From Anaerolineae bacterium (GTDB taxonomy: Bacteria; Chloroflexota; Anaerolineae; Promineifilales; Promineifilaceae), in contig JAMLHW010000008.1 of NCBI GenBank assembly GCA_023954475.1, positions 1-64,000 of the forward strand: a stretch of 64,000 bases of DNA, in the 5' to 3' direction. Both the position numbers and the translations under genes were made by a program. Below, piece after piece: positions 1-64,000 of this stretch. Numbering within the stretch: the first letter of the stretch is position 1; the number at the start of each line of letters is the position of its first letter. The notes beneath the pieces were generated by a model. That model had not been told where the DNA came from. It saw only the letters and a list, made by a program, of their open reading frames with translations, and searched no databases.

Positions 1-18
1 CTGTGAATGTTCTCGCCT

Positions 19-1668
19 CTACGTGAGTTGCCCTGCGGCATGGCCGTCAGCGCGTGGATCACTCCCTCCCCAAAGAACGCCGTGTTTGTCACGAACAATT
101 GCTTGACCTCGGCCGAAAATGGATCGTGCAAATCCATGCACTGGATAAATCTGATGTCCCATGCGCGCCAGATTCGACATCGTTTCTACTGTCAATCCTG
201 TTTCAAGCGCTATTCGTCCGGACGATTTCCCATCCTCAATGCAAAAACGTGGTTGATTAAGCGTTGTTTGCGGATCGAGACCGTCATCGATCATGTTGAC
301 AACCACTTGCATGTGACCTTGTGGTTGCATAAAACCACCCATGACGCCAAAAGGCCCAAACAACGTATCGTCAGTTTCCCGCGTCAGCATAGCCGGGATA
401 ATTGTGTGGTATGGGCGTTTAGCCGGAGCCAATGTGTTGGGATGGTGTGCATCTAGACTAAAATTGTAACCTCGATTCTGTAAAGAAAATCCCCAACCCT
501 CCGGCACCAGTCCTGTTCCGAAGCCCATATAGTTGCTGTTGATGAATGAACAGGCATTGCCCTGGTTGTCGACAACACACAGGTAGACAGTGTCTGAGCC
601 AGACACGGGAGAGCCATGTGACCAGTTGACAGTTGCTTTCTCGTGATCTATCAGTTTGCGACGTTGGGTGGCATATGCTTTGCTGAGCAGAGCAGACAGT
701 GGTGGCTGGTGGTTTGAAGTGCTCGGATCGGTTACGTACCAACGGGTATCAGCAAAGGCCAGACGCATTGCTTCGATTTGCAGATGGAGTCGTTGAGGGC
801 TTAGCGGAGGAAGGGCAGATAGGTCAAACTCTTCAAGAATGTTGAGTGCCAGCAGAGCAGCAAGTCCCTGACCATTAGGGGGGCATTCCCAAACGCGTAC
901 ATTACGATAGGTTGTGCTGATTGGTTCGTCCCACGTTGAGGTATGTGCTGCTAAATCTTCTAAAGTCATGACGCCGTCGTGAGCGCTAATTGTCGCAACG
1001 ATAGCTTCAGCGATTTCCCCTTGGTAAAAGCCTTGCATGCCTTTTTCGGCCACTATACGTAGAGTACGGGACAAGCTGGGATTGCGGAAAATCTCTCCGG
1101 GATGAGGCGCCCTGCCGTCTATCATGAGTTCGCTGCCACCGGATGATTGGCTGAGTTGACGTGAAACGCCGTTTTTCCAGAAATGGGCAGTGATAGGCGC
1201 AACCGGGAAGCCACGCTCGGCTAATTCTATTGCGGGTTTGAGGATGTTAAGCATTGCCATTGAGCCGTGGCGTTCGATCAGATCAAACCAGCCGGCACAC
1301 GCTCCGGGCACGGTAACTGTGAGTGCGTGGAACGGGGGTAATTTTTCACTAAGTCCTTTGTCGGCAAGTAGCTCGAGGCTGAGATTTTTGGGTGAGCGAC
1401 CAGAACCATTGAGTGCCGTGATCTGGCCGGTCGACGCTTTGTAGTACAGTGCGAAGCAATCGCCGCCAATGCCGGTCGATGTCGGCTCGGTTACGTTCAG
1501 AACGGCTGCCATTGCCACGGCTGCATCGGCCGAATTGCCGCCTGCGTTGAGTATTTGCAGACCAGCCGTGGATGCCAGAGGCTGACTACTGGCAACCATG
1601 CCGCCTAGTGACAGGACAGGGGAACGGTAAGAGTCGAAAGTTGGTTCGTTCGTCAAGTTGAAGCTCAT
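19..1668 (-). CDS. ggt: Gamma-glutamyltransferase family protein
   Basis: 549-aa Ntn-hydrolase of the gamma-glutamyltransferase family, which cleaves or transfers gamma-glutamyl groups from glutathione-like substrates. The N-terminal part has the family pattern GGNSADAAVA and TGIGGDCFALYY. The autoprocessing/catalytic threonine is expected near residue 358, in the segment GSDTVYLCVVD, which would start the small subunit. The downstream GFGTG and PGKRPY-like stretch (APAKRPYHTIIPAM) and GVMGGFMQPQGHMQV are also typical. Length is normal, but I see no signal peptide, unlike the periplasmic E. coli enzyme, so it may act in the cytoplasm. It is the only gene on this strand before 9 kb, and its upstream neighbour is divergent. 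Specificity could be for a small acyl-amide rather than glutathione. Confidence 0.9.
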   Translation of the reverse strand: MSFNLTNEPTFDSYRSPVLSLGGMVASSQPLASTAGLQILNAGGNSADAAVAMAAVLNVTEPTSTGIGGDCFALYYKASTGQITALNGSGRSPKNLSLELLADKGLSEKLPPFHALTVTVPGACAGWFDLIERHGSMAMLNILKPAIELAERGFPVAPITAHFWKNGVSRQLSQSSGGSELMIDGRAPHPGEIFRNPSLSRTLRIVAEKGMQGFYQGEIAEAIVATISAHDGVMTLEDLAAHTSTWDEPISTTYRNVRVWECPPNGQGLAALLALNILEEFDLSALPPLSPQRLHLQIEAMRLAFADTRWYVTDPSTSNHQPPLSALLSKAYATQRRKLIDHEKATVNWSHGSPVSGSDTVYLCVVDNQGNACSFINSNYMGFGTGLVPEGWGFSLQNRGYNFSLDAHHPNTLAPAKRPYHTIIPAMLTRETDDTLFGPFGVMGGFMQPQGHMQVVVNMIDDGLDPQTTLNQPRFCIEDGKSSGRIALETGLTVETMSNLARMGHQIYPVHGFARSIFGRGQAIVRDKHGVLWGGSDPRADGHAAGQLT

Positions 1669-1788
1669 GTTGGTCTCGTTTGAATTTGTCGTTGCTCATC
1701 TCATCACGATCAAAGTTAACCATACCATATTTGCCCGCTACATTCGACAGCGTGGGCAAATCCGACACTTAGCGCGTGGTAATCGCGT

Positions 1789-1817
1789 TTGCAGGGCGAT
1801 CTCGACTGGGCTACACT
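1789..1817 (+). promoter_or_regulatory. Sigma70-type promoter of the first YfhO gene
   Basis: TTGCAG at 1789-1794, a 17-bp spacer and TACACT at 1812-1817. The expected start point (about 1822-1824) is only a few bases before the ATG at 1828, so the transcript would be essentially leaderless. This also argues against the in-frame TTG at 1789 as the start codon, because that TTG is the -35 box. Confidence 0.55.
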
Positions 1818-1827
1818 CGCCACGCTC

Positions 1828-4641
1828 ATGATAAACCGACCTGATTGGCGCAATTCGATCTGGCCTGACGTCTTGGTCACAGGTGTGCTGTGGCTGCTCG
1901 TATTGCTGTTTGTCGCGCCTGCACTAATGCCAGGCAAGGTACTGATGCCGCTGGACATCGTCACTGAGCTTTGGCCACCGTGGCAGCAACCACAGCAATC
2001 GGCCGAAGTGCACAACATGCTGATCAGCGACGTCGTCAACTACATCTATCCCGTCAAAACATTTGCTGCAGACGCGTTGCGTGACGGCACATTTCCACTG
2101 TGGAATCCGCACACGCTAACCGGCTACCCTTTCACCTACAACACCCAGGCCGGCATTTTCTATCCCCTGTTCCCCTTATATTTGTTGCTGGATGGCGCAC
2201 AAGCCGTTGATTTGACGATTGTCATGCAAATGCTGCTGGGCGCATTGTTTATTGTGCTCTATTTGCGTCAGATTGGTCTGCGGCGTTTAGCGGTACTGTT
2301 TGGCGGTGTGTTGTTTCTGTTTAACGGGATGATGGTGGTTTGGCTGGAATGGCAGGTTGTCCACGCAGCTGTCATCTGGTTGCCGTTACAACTGTTTTTT
2401 GTCGAACGCATTGCTGTTGCATTGGCACATGTCGGCGCGGACGTCGGGCGAGCCGTGTATCGTTATGCTATTGCAGCAGGTATTGCGTTTGCCGTTCCGT
2501 GGCTGGGTGGGCATTGGAACTGGGCGCTGTACGGCAGTATGTTGTTTGGTGTATATGCAGTGTGGCGGTTGAGTCTGTTTGTGCGACAACGGCGGCGGAC
2601 GGTGGCCGGAATGTGGGCATGGATGTTTGGTGTTGGTGTGGGACTGAGCGCTGTGCAGGTGATTCCGGCATTGGTTTATCTTTCACAGAGCCATCGCACG
2701 GCATTTTCGTGGGCTGATTCGGCCGAACGTGGTTTGCTTTCAATCGCCAATATCATGCTCGTGCCCAATTTCTACGGCACACCGCTGGAACGCAATTACT
2801 GGGGTCCGGAAGCGCTCAACTTCAACGAAGCGACGGCCTATCTCGGTGTGATTGGCGTTTTGTTGGCCGGTATGGCGATTTTTCTAAGGCGCGACCGCTT
2901 GACAAAATTCTTCACCGTCTTTGGCAGTATCGGATTGCTGTGGGCTTTAGGCACACCGGCGTATCGCGTCTTGCACATTTTGCCGGTATTTAATGGCCTG
3001 TTTCCCAGCCGGGCAGGGTATTTGCTCCTGTTTTGCGGGACGATTTTGGCGGCACTGGCGCTGGATCGCCTGCTTTCGGCCGAATCACTAGTCCACCTTT
3101 CACCATGGCGACGACACGGCGCGGTGATCTGGTGTGTAGTTATCGGCCTGGTCGTGAGCGGATATGCGTTAGCCTACCGTGCTGACGTAGTGGACTCATG
3201 GGCATTTGTCCGGCGCTATCTGATCTGGTTCGTATTTTTGTTTGGCAGCAGCGCGTTACTGATGTGGGCGCGATGGCGCGGCATATTGTCGGCAGCGGCG
3301 TTTGGCGTCGCAGTAGTTGGACTGATCATTGTTGATCTGTTTGCGTTTGGTATCAACTACAATCCAGTGACTTCGGCCGAACAATTGTATCCACTGACCG
3401 ATGTCGGCCGATTTTTACAATCTCAACCCGATCAATTCCGCATAGTCAGCCTGGCTGAAGGTGAAGCGTATCCGCCAAACACCTCACTAGTTGACCGTTT
3501 ACACAATGTCAGCGGCTACGAACCGGGGATTTCCACGCGCTATGTCAACTATATGGCGGCGGCCGAAGGCGGCGATCCGGTGCGGTTTGAACGCAAGCTG
3601 CTGCCGCTCAACGCCATCGACTCGCCGCTGCTCGACGCCATTAACGCACGTTATATTGTGACCATTGCGGATTTGTTTGGCAATGAACCGGTACCGGATG
3701 CGACTGCCGGCAGGCCGCCAACAGGCAGTTCGCTCATTCCGCTGGAGCCGGGTAATGCGGTCGGCCTACCGTTGACAATGTCTGAGGCGGGTTTGCAGCG
3801 CATTGACGTGCCTCTGGCGATACTCGACGGCGCGAATGGAACGTTGCAAATGCGGGTGTTTGCAACGGATTTATCGGCCGAATTCGCCAACGACACGGTA
3901 GACGTGACAACAATCGAAAACGGCATGGCTTCCTTCTATTTTACGCCGTTCCCAGCAGAATGGGGGCGCGATTTCTTCTTTGACCTGTTGTTCGCAGGGG
4001 AGGGCGAAGTATTGGTCGGTACGACGGCGGACGGTGGGTTGAGTTACCAGCCGTATTATTTGCCGCGCCCATCTCTGGCATTTGAGGAAGGCAAGACACG
4101 CATCTTCGACAATGCGGGCGCATTCGATCGGGCATTCATCGTGTCGCAAGCTGTCGTGGCCGCAGATGGTGACGACGCGTTGGCGCAGGTTGTCGCCAAT
4201 CAGGAGCGGCTGGACGAATTGGTGGTCATTGAGATGGATGGACAGGCAATGCCGCCGCAGCTAGTGGGCGATTCGGCCGAATCGACCGTCACGATCACCG
4301 ACTACAATCTCAACCATGTAGCTTTGCAAACCGATATGGCCGCACCCGGTTTTGTCGTGCTGTCGGATGCGTGGTATCCGGGCTGGCAAGCTAGGCTTGA
4401 CGGGGAACGCATACCGCTCTACCGGGCCAACTCGATTCTGCGTGCTGTATTCGTGCCGGCCGGCAATCACGAGATCGAAATGGTTTTTCGGCCGAATGAT
4501 TTCTTCTTCGCCGCAGCCATCAGCGCAGTGACCTTGATCGTCGCGGTCATCGGCCTAGCCTGGCCGGAGCAGAAATTGCAACGCAATGGCGCAGAGGAGC
4601 AAAACGAACAAGATGACACAATCGGGGGTGCTCATGAATGA
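1828..4641 (+). CDS. YfhO-family large membrane protein
   Basis: About 937 aa with roughly 12-14 hydrophobic segments in the first 530 residues, then a long extracytoplasmic C-terminal part. The N-terminal loop has the YfhO/GT-C pattern (LPLD near residue 40, a DVVNYIYPVK segment, then FPLWNPHTLTGYPF and FYPLFPLYLL). The C-terminus carries the family's closing motif (LSDAWYPGWQARLDGE ... FVPAGNHEIEMVFRP). YfhO proteins are membrane proteins of the GT-C type, implicated in sugar decoration of surface polymers in Firmicutes. The ATG at 1828 is preferred to an upstream TTG because the promoter covers the latter. The next gene overlaps its end by 8 bp, so the two are co-translated. The substrate is unknown. 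Confidence 0.8.
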   Translation: MINRPDWRNSIWPDVLVTGVLWLLVLLFVAPALMPGKVLMPLDIVTELWPPWQQPQQSAEVHNMLISDVVNYIYPVKTFAADALRDGTFPLWNPHTLTGYPFTYNTQAGIFYPLFPLYLLLDGAQAVDLTIVMQMLLGALFIVLYLRQIGLRRLAVLFGGVLFLFNGMMVVWLEWQVVHAAVIWLPLQLFFVERIAVALAHVGADVGRAVYRYAIAAGIAFAVPWLGGHWNWALYGSMLFGVYAVWRLSLFVRQRRRTVAGMWAWMFGVGVGLSAVQVIPALVYLSQSHRTAFSWADSAERGLLSIANIMLVPNFYGTPLERNYWGPEALNFNEATAYLGVIGVLLAGMAIFLRRDRLTKFFTVFGSIGLLWALGTPAYRVLHILPVFNGLFPSRAGYLLLFCGTILAALALDRLLSAESLVHLSPWRRHGAVIWCVVIGLVVSGYALAYRADVVDSWAFVRRYLIWFVFLFGSSALLMWARWRGILSAAAFGVAVVGLIIVDLFAFGINYNPVTSAEQLYPLTDVGRFLQSQPDQFRIVSLAEGEAYPPNTSLVDRLHNVSGYEPGISTRYVNYMAAAEGGDPVRFERKLLPLNAIDSPLLDAINARYIVTIADLFGNEPVPDATAGRPPTGSSLIPLEPGNAVGLPLTMSEAGLQRIDVPLAILDGANGTLQMRVFATDLSAEFANDTVDVTTIENGMASFYFTPFPAEWGRDFFFDLLFAGEGEVLVGTTADGGLSYQPYYLPRPSLAFEEGKTRIFDNAGAFDRAFIVSQAVVAADGDDALAQVVANQERLDELVVIEMDGQAMPPQLVGDSAESTVTITDYNLNHVALQTDMAAPGFVVLSDAWYPGWQARLDGERIPLYRANSILRAVFVPAGNHEIEMVFRPNDFFFAAAISAVTLIVAVIGLAWPEQKLQRNGAEEQNEQDDTIGGAHE

Positions 4642-6436
4642 GCGTCGCTGGTTGGCGTTGATCATCGGCGCGTATGTTGTGCTGGGCGCAGCGATGAGCG
4701 TCATCGTGCCGCTGGGCGAGTCGCCGGACGAGATCGACCATTTCCGTTTTATACAGGCGCTACTCTTTGAACGTGCGCTGCCTGTCATGCAGCCGACAGC
4801 CGCTGATAATGTGACGATGGAGGCCAATCAACCGCCGCTGTACTACACGCTCGGCGCACTAGTTGCTGCGCCTGTGCTGCAAAGCGACTATGTTGATCCG
4901 CAGTTTGTGACTTGCTTCCTGTTTGAAACGGGTGCACCAGGCCGACAGCATTTGTATGTACACGATTCGGCCGAAGCATTTCCCTGGTCTGGTACGCCGC
5001 TCGCTTTCCACATCGTACGACTGTTCTCCGTTGCTCTGGGCGCGCTGACTGTCTGGCTGGCTTATAAGCTGGGACGCCTGCTCGCCCCACATCAACCTGT
5101 AATCGGTTTGCTCGCCGCCGCATTACTGGCCTTCAATCCGCAGTTCATTTTCATCACCGCCAGCGTCAACAACGATGTACTGACAGCGCTGCTTGGCGCG
5201 GTGATTGTCGTTGTCAGCGTGCAACTGGTTGTCGGGAACAGATCGCCTGACTATGCTGGATGGCGCGATTTGCTGCGGTCGCCGTTTTACCAGCGCATTG
5301 TGTTGTTGGGGGTGTTGCTGGGGTTAGGAGCGTTGACGAAGTTGGCTTTGTTTGCGTTGTGGCCGGTGGCGCTGCTGGCGGTAACAGGAGCATGGGCTAA
5401 ACGAAAAGGAGAAGCGGGAGTTGGGTTCAAGGAATTGGGTACAGGTCTCGTCTTGCTTGGTGTGCCGCCACTTTTGCTGGCCGGATGGTGGTATGGTCGT
5501 GGACAATGGCTCTACAGTGATCCGTTGGCTTGGGATGTGCATCTGGCGGCAAAGGGCGACAGTGTCCTGCGCGTCGCTCCCTTTGGGTGGTCGGATTTGG
5601 TCGAATTCGGCCGAATCCATTTTCAGAGCTACTGGGCGTTGTTTGGCTGGCTCAATATCGCGTGGCCCGGCTGGGTGTATTGGTTGGTAGGATTGTTGGT
5701 AATTGGTGGGGTAGTTGGTGTTGTGCGTTTTGTAGTGCAGCACCGACGTAGTTGGCGCGACCTGCTGCCGTTGAGTTTGACGATTCTGGCCGTGCTGGCC
5801 GTTTATGCTTCGCTTTTCCGTTACATTCAGACGATCAACTGGAGTGGTTATCAGGGCAGACTGGCGTATGCTGTGGCTGCGCCGCTTGCTGCTTTACTGG
5901 CGCTTGGGCTAGTGACGTTGTTCGGCCGAATGGGTGCTGTCGTGACGGCCGGCGGCATGGCGCTGCTCGCCACCTTGACATTGCTGCTCGTCATTGCTCC
6001 AGCCTATCCGCGTCCGCTGATCTACGAACCGGACGCGACGCTGCCGCGCACATGCATTCACTTTTCCAGCGGGTTTACCGTTGAAGCGTTCGCAGCACCG
6101 GCTGTCATTCGGCCGAATGAGGTCGTCACAGTGACGCTGCATGGTTACGGGTATACGGATCATGCCGGTTTGCCGCTGCAAGTGCAACTGGTCGGTGCTA
6201 ACGGCGCAGTTTTAGCTACAGCCGAGGCTCCAAGTGGCGCGTGGCAGCACGACATGTTGAACACTGTCTCATTTACGGTTCCGATTCCCAAAGCCTTGGC
6301 TGCCGGTTCGGCCGAATGGCGTGTCAGCATGTTGCGTGAGGGCGAGTTGCTGACGGCCAGCGATGTGTATGGGCGAACGTTGTCAGTGCCAACACCATTA
6401 ATGCCTGTTGAAATCGAAATCGATTCGGCCGATTAG
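4634..6436 (+). CDS. Polytopic GT-C-like membrane protein (DUF2142-like)
   Basis: 600 aa. It starts with one membrane helix followed by GESPDEIDHFRFIQ, a pattern like the SPDE.HF signature of DUF2142/GT39-type membrane glycosyltransferases, in which the acidic pair sits in the first external loop. About ten further hydrophobic segments follow, then a ~140-aa external beta-rich tail after residue 480. The start is chosen at the ATG 4634, because GGGGGTG lies just upstream and the start overlaps the YfhO stop (ATGAATGA). It probably transfers a lipid-linked sugar outside the membrane together with the preceding protein. The exact family assignment is uncertain. Confidence 0.7.
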   Translation: MNERRWLALIIGAYVVLGAAMSVIVPLGESPDEIDHFRFIQALLFERALPVMQPTAADNVTMEANQPPLYYTLGALVAAPVLQSDYVDPQFVTCFLFETGAPGRQHLYVHDSAEAFPWSGTPLAFHIVRLFSVALGALTVWLAYKLGRLLAPHQPVIGLLAAALLAFNPQFIFITASVNNDVLTALLGAVIVVVSVQLVVGNRSPDYAGWRDLLRSPFYQRIVLLGVLLGLGALTKLALFALWPVALLAVTGAWAKRKGEAGVGFKELGTGLVLLGVPPLLLAGWWYGRGQWLYSDPLAWDVHLAAKGDSVLRVAPFGWSDLVEFGRIHFQSYWALFGWLNIAWPGWVYWLVGLLVIGGVVGVVRFVVQHRRSWRDLLPLSLTILAVLAVYASLFRYIQTINWSGYQGRLAYAVAAPLAALLALGLVTLFGRMGAVVTAGGMALLATLTLLLVIAPAYPRPLIYEPDATLPRTCIHFSSGFTVEAFAAPAVIRPNEVVTVTLHGYGYTDHAGLPLQVQLVGANGAVLATAEAPSGAWQHDMLNTVSFTVPIPKALAAGSAEWRVSMLREGELLTASDVYGRTLSVPTPLMPVEIEIDSAD

Positions 6437-6484
6437 GTACACGTCTTGCGCCTCTAAGTGTATGTGAAAAATCCCACAATTCCA

Positions 6485-6512
6485 TTGCTTGACTATATAG
6501 CGGTAGTATAAT
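6485..6512 (+). promoter_or_regulatory. Sigma70-type promoter of the Kelch gene
   Basis: TTGCTT at 6485-6490, a 16-bp spacer and a perfect TATAAT at 6507-6512. A start near 6519 would lie 8 bases before the ATG at 6527 and 32 bases before the ATG at 6551. Confidence 0.6.
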
Positions 6513-6550
6513 CGGTTGTTGTCGCTATGATGGCGGCGGGGTGCATCGAC

Positions 6551-7645
6551 ATGATCAAACGCATTGCACACTGGATTTTTCTGTGCCTGATTTGCGCCGT
6601 TCTTTATGGCGCGATTGCTTATTTTGCCCGGAATAGCGCGTCTCCCATTGTTGCCGCCGGCGGTGAAACCGTCTTTTTGCCGTTGGTCAGCACACCATTG
6701 TCTCCTGGCGTTTGGGAACCGGTTGTTGCCCGCAATAATCCGAACAGCCGCCATGAAAACGGCTATGTACAGGCCGACGGATTGTTCTATCTGCTCGGTG
6801 GCCGTGGTATCAAACCGGTCGATGTTTATAATTCGGCCGATAACGGATGGCGTGGAACCAGTGCACCGCCCATTGAGCTGCACCATTTTCAAGCCCTGAT
6901 CATCGACCAGTTGATTTACGTCATCGGCGCTTATACCGGTGGTTTTCCGTACGAGAACAATGTCAGTACCATCTATACATTTGACATGACGACGGAGCAG
7001 TGGCAAGCGGGTCCAGCGATACCGGGCGACCGCAATCGTGGCAGTGCCGGCGCGGTGCTGTACAACGGCAAAATCTACCTTGTCGGCGGTGTTGTCGGTG
7101 GACACGGCCCACACGCGACGACGGTCAATTGGTTTGACGTTTTTGATCCGGTTACCGGTAGCTGGCAGGTATTGCCGCCTGCTCCCCACGCTCGTGACCA
7201 TTTCCATGCTGTCGTTGCCGACGACAAACTCTATGCATTGGGTGGCCGCATTACAGGTTCTGACAACTTCGCTGATAACACGGTTGCTGAAGTGGATGTG
7301 TATGACTTTGTGACCGGTCTATGGACGACACTGCCGTCACCGCAAGGGGACGTGCCGACAGAACGTGCGGGTACTGCGGCGGCGTTGCTAGGCGACGAGA
7401 TCATCCTCGTCGGTGGCGAAGGCTTTGGCCAGGCATGGGGATCAACTGAGGCGCTCAATGTAAATACGCATCAGTGGCGTATTTTGACGTCGCTGTTGCA
7501 GCCTCGTCATGGCACGCAGCTCGCCGTATGCCGGGATAGTTTGTATATTGCCGCTGGCTCTGGGGCGCAGGGCGGCGCGCCGGAATTGTTTACACAGGAA
7601 CGTTTTTATTTTGGCGATCCGCAACCATGTACTGAAGCGCCGTGA
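6551..7645 (+). CDS. Exported Kelch-repeat beta-propeller protein
   Basis: 364 aa. The N-terminus is MIKR followed by one hydrophobic segment (signal peptide or anchor), then the motif FLPLV that recurs in the exported proteins of this window. The rest is made of Kelch repeats, each with a GG pair and a spaced Y...W (for example IYLVGGVVGG ... FDVFDPVTGSW and LYALGGR ... VDVYDFVTGLW), enough for a five- or six-bladed propeller. Kelch propellers bind other proteins or sugars, and no catalytic residues can be assigned. Start: the ATG at 6551 has GGCGGGG nine bases upstream. An in-frame ATG at 6527 would add eight residues and would be near-leaderless. Confidence 0.8.
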   Translation: MIKRIAHWIFLCLICAVLYGAIAYFARNSASPIVAAGGETVFLPLVSTPLSPGVWEPVVARNNPNSRHENGYVQADGLFYLLGGRGIKPVDVYNSADNGWRGTSAPPIELHHFQALIIDQLIYVIGAYTGGFPYENNVSTIYTFDMTTEQWQAGPAIPGDRNRGSAGAVLYNGKIYLVGGVVGGHGPHATTVNWFDVFDPVTGSWQVLPPAPHARDHFHAVVADDKLYALGGRITGSDNFADNTVAEVDVYDFVTGLWTTLPSPQGDVPTERAGTAAALLGDEIILVGGEGFGQAWGSTEALNVNTHQWRILTSLLQPRHGTQLAVCRDSLYIAAGSGAQGGAPELFTQERFYFGDPQPCTEAP

Positions 7646-7649
7646 GTGG

Positions 7650-7678
7650 TTGGCTTGGTTGTCTTTGCCTGTTTATAC
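7650..7678 (+). promoter_or_regulatory. Possible promoter of the first sugar dehydrogenase gene
   Basis: TTGGCT at 7650-7655, a 17-bp spacer and TTATAC at 7673-7678, about 20 bases before the ATG at 7699. Confidence 0.4.
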
Positions 7679-7698
7679 CAAAGATACAGGACTGAATC

Positions 7699-9123
7699 AT
7701 GTTTGAAGAAGATGTTTGTGTTGCGAAGCATTTTAGTCGAAATCGTATTTGGATTGTTGCCTCAATTTTGTTGGGATCATTGATGGTGATTGGTGTTGCG
7801 TTAGGGAGTGGGCGTCTTTCGGCCGAAAGTGTATCGGCCGAAACCACAGCAAATGATGTGTTCGTACCGTTGGTCGCCACCGCATTGCTGCCGCCCAACA
7901 GATTGACCGTAACCCCTTATGCAACATTGGGCATTACGACACACACGCCGACCGTCACCGATATTGCCCATGCTGGGGATGGTCGCCTGTTCATCGCAGA
8001 ACGCTCCGGCCTGATTAAAATCATCATGCCGGGCGGTGCGACACGTGCCCAGCCTTTCCTCGATATTTCGCATCTTGTGAAAGGGTATCCGGACGTACAA
8101 GCGAACTGGGAAGAAGGATTATTGGGCCTTGCTTTCCACCCGGACTACGCCACCAATGGGTACTTTTATGTCGCCTATACTGGTGCAAATCCGACCTATC
8201 CTGTCAACGGTGAATCCTATCAGATCATCTTGCGCCGCTTCCGTGTTTCGGATAGTGATCCCAACGTAGCCAATCCCAATCCTGATCCACAGGATGCGCT
8301 CATGATAATCAACAAACCGAGCGTACAGGATGAGTCTGTTGCCAATCATAGCGTTCACAATGGCGGTGATCTCAATTTCGGTCCAGACGGCTATTTGTAC
8401 ATGTCAGTTGGCGATGGCGGTCCGGATCCGCTTAACCCCGATGATCCCAATTATCAGGTTGGCGATCCGTACAATCACGGGCAAAGTCTCGATGTCGCAT
8501 TGGCAAAAATCCTGCGTATCGATGTCGATCAGACTGGATCAACACCCCCTGATGCGAACCGCTGTGCACGTGGTCGGGCGTATGCGATTCCATCCGACAA
8601 TCCGTTTGCCGATGGTGCAGGCGGGAATTGCGATGAGATTTGGGCGTATGGATTACGCAATCCGTGGCGATTCAGTTTTGACCGCGCTACGGGTGACATG
8701 TATATTGCCGATGTCGGCGAATGGGAATTTGAGGAGGTTGATTATCAGCCTGCCAACTCTTCCGGAGGAGCCAATTACGGCTGGCATTGCTGGCAGGGGT
8801 TTGAGCCATATGTCGATTGTGAAGCGGAAAACTACGTGCCGCCGTTGCTGACTTATCCGACTGGCGGCTACGGTGAATGCTCGATTACGGGTGGCTACGT
8901 TTATCGCGGCAGCGAGATGCCGGGTCTGAACGGCTATTACATTTACGGCGATTTCTGTACGGGTCGTATGTGGATCACAGCGTATGCGGGTGCAGCGACA
9001 ACGGCGACTGAGATTGCCGATATCCAGAATAATTTTCTGTCAACGTATGGTGAAGACATCAATGGTGAGCTGTATGTTGGCGGTTTCTTCAGCAATACTG
9101 TTTACAAAATTGTCAAACAGTAG
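7699..9123 (+). CDS. Exported PQQ-dependent sugar dehydrogenase-like propeller (GSDH)
   Basis: 474 aa. A signal anchor (residues ~15-38) is followed near residue 54 by the motif FVPLV. The remainder is the glucose/sorbosone dehydrogenase six-bladed propeller. Visible family marks are the catalytic-region motif VHNGGDLNFGPDGYLY with its His near residue 219, GDGG after it, ALRNPWR-like YGLRNPWRFSFD, DVGEWEFEEVD, and GGANYGW. Family members oxidise sugars or aldoses with PQQ, though many are uncharacterised. No PQQ biosynthesis gene is in the window, so cofactor supply is unknown. It is the first of three paralogues here. A strong terminator follows its stop. Confidence 0.85.
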   Translation: MFEEDVCVAKHFSRNRIWIVASILLGSLMVIGVALGSGRLSAESVSAETTANDVFVPLVATALLPPNRLTVTPYATLGITTHTPTVTDIAHAGDGRLFIAERSGLIKIIMPGGATRAQPFLDISHLVKGYPDVQANWEEGLLGLAFHPDYATNGYFYVAYTGANPTYPVNGESYQIILRRFRVSDSDPNVANPNPDPQDALMIINKPSVQDESVANHSVHNGGDLNFGPDGYLYMSVGDGGPDPLNPDDPNYQVGDPYNHGQSLDVALAKILRIDVDQTGSTPPDANRCARGRAYAIPSDNPFADGAGGNCDEIWAYGLRNPWRFSFDRATGDMYIADVGEWEFEEVDYQPANSSGGANYGWHCWQGFEPYVDCEAENYVPPLLTYPTGGYGECSITGGYVYRGSEMPGLNGYYIYGDFCTGRMWITAYAGAATTATEIADIQNNFLSTYGEDINGELYVGGFFSNTVYKIVKQ

Positions 9124-9144
9124 TTCTTGACAAGTTAGAAGTTG

Positions 9145-9180
9145 AGGGGTGATTTCGGCCGAAATCACCCCTTTTTCTTT
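9145..9180 (+). terminator. Rho-independent terminator centred on the iterated palindrome
   Basis: A perfect 28-bp inverted repeat (9145-9172) whose centre is TTTCGGCCGAAA is followed by a T-rich run at 9172-9180. It ends the sugar dehydrogenase transcript 22 bases after its stop codon. The opposite strand has no T-run after the hairpin, so it should act only for the plus strand. Confidence 0.85.
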
Positions 9181-9187
9181 ATGCTGG

Positions 9188-9856
9188 CTACCGTTCACTG
9201 CACACAGGCGATGTCGGGCCGTCAATATCACCATCCAGCCCCGTCAATACCAGTGCAAACCGATCCAGTCCCATGCCCGGCGACCGCGCCGCAAAGCCGA
9301 TGAAATGCGGACCATAACTCAGGAAGTAGCGCGGCTGCGTACAGTTGTGGTCTATCTGGCATGTATGCCATGACCATGAAAACGGATTGCTCGTGTATGT
9401 CTTCACCCACGGCCCACCGTCAACGGAGACAAATACATCGTTGTTTTCTGTAATGTCCTCGCCATCGATAAAACTGCGAATCAGGAGACGATATTCTCCG
9501 GGATTGGTGATTTCCATGTGGTAGTACAGCGGCGCAACCGGGGGATTGAGGTGTTCCGGAAAGCCGCGCCAAATCAGATAACCCAGATCGTAGTAACCTG
9601 GTTCAGTTGTTTCAAACCGCCATAGTTCAGGTGGAACGTGGTCTTCAATTTCAGCGACGACGCGACCACCCTCTCCGACATAGCACGTTTCCGGCGGACC
9701 GATGTGGAGAATCGAGGGCAGAAACATAGACATTGTTTCTGTAGTTGACGCATCAACCTCGCCATCATTCATGGTGAACAAGACGACGAGCAAAAAAACA
9801 AAGACAGCGAATACGCTGCCAGCTACCATAGTCAATTTGCTTTGAGTGACAAACAT
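9188..9856 (-). CDS. Secreted or anchored protein of unknown function
   Basis: 222 aa. The start is the ATG at 9856, with AGGAGT seven bases upstream; a longer in-frame reading lacks support. An N-terminal hydrophobic segment (residues ~10-28) is followed by an acidic linker and the motif MFLPS, a variant of the [FY]LPL[VI] motif seen in neighbouring exported proteins. The mature part has alternating aromatic and hydrophobic residues (YYDLGYLIWRGF, PLYYHMEI, FVSVDGGPWVKTY) and four cysteines. It looks like a small beta-sandwich of carbohydrate-binding type, but I cannot assign a family. It lies 47 bases downstream of the membrane protein gene on the same strand. Confidence 0.65.
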   Translation of the reverse strand: MFVTQSKLTMVAGSVFAVFVFLLVVLFTMNDGEVDASTTETMSMFLPSILHIGPPETCYVGEGGRVVAEIEDHVPPELWRFETTEPGYYDLGYLIWRGFPEHLNPPVAPLYYHMEITNPGEYRLLIRSFIDGEDITENNDVFVSVDGGPWVKTYTSNPFSWSWHTCQIDHNCTQPRYFLSYGPHFIGFAARSPGMGLDRFALVLTGLDGDIDGPTSPVCSER

Positions 9857-9902
9857 AAATACTCCTTTTGGGATCAGGATTACGATCAGATTAGGTAGTG
9901 CT

Positions 9903-11030
9903 TTACTGTGTCCATGGCGCCCAGCGCAGCACAGGAATGAGCCAGATAAATGTCGGCACAATCCACCACAGCACGAAGATATGCCGCAGCCATATGGTCA
10001 GCAGGGGAAAGGCAAACAACGCGGCCAGCACCAGCCCGTTGGCGTTGCGTGCGCCATGCATGACGTGGTCAAAGACATCGGTCGGCAGCAAGACGACGAA
10101 GACGGCATTGACGAACAGCATCCAGGCGACTTGCGATGTGAGTTGGCGACGCAAAAGCCAGATGGCGATGCCTGTCAGCAGCAGGGCAGGCACGGCGACA
10201 AAGATGAGGCTGGATATTCGGCCGAATTCCCCTGTCAACTGACTCACAATGCCCTGCAATGGAATCAACTGCACCGAAGAACCCGATCCGACCGGAATCG
10301 TGTCGAAACGCAGCCACAAAACGACATCCCAAATGAGCAGCGGTACGGCGCTCAACGGCAGCAGTGCGACTTGACGCCAATTGCGGGCCAGCAGCGCGGC
10401 GATACCCAGCCCAATCGGCAGCAGCAGCGCCTGTTCTTTGGCAAGTGCGCCCAGCGCAAACAACACCAGCGCCGGCCACAACTTGTCGTCCAGCCAGAGA
10501 ATGATGCCGATCGCCGTTAGTCCGAATGCCAGCGGCTCAGTCACATCGCGCGAATAGGCCATGAATGTGCCCAGGTACAAGCCGTAGCCGAGAGCGTACC
10601 ACGGGGAACAATTATTGCGCCGCAGCCAGACGGCCAGTGCGCCGGTTGTTGCGGTGATAGCGACGAAGTTGACCGCCAGCATTGCCCAGGGCAGCACATC
10701 GGGATTGTTCAACGATACGACGCGGGCGACAACCGGATAGAGAATGCGTTGCAGGCGGTAGGCGGGAATGTCGAGTTTTTCGGCCGAATCCCAGCCGTCC
10801 TGCGCGATGTAATAGACAAACTGGCCGTCATAGCCGAGATTGCCCTGCGGATCGCCAGCATTAAACCGGTCGCCGATCCAGACGAACCACAACGGATCGC
10901 CATTGTGCTTGATCAGCGCCACGCAGGAAAACACGCCATAAAACAGTGCAACGACCAGGACGACCACTCGCACCGATTTGGTCAATGCTTCGAATTTCTC
11001 ACTGTGAACGAATTGCATCGGCATTCCCAT
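9903..11030 (-). CDS. Polytopic membrane protein, GT-C-like
   Basis: 375 aa with about nine hydrophobic segments. The first external loop contains GYDGQFVYYIAQDG, and a later segment has RILYPVVARVVS, both common in GT-C-like membrane proteins of the mannosyltransferase superfamily. SRDVTEPLAFGL and ALGALAKEQALLLP are further GT39/87-like stretches. The start is set at the ATG 11030 (MGMPMQF), because the -10 box of its promoter lies inside the longer reading (11046-11051). It is divergent from the next YfhO gene. It may add a sugar to a surface polymer, but donor and acceptor are unknown. Confidence 0.65.
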   Translation of the reverse strand: MGMPMQFVHSEKFEALTKSVRVVVLVVALFYGVFSCVALIKHNGDPLWFVWIGDRFNAGDPQGNLGYDGQFVYYIAQDGWDSAEKLDIPAYRLQRILYPVVARVVSLNNPDVLPWAMLAVNFVAITATTGALAVWLRRNNCSPWYALGYGLYLGTFMAYSRDVTEPLAFGLTAIGIILWLDDKLWPALVLFALGALAKEQALLLPIGLGIAALLARNWRQVALLPLSAVPLLIWDVVLWLRFDTIPVGSGSSVQLIPLQGIVSQLTGEFGRISSLIFVAVPALLLTGIAIWLLRRQLTSQVAWMLFVNAVFVVLLPTDVFDHVMHGARNANGLVLAALFAFPLLTIWLRHIFVLWWIVPTFIWLIPVLRWAPWTQ

Positions 11031-11045
11031 GGACAAAACGGCAGT

Positions 11046-11074
11046 ATTGTAAGCGCCCGTCGCCATTTGGACAA
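11046..11074 (-). promoter_or_regulatory. Promoter of the minus-strand membrane protein gene
   Basis: Reading the minus strand: TTGTCC (11074-11069), a 17-bp spacer, then TACAAT (11051-11046). The expected start is about 9 bases before the ATG at 11030, giving a very short leader. Confidence 0.55.
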
Positions 11075-11133
11075 CACGAGGCTCCAGTCAAATGAGACGA
11101 CCAATCGTCGTGTACGCGCAGGAGCAGCGCACA

Positions 11134-11162
11134 TTGGCGCGGCTCACCATTTCGCCTATACT
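11134..11162 (+). promoter_or_regulatory. Promoter of the second YfhO gene
   Basis: TTGGCG at 11134-11139, a 17-bp spacer and TATACT at 11157-11162. It is back to back with the promoter at 11046-11074. The leader to the ATG at 11212 would be about 43 bases. Confidence 0.5.
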
Positions 11163-11211
11163 TGCCGACTTGGGGCAGGGTGCAGCCGTCTCCTGTCCTT
11201 GAGTAGCCGCC

Positions 11212-13503
11212 ATGACACGATTGCAGACACAACGCAGCAAGGATATTTTATCAATATTGTTGCTGATCACCCTCGCGTTCCTGTTCTGGGGCGCTGCGCT
11301 GCGTCCCGAAGAAGGGCGAATCCTCTACGGATTTGACCTGGAGCGGTTGTTTCATCCATTTGGCGATTTCATGTACCAGGCGTTCCGCGATGGTGACCTG
11401 CCGCTCTGGAACCCGTTTGTTTTTCTCGGCTTTCCGCAATACGCCGAACCGCAATTATCGACCTTTTACCCGTTGACGTGGCCGATGCAGTGGCTGCCGC
11501 TCACCGTTGTGCTGCCGCTGCAATACGCGCTGCATTTTGCACTGGCTGCTGTTGGCGGCTACGTTCTCATTCGCCAACTGGGCGGCAAAACGGGCGGCGC
11601 GTTATTGACGGGCATCACATTGGCGTTTATGCTGACGATGACGGTGCGTATCTATGTCGGCCATATGCCGCATATTATGACGCTGGCGTGGATGCCCTGG
11701 ATTCTCGCTTCGGCCGATTGGTGTGTCAAAAAGCGCAGGTGGACGGCGACGATCATCGCTGCCTTGCCGCTGGCATTGGCCTTTCTCGTCGGCTACGTGC
11801 CGTTTTTGCTCTACGTCATCACCGGATTGAGCCTCTACATGTTCTGGCTGGCGTTTCTTGCCTGGCGCAGTGCTGGTCGGGCTGCCGGGTTGAAAGTGCT
11901 GGGCCAATGGGTATTGATCGGCGTGTTTGCTGTGGCATTGGCGGCGGTGCAATTGCTGCCTTCGGCCGAATTTACGCTCCTTTCCAATCGCGCCGGTGAC
12001 CGTTACAACTTCGCCAACAGCTTCCCGATTCAGTTCAACCATTTGCTCACCGTTCTCATGCCCGACATTTTCGGCGCACCGGTGGGCGAAACCAGTTGGT
12101 GGCTGACATTGCCCGACGCTGTTTATTGGGAATGGGCGATCTACGTCGGCATCTTGCCGCTCGTGTTCTACGTTCTGACATGGTCATATGGCCGCAAAGC
12201 ATGGCGCTTCTGGGTTGTTGTCGGCCTGATCGGCATTGTCGCCGGACTGGGTGATGCGGCGGCGCTGCACCGGCTGCTTTACGACTATGTGCCCGGTGCG
12301 AATGGCTTTCGCTTTGTCGGACGCGCCGTCTACTTTTTCAGTTTTGCGGCGGCTGTGCTGACCGGACTGATGTTTGATCACTGGTTTGATGTTTCGGCCG
12401 AAACACACGAAACACGTGCCGCAACTCTACGCAAATTCCTGCGCATCTTTATCCCGATCATGCTCGTGCTGATCATGCTCTCGGTGTTGTGGCAGGGAGC
12501 GCAGACCGATGCAGCTCAAATCGGCATCGTCAGCGGCATCACTGGTCAACTGGTGCGTCTGCTGTTGTTGCTCAGTGCGTCACTGGCGCTGCTTATTTGG
12601 GGTTACGGTCGGCCGAAATGGGTGTTAGTCGCGCTGGCGGCGGCGCTGCTGCTCGTCGATTTGTGGGGCGTGGGCAACAAATTCATCACCGATCAACGCG
12701 ACGAAACAGAATTGGCGTGGCAAACGGCCGATGTCGGGTTGCCTGAAAATCGGGCCGATTACCGTGTCTGGACACGCGCTTTGCCGGAAAATGACGGTTA
12801 TTATCACGGTTTTTACGCCGTTTATGGGTATGATGGCTTTTCGGCCGAAGCGAGCGAGGTATTCAACGATTTGGCAGCGCGTGATGCCCGCATTGCCCGG
12901 CTGCTCAGCGCCCGCTACCTGATTTACGGACCTGATTGGAGCGATCCGCCGACTGCGCCCGGCTGGGAGAAAATCGGCGAACCGGCCGGCGGCGTCTTCT
13001 GGGAGCGCAGCGATGCCGGACCGCGTACGTTTATCGTCCACGACGTGATCGGCGTTGCTGACAGCGAAGAAGCGCTCGCCGCGATGGCACATCCGGAGCT
13101 TGACTTTACGCAGACGGCGGTGGTTGAAGTGGTGCCGGTCGCGAACTGTGACGTTGAATCGGCCGATGCAGGCACATCCACCGCAACTATCCTCAGCTAC
13201 GAACCGCAGCAAGTTGTCATCCGTGCCGACGCCGCAGCGACAGGCTGGTTGGTTCTCAACGACCTGTTTTATCCCGGTTGGGAAGCGACGGTTAACGGCA
13301 CTCCAGCCATTATTCAACCGACCGACTACGCGTTACGTGGCGTGTGTGTCCCCGGCGGCACATCCGAAGTCGTCTTCACTTTCCAGCCGCAGATTCTCGT
13401 CACCGGTGCTGCTGTTTCAATGATTGCGGTTGTGATTTGGATCGCGGTGGTTGTTGTGTGGGTTGTGCAGCGGCGTCGGCGTCATCGTGCAGCGGCAGAT
13501 TGA
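11212..13503 (+). CDS. YfhO-family membrane protein
   Basis: 763 aa. It begins with a membrane helix, then the loop FGFDLERLFHPFGDFMYQAFRDG-type segment with LPLWNPFVFLGFPQYAEPQ and STFYPLTWPM, a close match to the paralogue at 17853. About twelve membrane segments follow, then an external domain ending in the YfhO closing motif (LFYPGWEATVNGTPAII ... GVCVPGGTSEVVFTFQP). The external part also has GYDGFSAEASEVF and RYLIYGPDW, which recur in the paralogue. The probable role is lipid-linked sugar transfer to a surface glycan. The sugar dehydrogenase gene starts two bases after its stop. Confidence 0.8.
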   Translation: MTRLQTQRSKDILSILLLITLAFLFWGAALRPEEGRILYGFDLERLFHPFGDFMYQAFRDGDLPLWNPFVFLGFPQYAEPQLSTFYPLTWPMQWLPLTVVLPLQYALHFALAAVGGYVLIRQLGGKTGGALLTGITLAFMLTMTVRIYVGHMPHIMTLAWMPWILASADWCVKKRRWTATIIAALPLALAFLVGYVPFLLYVITGLSLYMFWLAFLAWRSAGRAAGLKVLGQWVLIGVFAVALAAVQLLPSAEFTLLSNRAGDRYNFANSFPIQFNHLLTVLMPDIFGAPVGETSWWLTLPDAVYWEWAIYVGILPLVFYVLTWSYGRKAWRFWVVVGLIGIVAGLGDAAALHRLLYDYVPGANGFRFVGRAVYFFSFAAAVLTGLMFDHWFDVSAETHETRAATLRKFLRIFIPIMLVLIMLSVLWQGAQTDAAQIGIVSGITGQLVRLLLLLSASLALLIWGYGRPKWVLVALAAALLLVDLWGVGNKFITDQRDETELAWQTADVGLPENRADYRVWTRALPENDGYYHGFYAVYGYDGFSAEASEVFNDLAARDARIARLLSARYLIYGPDWSDPPTAPGWEKIGEPAGGVFWERSDAGPRTFIVHDVIGVADSEEALAAMAHPELDFTQTAVVEVVPVANCDVESADAGTSTATILSYEPQQVVIRADAAATGWLVLNDLFYPGWEATVNGTPAIIQPTDYALRGVCVPGGTSEVVFTFQPQILVTGAAVSMIAVVIWIAVVVVWVVQRRRRHRAAAD

Positions 13504-13504
13504 T

Positions 13505-14767
13505 ATGCGATCTCGACGGGCTGTCACGATTGTTTGCGTCGGCTTGCTGTTGGTTCTTGGCTGGGCGTACAGCCGCCCCGTCTGGATGAGCGGAGCGAAT
13601 TCAGACGAACTTTTCCTCCCGCTTGTTGTGTCACCACCCGGACCGCTGGAGAAAATCGATCTGGAGCCGTTTATAACGGGTATTGGGGTCGTCACAACGA
13701 TTACGCATGCCGGCGACAATCGCCTCTTTGTTGCGCAGAAAGACGGCGTCGTTATCATCATTGAGAATGGTATGCCGTCTGCTACACCATTTCTGGACAT
13801 CAGCCATCTCGTCCTCTCCGGCGGTGCTGAAACCGGTCTGCTCGGCCTCGCTTTTGCGCCTGACTATGCCGAAAGTGGCGTATTTTATGTGAGCTACATC
13901 GATTTGGAGAACCGGTCGGCGATGTCCCGCTTCACCGTCAGCGCCGATCCAAATGTTGCCAATTCGCAGCCGGAACTGCTGCTGGCGATTGAACAACCGT
14001 CGTATCCGGGTGCGGGCAATATTCACAACGGGGGCGACCTTCAGTTTGGGCCGGACGGCTACCTGTATTGGACATTGGGAGACGGTCAGCCAAGTGGCGC
14101 GGAAGGGCCGAATCGCGCCCAGAACCTCACGGAAATGCTGGGTAAAATCCATCGCATCGATGTATCGGGTGGGGCGGGCGATTCGGCCGATTGTTATGAT
14201 GAAGGCAATGGCGCGTACACGATTCCGCACGACAATCCGTTTGCCGACGGCCCCGGCGGCGATTGTGATGAAATCTGGGCATACGGCTTGCGCAATCCGT
14301 GGCGCATCAGTTTTGACCGGATCACGGGCGATATGTTTATTGGCGATGTCGGTCATCACACCCAGGAAGAGATCGATTTTGAGCCATCGACATCTCCTGG
14401 TGGGGCGAATTACGGCTGGCCGTGTTATGAAGGGATGGTGCCGCGTGAACCGGGGTTGTGTGATTCGGCCGAAACGTTGGTTTTTCCGGCGTATGCGTTT
14501 GCGCACGAGGATGCGTGCGCATCAGTTACGGGTGGCTATGTCTATCGCGGTGCGTTTGATCCGACGTTGTATGGACACTATGTGTTTGCTGACTTCTGCT
14601 CGGGCACTTTTTACGCGGCGGCTGTGGATTCGGCCGAAACACCGTGGGCAGTCGTCACAACCGTTTATCCCGGTGTCAACCCGACAACGTTCGGTGAAAA
14701 TCTGGCCGGTGACCTGTTTGTCGGCACGGCATCCGGTACGATTTATCGCGTACAATCAGGAGATTAG
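13505..14767 (+). CDS. Exported PQQ-type sugar dehydrogenase-like propeller (second copy)
   Basis: 420 aa. A signal anchor (MRSRRAVTIVCVGLLLVLGW) is followed by LFLPLVV near residue 37. The propeller has IHNGGDLQFGPDGYLY with GDGQ after it, YGLRNPWRISFD, DVGHHTQEEID, GGANYGWPCYEG, and a closing GGYVYRG and ADFCSGTFYA. It belongs to the same family as the genes at 7699 and 14784, and 16 bases separate it from the latter, so they are co-transcribed. The start at 13505 lies directly behind the YfhO stop. A longer in-frame reading into that gene is not needed. Confidence 0.85.
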   Translation: MRSRRAVTIVCVGLLLVLGWAYSRPVWMSGANSDELFLPLVVSPPGPLEKIDLEPFITGIGVVTTITHAGDNRLFVAQKDGVVIIIENGMPSATPFLDISHLVLSGGAETGLLGLAFAPDYAESGVFYVSYIDLENRSAMSRFTVSADPNVANSQPELLLAIEQPSYPGAGNIHNGGDLQFGPDGYLYWTLGDGQPSGAEGPNRAQNLTEMLGKIHRIDVSGGAGDSADCYDEGNGAYTIPHDNPFADGPGGDCDEIWAYGLRNPWRISFDRITGDMFIGDVGHHTQEEIDFEPSTSPGGANYGWPCYEGMVPREPGLCDSAETLVFPAYAFAHEDACASVTGGYVYRGAFDPTLYGHYVFADFCSGTFYAAAVDSAETPWAVVTTVYPGVNPTTFGENLAGDLFVGTASGTIYRVQSGD

Positions 14768-14783
14768 AACCAGGAGGAGCAGC

Positions 14784-16061
14784 ATGCGTTTTCGTGGGAT
14801 TCTTCGTATCTCAACCATATGTTTGGCAGCAAGTTTGCTGACCTTGATGTTGTCCCGTGTTGCCGTTAGTAGTCGTCACTTTGAATCGGCCGAAACAGTG
14901 CATCTGCCCTTGATCATCAAACCACACCCGCCGTTACAGCAAATTGGTTTTGAATTAATCGTCGATGGTATCGTCATTCCCACAGCCATTACACATGCCG
15001 GTGATGATCGCCTGTTTATCGCTGAAAAGGCCGGACTGGTTCACATTGTCGAAAACGGAACGCGGTTACCGACGCCGTTTATCGATATACGCGCTTTGAC
15101 TGTCGCCGTCGATGGCAGTGCGGGGTTGCTGGGTATGGCATTTGATCCCAACTACATCGAAAACGGGCGCTTTTTCCTCGTCTACACCAACAGAAATGAT
15201 CAGACGACACTGGCACGCTTCACGGTCAGCGCCAATCCCAATATTGCCAACCCCACACCGTCTGTTCTCATCACCGTCGATCAACCGATCTGGCCGGAAG
15301 AAGGCAATGTACACAACGCCGGCGACATTCACTTTGGTCCGGACGGCTATCTGTACTGGGTAATCGGTGACGGCAAACAGCCGGGCAGTGCCGGCCCCAA
15401 TCATGCGCAGGACCTGAACTACATGCTCGGCAAAATGGCACGTATCGATGTGTCTGAAAATGCGACCGGCGTGGCTCCCGATTGTGTCGGAGACGGTAAT
15501 GGGGAGTATGCGATTCCTCTGGACAATCCGTTTGTGACCGGATTTGGTGACGCCTGCGGTGAAATCTGGGCGTCTGGTTTGCGCAATCCGTGGCGTTTCA
15601 GCTTTGATCGCGCAACCGGTGACATGTTTATCGGCGATGTGGGTAACAATCAATACGAAGAAATCAATCATCAGCCTGCGGGAGCGCCGGGCGGTCGCAA
15701 TTATGGCTGGGTGTGCTATGAAGGTCCGCTGTTTACGAATTCGCCAAATTGTGAACCGATTGGCGATTATACGTTCCCGGCTTACTATTACCCGCATATC
15801 GAAAGCGGCTGTGCCTCTGTGACAGGCGGATATGTCTATCGCGGTGTTCGCGAGGTGCAAATGCTTGGTTATTATTTGTTTGCCGACTTCTGCGACGGGA
15901 AGTTTTACGCGACAAATAAATTTTCGGCCGAAACGCCCTGGCAGGTCACACTAGTCGGTGGCGGTGCCGGCAACCCGACCACATTTGGCGAAGCGGCTAA
16001 CGGCGAACTGTACGTCGGTATGGCATCAGGCAATATTTATCGCATCAAATCGGCCGAATAA
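14784..16061 (+). CDS. Exported PQQ-type sugar dehydrogenase-like propeller (third copy)
   Basis: 425 aa. The start is the ATG at 14784, seven bases after a strong AGGAGG (14772-14777). A signal peptide (residues ~1-30) is followed by VHLPLII. The propeller matches its two paralogues (GLRNPWRFSFD, DVGNNQYEEIN, NYGWVCYEG, GGYVYRG, ADFCDGKFYA). The usual HNGG of the catalytic region is HNAG here (VHNAGDIHFGPDGYLY), so the glycine next to the active-site His is replaced by alanine. A much longer in-frame reading overlaps the previous gene and is an artefact. Confidence 0.85.
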   Translation: MRFRGILRISTICLAASLLTLMLSRVAVSSRHFESAETVHLPLIIKPHPPLQQIGFELIVDGIVIPTAITHAGDDRLFIAEKAGLVHIVENGTRLPTPFIDIRALTVAVDGSAGLLGMAFDPNYIENGRFFLVYTNRNDQTTLARFTVSANPNIANPTPSVLITVDQPIWPEEGNVHNAGDIHFGPDGYLYWVIGDGKQPGSAGPNHAQDLNYMLGKMARIDVSENATGVAPDCVGDGNGEYAIPLDNPFVTGFGDACGEIWASGLRNPWRFSFDRATGDMFIGDVGNNQYEEINHQPAGAPGGRNYGWVCYEGPLFTNSPNCEPIGDYTFPAYYYPHIESGCASVTGGYVYRGVREVQMLGYYLFADFCDGKFYATNKFSAETPWQVTLVGGGAGNPTTFGEAANGELYVGMASGNIYRIKSAE

Positions 16062-16062
16062 A

Positions 16063-16091
16063 ACAGTGATAGCCGTGAAAACTCGTATAAT
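16063..16091 (+). promoter_or_regulatory. Possible promoter of the GT2 gene
   Basis: A perfect TATAAT at 16086-16091 follows the end of the third sugar dehydrogenase. The -35 position (ACAGTG at 16063-16068) is poor. Confidence 0.4.
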
Positions 16092-16157
16092 TAGCTGCCG
16101 CCATTGAAAAAACAGAAGCGCGGCACGAATCGCATTACACAAGGACAGCAACTCCGG

Positions 16158-16913
16158 ATGCAATCAGACCTCAAAGTCATCGTCGTCATGCCCGCCTACA
16201 ATGCGGCCAAAACACTCGTCGAAACGTACAATTCCATACCGGCCGATTGGGTAGACGAAGTGATCCTGGTCGACGATGACAGCATAGACGAAACGGCGCT
16301 CGTAGCGCGCGATCTGGATTTGCAACTCATCGTCCATCCACACAATGCCGGCTATGGCGCCAATCAGAAAACATGCTATATGGAAGCATTGCGCCGTGAT
16401 GCCGACATCGTCATCATGCTGCACCCCGACGGTCAGTACGATCCCAAAATCATTCCCAACATGATCTCGGTACTGGCCGATGGCAAAGGCGATTTTGTGA
16501 TGGGTTCTCGATTCTTGCCGCCGAAATCGGCGCTGGCCGGCGGTATGCCGCGATACAAATACATTTCCAACCGCTTTCTGACTGCGTTTGAGAATTTGAT
16601 GATGCGCACCAATCTCAGCGAATGTCACACCGGCTATCGTGCCTACAATCGCAAGTTGCTGGAGACCGTTCCATTCTTGCGCAACTCCAACGATTTTGTT
16701 TTTGATACGCAGATGATCTTTCAGGCAGCGCACTTCGACTTTCGTTTTGCTGAAGTGCCAGTCACCACAAAGTATTTCAACGAGGCGTCGTCGATCAGCT
16801 TTGCTGCCAGCGTCAAATACGGCCTGAGTACGCTGTGGGTGGCGCTGCGTTACCGGCTCCATCGTCTTGGCTTGTGGCATTGGGACATATTCAATGTTGC
16901 CCATCGCAGTTGA
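16158..16913 (+). CDS. Family 2 glycosyltransferase, DPM1-like
   Basis: 251 aa GT-A-fold enzyme. KVIVVMPAYNAAKTL opens the nucleotide-binding fold. VDEVILVDDDSIDET carries the first acidic cluster, HNAGYGANQK is typical of polyprenol-phosphate sugar synthases, and MLHPDGQYDP supplies the metal-binding acidic motif. MGSRFLPP and CHTGYRAYNR follow. It has no C-terminal membrane helices. Such enzymes transfer a sugar from a nucleotide to polyprenyl phosphate, making the donor that GT-C membrane proteins use outside the membrane, which fits the neighbours. Start: the ATG at 16158, with AAGGA 12 bases upstream. A TTG at 16104 would add 18 residues. Confidence 0.85.
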   Translation: MQSDLKVIVVMPAYNAAKTLVETYNSIPADWVDEVILVDDDSIDETALVARDLDLQLIVHPHNAGYGANQKTCYMEALRRDADIVIMLHPDGQYDPKIIPNMISVLADGKGDFVMGSRFLPPKSALAGGMPRYKYISNRFLTAFENLMMRTNLSECHTGYRAYNRKLLETVPFLRNSNDFVFDTQMIFQAAHFDFRFAEVPVTTKYFNEASSISFAASVKYGLSTLWVALRYRLHRLGLWHWDIFNVAHRS

Positions 16914-16938
16914 ACCACAGAAGACGCGTCAGGCACGT

Positions 16939-17841
16939 ATGACTGCTGCCAAAATGCATGTTGATGAGATTGAGACCGATGCCATGCTGGTGCGCAGCTT
17001 GCTTGCTGCACAGTTTCCGCAGTGGGCTGACCTTCCAGTAACTCGGATTGAATCTGACGGGACAGACAATGCGATTTACCGGCTGGGCGATGACAAGGTT
17101 GTGCGGCTACCCATCATTTACTGGGCAACTGAGCAGATACACCGAGAACATCGCTGGTTGCCGCAAATCGCGCCGCTGCTGCCGCTCGCTGTGCCGGTTC
17201 CAATCGCCAAAGGAGAACCGGGTGCAGGCTATCTCTGGCATTGGTCGGTTTATCAATGGCTTGAAGGCGATAATGCGGCAATCGACCGCCTGGTTGATCC
17301 GTGTGCAGCCGCGCTGGACCTGGCACATTTCATTTTGGCTCTGCAAGAAATAGATACCGACGGCGCACCGGACGATTCCAATCGCGGTCAGCCGCTCACA
17401 AGGCATGACGCACAAATACGTGCCGGCATCATGACTTTGCAGGATACGTTCGACACCACTGTCTTGAGCAGGATTTGGGATGAAGCTGTCAACGCTCCGA
17501 AGTGGCAGGGGCCTCCTGTCTGGTTTCACGGCGATTTGAAGCCGGGAAATTTGCTGACACAGGACGGTCGTCTGAGCGCAGTGATCGATTTCGGATGTAT
17601 GGGTGTGGGCGATCCGGCCTGCGATATGATGGCAGCATGGTTGTTTTTTTCGGCCGAATCCCGCACTGTATTCCGCACCGCATTGCAAGCTGATGATGCA
17701 ATCTGGGCGCGTGGACGCGGTTGGGCGCTGTATGTCGGCGTCATGGCGTTCCCTTATTACCGCAAAACCAATCCGGGATTTGCTGCAATAGCCGGGCGTA
17801 CGCTCGATGAACTCATTGTCGATTATCGCGTCAACGGTTGA
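16939..17841 (+). CDS. APH-fold phosphotransferase (COG3173-like)
   Basis: About 300 aa with the choline/aminoglycoside kinase fold. Visible marks are the ATP-loop region around RLGDDKVVRLP, the Brenner motif VWFHGDLKPGNLL (catalytic HGD near residue 196) and VIDFGCMGVGDPACDM with the metal-binding Asp. The N-terminus (VDEIETDAMLVRSLLAAQFPQW) is that of a large group of uncharacterised family members often misannotated as antibiotic kinases. ATGs at 16939 and 16954 are both possible; the longer reading overlaps the GT2 gene. It lies between GT2 and the third YfhO gene, so a metabolite or sugar substrate is plausible. Confidence 0.75.
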   Translation: MTAAKMHVDEIETDAMLVRSLLAAQFPQWADLPVTRIESDGTDNAIYRLGDDKVVRLPIIYWATEQIHREHRWLPQIAPLLPLAVPVPIAKGEPGAGYLWHWSVYQWLEGDNAAIDRLVDPCAAALDLAHFILALQEIDTDGAPDDSNRGQPLTRHDAQIRAGIMTLQDTFDTTVLSRIWDEAVNAPKWQGPPVWFHGDLKPGNLLTQDGRLSAVIDFGCMGVGDPACDMMAAWLFFSAESRTVFRTALQADDAIWARGRGWALYVGVMAFPYYRKTNPGFAAIAGRTLDELIVDYRVNG

Positions 17842-17852
17842 ATGGTGTCGAG

Positions 17853-20120
17853 ATGCAGGTGAGTGAACAGCCGCGATTTGATTCGGCCGAATGGCGTGAT
17901 TGGCTGCTGATCATACTCCTGTTCTTGTCCGGATTTGCGTTGGTGGCCCCGGCACTGTTGCGCGACTCCCTCGTCGCCGGCAACGATCTGCTCTGGCTGT
18001 TTTACCCGTTCCTGTCCTTCAGCCGCGACGCAATTCAGAACTTTCAAATTCCGCTTTGGAATCCCTACCATTTTCTCGGTTTTCCCCAATACGCAGAACC
18101 GCAATTGGCGGCTTTTTATCCAATTTGGTGGTTGTTTGCGTGGTCGCCGCTGCCCACCGCGCAATTGCTGACCTGGTTGTTTGCGTTTCACATTGGATTG
18201 GCAGCAGCCGGTGTCTTTGTCTTGGCACGACAGGACGGGGTGGGGCGACCCGGTGCGTTGCTCGGTGGCCTGCTTGGCGGCTGGATGGCGTTTATACCGG
18301 CGCACCTGTTTGCCGGGCATTTGCCGCATTTGTGGACGCTGGCTTATTTGCCGTGGGTTCTCGTTGCCGCACAGTGGGCAGTGCGCCGGCGTTCCTGGTT
18401 AGCTGCTGTCGTCGCTGCTGTGCCGTTGGCGCTGGGCATTTTGGCCGGATATGCACCGTTTATGCTTTATCTCGTCGGTGGACTGCTGGTGTGGATGGTT
18501 TGGCTCGGTTTTCTGGCGCTGCGCGATGCCGGTTGGCGGGCAGCATTGCGCGTGGCTGGTCAGACTATCGTGATTGGTTTATCAGCGGTGGCGTTGACGG
18601 CGGTGCAGCTCATACCGACGTTGATGTTGGCGGCGCAATCGAGTCGTGTGGCACGTTCCGACTATGCGTTTGCCAGTTCGTTGTCACTGCCGATCTCGTA
18701 TCTGGTGACGTTGTTTGTGCCGGATGCGTTTGGGTCGCCGGTTGAAGGATCGTATTGGGGTACAGAGCCGATTTATGCGTATTGGGAGCTGATTCTGTAT
18801 GTCGGTGTGCTGCCGCTGCTGTTTGTGGTGTTGATTCGGCCGATTCCGTGGCAAAAGATGGCGTTTTGGTGCGTGTTGGGTGGCGGTGCATTGTTGCTAT
18901 CGCTCGGCCCGGCTGCCGGTTTGCACCGCGTTTTGTTTGATGTGTTGCCCGGTTTTGGCTTGTTTCGCGTACCCGGACGCTTTGGCTATTTCATTGCGCT
19001 GGCATTGGCTCTCATCACGGCGCATCTCTGGCAGACGTGGCTGCAAACCCGCCACAGCGCTGCCGTGTGGCGACCGCGACTCGTTTTTGGCATCGGTGTC
19101 GGATTGGCTGTGTTGTTTGGTCTGCTGGGATTTGCCGGTGATTTCGGCCGAATTGATGACCTGCTGCTGCAGTTGGCCCGTTTTTTCGCATTTGCCACGG
19201 CGACATTCGGCTTGCTTACTTTCGGGCAGACGCTCAATGTGCGACCGGCGACGCTGTTGGCGCTGCTGATCATCGTGCTCGATCTGGGCTGGTTTGGCGT
19301 ACGCTTTGTCGGCGACGTGTCGCCTGACGCCACAGCGTGGGCGACGGCGGATAAGGTGCTGCCGGATGGACGTGACATGTATCGGGTTTCGGCCGAATTC
19401 GACAACAACGGCGCACGTTATGGCTTCTACGAAGTCAACGGCTATGACGATTTCCGCACAGAGAGCAGCTTTGAACTGGCGGAACGGCTCAAGGGTGATG
19501 GTCGCATCGCCCGGCTGCTCGGCGCTCGTTATTTGCTCCAGTACGCCGACCGCAAACCACCCCAAGATGCGCTAGGCTGGTCGTTTGTCACGGAAGACGA
19601 CGATATTGCCGTCTACGAACGCGGTGATGTGCTGCCGCGAGCTTTCATTGTCCACGATGTGATCGGTGTCGCTGACCAGACGCAAGCGTGGGCGCTGATG
19701 GCTGATCCGGCCTGGAACCCGGCGCAAACGGCGATTGTGCAAGTAGAAGCAGGCACGCATTGTGCCGTCGAGCCGGTGTCGGGCGTCAGTCAGGCGACCA
19801 TCACGGCCTACGACGACAACAGGGTTGCGCTTGCGACGAAAAGTGACGCAGTCGGCTGGCTGGTGTTGTCGGATCTGGATTATCCCGGTTGGGAAGCGAC
19901 CATTGACGGCGAGCCGACCGCCATTCAAACGACAGACGCCGCATTGCGCGGCGTCTGTGTGCCCGCTGGGGAGCACGAAGTTGTTTTTGCATTTCGGCCG
20001 AATGTGTGGCGTGACGGCGGCTTGGTAACATTGGCCGCCTGGGTTGCCGTGGGCCTGGTTGCCGTTGTTTTATGGATTAGACGCAGCCGCTCAGTCGGTG
20101 ACGGAACGGATAATGGTTAA
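17853..20120 (+). CDS. YfhO-family membrane protein (third copy)
   Basis: 755 aa, a clear paralogue of the protein at 11212. It shares the external loop PLWNPYHFLGFPQYAEPQ, the GHLPHLWTLAYLPWVL segment, GFYEVNGYDDF, the short stretch AFIVHDVIGVAD in the external domain, and the closing motif LDYPGWEATIDGEPTAI ... VCVPAGEHEVVFAFRP. About twelve membrane segments are visible before residue 470. A TTG 15 bases upstream is an alternative start. Its last 30 bases overlap the convergent YncE-like gene. Confidence 0.8.
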   Translation: MQVSEQPRFDSAEWRDWLLIILLFLSGFALVAPALLRDSLVAGNDLLWLFYPFLSFSRDAIQNFQIPLWNPYHFLGFPQYAEPQLAAFYPIWWLFAWSPLPTAQLLTWLFAFHIGLAAAGVFVLARQDGVGRPGALLGGLLGGWMAFIPAHLFAGHLPHLWTLAYLPWVLVAAQWAVRRRSWLAAVVAAVPLALGILAGYAPFMLYLVGGLLVWMVWLGFLALRDAGWRAALRVAGQTIVIGLSAVALTAVQLIPTLMLAAQSSRVARSDYAFASSLSLPISYLVTLFVPDAFGSPVEGSYWGTEPIYAYWELILYVGVLPLLFVVLIRPIPWQKMAFWCVLGGGALLLSLGPAAGLHRVLFDVLPGFGLFRVPGRFGYFIALALALITAHLWQTWLQTRHSAAVWRPRLVFGIGVGLAVLFGLLGFAGDFGRIDDLLLQLARFFAFATATFGLLTFGQTLNVRPATLLALLIIVLDLGWFGVRFVGDVSPDATAWATADKVLPDGRDMYRVSAEFDNNGARYGFYEVNGYDDFRTESSFELAERLKGDGRIARLLGARYLLQYADRKPPQDALGWSFVTEDDDIAVYERGDVLPRAFIVHDVIGVADQTQAWALMADPAWNPAQTAIVQVEAGTHCAVEPVSGVSQATITAYDDNRVALATKSDAVGWLVLSDLDYPGWEATIDGEPTAIQTTDAALRGVCVPAGEHEVVFAFRPNVWRDGGLVTLAAWVAVGLVAVVLWIRRSRSVGDGTDNG

Positions 20121-21371
20121 TGCTGCACGTCGGTCGCACACCTCGATGTTTCGGCCGAATGGATCTGTCTCAAGGTGGAACGCTTTGTTGGCGACATAGG
20201 CAGTGTGTGTGACCGGATCGACATCGACCCACATTGGATCTTCAAATCCTTCGAGCGTTTCCACGACTTCCAATTCCTTGATTACTGATACCGTTTCATC
20301 CTTGAGATTGACGACAAACACATAACCGGAATACGGATCGACAGAGATCGACCACGGTTGATCGCCTACCGCAATGTTGGCAATGACATCGGTTCCCTTC
20401 AAGACAGTGACGGTGTTGTTGTTGGGATTGGTCACATAAACGTACCCGGTGTATGGGTTGCTGTCGATGCCAAATGAGCGCGCGGCGGTGAAAATGGTAG
20501 CGATGACAGCCCGATCCTTGAGAATGCTGATATTGTGCGGGTATTCAGGGCTGGGTGCGGAATGGGTGACGTAAAGCAAGCGCGTTTCCGGAACGTAATG
20601 TACATAGTCATTACCCCATCCAGCCTGTACCAGTGCGGTGGTTTCCGTGTCTTCGATGTACGCCACGCGCCCCAATCCCCAGTTGGCAGCGTAGACTTCG
20701 CCGTTGATCGGGTTCACAGTTAACTCGTGCAAATCACCTGCACCAGTATCGAACTGCTTCACCAGCTGATAATCGGCCGAATCAAACACACCCATCAAAC
20801 CGTTGTGCAGATCGCTGACATAAACATAGTCGTTGACCGGGTTGTAGACAATGCCGTAAGGATCGTAAGGTGTTATCAGTTCGTTCACAATGACCTCATT
20901 GTGGAACACGCTTACATTGCCGTGCAAATTGGTGATATATGTCTCGTTGGTTCCCGGCTTGTCGGTAGCGTGTGACGGCCAGTCACCACTGTAAACGAGC
21001 TTGACGAGTTGATCGTCCTTAACCACAGAGACCCGGCTAATTGGCTCTTCATTCAGCGCGGCAGACGTCACGCCAACTGAGGGCACATAGACATAGCCGC
21101 TGGTCGGGTTGACATGGACGTAATGCGGACAATACGCTCCGGTAAGAGGTACGGAATCCACAACTTGCGGGATCGGCAAATCGACCAGTGGTGAAAGTTC
21201 ATACTGGACGAGTGGTAGAAAGGTGTCGTTATCGGCAGCGGTTTCTGTCTGTGCCGGCGATGGTGTCAAGATCAAAATGGCAATCACGCAGGCGGCCAGG
21301 ATGGCGACGACTGCAATTCGGCCGAATGTGCGGCTGATTTCCGCATCTGATGAGTGCTGCTGTTGCGGCAT
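20091..21371 (-). CDS. Exported YncE-like beta-propeller
   Basis: 426 aa. A single hydrophobic segment (residues ~19-38) and an acidic linker are followed by TFLPLVQY, the exported-protein motif of this window. The rest is a seven-bladed propeller of the YVTN/YncE type, with repeats of the form NP.(S/N/T)GYVYV and DPYSGYVFVVN spaced ~40-45 residues (VNPTSGYVYVPS, YNPVNDYVYVSD, VNPINGEVYAAN, SNPYTGYVYVTN, DPVTHTAYVAN). No enzyme motif is visible; such proteins usually bind partners or DNA. The start has AGGAG nine bases upstream. The 3' end overlaps the convergent YfhO gene by 30 bp. Confidence 0.8.
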   Translation of the reverse strand: MPQQQHSSDAEISRTFGRIAVVAILAACVIAILILTPSPAQTETAADNDTFLPLVQYELSPLVDLPIPQVVDSVPLTGAYCPHYVHVNPTSGYVYVPSVGVTSAALNEEPISRVSVVKDDQLVKLVYSGDWPSHATDKPGTNETYITNLHGNVSVFHNEVIVNELITPYDPYGIVYNPVNDYVYVSDLHNGLMGVFDSADYQLVKQFDTGAGDLHELTVNPINGEVYAANWGLGRVAYIEDTETTALVQAGWGNDYVHYVPETRLLYVTHSAPSPEYPHNISILKDRAVIATIFTAARSFGIDSNPYTGYVYVTNPNNNTVTVLKGTDVIANIAVGDQPWSISVDPYSGYVFVVNLKDETVSVIKELEVVETLEGFEDPMWVDVDPVTHTAYVANKAFHLETDPFGRNIEVCDRRAALTIIRSVTD

Positions 21372-21540
21372 GAAGATTTAACTCCTGCATCGGTGTTGGT
21401 GAATGATGCCCCCAGGTTGTGGTCGCTAACCGACCATCTCACCGTGGCGAGACAAATGCAGGATGATAGCAAACGCATTCGGGCAAGTCAATGAGCGCAC
21501 CCGCTGTTCACCACCGGAAACGCGCTTATTTACCGACGAC

Positions 21541-21811
21541 TTAACATCGGCCGATTGTCGATTGTCTTTTGCCGCCCGGCAGAGAAGCGTTGTGCATTTG
21601 AGTTGATGTTGCGGAAGCTTAACATCGGCCGATTGTCGATTGTCTTTTGCCGCGCGGCAGAGAAGCGTTGTGCATTTGAGTTGATGTTGCGGAAGCTTAA
21701 CATCGGCCGATTGTCGATTGTCTTTTGCCGCCCGGCAGAGAAGCGTTGTGCAGTTGAGTTGATGTTGCGGAAGCTTAACATCGGCCGATTGTCGATTGTC
21801 TTTTGCCGCCC
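21541..21811. repeat. 78-bp tandem repeat, about 3.5 copies
   Basis: Copies begin at 21541, 21619, 21697 and 21775; the last is cut after ~37 bp, where it runs into the promoter of the methyltransferase. Only single-base differences are visible between copies (for example CCCGG/CGCGG and CATTTG/CAGTTG). Each copy begins TTAACATCGGCCGATTG, so each carries the genome-wide palindrome, and each contains the TTGTCT that serves as -35 box in the last copy only. The near identity implies recent expansion or ongoing homogenisation. Confidence 0.95.
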
Positions 21812-21824
21812 GTTCCCAGATAAT
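21796..21824 (+). promoter_or_regulatory. Promoter of the methyltransferase gene
   Basis: TTGTCT at 21796-21801 (inside the last, partial repeat copy), a 17-bp spacer and GATAAT at 21819-21824. The start is expected at ~21831, three bases before the ATG, so the mRNA would be leaderless. Confidence 0.55.
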
Positions 21825-21833
21825 TGCCACGCT

Positions 21834-22517
21834 ATGGACTATCGCAAACCAGTCGTTTTTGGCGAAAATTGGTCAGCATCGCGCTACAAAGTGCTGCCCT
21901 ACTTCGCTCATGAGCGCCGTTACATCAAGCCGGGCGCGACAATACTCGACCTGGGCTGCGCCAATGGCTGGAACATGAGCCGGTTTGTGCAATACGGGGT
22001 TAATCGGCCGATTGGTCTCGAACCAAATGCCGCAACTATCAAATTAGCGCTACATCACGGTCCGGTCACGCGTGCCAGCGGGTTGCAACTGCCGTTTCCC
22101 GATGCCGCATTTGACGTTATCTACGTGCAACACGTTCTGCATCACATTGGCGATGTCGACAGCGCATTGGGCGAAATCCGGCGCTGTCTGCGTCCTGACG
22201 GCGTGCTATTTCTCATCGAAACTGTTGAAGACAATCCCCTCATTCGCTGGGGACGCCGACTCTATCCGAGCTGGATGGGCGACGAAATCAACGCGCCGTT
22301 CACCTTTGACCAGTTAGGGCACCAGCTCAATGCGACCGGTTTCCAAATCATTCACGGTGAACCGTACAGCGTTCTCTTTTGGCTGTGGGAGACATTGCCC
22401 GATCAAATCGACATCATGGAACGCTTGACACCGGTTTTCGTCCGCCTTGAGCAGCTGCTCATGCGCTTTTTTCGCCGGCAAGCCGCCCATTGCTTTTACA
22501 TCGCGCACCGATCATGA
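21834..22517 (+). CDS. SAM-dependent methyltransferase (class I)
   Basis: 227 aa. The Rossmann-fold SAM site is ATILDLGCANGWN (motif I, residues ~40-52), followed by PIGLEPNAATIK, GLQLPFPDAAFDVIYVQHVLHHI (motif II/post-II, UbiE/Methyltransf_11 type) and a loading helix ALGEIRRCLRPDGVLFLIE. It probably methylates a small molecule or glycan precursor, but the substrate is unknown. The start at 21834 is just after its promoter. A longer reading through the tandem repeats would give nonsense 26-residue repeats. Its stop overlaps the next start (ATGA). Confidence 0.8.
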   Translation: MDYRKPVVFGENWSASRYKVLPYFAHERRYIKPGATILDLGCANGWNMSRFVQYGVNRPIGLEPNAATIKLALHHGPVTRASGLQLPFPDAAFDVIYVQHVLHHIGDVDSALGEIRRCLRPDGVLFLIETVEDNPLIRWGRRLYPSWMGDEINAPFTFDQLGHQLNATGFQIIHGEPYSVLFWLWETLPDQIDIMERLTPVFVRLEQLLMRFFRRQAAHCFYIAHRS

Positions 22518-24028
22518 ATCGCTACGGCATTGATCCGCGTTTGCAGCGCCGCGAATGGCGTTTGATTGCGCTGTTGTTCGTGATCATGGTACTCAAAGGT
22601 GTTCTCTGGTCCGTGGCGTTTCCACTGTGGCAGGGTCCGGACGAGGACGACCATTTTGCTGTCATCCAGTTTGTTGCCGAAATGGGGCGCCTGCCGGATG
22701 AAGGTGACGAATTCCTACCTGATGAGGTGACATTGTCGCGCGAGATAGCTGATGTCGGCCGATTGGATTACAACCCGGAACAGCGGCAAGCGTTTAGCAA
22801 TAGCGCCACTGGCCCCAACGAAGCCGAATTTGCTGCATTGTCGCCGCAAACGCGCACCACGTTTGACCTGGGAACAGTCGGCAAGCTGATGCACGCAACG
22901 CCGCTTTACTACATTCTGGCAGCGCCGGTTTACAACCTGTTCGACGGCGGCACATTGCTCGACCGCGCCTTTGTGCAGCGCCTGTTTGCTGTTCTCGTCA
23001 GCAGTCCGATTGTCATCGTTGCCTATCTGATCACGCGCCATTTGTTTCCGCGCCGCGCCGCGATGCGTCTGACCATACCGACGCTTGTCGCCTTTCATCC
23101 AATGATCACGGAAATCAGCGCCGTTGTCTCGGTGGATGGCTTGTTTTTTGTGTTGTACTCGTTGGCGATCTACATCGGTTTGCTGATCATCAGCGATGGT
23201 CTCACGCGCAAGGTAGCGGTGTGGTTTGGCGTGGTTTTCGTCGTCGGCTTTCTGATCAAGCCGACGATGAACGGATTTGCGCCGCTGATCGCGCTCATTG
23301 TCCTTTACGACTGGTCGCGTGCCGGTGACCGGTCGTCGTGGCGTGGTTGGCTGCGTGTTCCGAAAGGCAGTCGTCGCCGTGCCGTTCTCTGGAATACGCT
23401 CCTCATGGGCGTGATTGTCGTTATTCCGGCGTTGTGGTGGGTGCAGCGCAGTTTGCGGCTCAATGGTGATCCGCTTTACTTCAATCCTGTGGAAAAAGGA
23501 CATCGCGTGCTGGAAAATCCGTTTTACGATTACGGTTTCTGGCAGCACATGGTCGATTATTATCAATCGGTGTTTGGTGGTCTGTTTGTGACGTGGTGGG
23601 CACATTTTGGCTGGATCGATACGCCGTTGCCGCCATGGGTTTATACGTTGCTGCGCGTACTGACGTTTGTGGCGATGGCTGGTGTCATAGCCTTGTTTGT
23701 GCGTTATTGGCGGGGCAATCGGCCGATTCGATCCCATCTGACGCCGCTGATTCCCTGGTTTTTCCTTGCCCTGTCGGTCATCTTGCCCGTGATCATGATT
23801 CAGTATTACGATCTCACGTTTTGGCGCAGTTACGGTGTGGGACGTGGTTTACAGGGGCGCTACTGGTTGACGACAGTTGTGCCCATGTTGACCTTTTTCG
23901 TCGTCGGCTTGCTGGCATGGCTGCCGCGCAAATGGCATCCGCCCGCGCATGTCGTTCTTCGTGTAGCCATGATCGTGTTTAACATCATGGCGCTACTCGG
24001 CTACATTGTGCCGCGTTATTATCTGTGA
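22514..24028 (+). CDS. Polytopic GT-C-like membrane protein (DUF2142-like)
   Basis: 504 aa, ten to twelve hydrophobic segments. The first helix is followed by WQGPDEDDHFAVIQFVAEMGRLP, the same external-loop signature as the protein at 4634 (PDE..HF). TPLYYILAAPVYNLF is another typical GT39-like stretch. Unlike the paralogue it has no large external tail. The ATG at 22514 overlaps the methyltransferase stop by 4 bp, showing translational coupling. Probable sugar transferase of the exoplasmic face; donor unknown. Confidence 0.7.
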   Translation: MNRYGIDPRLQRREWRLIALLFVIMVLKGVLWSVAFPLWQGPDEDDHFAVIQFVAEMGRLPDEGDEFLPDEVTLSREIADVGRLDYNPEQRQAFSNSATGPNEAEFAALSPQTRTTFDLGTVGKLMHATPLYYILAAPVYNLFDGGTLLDRAFVQRLFAVLVSSPIVIVAYLITRHLFPRRAAMRLTIPTLVAFHPMITEISAVVSVDGLFFVLYSLAIYIGLLIISDGLTRKVAVWFGVVFVVGFLIKPTMNGFAPLIALIVLYDWSRAGDRSSWRGWLRVPKGSRRRAVLWNTLLMGVIVVIPALWWVQRSLRLNGDPLYFNPVEKGHRVLENPFYDYGFWQHMVDYYQSVFGGLFVTWWAHFGWIDTPLPPWVYTLLRVLTFVAMAGVIALFVRYWRGNRPIRSHLTPLIPWFFLALSVILPVIMIQYYDLTFWRSYGVGRGLQGRYWLTTVVPMLTFFVVGLLAWLPRKWHPPAHVVLRVAMIVFNIMALLGYIVPRYYL

Positions 24029-24039
24029 GGCTGGGATCG

Positions 24040-26451
24040 ATGCTGCGTCTTGTGGAGCGGTATGCACATTGGTTAGCTTTGGGGTTGATCGTGCTATTTT
24101 TCGGCCGATTACTCGTCACCGCTGCCGTGAAATCGAGCACCTTCGACGAACCAATTCACATTTTTCAGGGCGCCCTCTACTGGCAACACGACGAACTACG
24201 TCCACTGACCTACAATCCACCACTCGTCAATGCGTCGATTGGGTTGCCGGTTAGCCTTGTGTTGCATCCCGACCTGCCACTCGACGATCCGCTGTGGCCG
24301 ACCGAATACTGGCTGGAGATGAGTCAGGCGTTTTTTTGGAACGCCAACGCCAACGGCTTACAAATCCTGTGGGTAGGGCGGGTTGCCGTCATGCTGCTGC
24401 TGGCGCTGGCTGCTGCAATTGTCTACCGGTGGGCGGGGCAGTTATGGCACCATCGCCTCGCCGGCTTACTTGCCCTGATTGTGTTTACATTTGATCCCAA
24501 TATCCTTGCGCACAGTGGCTTGGCGACGACCGATGCGGGCAGCACCTTCTACATCGTCGTCGCGGCGTACCTGGTATGGCGTTATTGGGAACAGGTTGGC
24601 AGCAGAGAACCGCATACATCCCAGAACCGAAGTGCCGGTGTTGCGTCTTCTGACCTACCTGAGACGAAAGCGACTGCAAGCTCGACTATCTGGAGCAAGC
24701 TATTATACGTGGCCGCCGGTGTTGCGCTTGGTGCTGCATTTGCTGCCAAGTTGTCGGGCTTCATCTTGCTGCCGGCACTCGTCGTCATGGTTGGTTATCG
24801 GCTGTTTGTCTCTGACGAGGGTCATTGGCAGCGCCCACAGCGGCGCGACTGGTGGCGCTTTGTCGAAATAGGGGGCTGGCTGTTGATTGCGGCCGTTGTG
24901 TTCCTCATTGCCTACCGCTTTGAATGGACAGCGCTGGCCCGCGATTTTCGCGAACAGAGCACCCATTACAGCGCTGGACACAGCTCGTTTTTGTTGGGGG
25001 AAGTCAGCCGGGAGGGTTGGTGGTTCTATTTTCCCGTCCTCATCGGCATCAAGACGCCACTGCCGACCCTGCTGCTAATTTTACTGGGTCTGATCGCTTA
25101 CTTGTGGCGCCGCCGGTTTGCCTGGGAGACCGTATGGCCGCTGCTGATTGCCGGCGGCATATTGGCGGCTGGCATTAACAGCAGTGTCAATCTCGGCTAT
25201 CGTTATTTGCTGCCCATGCTGCCGTTGCTGGCGGTTTTTCTGGGCCAATTGGCGACTGACGCTGCATGGACGGCGTTCGGCATTCGAGGACGGCGTTTCG
25301 TGTCGGGTCTTGTCGGATTGGCTGTAATCGGCTTGGTGGGGGTGAGTTTGTGGGTGCATCCCGATTATCTGGCTTATTTTAATGTGGTGGGCGGTGGTAT
25401 GGAAAATGGTTGGCGCAATGTGGCCGATAGTAATATCGATTGGGGCCAGGATGTACAGGCGTTGGCTGATTTTTCAGCCGAAAACAACATCGACCACATG
25501 ACGACTGCTCTCTTTGGCGGCGATCCGCTGCCCTACGGCGTTCCGGCCACACAGTTGCCCGTGTGGCCTATCGGCAAACCGGGCACGCTCGACTATCTCG
25601 CATTCTATCCACCACGGCCTGCGGCCGGTTGGTATGCAATCAGCGTGACCAATTGGCACGGCGTGTACCATGATGATCCCACCTATCTTGACTATTTTCG
25701 CCAGCATGAGCCGACCGAACGCGTGGGACAATCGATTTTTGTCTACGATGTCGCGCCGGACGGACCGTTGACCGGCGTCGTGTTGGCCGGGCTGGGAATT
25801 GTCGATGTCGATTCGGCCGATTACGATGCGACCATTGCTACGAACAACATTGTGCTGCGCTGGGCGGACACCCGTGCTGCGTTTCTGTGGCCGGATACCA
25901 TGGTCAATTGGGCCGTCATTGGCAATGGTCATCAGCCGCAGAATCCGTTATTGGTTCAGTTTTACCATGAACCGGTCGCGAGCGGTGTTACGGTGCGCGA
26001 TGATGGACAGCGCATTGGCTATGACCTGGTGACATGGGATGCGAATCCGTTGGATACGGTAGAATGGCAATCGGCCGAAGCACTGTTCCGCGATCCGACG
26101 ACAGGTGACGTCATCCTGCAATTGAGTGGATTTATCGATAACGATGCCGATCTGCTGACGCGTTGGCAAGTTGTCACACCACCTTCCGGCGAGTTGCGTC
26201 TGTTTGTCCATGTACTGGATGCCGACGGCGCGATAATTGCGCAGCACGACGGCCTTGATCTGCGCGTCAGCGCCCTGCAGACCGGTGACCAATTCGCCCA
26301 GTTGCATCCGCTGGCGCTCGACAACTTGCCGCCGGGGACGTATGATGTGTGCGTCGGTGTCTACGACCCGGCGACCGGCGTACGTTTGCAGTTGCGTACA
26401 GGTGAAGACAGCGTGATTTTACAAACGCTGACGTATGGAGATAGTGATTAG
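24040..26451 (+). CDS. Glycosyltransferase family 39-like membrane protein with external domain
   Basis: 803 aa. The PMT/ArnT-like N-terminal loop is KSSTFDEPIHIFQGALYW, with the acidic pair DE near residue 35, followed by LTYNPPLVN. A later segment has AHSGLATTDAGSTFY, typical of GT39. Around twelve membrane helices end near residue 450. DSNIDWGQDVQALADF opens a soluble external part, which closes with a beta-sandwich-like domain (LRLFVHVLDADGAIIAQHDG ... LPPGTYDVCVGVYDPATG). The next protein ends in the same kind of domain. Start: ATG 24040 with GAGGCTGGGA upstream. A GTG at 24025 overlaps the previous stop. Confidence 0.7.
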   Translation: MLRLVERYAHWLALGLIVLFFGRLLVTAAVKSSTFDEPIHIFQGALYWQHDELRPLTYNPPLVNASIGLPVSLVLHPDLPLDDPLWPTEYWLEMSQAFFWNANANGLQILWVGRVAVMLLLALAAAIVYRWAGQLWHHRLAGLLALIVFTFDPNILAHSGLATTDAGSTFYIVVAAYLVWRYWEQVGSREPHTSQNRSAGVASSDLPETKATASSTIWSKLLYVAAGVALGAAFAAKLSGFILLPALVVMVGYRLFVSDEGHWQRPQRRDWWRFVEIGGWLLIAAVVFLIAYRFEWTALARDFREQSTHYSAGHSSFLLGEVSREGWWFYFPVLIGIKTPLPTLLLILLGLIAYLWRRRFAWETVWPLLIAGGILAAGINSSVNLGYRYLLPMLPLLAVFLGQLATDAAWTAFGIRGRRFVSGLVGLAVIGLVGVSLWVHPDYLAYFNVVGGGMENGWRNVADSNIDWGQDVQALADFSAENNIDHMTTALFGGDPLPYGVPATQLPVWPIGKPGTLDYLAFYPPRPAAGWYAISVTNWHGVYHDDPTYLDYFRQHEPTERVGQSIFVYDVAPDGPLTGVVLAGLGIVDVDSADYDATIATNNIVLRWADTRAAFLWPDTMVNWAVIGNGHQPQNPLLVQFYHEPVASGVTVRDDGQRIGYDLVTWDANPLDTVEWQSAEALFRDPTTGDVILQLSGFIDNDADLLTRWQVVTPPSGELRLFVHVLDADGAIIAQHDGLDLRVSALQTGDQFAQLHPLALDNLPPGTYDVCVGVYDPATGVRLQLRTGEDSVILQTLTYGDSD

Positions 26452-26454
26452 CTG

Positions 26455-28161
26455 ATGGCGCGTCTTGAGGGTAAATGGCACTGGGTAGTATTGGCAGCGG
26501 CGATTGGATTGCTGCTGCTATTGGTTATTGGCGGCGTGTGGCGGGCCACCGGCACGGGGCCACAGGTTCAGGTTCCCATGTTTTACGATGCCCATTACCT
26601 CTATCCACGCCCGTGGACGCAGGAGCAGGAAGCGCCTGGCGTGCCGGAGCCGGCGTCACTGGCGTTTTTCGGCCGAAATCACATCTCACAACCATTCACC
26701 AGCGCCGTCGACCGGCTAAGTAGCATTGAACTGTGGCTGGATGGTGCGGCGGGAACCGAAGTTGAGGTGTCTTTGTCTGCGTTGGATTCGGCCGAAAACC
26801 ACACGGCAACCGTCCTTCTCGACGGCAGTGGACGCTACCATCAACTGATGTTTCCCTCCATTGCAAATGCGGCCAACCGGCCATTCATCTTAACGCTGTC
26901 CGCTCCGTCTGCATCGCGTGAGCAGCCCGTGTTGACACACACTGTGGGTGGTGACCGCATCGGCGGCTCCGTCATGATCAACGAGTACAGCCGCCCGGGC
27001 AATCTGGAACTGTTTACGTACGTTGATCGCGTTATGATTCCCGCTGTCGTTGAACAACTCTTGCCCGACACATTTCAATTGCGCCTGCAACAATACAAAC
27101 CTGACTGGTTGAAAGGCAACCTGTTCGGCTGGTTGTTGCTTGGTGTCGTTGTGTTGAGCGTGGCGTTTTTTGTGTTGTCTTTGCCTGCAAAATACAATCG
27201 GCGTCATGCGCTGGTGTGGACGGTGGCACTGCTGCTTTTCTGTTTTGTCGGCTGGCAATTTGTTTCCGGTCGTGTTGTGGTGGCGGACAGTGGTGCCATT
27301 ATGATGACACCGGCGGCTGCAGCACTACCTGTTTCGGCCGAACCGGACGACGCGTATCGCCTGTTCAATGACCTTGCCACAGTGCTTTGGACAACCGACC
27401 GTGCGCCGGAAAAAAGGTGGGCAGTAGCAACAGTCGGCGATGCGCAATCAGTCATTGACGTGCCGGGTAACTTTCGCATAGAACACGGCATAGTCGTTCC
27501 CCCGGCGAGCCGTTTGCTCGTTGGCATACGCTCCGACGGACCGGCAACGGCACGTGTGCTGATCGGCGACACCGTTGTGACCGCAACAACAGTTCAAGCG
27601 GATGCTGCACCCATCCGGCTGGAGATCGATCTGTCACCGTGGGCAGGACAAACGCAGTTGTTGTCGCTGCAAACTGAATCGGCCGATGCAAACAGCACGG
27701 TCCAATGGGTTCAGCCGCAACTGGAAACCCGCGCATCCTGGCTGCTGCCCGACCAGGAAGCGATTGATGGCATGGTAGCGGCAAACTATGTGTTTGGCGA
27801 TACGATTGAGTTGCTGGGCTATACGTTGACGGAGGACGCGCTAGTTTTATACTGGCGGATTGCGGAACCAACTGTGCAGAATCCAACTGTTTTTGTACAT
27901 TTTCTGGATGGTGACGGCGACCTTGTTGCGCAGGACGATGCGCCGCCGCTGCGTGGCGCGTATCCGGTCAGCGTGTGGCAACCGCAGACGATCATTGCCG
28001 ATACGCGACCGTTGCCGCCTGACTTATTGCCGGGAACGCATGACGTTGCGGTCGGGTTGTATAATTCGGCCGATTTTGTGCGTTGGCCGGTCGTCGATTC
28101 AGCTTTACAGCCGCAACCTGACGACCGTGCTATCCTGCCTGACATATCCATTGGAGAGTAG
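26455..28161 (+). CDS. Membrane-anchored protein with sandwich domains
   Basis: 568 aa. It has one N-terminal helix (residues ~9-28), an external region (~30-205), three closely spaced helices (~215-290) and a second external region ending in VFVHFLDGDGDLVAQDDAPP ... LLPGTHDVAVGLYN. That ending resembles the C-terminal domain of the preceding GT39-like protein (VHVLDADGAIIAQHDG ... LPPGTYDVCVGVY). It starts three bases after the previous stop. No catalytic motif is visible. It is probably a partner or scaffold of the upstream transferase; I cannot name a family. Confidence 0.6.
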   Translation: MARLEGKWHWVVLAAAIGLLLLLVIGGVWRATGTGPQVQVPMFYDAHYLYPRPWTQEQEAPGVPEPASLAFFGRNHISQPFTSAVDRLSSIELWLDGAAGTEVEVSLSALDSAENHTATVLLDGSGRYHQLMFPSIANAANRPFILTLSAPSASREQPVLTHTVGGDRIGGSVMINEYSRPGNLELFTYVDRVMIPAVVEQLLPDTFQLRLQQYKPDWLKGNLFGWLLLGVVVLSVAFFVLSLPAKYNRRHALVWTVALLLFCFVGWQFVSGRVVVADSGAIMMTPAAAALPVSAEPDDAYRLFNDLATVLWTTDRAPEKRWAVATVGDAQSVIDVPGNFRIEHGIVVPPASRLLVGIRSDGPATARVLIGDTVVTATTVQADAAPIRLEIDLSPWAGQTQLLSLQTESADANSTVQWVQPQLETRASWLLPDQEAIDGMVAANYVFGDTIELLGYTLTEDALVLYWRIAEPTVQNPTVFVHFLDGDGDLVAQDDAPPLRGAYPVSVWQPQTIIADTRPLPPDLLPGTHDVAVGLYNSADFVRWPVVDSALQPQPDDRAILPDISIGE

Positions 28162-28216
28162 AAATCAACCGATGCTATCTTCCGCGCAATCTATTCCAGT
28201 CGGTAGCTGATCCTCG

Positions 28217-28579
28217 ATGACGAATGCACACAAGAAACTCGGCGCGTGGGGCGAATCGGTCGCCGCCACCCATCTCGAAGCGCACGGCTACACCATCGTG
28301 GCCCGCAATTGGCGCTGTCCGGTTGGTGAAATCGATCTCGTAGCCCAAAAGGGCGCTTTACTGGCCTTTGTCGAGGTCAAAACGCGGCGCGGCGGCAATC
28401 CTGAAGATCAGATTACGCCGCGCAAAGCACAGAAACTGCTCGAAACAGCACAGACTTATTTGCTCGAAAACAATCTGGACGACATCGATTTTTCCATTGA
28501 TGTCATCGCCGTCGCCCTCGACCGCAGCGGCAAATTGTTGCGCTGCGACCACTATCCCAATGCCGTCACCGCCTGGTAA
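28217..28579 (+). CDS. yraN: YraN family protein (UPF0102)
   Basis: 120 aa, normal length for this endonuclease-like family of unresolved function. The PD-(D/E)XK core is visible: the helix LGAWGESVAATHLEAHGYTIVARNWRCPVGEIDLVAQKG supplies the Asp, and LLAFVEVKTRRGG supplies the E-x-K. The end (CDHYPNAVTAW) is slightly diverged. It overlaps the start of miaA by 20 bp, so the two genes are translationally coupled. Confidence 0.9.
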   Translation: MTNAHKKLGAWGESVAATHLEAHGYTIVARNWRCPVGEIDLVAQKGALLAFVEVKTRRGGNPEDQITPRKAQKLLETAQTYLLENNLDDIDFSIDVIAVALDRSGKLLRCDHYPNAVTAW

Positions 28580-29498
28580 ACCCTTGCCACCGGTATTGGT
28601 GATCGTTGGGCCGACTGCGGTGGGCAAGACGGCGCTGTCGCTCGATTTGGCGCAGCGCTTCCATGGTGAGATCGTTTCGGCCGATTCCAGACTCTTCTAT
28701 CGCGGAATGGACATCGGTACTGCTAAACCCAGTTCGGCCGAACGCGCCACCGTACCGCACCACTTCATCGACATTTGCAATCCGAATGAAACGGTGACAC
28801 TCGGCCAATATCAGGATGCAGCCTATGCCACCATCGACGCCATTCTGGCACGCCGTCAGTTGCCGATTCTCGTAGGTGGAACCGGGCAATATGTGCATGC
28901 GGTCGTCGAAGGGTGGGGGATTCCGCGCGTGCCGCCGCAACCGGTGCTGCGGGCTGAACTGGAACTAGTCGATTCGGCCGAATTGCATGCACAACTGATC
29001 CAACTCGATCCCGCCGCCGCTGCCAAAATCCATCCCAACAACAAGCGTCGTCTTGTCCGTGCACTGGAAGTTTGCCTGGTCGCCGGTCAACCCATCAGCG
29101 ACTTACAGCGCAAGGCGCCACCATCCTACGACATATTTGTGCTTGGTTTGACATGCGAACGTGAACGGCTCTATGCGCGCATTGATGCCCGTGTTGATGA
29201 GATGATCGCGGCGGGGTTGCTGGCCGAAGTGGAAGCGTTACACAGCGCAGGCTACGGCTATGATCTGCCGTCGATGAGCGGTCTGGGTTACAAACAATTG
29301 GGGGCGTATTTGCGCGGTGAGATGGGGCTGAATGAAGCGGTTGAACGCATCAAATTTGAGACGCATCGCTTTGTGCGGCATCAAAACAACTGGTTTGAGT
29401 TTGGGGAGTTGCCGATTGCGTGGTTTGATGTTTCGGCCGAAACATATCCTGCCAGCGTACATCACGCCGTCGCAAACTGGTTACAGCGGCAGCCATAA
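28560..29498 (+). CDS. miaA: tRNA dimethylallyltransferase
   Basis: 312 aa. MiaA adds a dimethylallyl group to N6 of A37 in tRNAs that read UNN codons. The P-loop GPTAVGKT lies at residues ~17-24. It is followed by EIVSADSRLFYRGMDIGTAKPS (the usual SADSRQVY has L here), HHFIDI, ILVGGTGQYV, HPNNKRRLVRALEV, and the C-terminal RFVRHQNNWF (usual RYAKRQ.TW.R). Start: ATG 28560, overlapping the yraN end; the longer in-frame reading lies inside yraN. All catalytic segments are intact. Confidence 0.95.
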   Translation: MPSPPGKPLPPVLVIVGPTAVGKTALSLDLAQRFHGEIVSADSRLFYRGMDIGTAKPSSAERATVPHHFIDICNPNETVTLGQYQDAAYATIDAILARRQLPILVGGTGQYVHAVVEGWGIPRVPPQPVLRAELELVDSAELHAQLIQLDPAAAAKIHPNNKRRLVRALEVCLVAGQPISDLQRKAPPSYDIFVLGLTCERERLYARIDARVDEMIAAGLLAEVEALHSAGYGYDLPSMSGLGYKQLGAYLRGEMGLNEAVERIKFETHRFVRHQNNWFEFGELPIAWFDVSAETYPASVHHAVANWLQRQP

Positions 29499-29541
29499 TC
29501 GAATGCACTCGCCGAAACGTCACCGCACGCTGTTTACTGAC

Positions 29542-29820
29542 TCAATGACGCCGTGATGCCAGTTCTTTTTCAACGTCGTCCCAGGCTATGTTCCGCGCCT
29601 CTAGCAGTACGAGAAGATGATAGATCAGGTCAGCACCTTCCTCGATCAGGCGCTCATCGGATTGCCCCAGCGCTGCCACGACGACCTCAACCCCTTCCTC
29701 GCCTACCTTTTGTGCGACTTTGTGCAAATCGTTCAGGAGCGTGACTGTGTAAGAGTTCGCTGTTGGATTGAGTTTGCGGTCCGCGATCAGGGCAACCAAT
29801 TCCTCAATGATTGTGGTCAT
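29542..29820 (-). CDS. hisE: Phosphoribosyl-ATP diphosphatase
   Basis: 92 aa, second step of histidine synthesis (PR-ATP to PR-AMP). The MazG-like all-alpha fold shows the metal-binding motif KVGEEGVEVVVAAL with EE..E, then EGADLIYHLLVLL. It is separate from hisI here, and a GNAT gene lies between them. It is the last gene of the operon, with 41 bases between the GNAT stop and its ATG. A TTG eight codons upstream is less likely. No terminator is obvious between it and the convergent miaA. Confidence 0.93.
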   Translation of the reverse strand: MTTIIEELVALIADRKLNPTANSYTVTLLNDLHKVAQKVGEEGVEVVVAALGQSDERLIEEGADLIYHLLVLLEARNIAWDDVEKELASRRH

Positions 29821-29861
29821 AAGATTCGTTAAGCAGGTTTCCAACCCGTAGCTCGCCAGGC

Positions 29862-30371
29862 TTACAGGAATTTGATCATGTGCATGATGTCGTAATAGCG
29901 TTCGCCGACGCGAATCATCCGTGGTTCCACACCGAAAGTGACGAATCCACGTGACTCGTAAAGCGCAATCGCAGGCTCTTGCGTTGTCGTGACGCCCAGC
30001 AAAATTTGCATGACACCGGGCATGGCACGGGCGCCGTCGATCAATACATCGAGCATTGCACCAGCGATGCCGCGACCGCGATAATTCGGATGTACGAAGA
30101 CACCGACAATATCTGTACGGTGGCGCACTTTGGTTTTGGCATGGCGATATAAGCCTTGTGTGCCGACCAGTTTTTTGTCAACAAATGCACCGACAAACAG
30201 CATGTCAGTAGAGAGCTGATTACTGTGTAATTGGTGTCGGATTTCGGATAGTGGTTTTCGGCCGAATTCAGTTGCCTCTGTCACAAACGCCTGCGGACTC
30301 TCAGTCAGTGCCATCAATCGCATCTCGCGATAGGCGGCGGCATCATGTTCGGTCAATTCTCGGATTTCCAT
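29862..30371 (-). CDS. GNAT family N-acetyltransferase
   Basis: 169 aa. The acetyl-CoA binding motif is VFVHPNYRGRGIAGAMLDVLI (Q/R-x-x-G-x-G/A, residues ~92-112), preceded by the beta strand LVGTQGLYRH and followed by LGVTTTQEPAIALYESRGFVTFG. Substrate unknown. It lies inside the his operon, three bases after hisI and 41 before hisE. It is therefore co-transcribed with histidine genes, but nothing in the sequence ties it to histidine chemistry. Confidence 0.85.
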   Translation of the reverse strand: MEIRELTEHDAAAYREMRLMALTESPQAFVTEATEFGRKPLSEIRHQLHSNQLSTDMLFVGAFVDKKLVGTQGLYRHAKTKVRHRTDIVGVFVHPNYRGRGIAGAMLDVLIDGARAMPGVMQILLGVTTTQEPAIALYESRGFVTFGVEPRMIRVGERYYDIMHMIKFL

Positions 30372-30374
30372 TTG

Positions 30375-30713
30375 TTACGTCTCCAGAGTGCGATAAAAAC
30401 AACTGCGTTCGCCGGTATGGCACGCCGGGCCGGCCGGATCGACGAGCAGTAGCAGCGTGTCAGCGTCACAATCGATGCGAATATCGCGCACCCGCTGGAC
30501 ATTGCCGGACGTAGCCCCCTTGTGCCAGATTTCACGGCGGCTGCGACTCCAGAACACAGCTTCGCCCCGTTCCTGCGTCAGCCGCAAAGCCTCGGCGTTC
30601 ATCCACGCCATCATCAACACATCGCCCGTCGTCACGTCCTGGACAATGGCAGGTATGAGTCCCTGTGCGTTCCAATTGAGCGTGGGGATGAAAGACAATG
30701 GATTTTCACTCAT
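30375..30713 (-). CDS. hisI: Phosphoribosyl-AMP cyclohydrolase
   Basis: 112 aa, third step of histidine synthesis. Family motifs are [32 protein letters not shown] (zinc and substrate site) and [28 protein letters not shown], with the three conserved Cys (DCD, ACH, SCF). It is monofunctional. Its start overlaps the hisF end by 8 bp. Confidence 0.95.
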
Positions 30714-31566
30714 GGCGGCCTACTCTAACTGGAATATGTTGGCTGGCGAGATAGGTTTTGACATCGGCGATGCTCAGTTGGCGGAAGTGGAAAAGTGAGG
30801 CCGCGAGTGCGGCATCGGCCGAACCGTCTGTCAGCGCTTCGGCAAAATGGGCCAATGTGCCTGCGCCACCGGAAGCGATCACCGGAATCGTCACGGCATC
30901 AGCCACGGCGCGGGTCAATTCGATGTCGTAACCGGCTTGTGTACCGTCGCCGTCCATGCTGGTGAGCAGGATTTCGCCTGCGCCCAGTCGCTCCGCTGCG
31001 GCCGCCCAGCGCACAGCGTCGATCCCGGTCGGTGTGCGTCCGCCGCGCACATACACTTCCCAAGCACTATTCTCGTCTATGTGGAGCGGCGAATCGTCAG
31101 CGAGCCAATCGGGTTGGGCAATGCCGTAACCTGTGTCGAACCGGTCGGCGCGTCTTTCGGCCGAAATACGACGCGCATCGATCGCCACAACGATTGCCTG
31201 TGCGCCAAACTCCATGGCTCCGTCAGTGATTAACTGCGGTGTGCGTACGGCGGCCGAATTGATGCCGACTTTGTCAGCGCCCGCCCGCAGCATCTGGCGC
31301 ATGTCTTCCACGGTACGAATGCCGCCACCGACGGTAAACGGAATAAAGACCTGGTCAGCGACAGCGCGGGCGACGTGCAGCATGGTGTCGCGCCCTTCGT
31401 GCGTGGCGCTTATGTCGAGAAAGACGAGTTCGTCAGCCCCTTCGGCATCATAGACGCGGGCTTGCGCGACCGGATCACCGGCGTCGACGAGATTGACGAA
31501 GTTGACACCTTTGACGACGCGGCCATTGTGAACGTCGAGGCATGGAATGATGCGTTTTGCCAGCAT
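30706..31566 (-). CDS. hisF: Imidazole glycerol phosphate synthase, cyclase subunit
   Basis: 286 aa TIM barrel. It opens with the usual [20 protein letters not shown], the Asp of CLDV being one catalytic residue. The second catalytic Asp is in VVAIDARR near residue 130. The phosphate sites are TVGGGIR and ASGGAG. It is about 30 aa longer than most HisF proteins, the extra residues lying around [17 protein letters not shown] and [11 protein letters not shown] in the middle of the barrel. It forms the IGP synthase with hisH, which is two genes upstream. Confidence 0.95.
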
Positions 31567-31592
31567 AGTAACAGATGCGCCGATGCCGCAGA

Positions 31593-32339
31593 TTAGGCGG
31601 ATTCGTGCGGATAAGATGTTGTTTGTATGGCGACTTTCAGATCGAGACGGTTGTCATAGATGGCGCGGCCAGTGATGACGCCGGTGATGTTTTCGGCCGA
31701 AAAGCACGCCTCAATATCGGCCAGCGACGCCACACCACCGCTGGCAATCACAGCGAGGCTTGTTGCGGTTGCCAGCGACTGCGATGCCTGCCAGTTGACA
31801 CCGGTCAGCACGCCATCGCGGCCTATGTCGGTGTGAATGATGGTTGTGACGCCGAGGGCGGCCATTTGTCGGCCCAATTCGCCGGCGGCAATCCCGCCGT
31901 CTGTTTGCCAACCGCGTGTTTTGACGATGCCGTCGCGTGCATCAATGCCGACAACAATAGCTGCTGATCCGTATCGGCCGATGGCAGACGCGACCAGTTC
32001 CGGATATTCAACTGCCACCGTACCCAAAATGACGCGCGTCACACCCAGCGACAACGCGCGCTCGATGTCCTCAAGTGTGCGGATGCCGCCGCCGAACTGC
32101 ACTTTTGCGCCCAGTGCAGCGATGCGGGGCAGGGCGTTCCAATTGGCGCTGCCCGCTTCGTCAAACGCGCCGTCGAGATTGACGACATGCAGCCATGTTG
32201 CTCCAGCGTCGATCCAGCGCTGTCCGGCTACGGCGGGATCATCGCCAAACGTCGTCTGCCGGGCCGGATCGCCGTACTTGAGCCTAACGACGTTGCCGTG
32301 GCGCAGGTCGATGGCGGGAAAAATGGTAAATTCAGTCAT
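31593..32339 (-). CDS. hisA: Phosphoribosylformimino-5-aminoimidazole carboxamide ribotide isomerase
   Basis: 248 aa TIM barrel isomerase. Catalytic Asp residues are in FPAIDLRHG (residue ~10) and VVGIDARDG (~130). QFGGGIR and [12 protein letters not shown] are the phosphate sites. It overlaps the hisH stop region by 4 bp (start within TATGA), giving coupled translation. No sign of a bifunctional PriA role is visible; trp genes are not in the window. Confidence 0.95.
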
Positions 32340-32941
32340 AGTGTGGCGTAGTTTCTCAGGATTTGCAGGCCGACATGCTGTGATTTTTCGGCGTGAAACT
32401 GAATGCCGAAGATGTTGTTGCGGCCAATGATTGAACTAAATGCTTTTCCATAGTCGGTGGTTGCAATGGTATCGGCCGAATCGACTACATCACAGTAAAA
32501 TGAATGAACGAAATAAGCATAGTCGCCATCAGCCACGTCTTGCAACAGCGGTGACGTATCGTCATGGTCGAGCTGATTCCAACCCATGTGCGGAATCTTG
32601 AGCTTATTATTGGCTGGAAACTTGCGTACTTTACCTGGAATCAAACCCAAACCGCTGTGCCGCCCCAATTCCTCACTTTCATCGAGCAAAAGCTGCATAC
32701 CGACACAAATACCGAGCAGCGGCGTGCCTTGCGCAACTGCGTCTTGGATCGGCTGCTCCAGTTTACGCTTGCGCAGGGCGTCAATCGCCGCACCAAATGC
32801 GCCAACACCGGGCAAAACCAATTTATCAGCATGCTTAATCGCTTCGGGATCGCTTGTAATTACGACGTCTGCGCCGACGTATTCAAGTGCTTTTTGCACC
32901 GATCTGTAGTTGCCGATGCCATAGTCGATCATTGTTATCAT
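32336..32941 (-). CDS. hisH: Imidazole glycerol phosphate synthase, glutaminase subunit
   Basis: 201 aa class I glutamine amidotransferase. The nucleophile Cys is in LLGICVGMQLL (~residue 80) and the His-x-Glu pair in GIQFHAEKSQ (~residues 184-186). IDYGIGNYRSV opens the protein and PGVGAFG forms the oxyanion strand. It delivers ammonia to HisF. Confidence 0.95.
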   Translation of the reverse strand: MITMIDYGIGNYRSVQKALEYVGADVVITSDPEAIKHADKLVLPGVGAFGAAIDALRKRKLEQPIQDAVAQGTPLLGICVGMQLLLDESEELGRHSGLGLIPGKVRKFPANNKLKIPHMGWNQLDHDDTSPLLQDVADGDYAYFVHSFYCDVVDSADTIATTDYGKAFSSIIGRNNIFGIQFHAEKSQHVGLQILRNYATL

Positions 32942-32956
32942 GCCGTTGATCCTGTT

Positions 32957-33550
32957 TCAATCGGTCAATGTGCCTTTGGTCGATGCGACGCCCGTGCGGC
33001 CTGGATCGATGGTGACGGCCAGACGCAGCGCGCGACCTAGCGCTTTGAACAGCGCTTCGGCTTTGTGGTGGTCATTGCGCCCGGTGACGCTGGCGTGCAG
33101 CGTTATGCGCCCGTGGACGGCGATGGTTTCAAAAAAGTGTTGCACTAGATCGGTGGGAAACTGACCGATGACGGGTGTGTTCCATTCGGCCGAAAAGACA
33201 CAATACGGTCGTCCACTGAAATCCAGCGCGACAAAGCCGAGCGCTTCATCCATCGGCACATAGGCGTGGCCGACGCGGTTGATGCCGCTGCGGTCGCCAA
33301 GTGCCTGATCGAACGCTTTGCCCAGCACGATGGCTGTGTCTTCGACCGTATGGTGGTTGTCGATCCACGTGTCACCTGCAGCTTTGACCGTCAGGTCAAG
33401 CAGCCCGTGAACTGCAAGAGCCGTAAGCATGTGCGTCAGAAAGCCGACCGGCGTGTCCACTGTCGCTGCACCGGATCCGTCCAGATTGAGGTCAATCGCA
33501 ATTTGCGTCTCATTTGTTTTGCGTTTTACGCTTGCCGAACGAGCTGTCAT
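32957..33550 (-). CDS. hisB: Imidazoleglycerol-phosphate dehydratase
   Basis: 197 aa monofunctional enzyme without the phosphatase domain found in enterobacterial HisB. The two metal-binding repeats are visible: [16 protein letters not shown] and [16 protein letters not shown], plus FLTHML and [12 protein letters not shown]. No histidinol-phosphatase gene is seen in the operon, so that step must be encoded elsewhere. Confidence 0.95.
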
Positions 33551-33570
33551 GTTGTCACACCTTCTCTCTG

Positions 33571-34653
33571 TTACCCAATCTCTCTTAGCGCCTCAACCAA
33601 TCTGTTTGTATCTTGTGGCCGTCCGGCACTGATGCGGATGCAGTTGTCGACGCCTGGTTTGGCGAAGTGACGGACGAGGATGCCGTGTTGTTCGAGGTTG
33701 CGTTTGAGATCGAGGGCATTTCGGCCGAAAACGCGAAATAACACAAAATTAGACCGACTCGGATAGGGCCGCAAGTAACGAAATGGTGCCAGCAGGCGCA
33801 CCATCCGATCCCGTTCAGCCGTTATCGCGCTAACTTTTTCGCGTAGCCATTCTTTGTCATCCAGCGCACCGCACGCCGCCAGTGATGCTGCCACGTTAAC
33901 ATTGTACGGTTGCTTGATCTTCATGATGTGCGGGATGCTCCATTCCGGAAAAATCCCGTAGCCGACACGCAGCCCGGCTAACCCGGCCAGCTTGCTGAAC
34001 GTGCGCAGCACGACCAGATTATCGTATTCCAGTGCCCATGCCATGCGGCTGTTGCCACTAAAATCGACATAAGCTTCGTCCAACACGACCAGCAGCGGTA
34101 GCTCGAGCAAACGCCGCAGGTCGGCGTCAGCGACGACACTGCCGTCCGGATTGTTAGGCGAACAGACAAACAGCACCTTGGCATGCGGCTGCCGCGCCAC
34201 TTCTGCTTCAATGGCGTCAACGTCAAGCGAGTAATCGTCGCGTCTCGCGACGGCGACATAAGCACCGGCATTGACGGCAGTCGAAAACGGGTACATGCCG
34301 AACGAGGGTGGACAATCAATAACGGCGTCACCTGGTTCGAGCACCACGCGCAGAACGAGGTCGATCAATTCATCTGCGCCCATTCCAGCGAGAAGACGCT
34401 CCTTCGGCACGCCGGTAAAGTCCGCTAGCTTGTCGCGTAGCACATTGGCCTCCGGATCCGGGTAGATGTGAAAGTAACGCCCCGCCTGCAGTGCGGCAAG
34501 TGCGCCTGGAGCAGGCCCATACGGGTTTTCATTGGCGTCGAGCTTGACGATGTCGTCTGCTGTCCGACCCAATCGCTGCGAAAGCACCTCAAACGGTACA
34601 ATCGGCGTGTAGGGCTGCATGTCGATGATGTCGCGACGGATGAACTGGTTCAT
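33571..34653 (-). CDS. hisC: Histidinol-phosphate aminotransferase
   Basis: 360 aa fold-type I PLP enzyme. The PLP lysine is in [18 protein letters not shown]. Other marks are [44 protein letters not shown] and the C-terminal [17 protein letters not shown]. The ATG overlaps the hisD stop (ATGA). Confidence 0.95.
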
Positions 34654-35927
34654 AAGCGTTTGCGTGCGGCGTTACGATGGGCGTACAGCCGTTCGCTGTC
34701 GGCAATGCGTGCCGCGTATTGGCTCAGATGTTTGGCTGTGTCGGCATCGAGGTCGATGATACTGTTGATCTTGATGAAATCGGCGACGTTGAGCGGCGAG
34801 CTGAAGCGGGCTGTGCCTCCGGTGGGCATGGTATGGCTGGGTCCGGCTACGTAGTCGCCGAGGACTTCAAACGAACGCTCACCCATAAACAGGCCACCGG
34901 CGTTTGAAATTTTCGGAGCCAGCGCGTGCGGATCGCGCACTGACAGACATAGATGCTCCGGCGCAAAGGCATCGGCCAGGGCGCACGCTTCGTCCAGGTC
35001 CGTGGTGACGATGATCCCGCTGTTGCGGGTTAGTGATTGCAGCAGGATGGCGTGCCGATCGGGCAGATCGTCGAGTTGGCTTTCGATTTCAAGTTGGACG
35101 GCTTCTGCCAGCGCGCGTGATGGTGTGAGCAGGATGGCGCTGGCGAGGATGTCGTGTTCAGCTTGTGCGAGCAAATCGGCCGAAACCCAACGCACATCGG
35201 CCGAATCATCTGCAATAACCATTGTCTCGGTCGGTCCATACAACCCGTCAATCCCCACAACGCCGTACACTTCCCGCTTCGCCAGCGTCACATACAGATT
35301 GCCCGGTCCAAAAATCTTGTCGACAGCGGGCACGGATGCGGTGCCGAATGCCAGTGCACCGACAGCCTGTGCACCGCCGAGCGCGTAGATCGTCTCCACA
35401 CCGGCGATGGCTGACGCCGCCAAAATCACGTCCGGAACCGTACCGTCCCTGGTCGGCGGCGTAGCGATGACAATTTCAGGGCAGCCGGCGACCTGTGCCG
35501 GGATAGCGCCCATCAGCACAGACGACGGCAATGGGGCTGTTCCACCCGGCACGTAAATGCCGACGCGCCGGATAGGCGTCACACGCTGTCCGAGTACGCC
35601 ACCCAGTTCGGTCGTCGTCCAGTCGGGCAACGGTTGCAGTTCGTGGAAGGCGCGTATGCGGCCGGCTGCCAGTTCAAGCGCTTCGAGTAGGTCGGTCGGA
35701 ATGCGGTTGCGTGCAGTGTGGATGGATTCGGCCGAAACGGCCACGCTCTCCAGCCGCACGCCGTCCAATTGCTCCGTCCAGTCGAACAGGGCCGCATCAC
35801 CACGCTGTCGTACATCGTGCAAAATGCGCTGTACCGCTTTTGTCGCAGCCGACACGTCCTGGTCGAGGAAACTGCCGCGTTTGAGAATCGTCTCCCGTGC
35901 CTGGGTGACAGTGTAGATTGTGAGCAT
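34650..35927 (-). CDS. hisD: Histidinol dehydrogenase
   Basis: About 425 aa zinc enzyme for the last two oxidations of histidine synthesis. Motifs are YVPGGTAPLPSSVLMGAIPAQVAG, GGAQAVGALAFGT, KIFGPGNLYVTLAKREVYG, GLYGPTETMVIAD and the zinc/active-site segments AQAEHD and AGPSHTMPTGGTARF. The ATG at 35927 has GGAGG seven bases upstream (inside the hisG end). A GTG one codon earlier is possible. Confidence 0.95.
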   Translation of the reverse strand: MLTIYTVTQARETILKRGSFLDQDVSAATKAVQRILHDVRQRGDAALFDWTEQLDGVRLESVAVSAESIHTARNRIPTDLLEALELAAGRIRAFHELQPLPDWTTTELGGVLGQRVTPIRRVGIYVPGGTAPLPSSVLMGAIPAQVAGCPEIVIATPPTRDGTVPDVILAASAIAGVETIYALGGAQAVGALAFGTASVPAVDKIFGPGNLYVTLAKREVYGVVGIDGLYGPTETMVIADDSADVRWVSADLLAQAEHDILASAILLTPSRALAEAVQLEIESQLDDLPDRHAILLQSLTRNSGIIVTTDLDEACALADAFAPEHLCLSVRDPHALAPKISNAGGLFMGERSFEVLGDYVAGPSHTMPTGGTARFSSPLNVADFIKINSIIDLDADTAKHLSQYAARIADSERLYAHRNAARKRL

Positions 35928-36946
35928 CACGTCACCTCCAATGCGGCCAGCATCGCCGTGTAACGCGCCGGTTCTTCTTCAAAGATATACGTGACCGGCG
36001 TGACGATGACGCCGCTGCCGCCCACGGCGCGTAATGCTGTAATCGCATCTTTCAGATCGTTCTTCTTGACGACGATGTGAACGGCAAACCAGTTCGTTGC
36101 CGTATTGTGGGATGGGTAGACGTTAGAGATGGTCGGACCTTGCAGGCCGCCGAGTGCGGGTTGGTCAAATAGTTTGCCGGCTACCGATTCGGCCGAATCG
36201 CCGCGCACATTGGCGACAACCGTAAAGCACGATTTGGCACGCAAATGGGCCTCGAAATACTCCAGCAACGTGCGTGCCGTGTCCAGCACATACGGGCGGC
36301 TGTGCAGAGCGTGGCGGTTGGCAATGAGGACACTTTGCGATGTCAGAATCTGGCCGCCTTGCAGCGGGTGGAGATGGTTGTCGCGCAATGTCATGCCGGA
36401 AGAGACGAGATCTACGATTACATCCGCATAGCCGATCGTGGGCGCGATCTCCAGCGTACCTTCCGCCGTGATCAATTTGTACGGTCGAATGGCATGACGG
36501 TCGAGAAAGTCAGCCGTCAATCTGGGAAACTTGGTTGCGACGCGCAGCATGGTACCGTTTTCGGCCGATAATCGTGCCGCAAACTCCCGCAATTCGTCAA
36601 CGGTAGAGACGCCGGCCAGTTCATCAGGTGTGGCCACGTTGAGTGTGCATGCACCGAAGCCGAGTTCGTCGTGCAGGACGATGGCACGGTCGTCGCCCCA
36701 CGTCTTTTCGCGCACAATGTCGAGGCCGACGATACCGAAGTCGAGGCTGCCTTGCTGCACACCGACGGCGATGTCTCCAGGTCGCTGGAAGATAGCGGTG
36801 ACATGGGGCAGCGTGGGAATGGAGGCGATGTATTGACGTGGATTCGGCCGATAGACAGCCAGACCACACGCTTCCAGAAACGCGAGCGCTTCTTCCGACA
36901 GCCGGCCTTTGCTCGGCAACGCCAATCGTATATCTGTACGTTCCAT
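35927..36946 (-). CDS. hisG: ATP phosphoribosyltransferase, long form
   Basis: 339 aa, first and committed step of the pathway. The catalytic domain has ALPSKGRLSEEALAFLEACG, DIAVGVQQGSLDFGIVGLDIV, and the PRPP-type loop near GYADVIVDLVSSGMTLRDNHL. The length and the C-terminal ~75 residues (ISNVYPSH..ATNWFAVHIVVKKNDLKDAITAL) are those of the long form, whose ACT-like domain senses histidine, so no hisZ is needed. The ATG at 36946 has GGGAG upstream; a TTG one codon earlier is discounted. The attenuator lies directly upstream. Confidence 0.95.
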   Translation of the reverse strand: MERTDIRLALPSKGRLSEEALAFLEACGLAVYRPNPRQYIASIPTLPHVTAIFQRPGDIAVGVQQGSLDFGIVGLDIVREKTWGDDRAIVLHDELGFGACTLNVATPDELAGVSTVDELREFAARLSAENGTMLRVATKFPRLTADFLDRHAIRPYKLITAEGTLEIAPTIGYADVIVDLVSSGMTLRDNHLHPLQGGQILTSQSVLIANRHALHSRPYVLDTARTLLEYFEAHLRAKSCFTVVANVRGDSAESVAGKLFDQPALGGLQGPTISNVYPSHNTATNWFAVHIVVKKNDLKDAITALRAVGGSGVIVTPVTYIFEEEPARYTAMLAALEVT

Positions 36947-36964
36947 CAATAATGCTCCCGTACC

Positions 36965-37001
36965 AAAGAAAAACGCCCTTCCCGGTGTCCGAGAAGGGCG
37001 T
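36965..37001 (-). terminator. Attenuator terminator of the his operon
   Basis: On the minus strand, a perfect 9-bp stem (37001-36993 with 36981-36973, sequence ACGCCCTTC/GAAGGGCGT) with an 11-nt loop is followed by TTTTTCTTT. It lies 19 bases before the hisG start and 38 bases after the stop of a His-rich leader peptide. The competing stems upstream include GTGCG/CGCAC and TGATTT/AAATCA. Confidence 0.85.
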
Positions 37002-37038
37002 GATTTACAAAATCAACGTGCGTCAGAGTCGCACTGCC

Positions 37039-37119
37039 TCATCCCAGAGCAAGTGTCGCATAAGCATGATGGTGACCATGCTGACAGAAAGTGCTGTGGG
37101 CGTAGAAGATAGCGTTCAT
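37039..37119 (-). CDS. hisL: His leader peptide
   Basis: 26-codon peptide starting at ATG 37119 and ending in TGA at 37039. Five of its codons are His, four of them in a QHGHHH run at residues 13-18. It lies between a good promoter and a terminator hairpin upstream of hisG. This is the layout of transcription attenuation by ribosome stalling at His codons when charged tRNA-His is scarce. The ATG lies only a few bases after the predicted transcription start, so the peptide would be read from a near-leaderless mRNA. Confidence 0.8.
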   Translation of the reverse strand: MNAIFYAHSTFCQHGHHHAYATLALG

Positions 37120-37129
37120 GACTTGTGCG

Positions 37130-37158
37130 AGTCTAGCATAGCTGTGGTAGCACGTCAA
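37130..37158 (-). promoter_or_regulatory. Promoter of the his operon
   Basis: Minus strand: TTGACG (37158-37153), a 17-bp spacer, and TAGACT (37135-37130) with an extended -10 TGC before it. The start is expected about 4 bases before the hisL ATG. Confidence 0.7.
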
Positions 37159-37180
37159 CGGATTCATACGCCTTGACGCT

Positions 37181-38263
37181 TTATGCAAATAATCGGTCGA
37201 TGCGCCTTTTGTCGATGGCGAGTTCGGCCATCTGTCCGCAAGCTTGCACCGCGTGCAACAGACCAGCAAAGCGTGGGTCTTGTGTGTGACCTTGAACATA
37301 GCGTTTGTAGATTTGTTGCACGATGACAGCGACCTTGAACAGACCATATACATAGTAAAAAACGATGTTCGGCACAGCGCAGCCACTTTTCCGTGCATAC
37401 ATCTCGACAAATTCTGCGCGTGTCGGATTGCCGGGCAGGGTGGTCGGGCTGAGTGCCAGCATTTTCATGACGGGTGGATCGTCTGCTTCAACCCAGTACC
37501 CAAGCGATGTGCCGAGGTCCATCATCGGATCGCCGATAGTCGCCATTTCCCAATCGAGCACAGCGATGATGTGCTGCCATTCGGCCGAATCGAGTACCAC
37601 ATTGTCGTATTTGAAATCGTTGTGAATGAGCGCAGCACCTTGCTCAGACGGCATATTGTCGTGTAGCCAGCGTGCAGCCCGTTCGATACTGGGCACATTA
37701 TCCGTTTTGGCGCGCAGATAACGTCGCGCCCAACCTTCAATCTGGCGCTGCACATAGCCGTCCGGTTTGCCAAAACCGGTTAACCCGACTGCATCCATAT
37801 CGACGTAGTGCAAATCGACCAATGTTTGCGCCAGGCTGTCAGCGATTTGCGCCATCAGGAGGGGTGTCGGCTGCATATCAGGTTTGGCTTTCGCGCGCAG
37901 AATCACGCCTCGTACGCGTTCCATCACGTAGAACGGCGCACCGATCACGGTTTCGTCTGTGCAATAGAGCAGGGGACGCGGAACTCGGCCGAAAACAGGG
38001 TGCAAATGGGACAAAATCGTGTATTCACGCCCCATATCGTGGGCAGATTTGATATTGGCTCCAAACGGCGGCCGGCGCAGCACCAATTCTGTCTCGCCCA
38101 GCCGCAACATATAGGTCAAATTGGAAAAACCACTGGGAAACTGTTCGATCGTCAAACCGCCGGACAGGTCAGGCAGTTCGGTCTGTAAGTAGGCAGCCAG
38201 TCGGTCGCCGTCCAGTTCCTCACCGCTGCGCACACTTTTCGGCCGATCTTCCCACTCGCTCAT
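37181..38263 (-). CDS. Acyl-CoA-associated APH-fold kinase (ACAD11/LvaA-like)
   Basis: 360 aa kinase-fold protein. The ATP-binding lobe has FPSGFSNLTYML and LVLRRPPFG. The catalytic motif is ALIHNDFKYDNVVLD (HND near residue 222) and the metal motif VLDWEMATIGDPMMDLGTSLGYW. These are the signatures of the APH domain that precedes the dehydrogenase in animal ACAD10/11 and of Pseudomonas LvaA, which phosphorylates 4-hydroxyacyl-CoA. The start ATG 38263 has TTGAGG upstream and follows the dehydrogenase stop by 8 bases, so the kinase and dehydrogenase are coupled. Confidence 0.85.
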   Translation of the reverse strand: MSEWEDRPKSVRSGEELDGDRLAAYLQTELPDLSGGLTIEQFPSGFSNLTYMLRLGETELVLRRPPFGANIKSAHDMGREYTILSHLHPVFGRVPRPLLYCTDETVIGAPFYVMERVRGVILRAKAKPDMQPTPLLMAQIADSLAQTLVDLHYVDMDAVGLTGFGKPDGYVQRQIEGWARRYLRAKTDNVPSIERAARWLHDNMPSEQGAALIHNDFKYDNVVLDSAEWQHIIAVLDWEMATIGDPMMDLGTSLGYWVEADDPPVMKMLALSPTTLPGNPTRAEFVEMYARKSGCAVPNIVFYYVYGLFKVAVIVQQIYKRYVQGHTQDPRFAGLLHAVQACGQMAELAIDKRRIDRLFA

Positions 38264-38271
38264 CGCAAACC

Positions 38272-39480
38272 TCAATGCGTAATCCGCAAGCCGTATTTTT
38301 TCAATTCCTGCCGCGCCACGACGGTTTTGTGGACTTCATCCGGGCCGTCATAAATACGCGCGCCGCGTTCGTGACGGAACCAGAACGACAACAGGGTATC
38401 GTCGGTAATACCAAGTCCGCCGTGAACCTGAATGGCCCGATCGAGTACCCGTTGCAACATGCCGGCAACATAGAATTTGATCGTCGAAATCTCAACCCGT
38501 GCCTGGTAAGCGCCGACGGCGTCGATCTTTTCAGCCGCATCGAGTACCATCAAACGGGACGCGTTGATTTCCGCACGGCTCTCCGCGATCCAATTCTGCA
38601 CCGTTTGCCGTGTTGCCAGCGGTTTACCGGGTGCGACTTCTCTTTCGGCCGAATAGCGACACATCATGTCAAACGCACGCTCGGCAATGCCGATCCAGCG
38701 CATACAATGATGAATCCGCCCCGGGCCCAGCCGTTCCTGCGCGATGAGAAACCCGGTGCCCTCGTTGCCGAGCAGATTGCTCACCGGAACACGCACGTCG
38801 TTGTAGCGCAGTTCTGAGTGGCTCAGCCAATCTTCACCCGTGTCACCCATAATCGGAATCAGGCGCACGTGTTCGACGCCCGGCGTGTCAAGCGGCACGA
38901 TGATTTGACTGGCGCGCGCGTGGCGCTGTTCGGCTTCGGGATTGGTGATCGCCATAACGATGGCAAACGCCGCACCATCAGCTGCCGTTGTGAACCATTT
39001 GTGGCCGTTGATGACGTACTCATCGCCATCGCGCGCCGCCGTTGTGCTCATCCACACGGGATTTGATCCGGCATGTTCCGGTTCGGTCATTGAAAAGCAA
39101 CTGCGGATATCGCCTGCCATCAATGGCGCGAGGAATTGTCGTTGCTGTGCTGCCGTGCCAAATTGATGCAAGATTTCCATGTTGCCTGCATCGGGAGCCT
39201 GGCAGTTGAACACGTAATGGCCGATGGGTGTGCGGCCGAGTTCTTCACTGATTCGGCCGAAATCAGCCAGGCTCAGCCCCATTCCTCCGGCACGCTCAGG
39301 CATCTGCGGCGTCCAGTATCCCATGTCCATAACCTGCTCGCGTTTTTCGCGTAGTACGGGCAAAAGGGATCGGAATCCGCCATCCGGCGCGATCAACGCC
39401 TCCTCGAGAGGGAGCAATTCTGTTTCCACAAAAGCGCGGATTTCGGACAAGATCGCAGGGATATTTTGTGAGTGACTCAT
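38272..39480 (-). CDS. Acyl-CoA dehydrogenase, ACAD10/11-like
   Basis: 402 aa flavoprotein with the three-domain ACAD fold. Motifs are CFSMTEPEHAGSNP (flavin/substrate loop), GHKWFTTAADGA, RIHHCMRWIGIAERAFDMMCRYS, and the C-terminal QVHGGLGITDDTLLSFWFRHERGARIYDGPDEVHKTVVARQ, typical of the ACAD10/11 group. The start at ATG 39480 gives the usual length. The longer reading extends into the intergenic gap and the SDR gene. It lies between an SDR gene and the APH-fold kinase. Confidence 0.9.
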   Translation of the reverse strand: MSHSQNIPAILSEIRAFVETELLPLEEALIAPDGGFRSLLPVLREKREQVMDMGYWTPQMPERAGGMGLSLADFGRISEELGRTPIGHYVFNCQAPDAGNMEILHQFGTAAQQRQFLAPLMAGDIRSCFSMTEPEHAGSNPVWMSTTAARDGDEYVINGHKWFTTAADGAAFAIVMAITNPEAEQRHARASQIIVPLDTPGVEHVRLIPIMGDTGEDWLSHSELRYNDVRVPVSNLLGNEGTGFLIAQERLGPGRIHHCMRWIGIAERAFDMMCRYSAEREVAPGKPLATRQTVQNWIAESRAEINASRLMVLDAAEKIDAVGAYQARVEISTIKFYVAGMLQRVLDRAIQVHGGLGITDDTLLSFWFRHERGARIYDGPDEVHKTVVARQELKKYGLRITH

Positions 39481-39529
39481 AATTAAATGCCGTTTGTTGT
39501 GTGTCGTACTACACGAATAATTGCGCAAA

Positions 39530-40309
39530 TCATGCAGTAAATCCACCGTCCACCATAAAAACGCCGCCTGTGCAATACGCTCCGGCGTCCGATGCCAGGA
39601 AAACGGCCAGTCCGGCAACCTCATGCGGCAGTCCAATACGACCGAGCGGTACATTTTGCAAAAACATCTGTTTGATCGGGTCATTTTGCCACAAGGCGCG
39701 ACTGAATTTGGTCTTGATCAGGCCAGGGCAAATGACATTGGCGCGTATCTGGTACGGGCCCCATTCCTGGGCAAACACTTTGGTCAGATTGATCAACGCC
39801 GCTTTGCTGCTGCTGTAGATGCCAATGCCGCGTTCTGGTGTAATCCCGCCGATGGAACTGATGTTGATCACGGAACCGCGTGATGCCTTCAATTGAGGGA
39901 AGGCGCGTTTGCATATCTCAAACGGTCCTTTGACATTGACGGCCATGATTTTGTCGAATGCACCTTCATCTGTATCGACGACAGCACCAAATACCGGGTT
40001 TGTTGCGGCGTTGTTGACGATGATGTCAATTCGGCCGAAAAGAGTCACCGTTTCATCCACTAATGCGTGCGCCTGATCGACATAGCCCACATTGGCCGCC
40101 ATCGCGCTCGCCTGCCAGCCGCGCTCCCGGAACTCAGCAGCGACTTCATCGACCGCCTCCTGTTTGCGGCTGCTAACGACAACGGTTGCGCCCAGTTCGG
40201 CCATTCCGGCGGCAATCGCCTTGCCGATACCTTTGCTGGCACCAGTCACAACGGCGACTTTACCGCTCAAATCAAACAATTCACGCATGGTTGGTTCTGA
40301 ATCAGTCAT
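39530..40309 (-). CDS. Short-chain dehydrogenase/reductase
   Basis: 259 aa classical SDR. The NAD(P) motif is TGASKGIG (residues ~23-30), with NNAA, the catalytic Ser in INISSIGG, and YSSSK (Tyr-x-x-x-Lys). The arginine in VVSSRKQ after beta2 favours NADP. ICPGLIKTKFSRALW and GGVFMVDGGFTA close the fold. The start has GGAG seven bases upstream, and a TACAAT at 40349-40344 may be its -10 box. By position it is the first gene of the SDR-dehydrogenase-kinase unit. Confidence 0.9.
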   Translation of the reverse strand: MTDSEPTMRELFDLSGKVAVVTGASKGIGKAIAAGMAELGATVVVSSRKQEAVDEVAAEFRERGWQASAMAANVGYVDQAHALVDETVTLFGRIDIIVNNAATNPVFGAVVDTDEGAFDKIMAVNVKGPFEICKRAFPQLKASRGSVINISSIGGITPERGIGIYSSSKAALINLTKVFAQEWGPYQIRANVICPGLIKTKFSRALWQNDPIKQMFLQNVPLGRIGLPHEVAGLAVFLASDAGAYCTGGVFMVDGGFTA

Positions 40310-40429
40310 AGTACAGCTCCAGGTTACTCGACGGTTTACCGCTATTGTAGAGGATTCGTCAAGAAAGGCGAAAGGGCAGCGGTCATGGGCAACAAGGCAT
40401 CCGGTTCCATTCCAGGCTCAGAAAAACTC

Positions 40430-41128
40430 CTACCCGGCGTGTGTTGCCGACAAGAGTTGTCCGTCCTGTAATTCGTATACGCTGTCAGCAAATGTATCGA
40501 CTGTCAAATCGTGTGTCGCGATAAGTAATGTTGCGCCTTGCTTGTCGACGATCTGCCGCAGCAGCGAAAGAATGTCGCGGCCCGTTGCCGTATCGAGTTC
40601 ACCGGTCGGTTCGTCAGCCAGAATGATCGCCGGGTGGGTGGCGATGGCGCGCGCAATGGCGACGCGCTGCTGCTGGCCACCTGACATTTCGTATGGACGA
40701 TGGTCAGCCCATTTTGACAATCCGACCAATTCGAGCACTTCGGCCGAACGTTTCACCCTTTCTTTGTGCCCCATACCGGCCAAGCGCAGCATCAAATCAA
40801 CATTTTCCAGCGCTGAATAGGACGTCATCAGCGAAAAAGATTGGAAGACAAATCCGATTTGTTGCCGTCGCAGGCGCACCCATTCGCGATCCGACAAATC
40901 ACTGACATCGCGACCGTCGATCCGGACACGCCCCGCCGTCGGCCGATCAAGGCCACCAATGATGTTGAGCAGCGTCGTCTTACCCGATCCGGAACGCCCA
41001 CGCATACTGACGAATTGGCCGCGACCAATGGCGAGATCGATACCGCGCAGGGCGTAAATCTCCCGTTCGCCCACTTTGTAGGTGCGCGTCAAGCCTTCGG
41101 TTTGGATGAGGTAATCATTCTCACTCAT
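40430..41128 (-). CDS. ABC transporter ATPase, LolD/MacB type
   Basis: 232 aa. Walker A is GRSGSGKTT (residues ~38-46), the signature motif is MSGGQQQR, Walker B is IILADEPTGELD, and the switch His is in LIATHDL. This type serves FtsX-like permeases and not importers. It is the last gene of the minus-strand transporter cluster, 39 bases after the double binding protein. A second ATPase of the same type is at 43940, so one permease gene stands beside two ATPases. Confidence 0.9.
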   Translation of the reverse strand: MSENDYLIQTEGLTRTYKVGEREIYALRGIDLAIGRGQFVSMRGRSGSGKTTLLNIIGGLDRPTAGRVRIDGRDVSDLSDREWVRLRRQQIGFVFQSFSLMTSYSALENVDLMLRLAGMGHKERVKRSAEVLELVGLSKWADHRPYEMSGGQQQRVAIARAIATHPAIILADEPTGELDTATGRDILSLLRQIVDKQGATLLIATHDLTVDTFADSVYELQDGQLLSATHAG

Positions 41129-41167
41129 ATCACGTAGCGCTGATTGTGAAGCCGCGAATTGAACGGG

Positions 41168-43861
41168 TTAGCCGCCAAAGAACAAGTTAAGTGACGGATC
41201 GACTTCCTCGAGGCATTCATCTTGCACATCTCCGTTCCCAATGCCATCGTTGGCAATAATGCAGGCACGGTAATCTTCAAACATCAGTTGCGCGTTTTCG
41301 AGGGCTTCCTCAACGGTCAACTCGCCGTCGATGACCTCCGCATGGGCGCGTCCGAGCCAGAAAATGCCCGGCCCCATCCAGTCGTTTTCTCCGGAGAAAA
41401 GACGGAAGATGCTTGAATCTTCGGCGTCGCTGATACTTGCCAGATAGGCAGCGGCTCGTTCTGCACCTACTTTGTTGCGGTATTCGGCCGATTCTGCCAC
41501 CGAAATGCGGCCCGGCAAACCAGTCACCGCGTCCGGTGATTCACTCAGGAACGTGATCCATTCCCAGCAACCGCGACGCTGCTGCGTGTCCGCATTGATG
41601 TAGTACCCGTTGGCCGACGTGAAGCCACCGCCGCCCGCGCGCCCGCGTGGCATCGACGCCACGCCAATATCCATCGTTTCGCGATTGCCCAGACCAAATC
41701 CGCCCACCTGCGGGCCGAACGTCGTCCACATACCGGCGCGCCCTTCGTCGATCATGCCTTCGCGTTCGATGAAATCGGTGCCGCCGCCCGCGCCCAGATC
41801 GGCCGGATCGGTGGCAAAAGCCGGTTTGATGCCCAGTTCACTGCTCAGTCCGGCATACCAGCGCAATGCTTCTACCGTCGATGGATCGGTGAACGCCATT
41901 GTCGGTACTTCGTCTGACTCATCGACCAATTGCGCACCTTGCCGTTCCAGCATGAGCAGCATTGTGTTCAACTCAAATGCATCCGGCACAAAACCATACG
42001 TCTTGAACTCGCCGTCACCTGCGGTGAGAGCTATTGCTGCGTCGAGGAAATCGCCAATCGACCAGCCGGGTTCGGGGTAATCGACTCCGGCAGCGTCAAA
42101 CAATTCGCGATTGTATTCGAGTACAGTCGGGTTGAGTTCGGCCGGTAAGCCCCACAGCTGCCCCTGATCCTGAAACTGGTTGAGCAGCGCCGGGTAGAAA
42201 TCGTCGAGATCAAAAGCGGCATCGGCATCGACAAATGGATTGAGCGGCAGCAACGTGGCGCGGAACTGCGGATCGGTGATACCGGCCTGGCTGATGAAAC
42301 AGTCGGCACCTTGCGCTAATGTTGCCAGGTCGAGTGTTTCCTGATTGAAGTTCGGTGCGCGTACCTCGATATCGTAGTCGGGGAACTGTGTTTCAAATTC
42401 GTTGGCGAGATCGCGATACTGGCCCAGGTCGAATGCGCCACCGGCAACGGTGAAAATGATCGACTCGCGGTTTCCGTCACCGTTTTCGGCCGAATCGGAC
42501 ACCACTGTAAACGGTTCGATGGTTTCTGACTCGCTCTCGGCTGCTGCGATGTCGTCTTCGGCCGCCGTTTGCGCATCAGCCAGCGCATCTTCGAGTGTTT
42601 TGTCACCATTGAGAATATCGATGACAGCGTCGCGCAATGGCCCGTAGCCCGGCACAAAATCGATGTCTAGGGCGTGATTGACAGCGAACTCAATTGCCGC
42701 GCCCAGTTCGGGATCAATATCGTCCCAATAACCGCTGGCATTGGCGACTGATTGGCGGGCCGGCAGTGACGACGTGCCGCCAAAGGCAAAATCAGGCTGT
42801 TCCTGGCTGCTGAGGAAACTGATCCATTCCCACGCAGCGGCCGGGTTAACCGTACCTGCGCTCATGACAAGGCCCTGGCTGAACATGGGCGTTGTGCCGG
42901 AATCGGCCGAATCGACCGGAAACGGCACGACACCGGTATTGCCGTCTACATTGCGGAAAGCGAAGTTGGCCGACACATCGGGCCACATGGCTGCTTTGCC
43001 GTCATTGATCAACTGAAAGCCGTCAGGTGCTTGAAAAGATGCCGGACTGTCGGCAGTCTGCGGTTCGAAATAAGGTGCAACCTGGTCGTCGAGGTAGAGA
43101 CTGGTATACCAATCGATGGCTGCGGCGACATCATCATCTTCGTAGCGGGGCGTGTACGGATCGGTGTTTGTGTTGACGAGCGGGCTGTCCAATCGGCCGA
43201 TAATATAATTCAGCGGCGACAAATTCGCTTCGGCAAAGCCCCATTGCGTCACTTCATCCCCGCTGCGCTTGGTCAACGCATTGGCCAACGTGCGGAAATC
43301 ATCCCATGTCCAGCCGGGTTCAGGATAAGCGAGTCCGGCCTCGTCGAATTTCGCCTTGTCATAGTAGATCAGGTTGAAGTCAAGTGTGGTCGGCAAGACG
43401 TAGAGCGCTCCATCCGTTGTCGCAAGCGCGTTGGGATAAAAGTCAGCGGCATCCATGCTGCTGTCGCTGTCGAGGAAAGGCGTCAGGTCACGCAATGTCT
43501 GCGCGAAATTCTCCAGCGGGACATTGTTGCTGAGCACATCGGCCGATTGCACCAGTCGCAGCGCGGCGTCATCGGGGAATGGCTCACTTATGCCAATATC
43601 GAGGATTTCTTGCGTGGAGATCAGCCTGATGTTGATATTGGGATGCTCTTCCTCAAACGCTGTGACGAGTTCGGCGTAGTTGCCGAGCGAAAATTCGTTC
43701 ACGGCAAAACGGATGGTGATCGGCTCGTCAGAATCAGATTCGGCCGAATCGACAACTGGCGCCTGTGTCGGCTCCGGTGTCGGCGTCGATTCCTCGTCCT
43801 TGCCGCCGCAGGCGACCAGCGCCAGTGTGAAAATCAGTAAGAATAGCCGTTTTGTGTTCAT
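41168..43861 (-). CDS. Lipoprotein made of two fused family 1 solute-binding domains
   Basis: 897 aa. The lipobox LVAC (Cys ~18) is followed by a Thr/Pro/Glu linker. Two tandem solute-binding domains follow, roughly residues 48-445 and 470-890. The internal duplication is visible in YPEPGWTWDDF / YPEPGWSIGDF, LGNYAELVTAFEEEHP / LGQYRDLANEFETQFP, and WEWISFLSSQE / WEWITFLSESP followed by LPARQSVA / LPGRISVAE. Family 1 binding proteins usually serve sugar ABC importers, but no importer permease is nearby. It sits among MacB-type efflux genes, so its partner is unknown. About twice the normal length. Confidence 0.85.
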   Translation of the reverse strand: MNTKRLFLLIFTLALVACGGKDEESTPTPEPTQAPVVDSAESDSDEPITIRFAVNEFSLGNYAELVTAFEEEHPNINIRLISTQEILDIGISEPFPDDAALRLVQSADVLSNNVPLENFAQTLRDLTPFLDSDSSMDAADFYPNALATTDGALYVLPTTLDFNLIYYDKAKFDEAGLAYPEPGWTWDDFRTLANALTKRSGDEVTQWGFAEANLSPLNYIIGRLDSPLVNTNTDPYTPRYEDDDVAAAIDWYTSLYLDDQVAPYFEPQTADSPASFQAPDGFQLINDGKAAMWPDVSANFAFRNVDGNTGVVPFPVDSADSGTTPMFSQGLVMSAGTVNPAAAWEWISFLSSQEQPDFAFGGTSSLPARQSVANASGYWDDIDPELGAAIEFAVNHALDIDFVPGYGPLRDAVIDILNGDKTLEDALADAQTAAEDDIAAAESESETIEPFTVVSDSAENGDGNRESIIFTVAGGAFDLGQYRDLANEFETQFPDYDIEVRAPNFNQETLDLATLAQGADCFISQAGITDPQFRATLLPLNPFVDADAAFDLDDFYPALLNQFQDQGQLWGLPAELNPTVLEYNRELFDAAGVDYPEPGWSIGDFLDAAIALTAGDGEFKTYGFVPDAFELNTMLLMLERQGAQLVDESDEVPTMAFTDPSTVEALRWYAGLSSELGIKPAFATDPADLGAGGGTDFIEREGMIDEGRAGMWTTFGPQVGGFGLGNRETMDIGVASMPRGRAGGGGFTSANGYYINADTQQRRGCWEWITFLSESPDAVTGLPGRISVAESAEYRNKVGAERAAAYLASISDAEDSSIFRLFSGENDWMGPGIFWLGRAHAEVIDGELTVEEALENAQLMFEDYRACIIANDGIGNGDVQDECLEEVDPSLNLFFGG

Positions 43862-43939
43862 GTTGTCATTTGCTCCCGATTTCGCGCCGGAAATGATATT
43901 CCGCGCATCCAGACTACGCTCCGTAAATGGAGCCAGATG

Positions 43940-44905
43940 TCATTTTTGTTTCCGTCTGCGCTTTGACCATCGACCTCGCGACGCGGGTGGTGGTTCATCT
44001 TCACTTAGCGCGGTCGGCGGCGTTACCGACCGACCTGCGACGGGTTTTATCAGAATGCCGGCGTCGGTTTTTTCGAGTGTCACGCGGTCGCCAATGGTGC
44101 CGTCTTTGAGCAGCACATCGGGTAGTTGTAATCTTCCAGCGGCATCGACGACGAGAAATTCTTCAAAGGTCGTGTCGGTTTCGGCCGAATCCTGCGCCAA
44201 TTGTTCTTCAACGTCGGCCACGCGGCGCACCGTTTCGCTGCTCGTGCGCCCATCGCGAATAGTGACAACGCGATCGACGGCACGCGCCACACGCGGATCG
44301 TGCGTGACGATGATGACGTTTACACCGAATAGCACGTTCATCTGTCGCAGCAGTGCCATCACTTCATCGGATGTGGCTGTGTCGAGTTCGCCGGTCGGTT
44401 CGTCGGCGAGGAGGAGTTTCGGCCGATTGGCCAGCGCCGTCGCAATGGCCACCCGCTGCTGTTGACCGCCCGATAACTGCTGCAAACGACTCTTGCGAAA
44501 CGCCCACAGCCCAACCGCTTCCAGCAGCTCTTGTGACCACGCTTTTTTGTCACGTCCGCCGATGCCGGCCAGTGTCATCGGCAATTCGACATTTTGCTGG
44601 GCGCTCAAATACGGGACGAGATTGCGTCCCGTTTGCTGCCAGACGAATCCGACTTCCTGCCGCCGGTAGCGATCCAGTTCAGACGCGGACAGCTTGAGCA
44701 AATCCTTGCCGTCCACCGTGACGCGACCGGCCGACGGGTGGTCGAGACCGCCCAGCACGTTGAGCAGCGTCGATTTACCCGATCCGGATGTGCCGACGAT
44801 GCCCATTAACTCACCGCGTTCGACGGTCAGGTTCAATCCCTGCAAAGCGACGACTTCCATGTCAGCCACTTTATAAATCTTAACGAGATTATCGCAAACA
44901 ATCAT
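43940..44905 (-). CDS. ABC transporter ATPase with C-terminal AbrB-like domain
   Basis: 321 aa. The first ~225 residues are a LolD/MacB-type ATPase with Walker A GTSGSGKST, signature LSGGQQQR, Walker B LLLADEPTGELD and the switch His in IVTHDPR. After residue ~245 comes a segment like a SpoVT/AbrB swapped hairpin (VDAAGRLQLPD ... GDRVTLEKTDAGILIKPV), then a basic tail (SKRRRKQK). A fusion of this kind is unusual. The ATG at 44905 is preferred to a GTG five codons earlier. It follows the adaptor gene by 65 bases. Confidence 0.8.
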   Translation of the reverse strand: MIVCDNLVKIYKVADMEVVALQGLNLTVERGELMGIVGTSGSGKSTLLNVLGGLDHPSAGRVTVDGKDLLKLSASELDRYRRQEVGFVWQQTGRNLVPYLSAQQNVELPMTLAGIGGRDKKAWSQELLEAVGLWAFRKSRLQQLSGGQQQRVAIATALANRPKLLLADEPTGELDTATSDEVMALLRQMNVLFGVNVIIVTHDPRVARAVDRVVTIRDGRTSSETVRRVADVEEQLAQDSAETDTTFEEFLVVDAAGRLQLPDVLLKDGTIGDRVTLEKTDAGILIKPVAGRSVTPPTALSEDEPPPASRGRWSKRRRKQK

Positions 44906-44970
44906 GTTCTGTCGTGGCACAGGCAGCTTGCCTGCGGTAATTCAAAGCAGACAAACTGTCTGCTCTACAT

Positions 44971-46350
44971 TTATTCGCCGACGATGACATCGCCTTCTGC
45001 GACACCAGCTTCGATTTCGACGCGATCGGCGCTCTCGATACCGAGTCGTACATCGACGCGCCGTTGGCCGTCATCTTCCTTGATGACGACGAAATCGCGT
45101 CCCTGGAATGAGCGCAGCGCGGCAGGCGGCAGCCAGACGACGTCTGCTTTTTCTTCGAGCACGATGGTTACCGTCGCCAACTCGCCAATATCGAGCGGAA
45201 CCTCTGTTTGATCAAGCTCAATGCGTACTTTGTCGTCGTCCGCACTGCTGATCGTGCTGCCGCTGTACGCCGCCGGAAGCTGGCGCACGGAACCGGTCAG
45301 CGCTGCTTCGGGCCGGTTGCGCAATTGGATTGTCGCGATCTGACCGACGCTCATTTGCTCAAGGTCTTCGCTGCCGAGATCGGCGGTGATCTCCAGTGCG
45401 TCCGGTTCCGCCAGTACCATGACAGCGTCAAAAGCTTGGGCCGAATCGCCCGCTTTGATGTTGAGCGACAGGATCACGCCGTCGAAAGGCGCGATCAATT
45501 GGGCATCGGCGATTTTACGCTCAATTTCAGCTACGTCGAGCTGTGCTTTTGCCACATCGAGTTCGAGCTGCGGGTCAATGCCGCGCTGCAATTGTTCGAC
45601 CTTGAGTTGGTTGAGGGCGACTTCGTTTTCGATCAGACGGCGATCATAGGAAGTGGAGCTGGTCTTGCCGAGGGCAGCGTTGTATTCGGCCTCGGCGATG
45701 CGCAAATCTTCCTGCGCGCGAATCCATTGATCGTAGTAGGAATCGACGACTTCTTGCGGCTCCCAATCCCGGTCGAGCGCTTCGTTGTATTCGCGTTCGG
45801 CATCGACGACCCGTTCCTGGGCACGTGTGAGGTTGACCTCGGCACTGACGACGCTGGAATCGGCCGAACCGGCTCGCGCTTGCTGTAATTTCAATTCGGA
45901 GTTTTCCAGTTGAATTTGTGCTTCGGCAAGTTGGTCGGCGATATCCTGCTCGGCTTTGGAGAGGTTGAGTTCGGCCGATTCCAGTTGCAATTGCGCGTTT
46001 TCCAGTTGCGATTGCAACTCGCCGATCTCCAATTGCGCCAGCACGTCGCCGGTCTGCACCGCATCACCCCGTGCCACAAATACATCGGCGACAAAACCAT
46101 CGGATCGGAAAAACAACTCTTGCTCTGTCACAGGCGACACGCGACCCGTGAATTCCAGTTGCTTGATCACTGTACCGCGTTGGGCGGTGTATTCCGGCTT
46201 CTCCGGCACGACCGGTGTCGGCAATGGCGTCGGCGTAGCGCCCGTCTCATTAGCTGCACTCTGTGAGCAAGCAACAAGAAGCAGGGTACCCAGATAAACA
46301 CAGATGACACAGATTTTTTTAGTTTTGACGAAGATTAGGCTTTTTGTCAT
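44971..46350 (-). CDS. Efflux periplasmic adaptor lipoprotein (HlyD/MacA-like)
   Basis: 459 aa. The signal peptide ends in LLLVAC (lipobox). Family layout: a lipoyl-like half (FRSDGFVADVFVARGDAVQTGDVLAQLE), a long coiled-coil of ~180 residues rich in LENAQLQLESAELNLSKAEQD-type heptads, the second lipoyl half (DAQLIAPFDGVILSLNIKAGDS), and beta-barrel domains. It bridges the FtsX-type permease to the cell surface or an outer layer. The first ~20 residues, including KKICVICVY, are encoded by the edge of the upstream GxxExxY cassette. The two reading frames overlap by 32 bp. Confidence 0.85.
   Translation of the reverse strand: MTKSLIFVKTKKICVICVYLGTLLLVACSQSAANETGATPTPLPTPVVPEKPEYTAQRGTVIKQLEFTGRVSPVTEQELFFRSDGFVADVFVARGDAVQTGDVLAQLEIGELQSQLENAQLQLESAELNLSKAEQDIADQLAEAQIQLENSELKLQQARAGSADSSVVSAEVNLTRAQERVVDAEREYNEALDRDWEPQEVVDSYYDQWIRAQEDLRIAEAEYNAALGKTSSTSYDRRLIENEVALNQLKVEQLQRGIDPQLELDVAKAQLDVAEIERKIADAQLIAPFDGVILSLNIKAGDSAQAFDAVMVLAEPDALEITADLGSEDLEQMSVGQIATIQLRNRPEAALTGSVRQLPAAYSGSTISSADDDKVRIELDQTEVPLDIGELATVTIVLEEKADVVWLPPAALRSFQGRDFVVIKEDDGQRRVDVRLGIESADRVEIEAGVAEGDVIVGE
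46291..46320. repeat. Right-end (3') border repeat of the GxxExxY cassette
   Basis: On the plus strand, AGATAAACACAGATGACACAG followed by a T-run. Read on the minus strand it encodes ICVICVY of the adaptor's signal peptide. ACAGATGACACAGAT-type sequences are common borders of GxxExxY cassettes. Confidence 0.5.
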
Positions 46351-46738
46351 TGTCGTAAACTCTGCGTTGAACGTCCGCTTCTCGGCCGAAATTGAGCAGT
46401 AATCCAACCTCGTATGGTGTTGCCTTCAAATAGTTCAGTAATTGTGCCTCGTGAACATCGAGTAGTTTGCGCACCGATTTCACTTCGACGAGAACTTTTT
46501 CATCAATCACGAGATCCGCGAAATATTCACCAACAATCTGTCCCCGATAACGTACGAGAATGCCAAACTGTTGACGCACATTGTGACCCCGTTCCTTAAG
46601 CTCAATTGCCAGTGCATTCTCGTAAACTTTTTCGAGAAATCCAAAGCCTAATTGATTGTAAACATCGTAAAATGCACCAATGATCTGTTCTGTAATATCA
46701 AAGTGCTTACCTTTGAATGATGCTTTTGTGATACCCAT
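46319..46738 (-). CDS. GxxExxY family protein
   Basis: 139 aa. The name-giving motif is GFLEKVY (residues ~34-40), and the PD-(D/E)XK-like core is ADLVIDEKVLVEVKSV. The C-terminal LLNFG is also typical. The function of this family is unknown. It has a strong AAGGAGG; the second ATG (46738) has better spacing than the first. Repeats of ATCCGTGT type lie before it and ACACAGATGACACAGATTTT-type sequence after it, a pairing seen around such genes in other genomes, suggesting a dispersed cassette. It separates the permease from its adaptor. Confidence 0.85.
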   Translation of the reverse strand: MGITKASFKGKHFDITEQIIGAFYDVYNQLGFGFLEKVYENALAIELKERGHNVRQQFGILVRYRGQIVGEYFADLVIDEKVLVEVKSVRKLLDVHEAQLLNYLKATPYEVGLLLNFGREADVQRRVYDNDKKPNLRQN

Positions 46739-46750
46739 CATATCCTCCTT

Positions 46751-46778
46751 TCCGTGAACATCCGTAACATCCGTGTCC
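46751..46778. repeat. Left-end (5') border repeat of the GxxExxY cassette
   Basis: Three phased copies of TCCGTGAACA / TCCGTAACA / TCCGTGTCC, immediately before the ribosome-binding site of the GxxExxY gene when read on the minus strand. Confidence 0.5.
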
Positions 46779-46782
46779 TAGA

Positions 46783-49647
46783 CTAAACCGCCTCGCCCAA
46801 TTTTACAGCTTCGAAGACCTTCATGCGCAGCAGCAGGATAATGAGAATGACGACGGCGACGACGAACATGCCGCCGAAGATGGCGTAGATGGTCAGAAGT
46901 TGATCCCAGGCGATTTTGACTATAAATGGCGGTACTTGTGCGGCGCTGCCGAGACCGACTTGCAGGAATGGAATGAACAAAGTGCTGGCAGCCACGCCGA
47001 TCAGTGTGCCCAGCCCCATACCGCTGATGACGATGAAGGCTTGTTCGGCCGATAAATACGCCGACATCTGCCCTACCGACAACCCAATCGCACGCAACAT
47101 GCCCAACTCGATAAAGCGCCGCTGGAAGCTGACAATGGCGTAGACGAGAAAGCCAAGCACGGTCAACGCAGCGGCGGCGACGAAACCGACCGACAGCAGG
47201 CCGAAGACGCCTTGCCGTTCCGGGCGCAGTTGTTCTTCGGCAATAATGCCGCGGGCTGATTCGGCCGAAACCACCACTATCCCCAGGTCCCGCACACCAG
47301 ACACAATCTCATTCGCATCTGCCAACCGATCTGTCCGCGCCCACACGTTGTACGGATATTGACCGCCCATCCCTTCGTGAACATAATCGAGATTGGCGAC
47401 AAACAGCGGCCCTTCGTCCGGATAATAACTGGGAAACAAATCGACCGCCCCCGCAACCGTAAACGGCACATCGGCGAAGTCGCCCGCCGCGCCCACCGTC
47501 AGGCGCAGCGGATCGCCGACCTCCAGATTGTTGCGTGTCAAATAGGCGCGACTGACCAACACGTTGTCACGTGCGGCCCCAAGCCGGTTGAGCAACGCGC
47601 CCAACGATTCATCGTTGGCAAAGTCGCTGCGGAAAAAGGCCACATCGCCGAAATCAATGCGGTCAATACCCAGCAAACGGCCCGCTTGCTGCCGTCCACC
47701 GATACTCGAAGTCGCGGTGTAGTCAGCTACCCGCGCCACATCGCGCACGCCGGGCACGGCCAAATGCTCGGCAACCGGCAGGAATAGAAAACGTGGTCCG
47801 TCTTCGTCACCGGTCGTCGGCGCCGCTTCCTGACCGGGCAAAAGTGGCTGATCGGGCGTTTCGGTATTTTCGCCCAGTTCAACCAGACTCATATCCGCAC
47901 CGACAGCGTAGTAGATTTCGTCAGTCAGATGGTCATCGAGCGTCAGCGCCATTGATGCTGTGAAGGCAGCCAACGAAATCGTCAACGCGATTAGCAGCAA
48001 TGGCCCTGTATACTGGTTGGCGGCACGCGCCAGTTGGCGCATTGTCAAGACGCTCGACACGCCCGGCAAACGCCCTGTTAGCCACGCAAACCCGTTCATC
48101 AGCAGTGGGAAAAAGCGAATGAACAGCAGCGATAGCGCAAAACAGAACAGTGCCGGAACAAGAAACAGCAGCGGATTGGAAAATGGGTCATCACCGCGGC
48201 TGAGAATGGCGACGCTACCTTGCTGGCTGAGCAGATACCAGCCATAAAGCGGTGGAATCAGGAGCAGTACATCCAGATAGAAGCGCTGCCACAATGGCTT
48301 GCGCAGCGATCGGGCCCGTTCCCATTTGAAGGTGACGATAGTGAAACGGGATGCAGCCAGCGCGGGTATGAGGAGGGCGATGATCGCCAGTCCGACGGCG
48401 ATGAGGGCGTATTGCCACGCGGTTGGTGAAAGGACGATAGCGAGGGATTCGGCCGAATTACTCCACAATCCCGTATCGAGAAATGTGCGTGTCCGGCTCA
48501 TCAACTGTGCCAACCACTGGCCCAGCAACAAACCGAGCGCCAGACCAATTACGCCGATGAACATCCCTTCCAGCGCGTAGACGCCAAGGATTTGCAGCCG
48601 CGTCGCGCCGCGACTGCGCAAAACGGCGATTTCGTTCTGGCCGCGCTGGACGACCATGCCGGCGATCAGGCTGATGAAATAGAGGACGAGACCGACGATA
48701 GGAATGGCGAACGCGGTCAGCAATGTCGTCAGCAGCCGGGCGGCGTCACCGTAATTCTCCAACGCACCGACCGGCGAGGTGTCGAGCGTGGTGCCGTCGA
48801 GCAGGGCGGTGGCGCGTGCTTCGGCCGAACGCACCCCTTCCAACAACGCCGCTACATCCCCTGTGCGCACACGGCTCCCGTCGAACAGTTGATACCAAAC
48901 CGCTTGTGAAATCGGATTCTCCAGCGCCGACGACACTTGCTCCCGGAATGCGTCTTCGGTAGTCAGCAAAACATCGTCAAAGGCATTGGGCTGGTAAAAC
49001 CAGAACGGATCGTTCAGATCGAGCGCCCGCCAAACGCCGCTGATTGTCACCGGAATCTGTGCGCCGTCGCTGCCCTGCCCGAACAAAACGTATCGTTCGT
49101 CAACTTGCAGGCCGAGTTGGTCGGCCAGAGTTTGGCTGACGAGAACAGGGATGGCATCGTTTTTGGCCGAATGCGGAAATTCACCCTCGATCAACTGAAT
49201 GTGGTCGGCCAGATCGGTGATGAAGCCGATGCTGCTGAAGAGTAGCGGTTCATCGGGTACAAATGATTGCGATTCGGCCGAAGGGAAGAGACGAAGCTGG
49301 GGTGTGCGTTGGTGGCGAATCAGATCAGCGAGTGGCAAGCCAATGACTTCCGCTGCCTGTTCTGTCAAATAAGTGTCAAGCGGTTCATAGACATCTTGAT
49401 CGATGTCGCCGTTCCACACGCCGATGTAGCGCCAGACAAAGGCAAACGGCGGCAAGCGCGTACCTTGGTCAGTCAGTTCGCCTTGCAGCAACCGATTGTT
49501 AACCGCGTCAGAATAGAGCGGAATGCTGGATAGAAGTCCAACGGCAACAGTCAGGCCTATAAGCAGACACAGCATCAGCAGGCGATGATTCCACAGGCGG
49601 CGTGCTGCGAGCGTGACGGCGGCTAGTAATGTGGCGACGGCTTTCAT
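46783..49647 (-). CDS. FtsX-type ABC transporter permease
   Basis: About 954 aa. An N-terminal helix (LMLCLLIGLTVAVGLLSSIPLYSDAV) is followed by a large external domain (to ~300), a block of four helices (~310-445, including NEIAVLRSRGATRLQILGVYALEG, the FtsX cytoplasmic loop), further helices and a second external domain (~560-790). The last FtsX block has RRFIELGMLRAIGLSVGQMSAYL. It is the double-domain (ABC3/LolE-like) type that works with MacB-type ATPases to export or pull lipids or peptides. The start is the ATG 49647. It heads the transporter cluster. Confidence 0.88.
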   Translation of the reverse strand: MKAVATLLAAVTLAARRLWNHRLLMLCLLIGLTVAVGLLSSIPLYSDAVNNRLLQGELTDQGTRLPPFAFVWRYIGVWNGDIDQDVYEPLDTYLTEQAAEVIGLPLADLIRHQRTPQLRLFPSAESQSFVPDEPLLFSSIGFITDLADHIQLIEGEFPHSAKNDAIPVLVSQTLADQLGLQVDERYVLFGQGSDGAQIPVTISGVWRALDLNDPFWFYQPNAFDDVLLTTEDAFREQVSSALENPISQAVWYQLFDGSRVRTGDVAALLEGVRSAEARATALLDGTTLDTSPVGALENYGDAARLLTTLLTAFAIPIVGLVLYFISLIAGMVVQRGQNEIAVLRSRGATRLQILGVYALEGMFIGVIGLALGLLLGQWLAQLMSRTRTFLDTGLWSNSAESLAIVLSPTAWQYALIAVGLAIIALLIPALAASRFTIVTFKWERARSLRKPLWQRFYLDVLLLIPPLYGWYLLSQQGSVAILSRGDDPFSNPLLFLVPALFCFALSLLFIRFFPLLMNGFAWLTGRLPGVSSVLTMRQLARAANQYTGPLLLIALTISLAAFTASMALTLDDHLTDEIYYAVGADMSLVELGENTETPDQPLLPGQEAAPTTGDEDGPRFLFLPVAEHLAVPGVRDVARVADYTATSSIGGRQQAGRLLGIDRIDFGDVAFFRSDFANDESLGALLNRLGAARDNVLVSRAYLTRNNLEVGDPLRLTVGAAGDFADVPFTVAGAVDLFPSYYPDEGPLFVANLDYVHEGMGGQYPYNVWARTDRLADANEIVSGVRDLGIVVVSAESARGIIAEEQLRPERQGVFGLLSVGFVAAAALTVLGFLVYAIVSFQRRFIELGMLRAIGLSVGQMSAYLSAEQAFIVISGMGLGTLIGVAASTLFIPFLQVGLGSAAQVPPFIVKIAWDQLLTIYAIFGGMFVVAVVILIILLLRMKVFEAVKLGEAV

Positions 49648-49698
49648 CAAATCAATTCCAATAATCCAACGCAACCCGGTTCGGCTGGTTACAGTTGA

Positions 49699-49727
49699 AT
49701 TATATGACGTGACCAGGCACGGGAGAA
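49699..49727 (-). promoter_or_regulatory. Promoter of the transporter cluster
   Basis: Minus strand: TTCTCC (49727-49722), a 17-bp spacer and a perfect TATAAT (49704-49699), about 50 bases before the permease start. A copy of the TCGGCCGA palindrome lies just upstream at ~49736. Confidence 0.5.
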
Positions 49728-49803
49728 TCGTTATTCGGCCGAAATAACCTCACGCCAATATTGTCAGCCGCTGCAACTTGTTTGCATGACGTGGTAGAAG
49801 CAG

Positions 49804-49832
49804 TTGAGATTCGGCCGATAACATTTTATACT
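49804..49832 (+). promoter_or_regulatory. Promoter of the tryptophanase-like gene, with palindrome in the spacer
   Basis: TTGAGA at 49804-49809, a 17-bp spacer and TATACT at 49827-49832. The first ten bases of the spacer are TTCGGCCGAT, one copy of the iterated palindrome. The leader to the ATG at 49899 is about 60 bases. Confidence 0.6.
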
Positions 49833-49898
49833 GCTATCAGGTAGCCGTTTACAGGGAATAGCTACCACAAACGTATGATGTAACCACCGGACAAGCTC

Positions 49899-51311
49899 AT
49901 GAAATTCAAAACCATCATCGAACCATTTCGCATCAAAACTGTCGAACCCATTCGACGAACCTCATTCAGCGAGCGGCAGCACGCTCTCCTGGCTGCCGGC
50001 AATAACCTGTTTCTCTTGCATGCCGAAGATGTGCTGATCGATCTATTGACCGATTCCGGTACGGGCGCCATGTCCTCGGCGCAGTGGGCCGGCATGATGC
50101 GCGGCGACGAATCATACGCCGGTGCGCGTTCATTCTACCGCTTTGAGGCGGTTGTGCAGCGCATAACTGGCTTCAAGCATGTCATTCCCACGCATCAAGG
50201 CCGCGCGGCGGAACGCATTTTGTTTGGTGAAGCGGTCAATCGAGGCCAAATCGTGCCCAACAATACGCATTTCGACACGACCCGCGCCAATGTGGAAAAC
50301 CAACACGCTGAAGCTCGTGATATTCCGGTTGCCGAAGGATTGCAACCAGCATTGATAGCGCCGTTCAAGGGCAACATCGACCTCGCTGCACTGGAAACGA
50401 TCCTGCGCGAAGAAGGCGACCGCGTGCCGTTGGTAATGATCACCGTCACCAATAATTCGGGCGGTGGACAACCGGTTAGCATGGCTAATATTCGCGCCAC
50501 ATCTGAATTGTGTCGGCGTTACGGCAAGCCATTTTTCATTGATGCGTGTCGCTTTGCAGAAAATGCGTGGTTCATCAAAATGCGTGAAGCCGGGTACGCT
50601 GACAAAACGCCGTTGGAGATTGCTCAGGAGATGTTCAGCTACGCTGATGGCTGCACGATGAGTGCCAAAAAAGACGGCATGTCCAATATTGGCGGTTTTC
50701 TCGCACTCAATGACGATGCGCTGGCCCAACGCTGCACCAACCTGCTGATTTTGACGGAGGGGTATCCGACGTACGGCGGTTTGGCGGGCTACGATTTGGA
50801 AGCGATTGCCGTTGGGCTGGAGGAAGCGTTGCACGAGGATTATTTGCAGTATCGCACGCGCTCAGTTGCGTACCTCGGTGAAAAGATCACGGCGGGCGGC
50901 GTGCCGATTATGCAACCGCCGGGCGGCCACGCGATTTATATCGACGCCAAAGCGATGTTGCCGCATATTCCGCAACACGAATATCCGGCGTGGGCGCTAT
51001 CGCTTGTGCTCTATCTGGCGGGCGGGATTCGTTCCGTCGAGATCGGTTCGGTGATGTTTGGCTTGCAGCCCGACGGCAGCGAAAAACCGGCGGTGATGGA
51101 GTTGGTCAGGTTGGCATTTCCGCGCCGTGTTTATACGCAGAGTCATGTCGATTATCTGGCTGAGGTGCTGCTCTATGTCAACAGCATCAAGACACACATT
51201 CGCGGTGTGAAGATTGTCGAACAGCCACCTACTTTGCGTCACTTTACGGCGCGATTGGAACCGGCGCACGGCGCGCTGTTGGTTGGATTGGATTCGGCCG
51301 AATTTGAGTAA
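49899..51311 (+). CDS. Beta-eliminating lyase, tryptophanase/tyrosine phenol-lyase family
   Basis: 470 aa PLP enzyme that cleaves an aromatic amino acid to ammonia, pyruvate and an aromatic product. EPFRIKTVEPIRRT, IDLLTDSGTGAMS, GDESYAG and PTHQGRAAER match the family. The PLP lysine is in MSAKKDGMSNIGGF. GYPTYGGLAGYDLEA and PPGGHAIYIDAK follow. At the substrate-side segment it reads GIRSVEIGS, as in tryptophanase (GIRAVEIGS), whereas tyrosine phenol-lyase has GVRSMERG with a substrate arginine. I therefore favour tryptophanase, though overall it is intermediate. Only the last codons contain the iterated palindrome. Confidence 0.88.
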   Translation: MKFKTIIEPFRIKTVEPIRRTSFSERQHALLAAGNNLFLLHAEDVLIDLLTDSGTGAMSSAQWAGMMRGDESYAGARSFYRFEAVVQRITGFKHVIPTHQGRAAERILFGEAVNRGQIVPNNTHFDTTRANVENQHAEARDIPVAEGLQPALIAPFKGNIDLAALETILREEGDRVPLVMITVTNNSGGGQPVSMANIRATSELCRRYGKPFFIDACRFAENAWFIKMREAGYADKTPLEIAQEMFSYADGCTMSAKKDGMSNIGGFLALNDDALAQRCTNLLILTEGYPTYGGLAGYDLEAIAVGLEEALHEDYLQYRTRSVAYLGEKITAGGVPIMQPPGGHAIYIDAKAMLPHIPQHEYPAWALSLVLYLAGGIRSVEIGSVMFGLQPDGSEKPAVMELVRLAFPRRVYTQSHVDYLAEVLLYVNSIKTHIRGVKIVEQPPTLRHFTARLEPAHGALLVGLDSAEFE

Positions 51312-51345
51312 TAGACGCGTGCTAGCGAGATAGAGGTCAAAATGG

Positions 51346-52554
51346 CTAATTGTCAGGCGCAGTGACAATACCCTGCGAGGCTGCCCACAGCTGTAGATCG
51401 CGCCGATCGAGCACCGCTGCCATCAAATCGGGAAAAACCTGCGGAGTGCAGGCAAACGACGGCACACCCAAATCAGCCAACTCCTGCGCAATCTGCCGGT
51501 TGAAGCGCGGGGCTCCCTGATCATTGAGCGCAAGCAACACGACGACTTGCACGCCATCGGCGACGAGCGTTGCTACCCGCTTGCGCAAGCCTTCCCTGTC
51601 GCCGCCCTCGTACAAATCCGTGATTAAGATCAGGATGGTATCGTGTGGACGCGTCACCTGCTGCTGACAATAGCCGACAGCACGCTCAATATTGGTGCCG
51701 CCGCCGAGACGAATGCCAAACAACAGCTCGACTGGATCGTGCAGTTGGTCGCTGACATCGACGACGGCGGTGTCGAACATGACCAACCGTGTCGTCACAG
51801 CGTTGAGCGACGCCAGCACAGCCGCATAGATGCCGGCGTAGACGACTGAACTCGCCATTGAGCCGCTAGTATCCATGCAGATGATGACATCGCGTAGCGA
51901 ATGGCGCTTGCGGCTGAAACCAACCAGTTTCTCGGGAATGACGGTGCCGAAGTCGGGCTGATAGTGCTTCAAGTTGGCGTGAATGGTGCGTTGCCAGTCG
52001 ATCTCGTTGAATTTCGGCCGATTGGTGCGCGTTGCCCGGTGTAGACTGCCGTTGATAGCGTGTTCCAATGGATAGCGCAACTGGGCCTGCAATGCCTCGA
52101 CGACCTGCCGCACGACTGCTTGCGCCGTTTCTTTCGTCTTGGATGGCATGACCTTTTTCAATGCCAGAATATTGGCGACGAGATCGACATCCGGTTCGAT
52201 CTGCGCCAGCAATTCCGGTTCGTCGAGTACTTTGCGCAATTTCATGCGTTTGAGAGCGTCTTGTTGCATGACTTGCACGACAGGAGCCGGAAAGTACGCG
52301 CGAATGTCGCCCAGCCAGCGGGCGATGTCGGGTGCCGAATCGCTGAGATCACCTTGATCACTGTCGCCATAGATGGTTTCGAGCGCTTGATCCAGCGCTG
52401 CGTCCTGCTCTGACAACGGATCGTCGCCAGCTGAACCTTTGCCTGAATCGGCCGAATTGTCACCACTTTCGGCCGAATCATCCTGGCCCAAAATCAATCG
52501 CCACCGCCGCTGCCGTTCATCCGCCGCCGTAAACCAACCGGTCAAATCGCTCAC
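51346..52554 (-). CDS. VWA domain protein partner of DUF5682
   Basis: 402 aa. The C-terminal half is a von Willebrand A domain with the MIDAS motif DTSGSMASS and the later ILITDLYEGGD. The N-terminal half is acidic and helical (SAESGDNSADSGKGSAGDDP). It starts with GTG inside the stop of the DUF5682 gene (GTGA), so the pair is translated together. In many bacteria these two occur with a MoxR-type AAA ATPase and DUF5691/SWIM proteins, but none of those is in this window. It may act as a scaffold or metal-dependent adaptor; the function is unproven. Confidence 0.85.
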   Translation of the reverse strand: MSDLTGWFTAADERQRRWRLILGQDDSAESGDNSADSGKGSAGDDPLSEQDAALDQALETIYGDSDQGDLSDSAPDIARWLGDIRAYFPAPVVQVMQQDALKRMKLRKVLDEPELLAQIEPDVDLVANILALKKVMPSKTKETAQAVVRQVVEALQAQLRYPLEHAINGSLHRATRTNRPKFNEIDWQRTIHANLKHYQPDFGTVIPEKLVGFSRKRHSLRDVIICMDTSGSMASSVVYAGIYAAVLASLNAVTTRLVMFDTAVVDVSDQLHDPVELLFGIRLGGGTNIERAVGYCQQQVTRPHDTILILITDLYEGGDREGLRKRVATLVADGVQVVVLLALNDQGAPRFNRQIAQELADLGVPSFACTPQVFPDLMAAVLDRRDLQLWAASQGIVTAPDN

Positions 52555-54797
52555 TTGTCACTTACTCCCAACAACTGTGCGACTAAAGGCAAAACCGTTC
52601 TGGCCTGCTCATAGTCAAAGCGCGGTTCTGCCGCACTGGTCGTCTCTTGACGTGTCCGGGCAGCCCGCACGCGGTCGTGCATTTTGGCTCGCGCAGCTTC
52701 GGAAAACGACGAGAATGTCCGGCGCAACAGCGGCAAAATCGACAGAAAGCGCTCGTCGTGCAACTGTGTGATCCAGTCGTCAAGTAACTGCCACAAATCG
52801 CGGTCGTGGATGATCAACAGTTCGCTGCCCTGCAAAAAGCCTTCCAGCCATGTGGCTGCCTGCATCAACTGAGACAAATCCTGCGTGCTGAGCGTATCGG
52901 CCGAAAGTGCCCGTTCGATGCGCAGCGCGGCGTCAGCCCGCGACCAAAAGCGGCTGTCGAGCAGCAGCCGACTCGCCCGACCTGCCAGCAAACCATGCGT
53001 CTGCGGATCGTCGGCTATAGTCGCTAATGCTTCGTGCCAATTGGCTTCGTGTTCCGTATTGCGTAGTGTGGTGACAATGGCGTGGACGGCATCGATTTTC
53101 GTGAGCAAATCGGCGGCGGCTTTGTCGTCGAGCATCCGTGCCGTGCTGGGTAAACCGACGCAGATGCGTGTCAGCAAGCCGTCGACGACGTGTTCCACGA
53201 CGTTTTGGTCAGTCTGGCGCACATCGCCGTAGCGCAAAATGCGGGCCAGCGGCGGCAGTGCATCCATCATGTGCGGTACGTCGCTGCTGATTGCGGCCTG
53301 TTCTTCAATACGCGCCATGATGTGCAGCACCGTTTCAGGTAAATCGGCCAAAATCACGTCATCGAGCAACTTGGTCAGGGTGGGCAGATCGGTGGCTTTA
53401 TCGGCCGAATCCCTGGTGACAGCATCGGCTGCTTCCATCACAGTGTTACCCCAAATCGTGGCCTCGATGATACGTACAACCAGTCCGGGCTGCCACGTCA
53501 ACTGCCACACTTCCGCGTACGTGCCTTGCTTGCTGCGCACGCGTTGCATTTTGCCCCACGGCACATTGAGCATGTTCAAACGGTGCAGCAGATAGCTGCG
53601 TTCGCGGTGGCGTTCATGGCGCAGGTCGAGCTTGAGTTTGCTCGGTGTCGGATCGGGTCGCAGTCGCAGACGGCGCTGTTGTGTGCGCAGATCACGCTGC
53701 AAGGGTGTGAGTGGCACGCCTGACGGCACTGCGCCCATTTGGTCACCGATGGTCAAACGGGTGCGAATCATGGTCAACTGTTCGACATCACCGCCGCACA
53801 TGACCGTCTGGATCGCTTCGTTGAGTTCCGGCAAGCCGGGGAAGGGCAGGTCGCGCAGGACAGCGACTGCTTCCGCAAGCCGGGTTGCTTCAATGACATG
53901 TGCCGCCGATGTATCAAACCCTGCTTCGCGGAGCAATGCAGAAGCGCGGCTGAGCCATGCCATGCTTGCCTCGGCCGGCGTCGCGTTTTGGCGGCCCATT
54001 TGCCACAAATGATCGTACCAACCGGGCGAACGAATGCCGGCACCGTAGCCGCTACGTGCGGCCAGCCGACCATATGTCCAGGGTGCCCAAGCGGCGGTAA
54101 CGGTGACTGCTGCCAGGCTGTCGAGCAGGGCGTCGTCATCGGAATGGGTGTTGAGATCGATGAGTGCCGGGGCGTGCCACGCTCCAACGACGACGGCGAT
54201 GCGTTGGTATCCGTTGGCGATGGCGGCGCGGATGGAGTTGCGCATGGCTGCTTCGCGGCGGTCGGCCCACAGCTGGGCGCCTTCGTTCGTGTGTGATGTG
54301 ATTTCGGCCGAAGCGCGCAATAGTGTCATCAAGTCGAGAATACCGTCAAACAAGTCGGTCGTATCGCGGCGCTGCTCGACGGCAGCGTTCCACCATTGCT
54401 CGTAATCGCCGTAACCGGCGGCTGCACCGAGTTGTTGCATCACATCGGCGTTGGGTGGCAGGATGGCTGCATCGGTTGCCATGCGGTTGGCAACGGGCAA
54501 ATCGATAAAATGCACGGGTATGCTGCGTTCGACAGCATAGCGGATGGCCTGAAATTCGGCCGAAAAATCGGCATACGGGTAAAATGCGGCCTTGCTCGGC
54601 TGATCTGGCCGGTAGATCAACAGCGCAACCGGCGGCTCCATTTCTGCGTGTCCGGCCCAATGCAACAGGTCATTAGCATCGGGTGGCCCTTCGACCAGCA
54701 CGCAGTCTGGTTGCAGCTTGTCCAACGCGTTGAGCAGTGCCCGCGCCGAACCGGGTCCGTGATGTCGAATGCCGAATACGTGGTGCTGTTGAGCCAT
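52551..54797 (-). CDS. DUF5682 family protein
   Basis: 748 aa, no signal peptide or membrane segment. The family N-terminus is HHVFGIRHHGPGSARALLNAL, followed by CVLVEGPPDAN and LIYRPDQPSKAAFYPYADFSAEFQAI. IAVVVGAWHAPALI is another conserved segment. This part resembles TraB/ChaN-like erythromycin-esterase-fold proteins with paired His and Glu. The C-terminal ~400 residues are helical. The gene is followed by its VWA partner with a 4-bp overlap. TACAAT at 54810-54805 lies seven bases before the ATG, so the mRNA looks leaderless. Confidence 0.85.
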   Translation of the reverse strand: MAQQHHVFGIRHHGPGSARALLNALDKLQPDCVLVEGPPDANDLLHWAGHAEMEPPVALLIYRPDQPSKAAFYPYADFSAEFQAIRYAVERSIPVHFIDLPVANRMATDAAILPPNADVMQQLGAAAGYGDYEQWWNAAVEQRRDTTDLFDGILDLMTLLRASAEITSHTNEGAQLWADRREAAMRNSIRAAIANGYQRIAVVVGAWHAPALIDLNTHSDDDALLDSLAAVTVTAAWAPWTYGRLAARSGYGAGIRSPGWYDHLWQMGRQNATPAEASMAWLSRASALLREAGFDTSAAHVIEATRLAEAVAVLRDLPFPGLPELNEAIQTVMCGGDVEQLTMIRTRLTIGDQMGAVPSGVPLTPLQRDLRTQQRRLRLRPDPTPSKLKLDLRHERHRERSYLLHRLNMLNVPWGKMQRVRSKQGTYAEVWQLTWQPGLVVRIIEATIWGNTVMEAADAVTRDSADKATDLPTLTKLLDDVILADLPETVLHIMARIEEQAAISSDVPHMMDALPPLARILRYGDVRQTDQNVVEHVVDGLLTRICVGLPSTARMLDDKAAADLLTKIDAVHAIVTTLRNTEHEANWHEALATIADDPQTHGLLAGRASRLLLDSRFWSRADAALRIERALSADTLSTQDLSQLMQAATWLEGFLQGSELLIIHDRDLWQLLDDWITQLHDERFLSILPLLRRTFSSFSEAARAKMHDRVRAARTRQETTSAAEPRFDYEQARTVLPLVAQLLGVSDK

Positions 54798-54845
54798 TGG
54801 GCGTATTGTAACCGAAACCGGAGAGTTGACGGCGTGTTTTCATGA

Positions 54846-55460
<615 letters not shown>

Positions 55461-55505
55461 TGCAAGTAAATCGAGGTGGTGGACAGTCACATAAAAGGAC
55501 GACCA

Positions 55506-56036
55506 ATGCGATCCGGGCAACCACTTCAGATCAACAAGTCGTTGGCATTCCTCGAGGCGGTGTTGATCGTCGCGCTGGTTGTGATCGCCAATCTGTTCCC
55601 TGAATGTGTTGGCATCACCTACCCACTGGAGAACGGTGAGCGTGTATTTCTGCCTTTGCTTTCGGCCGATTTTAGTCGCTATTTACCCTGGTTGAATCTG
55701 TTGTGGGCCGCGATGATCGCGCTGATTGTGCTGAAAATGCGGCGTGGTTACTGGACGCGTGCCATGTTGTGGGCCAATATTATCATTGCCGCCTATATGC
55801 AGTTATTGGCATTTGCGATGGTGTTAGGTCCGTCGATCATCGGGTTGAATCCTTCCTATGCAGCAGTGCAGGCGTTGCCAGAGTCGATGTTGCTAGGGCT
55901 TGAGGCAACGGTCATCCCGCGTTTGTCGACGGTGGTAGATGCCATGTTGACGATTTTGGCTTTTATTGCGTTGATCGACGCTTACTTGAAGCTCGTCAAA
56001 GTGGCACGGTTCAACGATTTGGCCGCATCACGCTAA
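55506..56036 (+). CDS. Four-helix membrane protein of unknown function
   Basis: 176 aa with four hydrophobic segments (residues ~14-34, ~54-74, ~84-110 and ~138-165). The start is the ATG at 55506, with AAAGGACG nine bases upstream. No family motif is recognised. It follows the lyxose isomerase by 45 bases, possibly in one transcript. The segment VLKMRRGYWTRAMLWANIIIA is basic and would face the cytoplasm. Confidence 0.65.
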   Translation: MRSGQPLQINKSLAFLEAVLIVALVVIANLFPECVGITYPLENGERVFLPLLSADFSRYLPWLNLLWAAMIALIVLKMRRGYWTRAMLWANIIIAAYMQLLAFAMVLGPSIIGLNPSYAAVQALPESMLLGLEATVIPRLSTVVDAMLTILAFIALIDAYLKLVKVARFNDLAASR

Positions 56037-56084
56037 CTTTTGTTTCACATAGCTGGCATTGCGAAGCAACTGTAAATGTCATTG

Positions 56085-56477
56085 TTACAACGGCGACATA
56101 GCTGACTGATCGATTTGTTCGCGTTGATCCAGATAATCAGCAAGTAAGAACAGCACGCCTGGCGTCGAAAACAAAAGTATGAGCATGACAATGACATTTG
56201 CTGGCATGGGTTCGCCTCGGCTCAAAGACGCTGCGAGGATGGCACCGAGATGGCAGCAAATCATAACCAATCCTCCGGCACGTTCCCATTGCCACGAAAG
56301 CGCAAACCCGATTACTACGCCAGAAAACAGCAGGATCGGCCCCACCCATTCGTGCCAAGGAACCGGGCGTGTGACGTCCGGTTCGATCACCTGCAGTAAG
56401 CCAAAGCCGATGAGCAGGATTGACCAGATTCGTGCAACCCAGCGCACTATTTGAATGCGTCGCTTTGTGTGATTCAT
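56085..56477 (-). CDS. Small four-helix membrane protein
   Basis: 130 aa with four hydrophobic segments. A central WEWVGP-like stretch (VPWHEWVGPILLFSGVVIGFALSWQWERAGGL) is reminiscent of small membrane proteins often labelled DUF7670, but I am not certain. It is convergent with the previous gene (48 bases between stops). No catalytic motif is visible. Confidence 0.6.
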   Translation of the reverse strand: MNHTKRRIQIVRWVARIWSILLIGFGLLQVIEPDVTRPVPWHEWVGPILLFSGVVIGFALSWQWERAGGLVMICCHLGAILAASLSRGEPMPANVIVMLILLFSTPGVLFLLADYLDQREQIDQSAMSPL

Positions 56478-56719
56478 AGCCGTCCCCCAAGAAACGCTTG
56501 CAGGGTTGGCTGCATTGAAGTGTTGACGAACGATTACTTATCGTTGTGTGATGGACAAGCGTTTACGTTCATTATAAGTTCGATGCAGGCGCGCGTGAAG
56601 TGTGGTTTGGCATGTTGTGCCGGTGATTTTTGACACAATTCGGCCGAAAACTCCAAAACTGTTGTCAACCAACAAGTCGTCCTCGATGTGTCATTGAGTG
56701 TAGCGGTGTAGGATGAGGT

Positions 56720-56750
56720 GTTCCCTGGAAATTGTAGGTTTCCAGGGAAC
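56720..56750. repeat. Perfect inverted repeat without T-run
   Basis: GTTCCCTGGAAA (56720-56731) and its complement (56739-56750) flank a 7-base loop, 17 bases after the stop of the minus-strand DUF11 gene. It would stabilise or end that transcript, but neither strand has a T-run, so it is not a standard terminator. Confidence 0.6.
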
Positions 56751-56766
56751 GGTTGAGACGTATTGC

Positions 56767-57732
56767 TTATTCCAAGATAATTGGCAAGTAGATATATGCT
56801 GGCTGCACAGTAACCGTGACCGCATCGGTGTTATTTGCTGTGTTAGGGTCATTATCGTCTGAAACCACATCGGCCGAATTATTGATGTCGCCCACCATAG
56901 TAGGCTTTAAGCTAATGGTAACCGATTCTGTTTCCCCAACAGCCAAACTGCCTAGATTGCATGTTACCGTTCCGCTGACCTCGCTGCATGCTGGAGATGC
57001 CCATGCGAACGCCAATCCGGCAGGCAGCACATCTGTCACAACGACATTGGTAGCATCTGATGGGCCGTAATTAGTCACATTGACTTCGAACGGTGCAACG
57101 ATACCAACAGTCGGGTCCACGGGTCCGGTTTTTTCAACTGACAGATCGGCTACCGGTACGAAATACAAACGCACCGAATAGAGCCGAATTAGCGATGAGA
57201 GAACGCATGTTGTGACATAGTAACTATAATCTGGATAGACGGTTTGTGGTTCGTCAATACTGTTGTCGTTTAACACCTCGATGCCTGAGAATGTGCCTGT
57301 TACTGTCGTGGAAACCGATGCCATGGTATCTGTAACGCCGGAAAAATTATTGACGCGCCTTAAGTTGACAGTGATACCTCTTCCAGGGTCATCATCGTAT
57401 ACAGACACGAACATGTCAGTGATGAGCACGCCGTTTGGTAGATAAACGGGTGCTACAACACAGCCATAGTTGGTTGCATCACCTTCAATATAGCCGCCAC
57501 TAAAAGGGAAAAAGTAGCTTTCCGGATCGTATCCATCGCTGACAAATGCCGCAGCCGGAATCACGTGTGGTGAAAGGCCATCAAACGAGTGCACCGTGTT
57601 TATTTGCTGCGCCCCATCACCCACAGTTGCTTCGGCTCGATCAACGCTAGCAAGCAATTGACCCATGATTGCAACCATTAACACGGTGATGAAACCGCTC
57701 ACGGCAAGTGCACGTAAGTTAGATCTATTCAT
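56767..57732 (-). CDS. Exported DUF11-domain protein
   Basis: 321 aa. A signal peptide (residues ~1-35) is followed by a domain shared with the next gene (SDGYDPESYFFPFSGGYIEGDATNYGCVVAPVYLPNG...). A DUF11-type beta-sandwich (LSVEKTGPVDPTVGIVAPFEV ... NSADVVSDDNDPNTANN) follows. The protein ends in IYLPIILE, a C-terminal version of the [FY]LPL[VI] motif of other exported proteins here. The RBS AAGGAGG is strong. DUF11 domains are common in surface proteins and have no known enzymatic activity. Confidence 0.8.
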   Translation of the reverse strand: MNRSNLRALAVSGFITVLMVAIMGQLLASVDRAEATVGDGAQQINTVHSFDGLSPHVIPAAAFVSDGYDPESYFFPFSGGYIEGDATNYGCVVAPVYLPNGVLITDMFVSVYDDDPGRGITVNLRRVNNFSGVTDTMASVSTTVTGTFSGIEVLNDNSIDEPQTVYPDYSYYVTTCVLSSLIRLYSVRLYFVPVADLSVEKTGPVDPTVGIVAPFEVNVTNYGPSDATNVVVTDVLPAGLAFAWASPACSEVSGTVTCNLGSLAVGETESVTISLKPTMVGDINNSADVVSDDNDPNTANNTDAVTVTVQPAYIYLPIILE

Positions 57733-57745
57733 CTTTTGCCCTCCT

Positions 57746-58579
57746 TTAAGGCTCTGTGTAATAGAGTCGTAAAGAGTAGAGCCTTAGACTTTCCGACAGC
57801 AAGCATGTGGTAGCATAGTAGGAGTAATCAGGATACTGGACAATCGCATTGTCAATAGTAATGTCTGAGATAACCTGAACGCCGGCGAAATCTCCGGATG
57901 AGCTGGCCGATGCTAATGTGTCGCTGCCACCGTTGAAATTATCGACGCGTCGCACATTGACGGTGAGATTTCTGGTTGTGTCGCTGTCATACACTGATAC
58001 AAACATCTCGCTAACGGTTGCATTGGCAGGCAGATAAACAGGGGCAATCATGCAACCGTAGTTTTCTGAGTCACCTGTCCAGTAGCCGCCACCGAACGAG
58101 AAGAACATGCTGTCCGGGTTAAAGCCATCGGCCGAAAAGTCAGCCGCCGAGATCACTAATGGTGAAGTGTAAGCGGCAGCTGCCATAGCTTCGCGCTGCA
58201 TTGTTTCGGTTGACGAGAGCGTGGTTGCCGGTTCGTTGCCCTCGGGCTGGGTCAAATTTGTCGCAGGCGAATCTGTTTCTGCTAGTGGAATGCGTACACG
58301 ACCAGTAGGATCATCGGTGCGCCCTGTAGTCGTAAAGGCTGTATTGGCTTCGGCCGATAACTGATTGCTATCCGACAACTGAAGGTCGTCAACTGGAACA
58401 TAATTACGCCCTGCGGGGTCGTCAGTGCGGCTGGAAATCTCACCGGCAGGCTGTTGAGCATCTCGATTGTCGGAATTGCTTTGGGTCAATGCTCTGAGCG
58501 GATAAAGAACGACAGTAAGAAGTAGCAGCATCACGACGAAGCTTCTAAATAACCACTTGCGCATCACGGTTTGATTCAT
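57746..58579 (-). CDS. Exported protein, paralogue of the DUF11 protein N-domain
   Basis: 277 aa. A signal anchor (residues ~10-30) is followed by a low-complexity linker holding the repeats RTDDPAGRNYVPV and RTDDPTGRVRIPL. From residue ~145 comes the domain shared with the downstream protein (DGFNPDSMFFSFGGGYWTGDSENYGCMIAPVYLPA ... YPDYSYYATTCLLSESLRLYSLRLYY). It has two conserved Cys (NYGC, TTC). It lacks the DUF11 part. Thirteen bases separate the two genes, so they form one operon that arose by duplication. Function unknown. Confidence 0.75.
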   Translation of the reverse strand: MNQTVMRKWLFRSFVVMLLLLTVVLYPLRALTQSNSDNRDAQQPAGEISSRTDDPAGRNYVPVDDLQLSDSNQLSAEANTAFTTTGRTDDPTGRVRIPLAETDSPATNLTQPEGNEPATTLSSTETMQREAMAAAAYTSPLVISAADFSADGFNPDSMFFSFGGGYWTGDSENYGCMIAPVYLPANATVSEMFVSVYDSDTTRNLTVNVRRVDNFNGGSDTLASASSSGDFAGVQVISDITIDNAIVQYPDYSYYATTCLLSESLRLYSLRLYYTEP

Positions 58580-58810
58580 CTTGTTTTCTCCTTGTTGAAA
58601 TCTGTTACTCTAGCACCTGATAAACAGCATACACCAAACATGTAGGCCGGCACAATAGCAAAATACCCCGCAGTAGGTCGAATGAAACTGCGACCGGGTC
58701 GTATCGCGAGTTGACATTGACATGTTCTTTTTATGGCGCTATGCATACTTGCGTCAATTGGGAGACGATAAGGCAGTGTTTTTTCTTTCCTTAACCCGTA
58801 CAATCCTGCG

Positions 58811-58864
58811 TTAACAAGACACTAACAGCATCTTGACATAGCGTTAAAACGAGTAAGTTATACT
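58811..58864 (+). promoter_or_regulatory. Pho-box-like promoter (four 11-bp repeats)
   Basis: Hexamers TTAACA (58811), CTAACA (58822), TTGACA (58833) and TTAAAA (58844) recur every 11 bp, all on the same helix face. The last ends nine bases before TATACT (58859-58864). This is the arrangement of PhoP/PhoB-activated promoters, in which direct repeats replace the -35 box. Confidence 0.6.
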
Positions 58865-58870
58865 GGGGAC

Positions 58871-58928
58871 ATCTTCTCCTCCTCCGCATAAGGGAATTGG
58901 GCAAAACGTTCGATTCCCTTTTTGTGTT
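58871..58928 (+). ncRNA. Putative ~57-nt small RNA with CU-rich 5' end
   Basis: It would start about seven bases after TATACT. The 5' part reads TCTTCTCCTCCTCC, complementary to ribosome-binding sites of the GGAGGAGGA type. It ends in a terminator hairpin: AAGGGAAT (58890-58897) with ATTCCCTT (58913-58920), extended by wobble pairs to a 5-base loop, then TTTTTGTGTTT. No ORF fits. It could also be a leader/attenuator of the downstream ABC operon. Confidence 0.4.
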
Positions 58929-58929
58929 T
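58890..58929 (+). terminator. Rho-independent terminator after the Pho-box-like promoter
   Basis: A stem of 8 perfect pairs plus about five more with wobbles, a short loop at 58903-58907, then a T-rich run from 58919 to 58929. It lies ~145 bases before the ABC exporter start. Confidence 0.75.
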
Positions 58930-59074
58930 CGGCCGAAACTCACCCCCTCTATATGACCTTCTACACTGCTGTCACACCATGATTGGTACTATACTGGAAT
59001 TGGCGCAACATTTGATCGAAAACCAGCGTATTGATCAATAGTTGTTGGTATGGCAACTAACAACAAGAGGTAAC

Positions 59075-60019
59075 ATGGCACAATCGACGGCAATCGTCGC
59101 CACAACACTCTCTAAATCCTTTGACGAACTCAAAGCAGTTGACGCCGTTACATTTACTGTGGCGCGTGGTGAAGTGTTTAGCCTGCTAGGCCCAAATGGA
59201 GCTGGCAAAAGCACGACGATTTCCATGTTGGCCTGTCTGCTACGCCCCGAATCGGGCGACGCAACTGTGATGGGGTACTCTATTCTCGATGATCCACAAG
59301 CAGTCAAAGCCTGTATCGGCGTTGTGCCCCAGGAAATTGCCCTCTACGAAGACCTCAGCGCGCGTGAAAACCTCGAATTCTGGGGCAAGATGTATGGTTT
59401 GCGCGGCGCTAAACTCAAACAGCGCGTTGATGATGTTCTCGCCCTGATTGGGCTGACGGATCGGCAAAAAGATCGCGTCGATAAATTCTCGGGCGGCATG
59501 AAGCGGCGCGTCAACATCGGCGTCGCGTTGCTGCACACACCCGATGTAATCATTATGGACGAGCCAACGGTGGGCATTGACCCGCAAAGTCGCCGCCACA
59601 TCCTCGATGGTGTCAAAGACCTCAATCGGCAAGGCGTCACCGTCCTCTACACGACGCACTATATGGAGGAAGCGCAGGAACTATCCGACCACATTGCCAT
59701 CATGGATCAAGGAAAGATCATTGCCGGTGGCACGCATGATGAACTGGTGACAATTGTCGGTGAAAAAGACCGCATTGAAATGGAATTGAGCCATTCAGCA
59801 CCTGAGCTATTGTCACAATGGGGCGCGTTGGAGGGAGTCGAAGCTGTTTCGGCCGAAAATGGGATCGTCACTGTCCTCGTCAACGACAGCAACCGAATCT
59901 TGCCACACCTATTCGGAGCTGCCAGTCAACACGATGTGCGCATCACATCGGTCACCATCGAAGAACCCAATCTTGAAGCCGTCTTTTTGCATTTGACCGG
60001 TCGTGCACTACGCGACTGA
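59075..60019 (+). CDS. ABC-2 exporter ATPase
   Basis: 314 aa. Walker A is GPNGAGKST, the Q-loop is VVPQEIALYEDL, the signature motif is FSGGMKRR, Walker B is VIIMDEPTVGID, and the switch His is in LYTTHYMEEAQ. The C-terminal ~90 residues are the DrrA/NatA-type regulatory tail. Start: the ATG at 59075 with AAGAGG four bases upstream. It heads a three-gene operon with two permease subunits, making a drug-, lipid- or ion-exporting pump. Substrate unknown. Confidence 0.92.
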   Translation: MAQSTAIVATTLSKSFDELKAVDAVTFTVARGEVFSLLGPNGAGKSTTISMLACLLRPESGDATVMGYSILDDPQAVKACIGVVPQEIALYEDLSARENLEFWGKMYGLRGAKLKQRVDDVLALIGLTDRQKDRVDKFSGGMKRRVNIGVALLHTPDVIIMDEPTVGIDPQSRRHILDGVKDLNRQGVTVLYTTHYMEEAQELSDHIAIMDQGKIIAGGTHDELVTIVGEKDRIEMELSHSAPELLSQWGALEGVEAVSAENGIVTVLVNDSNRILPHLFGAASQHDVRITSVTIEEPNLEAVFLHLTGRALRD

Positions 60020-60039
60020 CAAGCACCTTGAAATTGAGC

Positions 60040-61287
60040 ATGAAAATAGTTGCGATAGCCGTCAAAGATATGAAACAGTCATCGCGGACCGCGTTGGTCT
60101 GGGTGTTCATGTTCGTCGTACCGTTGGGCATCACACTGCTGTTCTATTTCATGTTTGGCAACATTGCAGCCGGTGATGAGTTTGAACTGCCCCAAACTGC
60201 CGTTGTTTTGGTCAATCAGGACAGGGGTTCGCTGTCCGGCGGTGGCTCGATGGGTGCGACCGTGGCCGACATTTTGCAGCAGGAAGCTTTTGCTGAATTG
60301 ATCGTCGTGACAGAATCGGCCGATGCCGACGCAGCTCGCGACCGCGTTGATAAAGGCGAAGCGGATGTCGCTTTGATAATTCCTCCCGATTTAACCGACG
60401 CACTGCTGCAAGGCAATGGTTCAGCCACCGTCGAATTGCACAAAGACCCGACTCTGACGATAGGTCCGGCACTGGTTGAAGGAATTGTCAGCCAGATTCT
60501 GGACGGGTTTGCGGGGACAACTATCGGCACCAAGGTGACGTTGGAGCAGTTGGAGGCGCAAGACGTTGCTATTACGGCCCAGATTGCACAAGAGGTCGGG
60601 ATGGCATTTTCGGCCGATGCACAGACACCGCCAGAGGCGTTGATTGCACTTTCCACGCCCGACAATCAGGTTGAACAAAACCCACTAGCCGATTTGTTGG
60701 CCGGGATTCTGGGTGGCATGATGGTCTTCTTTGCCTTCTACACGGGCGGCGCAACGCAGCAGACAATTTTGATTGAAGAAGAACGCGGCACATTGGCGCG
60801 GCTGTTCACGACACCGACGCCTATTCGCACCATCATGGGCGGCAAATCAATGGCGACGTTGTTCAGCCTGATCGGCCAGGTAGTTATTTTGATGGGGGCT
60901 GGTGCCCTGGTTTTTGCCATTGATTGGGGTGAGCCGTTGCCAATGCTGCTAGCTGCAATTGGTTTGATATTGATTGCGGCTGCGACGGGCGTTTTTCTCG
61001 TTTCGATGCTGAAAAATACCCGCCAGGCAGGCACTGTTTTCGGCGGTGTGCTAACCATAACCGGCATGGTGGGTCTTCTACCCATATTCATGAGTGGTGC
61101 AGGGGCGCCTGACGCGGTCATTTTTGCATCACTGCTGGTGCCGCAAGGGTGGGCGATGCGCGGATTGACGCTGAGCGCGCAGGGAGCCACCGTCACCGAA
61201 ATGTTGCCGACATTTGGCGTGCTTCTGCTCTGGTGCGCTGTGTTCGTAGCGATTGGTCTGACCCGGATGCGGCGACGTTTTGCTTGA
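60040..61287 (+). CDS. ABC-2 exporter permease
   Basis: 415 aa. One N-terminal helix (VWVFMFVVPLGITLLFYFMFG) is followed by a ~170-residue external domain and five helices near the C-terminus, beginning at LLAGILGGMMVFFAFYTGG. The cytoplasmic loop EEERGTLARLFTTPTPIRTIMGGK is the ABC-2 signature that contacts the ATPase. The ATG 60040 lies 20 bases after the ATPase stop; a TTG at 60028 is possible. It probably forms a heterodimer with the next gene product. Confidence 0.88.
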   Translation: MKIVAIAVKDMKQSSRTALVWVFMFVVPLGITLLFYFMFGNIAAGDEFELPQTAVVLVNQDRGSLSGGGSMGATVADILQQEAFAELIVVTESADADAARDRVDKGEADVALIIPPDLTDALLQGNGSATVELHKDPTLTIGPALVEGIVSQILDGFAGTTIGTKVTLEQLEAQDVAITAQIAQEVGMAFSADAQTPPEALIALSTPDNQVEQNPLADLLAGILGGMMVFFAFYTGGATQQTILIEEERGTLARLFTTPTPIRTIMGGKSMATLFSLIGQVVILMGAGALVFAIDWGEPLPMLLAAIGLILIAAATGVFLVSMLKNTRQAGTVFGGVLTITGMVGLLPIFMSGAGAPDAVIFASLLVPQGWAMRGLTLSAQGATVTEMLPTFGVLLLWCAVFVAIGLTRMRRRFA

Positions 61288-61296
61288 GGTAGTGTG

Positions 61297-62508
61297 ATGC
61301 GCATTTTTGATTTGGCAGTAAAAGACATCCGGCAGATTGTCCGCGATCGCAAGGCGTTCCTGTTCTTGCTGGCGATGCCCATCACGTTTACTGTTTTGTT
61401 TGGCATTGGCTTTGGCGGGTTTCATGCCGGCGAAAATGCGGATTTGCGCTTGCCAGTTGGCTGGCTGGATGAAGACAACTCTGCTGCAAGCATTGCCATG
61501 CACGCTATGCTTTCACAATCGCAGGTGGTGCGATTGGTTGATGCCGGCATCATGCGCAACGAATTGATGGCGCAAGTCGATGAAGGCACCGTTGCAGCCG
61601 CTGTGATTGTGCCGTATGGTTTTGGTGGGCAATTGCGTGATGGTGACGTGATACCTTTGGATTTGTTGGCAGATGGCAGTAGTCAGGCAGGATTTTCGGC
61701 CGAAACCGAGATTCAGGCAGCCGCTCAGCGCCTCTTTGCCGCTGCTCGTGCCGCTCAAATCAGCGCAGCAATCGCGGAAGCTCACGGCGTTTCGGCCGAT
61801 TACGATGGCGCATTGGCACGTGCCATGGCTGCTTGGTCATCGCCGCCGGTTACTGTTTATGTGACAGAGACGGGATTTTCGGCCGAAGATCAAACGTTGC
61901 TGGGATCGGCCAACGCGTTTGCCAATACCTCACCCGGTATGATGGCGCAATTTGCCATCGCCGGCCTGTTGAGCGCAGCTCAGATTTTGACACTGGAGCG
62001 CAAATCCGGTTCTTTGAAACGGTTGCTGACGACTAATATGAGCCGCAACGCGATATTACTCGGTCATTTTGTGGCGATGTTTCTGATCATCTTCGCGCAA
62101 ATGTCGTTGCTGGTGTTGTTCGGCCAACTGTTTTTGCGGCTCAACTATTTCAGTGCGCCGGTGGCGACTCTGCTCCTGATCACCATGTCGGCCTTGTTCT
62201 CGGCCAGTCTCGGCTTGCTAATCGGTGTGCAAGCCAAATCGGAAGAGCAAGTTGTCATGTATGCGTTGGTGGCGATGTTTGTGCTCGCCGCTTTGGGTGG
62301 GGCGTGGCTGCCATTGGAGTTTACGCCGGAGACCTTTCAGCGTATTGCGTTTATGACGCCGATAGCGTGGATGATTGACGGGTTTCAGGAAATCAGCGTA
62401 CGGGGGCTGGGTCTGACGGCCATTGCAGATTCACTACTGGTGTTGCTGTTGTTTTCGGTCGCGTTGGTTGGTCTGGCGTTGTGGCGGTTTCGGTCGGAGG
62501 AGCGGTAG
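61297..62508 (+). CDS. ABC-2 exporter permease, second subunit
   Basis: 403 aa, paralogous to the preceding permease. It has an N-terminal helix (FLFLLAMPITFTVLFGIGFG), an external domain and five C-terminal helices, with the loop LERKSGSLKRLLTTNMSRNAILLGH in place of EEERGTL. FTPETFQRIAFMTPIAWMIDGFQE is also family-typical. The ATG at 61297 follows GAGGTAG by five bases. Three palindrome copies lie inside this gene at codons reading SAE or SAD. Confidence 0.88.
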   Translation: MRIFDLAVKDIRQIVRDRKAFLFLLAMPITFTVLFGIGFGGFHAGENADLRLPVGWLDEDNSAASIAMHAMLSQSQVVRLVDAGIMRNELMAQVDEGTVAAAVIVPYGFGGQLRDGDVIPLDLLADGSSQAGFSAETEIQAAAQRLFAAARAAQISAAIAEAHGVSADYDGALARAMAAWSSPPVTVYVTETGFSAEDQTLLGSANAFANTSPGMMAQFAIAGLLSAAQILTLERKSGSLKRLLTTNMSRNAILLGHFVAMFLIIFAQMSLLVLFGQLFLRLNYFSAPVATLLLITMSALFSASLGLLIGVQAKSEEQVVMYALVAMFVLAALGGAWLPLEFTPETFQRIAFMTPIAWMIDGFQEISVRGLGLTAIADSLLVLLLFSVALVGLALWRFRSEER

Positions 62509-62582
62509 GAATGAAAATTCGGCCGAATTGCCCACTTCAACTTAACCAACCGCACGCACGCATTCTGTTGGCTACCACAAGG

Positions 62583-62972
62583 CTAAAACCAATAATCAGC
62601 GACACAACGCCCGTCACGTGGTAGGTCCTCAAATGTGTTCAACCCGTCAAAGCGGTCAATAGGTATCTGCGCCACAGCATCAGGCTCAGCCAGGCGTAAG
62701 TTGACAGCAATGCGTCGACGCCCCTCCTCGTTCGGCCGCTGTGCACGCCAAAAAGCGACGCAGCCGCAAACAGGACAGAAGTGAAACTCAATCGTTTTGC
62801 CTCGAATGTAATAGTGCGTTTTACCTGAGACATGAATACCTTCATTCTCGTAATCGTACGCCCACAGTACCCCGTAGCGACGACAGATTGTGCAATTGCA
62901 GACAGTCGCGCCATCGGGTTGGCCTTCAAAATGCCATTTCACGGCGCCGCAGTGACAGGACCCTTCGATCAT
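62583..62972 (-). CDS. GFA-domain zinc protein (CENP-V/Gfa family)
   Basis: 129 aa. The family's zinc ligands are visible: GSCHCGAVKW, CNCTICRRYG and FHFCPVCGCVAFW. The Gfa family includes glutathione-dependent formaldehyde-activating enzymes, but most members have no proven activity. AGAGGAAA upstream of the ATG. It forms a pair with the DUF4256 gene 29 bases upstream on the same strand. Neither gene contains the iterated palindrome. Confidence 0.9.
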   Translation of the reverse strand: MIEGSCHCGAVKWHFEGQPDGATVCNCTICRRYGVLWAYDYENEGIHVSGKTHYYIRGKTIEFHFCPVCGCVAFWRAQRPNEEGRRRIAVNLRLAEPDAVAQIPIDRFDGLNTFEDLPRDGRCVADYWF

Positions 62973-63001
62973 CTTGTAATTTCCTCTGGTAACAACGCGT
63001 T

Positions 63002-63616
63002 CTAGACTCTTAATGAGCCACGAAAGCCTCTAGCGGCATAAAAAGACGACGCACCATTGTGATACACGAAAACATGACCGAAGCGCCGGTCACAGAAGAT
63101 GGCACCGCCAAGGTCTCTGATATCGTCTGGGGTTTGTATCCAACTCGAGGTCTTGGTGTCAAATTCGCCAAGTTTTTGCAATTTACGGTATTGATCTTCA
63201 GTCAATAGCTCGATTCCGATCGCAGCAGCGATGTCAACGGCATTCCCTCCCGGAAAAACCCCTTTCTTAATTCGTTCATTTTCCGCGTCGCCATCGTAAC
63301 AGATACTTCTGCGATTTTTAGGACTTTCCGCGGAGCAATCGTAAAAAATGTATTCGCCCGTCTTTTCATCTTGACCAACGACATCCGGTTCACCGCCGGT
63401 ATGCTCCATTGCGTGTAGTGATGCTAACTTTTCAGGATGGGCTTTCAATTTAGCTTGAACTGTCGACCATTCCAGTTGTTTGTGACGGTGCATATTTTTC
63501 TCAAAACGTTTCTTCAATAGGCCGAGTAGGTCTTCAGCTTGTTTTGATGATATATCCAGATCGATTTCAACTTTGGCAATAGACTTGCCACTACCTTTCG
63601 ATGATTGCTTTGCCAT
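63002..63616 (-). CDS. DUF4256 domain protein
   Basis: 204 aa soluble protein. Conserved segments are LLGLLKKRFEKNMHRHKQLEW, LHAMEHTGGEPDVVGQDEKTGEYIFYDCSAESPKNRRSICYD, and the C-terminal IRDLGGAIFCDRRFGHVFVYHNGASSFYAARGFRGSLRV. This is a family of unknown function found scattered in Firmicutes, Bacteroidetes and others. AAAGGAG nine bases before the ATG. The codon use looks less GC-rich than the neighbours, as does the adjoining intergenic DNA. Confidence 0.88.
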   Translation of the reverse strand: MAKQSSKGSGKSIAKVEIDLDISSKQAEDLLGLLKKRFEKNMHRHKQLEWSTVQAKLKAHPEKLASLHAMEHTGGEPDVVGQDEKTGEYIFYDCSAESPKNRRSICYDGDAENERIKKGVFPGGNAVDIAAAIGIELLTEDQYRKLQKLGEFDTKTSSWIQTPDDIRDLGGAIFCDRRFGHVFVYHNGASSFYAARGFRGSLRV

Positions 63617-64000
63617 GAATTGACTCCTTTGCGCTCTTACAAACGCTGTAACCTGTCACACTTTGCTGTGGCACGCTGGTTTTGCCTTTATCGCGCGTTG
63701 ACTTATGATCCATTTTGGGAAGGGTCAGGATTGAGTTGCGGCTTCATCGTCCGCAACTCATCACTAGAGCTGATTGTAAGAGGATAAGGTGTTACCTGAG
63801 ATCTGTCAACTCTAAGCAAGCCCCAGTGTCTTGAACATATTGCGACAGAGTCTTGCCATGTTGTAGTGAAACGCGATTTCTTTGCCAGACTTTAACGCGT
63901 TGTTATCCAGCCGTTAACACGCATTCGCTATACTTTAAATCAAGATGACGATTCGCTGTGACTGAAATACAGTACCCCCAGTCATCGGCTTGTCACGGGC
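63617..64000. other. Right-end intergenic region
   Basis: 384 bp without a gene I can support. It contains a perfect 10-bp hairpin (63732-63741 with 63751-63760, TGAGTTGCGG/CCGCAACTCA) of unknown role and a Pho-box-like promoter at 63892-63934 facing out of the window. The DNA is visibly more AT-rich than the rest. Confidence 0.7.
63892..63934 (+). promoter_or_regulatory. Second Pho-box-like promoter
   Basis: TTAACG (63892), TTATCC (63903) and TTAACA (63914) recur every 11 bp, and the last ends exactly nine bases before TATACT (63929-63934). The spacing matches that at 58811-58864. The regulated gene lies beyond the window. Confidence 0.55.

Follow-up and report, generated by a model that had tools for sequence, protein, structure and literature searches.

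A stretch of the + strand between 58811 and 58923 of the window (the whole 64,000-nt stretch of Anaerolineae DNA analyzed here) probably specifies a Pho-driven RNA of ~53 nt, which belongs by its layout to a group of RNAs with a C/U tract and a hairpin, and whose C/U part would pair with ribosome-binding sites. Because related genera carry the same layout of promoter, C/U tract and hairpin, the Pho-driven C/U-rich hairpin RNAs of this Chloroflexota family look like an undescribed RNA group rather than a product of chance. If this is correct, the Chloroflexota, for which our literature searches found no small RNA of this kind, would have a group of such RNAs under Pho control, and phosphate starvation would be linked directly to translation control.

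The promoter and the predicted RNA

The promoter region, 58811 to 58864, reads TTAACA-N5-CTAACA-N5-TTGACA-N5-TTAAAA-N9-TATACT on the + strand. Its four TTAACA-like hexamers (starting at 58811, 58822, 58833 and 58844) form a Pho box from 58811 to 58849, recognized from the sequence and by motif searches, in which the spacing is exactly 11 bp. The -10 element TATACT (58859 to 58864) lies 9 bp past the last repeat, the same spacing as at other Pho boxes in the genome and the family. Compared with four TTAACA repeats, the box scored 21 of 24, while no other site in the window scored above 18 and the best score in ten first-order random sequences of the size of the window was 16. The region has the features of a Pho box, with hexamers in an 11-bp phase that replace the -35 element and stop 9 bp before the -10 element. 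No -35/-10 pair of the ordinary sigma-70 type is present at this promoter, as would be expected if it is activator dependent. A preliminary description of this DNA had reported four hexamers phased by 11 bp and ending nine bases before TATACT, and both its coordinates and its geometry were correct.

Downstream of TATACT, we found GGGGAC, the run ATCTTCTCCTCCTCC and then an intrinsic terminator, consisting of a stem of 13 pairs (58890 to 58920, + strand) with a T run (58919 to 58923). With the start placed from the -10 element and the end from the T run, the predicted small RNA extends from 58871 to 58923 on the + strand. Its 14-nt pyrimidine run, TCTTCTCCTCCTCC (58872 to 58885, + strand), is complementary to the RBS-type sequence GGAGGAGGAGAAGA. 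The fold of the 57-nt stretch, in which the C/U part is unpaired, has an energy of -20.3 kcal/mol versus -9.1 ± 2.2 kcal/mol for shuffled sequences (z = -5.1). The anatomy is that of a standalone small RNA, with its own promoter, its own intrinsic terminator and no ORF between 58871 and 58923. Together with the presence of the layout in other genera, this anatomy lends good support to the very short, terminator-ended RNA suggested previously, and we infer that 58871 to 58923 is transcribed with these ends. Rfam covariance models gave no match to the window at the gathering threshold or at E <= 1, and a scan of the relatives' loci detected only a tRNA elsewhere. The opposite-strand reading (GGAGGAGGAGAAGATG), which yields just a four-codon ORF (MSPV), was dropped.

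A palindrome located after the terminator (58927 to 58938) is highly iterated; across the 5.12 Mb of genome G000 we counted TTTCGGCCGAAA 672 times versus 2 times for a reversed control, and the window contains TCGGCCGA 124 times. It resembles the cyanobacterial HIP1 with another core. In the relatives' loci, ACGGCCGT, which is absent from the window, is the frequent form of the palindrome (342 in 401 kb).

The next gene after the element, on the same strand and ~150 nt past the terminator, belongs to an ABC exporter operon (59075 to 62508). As the preliminary description had considered, the element could be a leader or attenuator of this operon, with the terminator mostly stopping Pho-driven transcription and read-through taking place under some condition. 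This would fit with the proximity and shared strand of the operon, as well as with the presence in other genera of the same kind of element ahead of phoU, pstS-like or surE genes. However, the layout of Pho box, C/U tract and terminator hairpin is missing upstream of orthologous ABC operons (with ATPase identities of ~61-72% for the operons inspected upstream), and the operon has a separate TATACT at 58990 to 58995. Moreover, we saw no sequence that could fold into an antiterminator. Given the orthologs and the separate TATACT, we consider an exporter leader quite unlikely.

Pho boxes in the genome and across the class

The window is located on contig C25 of the 5.12-Mb genome G000, which we searched for four TTAACA repeats in 11-bp phase, allowing at most three mismatches. 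The search gave four matches, compared with none for the reversed control. One is the window site, and the other three are found at pstS (C21:381480, with the PstS domain at 381861), at a second pstS (C1:317022), whose PstS domain is encoded on the opposite strand at 316044-316793, and at phoU-phoR (C1:40430, with PhoU at 39722-40351). Genes for an OmpR-type regulator and a PAS/HisKA kinase adjoin phoU (C1, ~40.8-42.9 kb), so a cognate pair is encoded. Weaker matches were detected before genes for a phosphate permease, which its sequence assigns to the PiT type, for an acid-phosphatase-like protein (Pfam match below threshold) and for a choice-of-anchor I protein; the distance to the -10 element is kept at several of these matches. 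We also noted that the box between phoR and phoU (L026, C1:40430-40468) has good TTAACA repeats on both strands and is perhaps a two-way promoter. Another strong Pho box of the window, at 63881-63934, points in the + direction and likewise has TATACT 9 bp past its repeats; the ~230 bases that follow contain no + strand gene and no terminator, and next comes a gene for an ABC permease, located on the opposite strand and disrupted by an insertion sequence.

We scanned 396 genomes of the class with a model of the 54-bp box that uses sequence only (consensus TTAGCAAAACGNTAACANNNNGTTAAACNNNTGTTAAC, then 9-10 bases and TATNCT). Sites found earlier were part of its training set, such that their rediscovery is not independent, while the sites in other families are. 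Outside the family, most sites are ~26-61 nt before genes for PstS-like lipoproteins, recognized from their N-termini, and this position across the class indicates that the motif is the Pho box of this group. With the same motif at pst and pho genes both genome-wide and class-wide, the earlier reading of the 58811 promoter as a Pho regulon promoter is strongly supported, and Pho control in vivo would be expected. With this model, the Pho regulon can also be traced in the genomes of uncultured bacteria. In other families, Pho boxes (L250, L272, L274, L285 and L290) were located 23-38 nt ahead of genes whose products begin MGLADLHIHT and, judged by this N-terminus alone, look like PHP-type phosphoesterases. 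Additionally, strong Pho boxes of several genera of the family (L130, L131, L132, L133, L141, L152 and L163) are immediately followed by surE (5´-nucleotidase-type), and SurE appears to be a member of the Pho regulon there.

The C/U tract and hairpin in related genera

The family was searched using the box alone, with no condition on the sequence behind it. A tighter four-repeat pattern, to which the window site has 0 mismatches, gave 27 matches in the family versus 1 in the control. Two kinds of family box were observed, those with a gene (surE or pstS-like) starting within ~80 nt and those with no close gene, the latter often being followed by a C/U-rich tract, mostly with a hairpin. Counting family boxes that score at least 33 and defining a C/U tract as a 20-nt window with at least 17 pyrimidines, we detected the tract in 15 of the 26 boxes without a close gene versus 0 of the 15 with one, a comparison for which the near/far split and the pyrimidine cut-off were set after seeing the data and a few gene starts were assigned by hand. 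The 15 C/U boxes represent 15 genomes from ten genera, with species of one genus not being independent. The arrangement of promoter, C/U tract and hairpin is present in other genera, and the lack of conservation that the preliminary description had named as evidence against its proposal is not what was found.

The arrangement in the window could have arisen by chance if a true Pho box of a lost gene came to lie beside an unrelated terminator and a fortuitous C/U run. In random 120-nt stretches, 17 pyrimidines are reached in 5.8% and 18 in 1.4%, so that ~6% hold an equally pyrimidine-rich window, and the strong Pho box at 63881 is also without an evident product. In addition, a search for DNA homology to 58790-58940 in 59 genomes, none of the same genus, returned only the window itself, the palindrome that follows the terminator and brief matches attributable to chance. 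The same order of elements is found in many genera, however, the hairpin is far more stable than shuffled sequences (z = -5.1), and the + strand terminator, located between divergent genes, serves no other evident transcript. A chance assembly thus seems improbable.

Copies of the element differ in what they precede. Those of G000, G015, G001, G022 and G002 are standalone, as is probably the copy of G026. For G015, the RNA is located between a same-strand gene and a convergent Memo-like gene and, given that this next gene is convergent, has no gene or mRNA to lead. Other copies are leaders, of phoU in genera g22 and g6, of PstS-like genes in G009 and G011 and of surE in G007. Of the 15 boxes with a C/U tract, nine belong to such leaders of Pho genes, for which a role in cis is therefore possible.

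Comparison of pairs of copies revealed which parts are kept. Between the related species G001 and G022, the ~100 nt that run approximately from the start of transcription through the terminator are identical, while the two differ in the -10 region, just past the terminator and in the neighboring gene, and one of them has ~190 bases between the RNA and sufE that the other lacks. In another genus, G005 and G025 have the 34-nt C/U motif ATGTGAGTTTCGTTTTCTCCTTCTCTATTGCGAC in common without a single difference; the DNA around it has ~50% identity, and the hairpins that follow have changed in sequence with the pairing kept. In four species of genus g22, the phoU leader is kept, with a C/U tract of ~32 nt and a hairpin, and the DNA upstream of the promoter can hardly be aligned. 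The copies of G026 and G001, which are from different genera, have 20 of 21 bases in common (AAYATCCTTTCCCTTGGCGAA) just before hairpins whose inner stems are completely different. For the window copy, the best match to G015 was reached by 33 of 2000 shuffles and the best matches to other genera by 93 to 1025; this copy is tied to the others by layout, C/U content and the short ACATCY motif, with weak sequence homology. The motif A(C/T)ATC(C/T) precedes the C/U run in G000, G015, G001 and G026, and twice in G007. As it is short and was noticed afterwards, we treat it as a lead only.

These comparisons bear on two further explanations. The window transcript could be the relic of a Pho-gene leader, in which the C/U tract and hairpin acted in cis on the translation or stability of phoU, pstS or surE, and which has lost its gene. 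Leaders of this kind exist elsewhere; two genera have them ahead of phoU, two ahead of a PstS-like gene and one ahead of surE. Nonetheless, standalone copies occur in several genera, and the RNA of G001 and G022 has stayed identical though the DNA to the next gene differs by ~190 bases in length, which argues for a function of the RNA itself, leaving a relic unlikely. It is also conceivable, if hardly probable, that the C/U-rich RNA is a decoy for a pyrimidine-binding protein (a cold-shock protein, ribosomal S1 or Rho) in phosphate starvation, as pyrimidine content is kept better between genera than exact sequence. However, the exact conservation between G001 and G022 (~100 nt) and between G005 and G025 (34 nt) suggests that more is kept than base composition.

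Possible action and relation to known systems

Our preferred reading is that, at low phosphate, a PhoB/PhoP-type regulator would bind the four 11-bp repeats and activate RNA polymerase at TATACT, with transcription starting near 58871 and halting at the terminator near 58923. The resulting non-coding RNA of ~53 nt would have a 5´ part that is single stranded and rich in C and U, followed by a terminator hairpin, and pairing of the C/U part with the purine-rich ribosome-binding sites of mRNAs would lower translation when phosphate is short. We infer pairing as the most likely mechanism since strong ribosome-binding sites are complementary to the C/U run and the rhizobial RNA NfeR1 is the nearest functional parallel. 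ACAUC is also the complement of GAUGU, such that pairing could reach over the start codon; in the window, an RNA beginning at 58871 would be without the first bases of ACAUC.

The interpretation in the preliminary description is, as a whole, partly supported. The ribosome-binding sites it named for an anti-Shine-Dalgarno role, AGGAGGAGC at 14772 and AAGGAGG before the DUF11 gene, are both at plausible starts. Its proposed action and targets are conjecture; in a target scan of the window, the seed had only a slight advantage over shuffled seeds, with a mean pairing energy of -9.3 kcal/mol versus -8.2 kcal/mol and 3 of 100 shuffles as good. The best sites among the ribosome-binding regions scanned in the window are at doubtful or unrelated genes, and we claim no target. 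A broader and rather doubtful possibility is that the Pho-controlled C/U-rich RNAs of the family imitate the anti-Shine-Dalgarno sequence of 16S rRNA and broadly damp translation initiation when phosphate is scarce, moving between standalone positions and leaders of Pho genes, with some copies reaching the start codon through the complement ACAUC.

Literature searches for Pho boxes or Pho-controlled small RNAs in Chloroflexota found nothing on point. The PhoB/PhoP Pho boxes of E. coli, Bacillus and cyanobacteria, located at pst and pho genes, consist of 11-bp direct repeats ~9-11 bp before the -10 element with no -35 element; the version described here has four hexamers of the TTAACA type and was mapped computationally in a Chloroflexota class. 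In Gram-positive bacteria, RsaE/RoxS, 6C RNA and LhrC are short RNAs in which C-rich single-stranded stretches pair with Shine-Dalgarno regions. The window RNA differs from them in sequence, regulator and phylum and has no match in Rfam. The alpha-r14 RNAs of Rhizobiales, including NfeR1 (SmelA075), are small RNAs of nutrient stress with unpaired anti-Shine-Dalgarno motifs of the CCUCCUCCC type and variable stems, and in Sinorhizobium the motifs of NfeR1, which is under the control of LsrB and NtrC, silence mRNAs by covering the translation start (PMC10746234, PMC3927594). In these alphaproteobacterial RNAs, the motif is located in the loops of three or four hairpins (PMC10746234, PMC3927594). 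The window RNA, in contrast, does not have several hairpins with CCUCCUCCC loops and is predicted to consist of one terminator hairpin with the C/U sequence in its 5´ tail, expressed from a Pho box in a member of the Chloroflexota.
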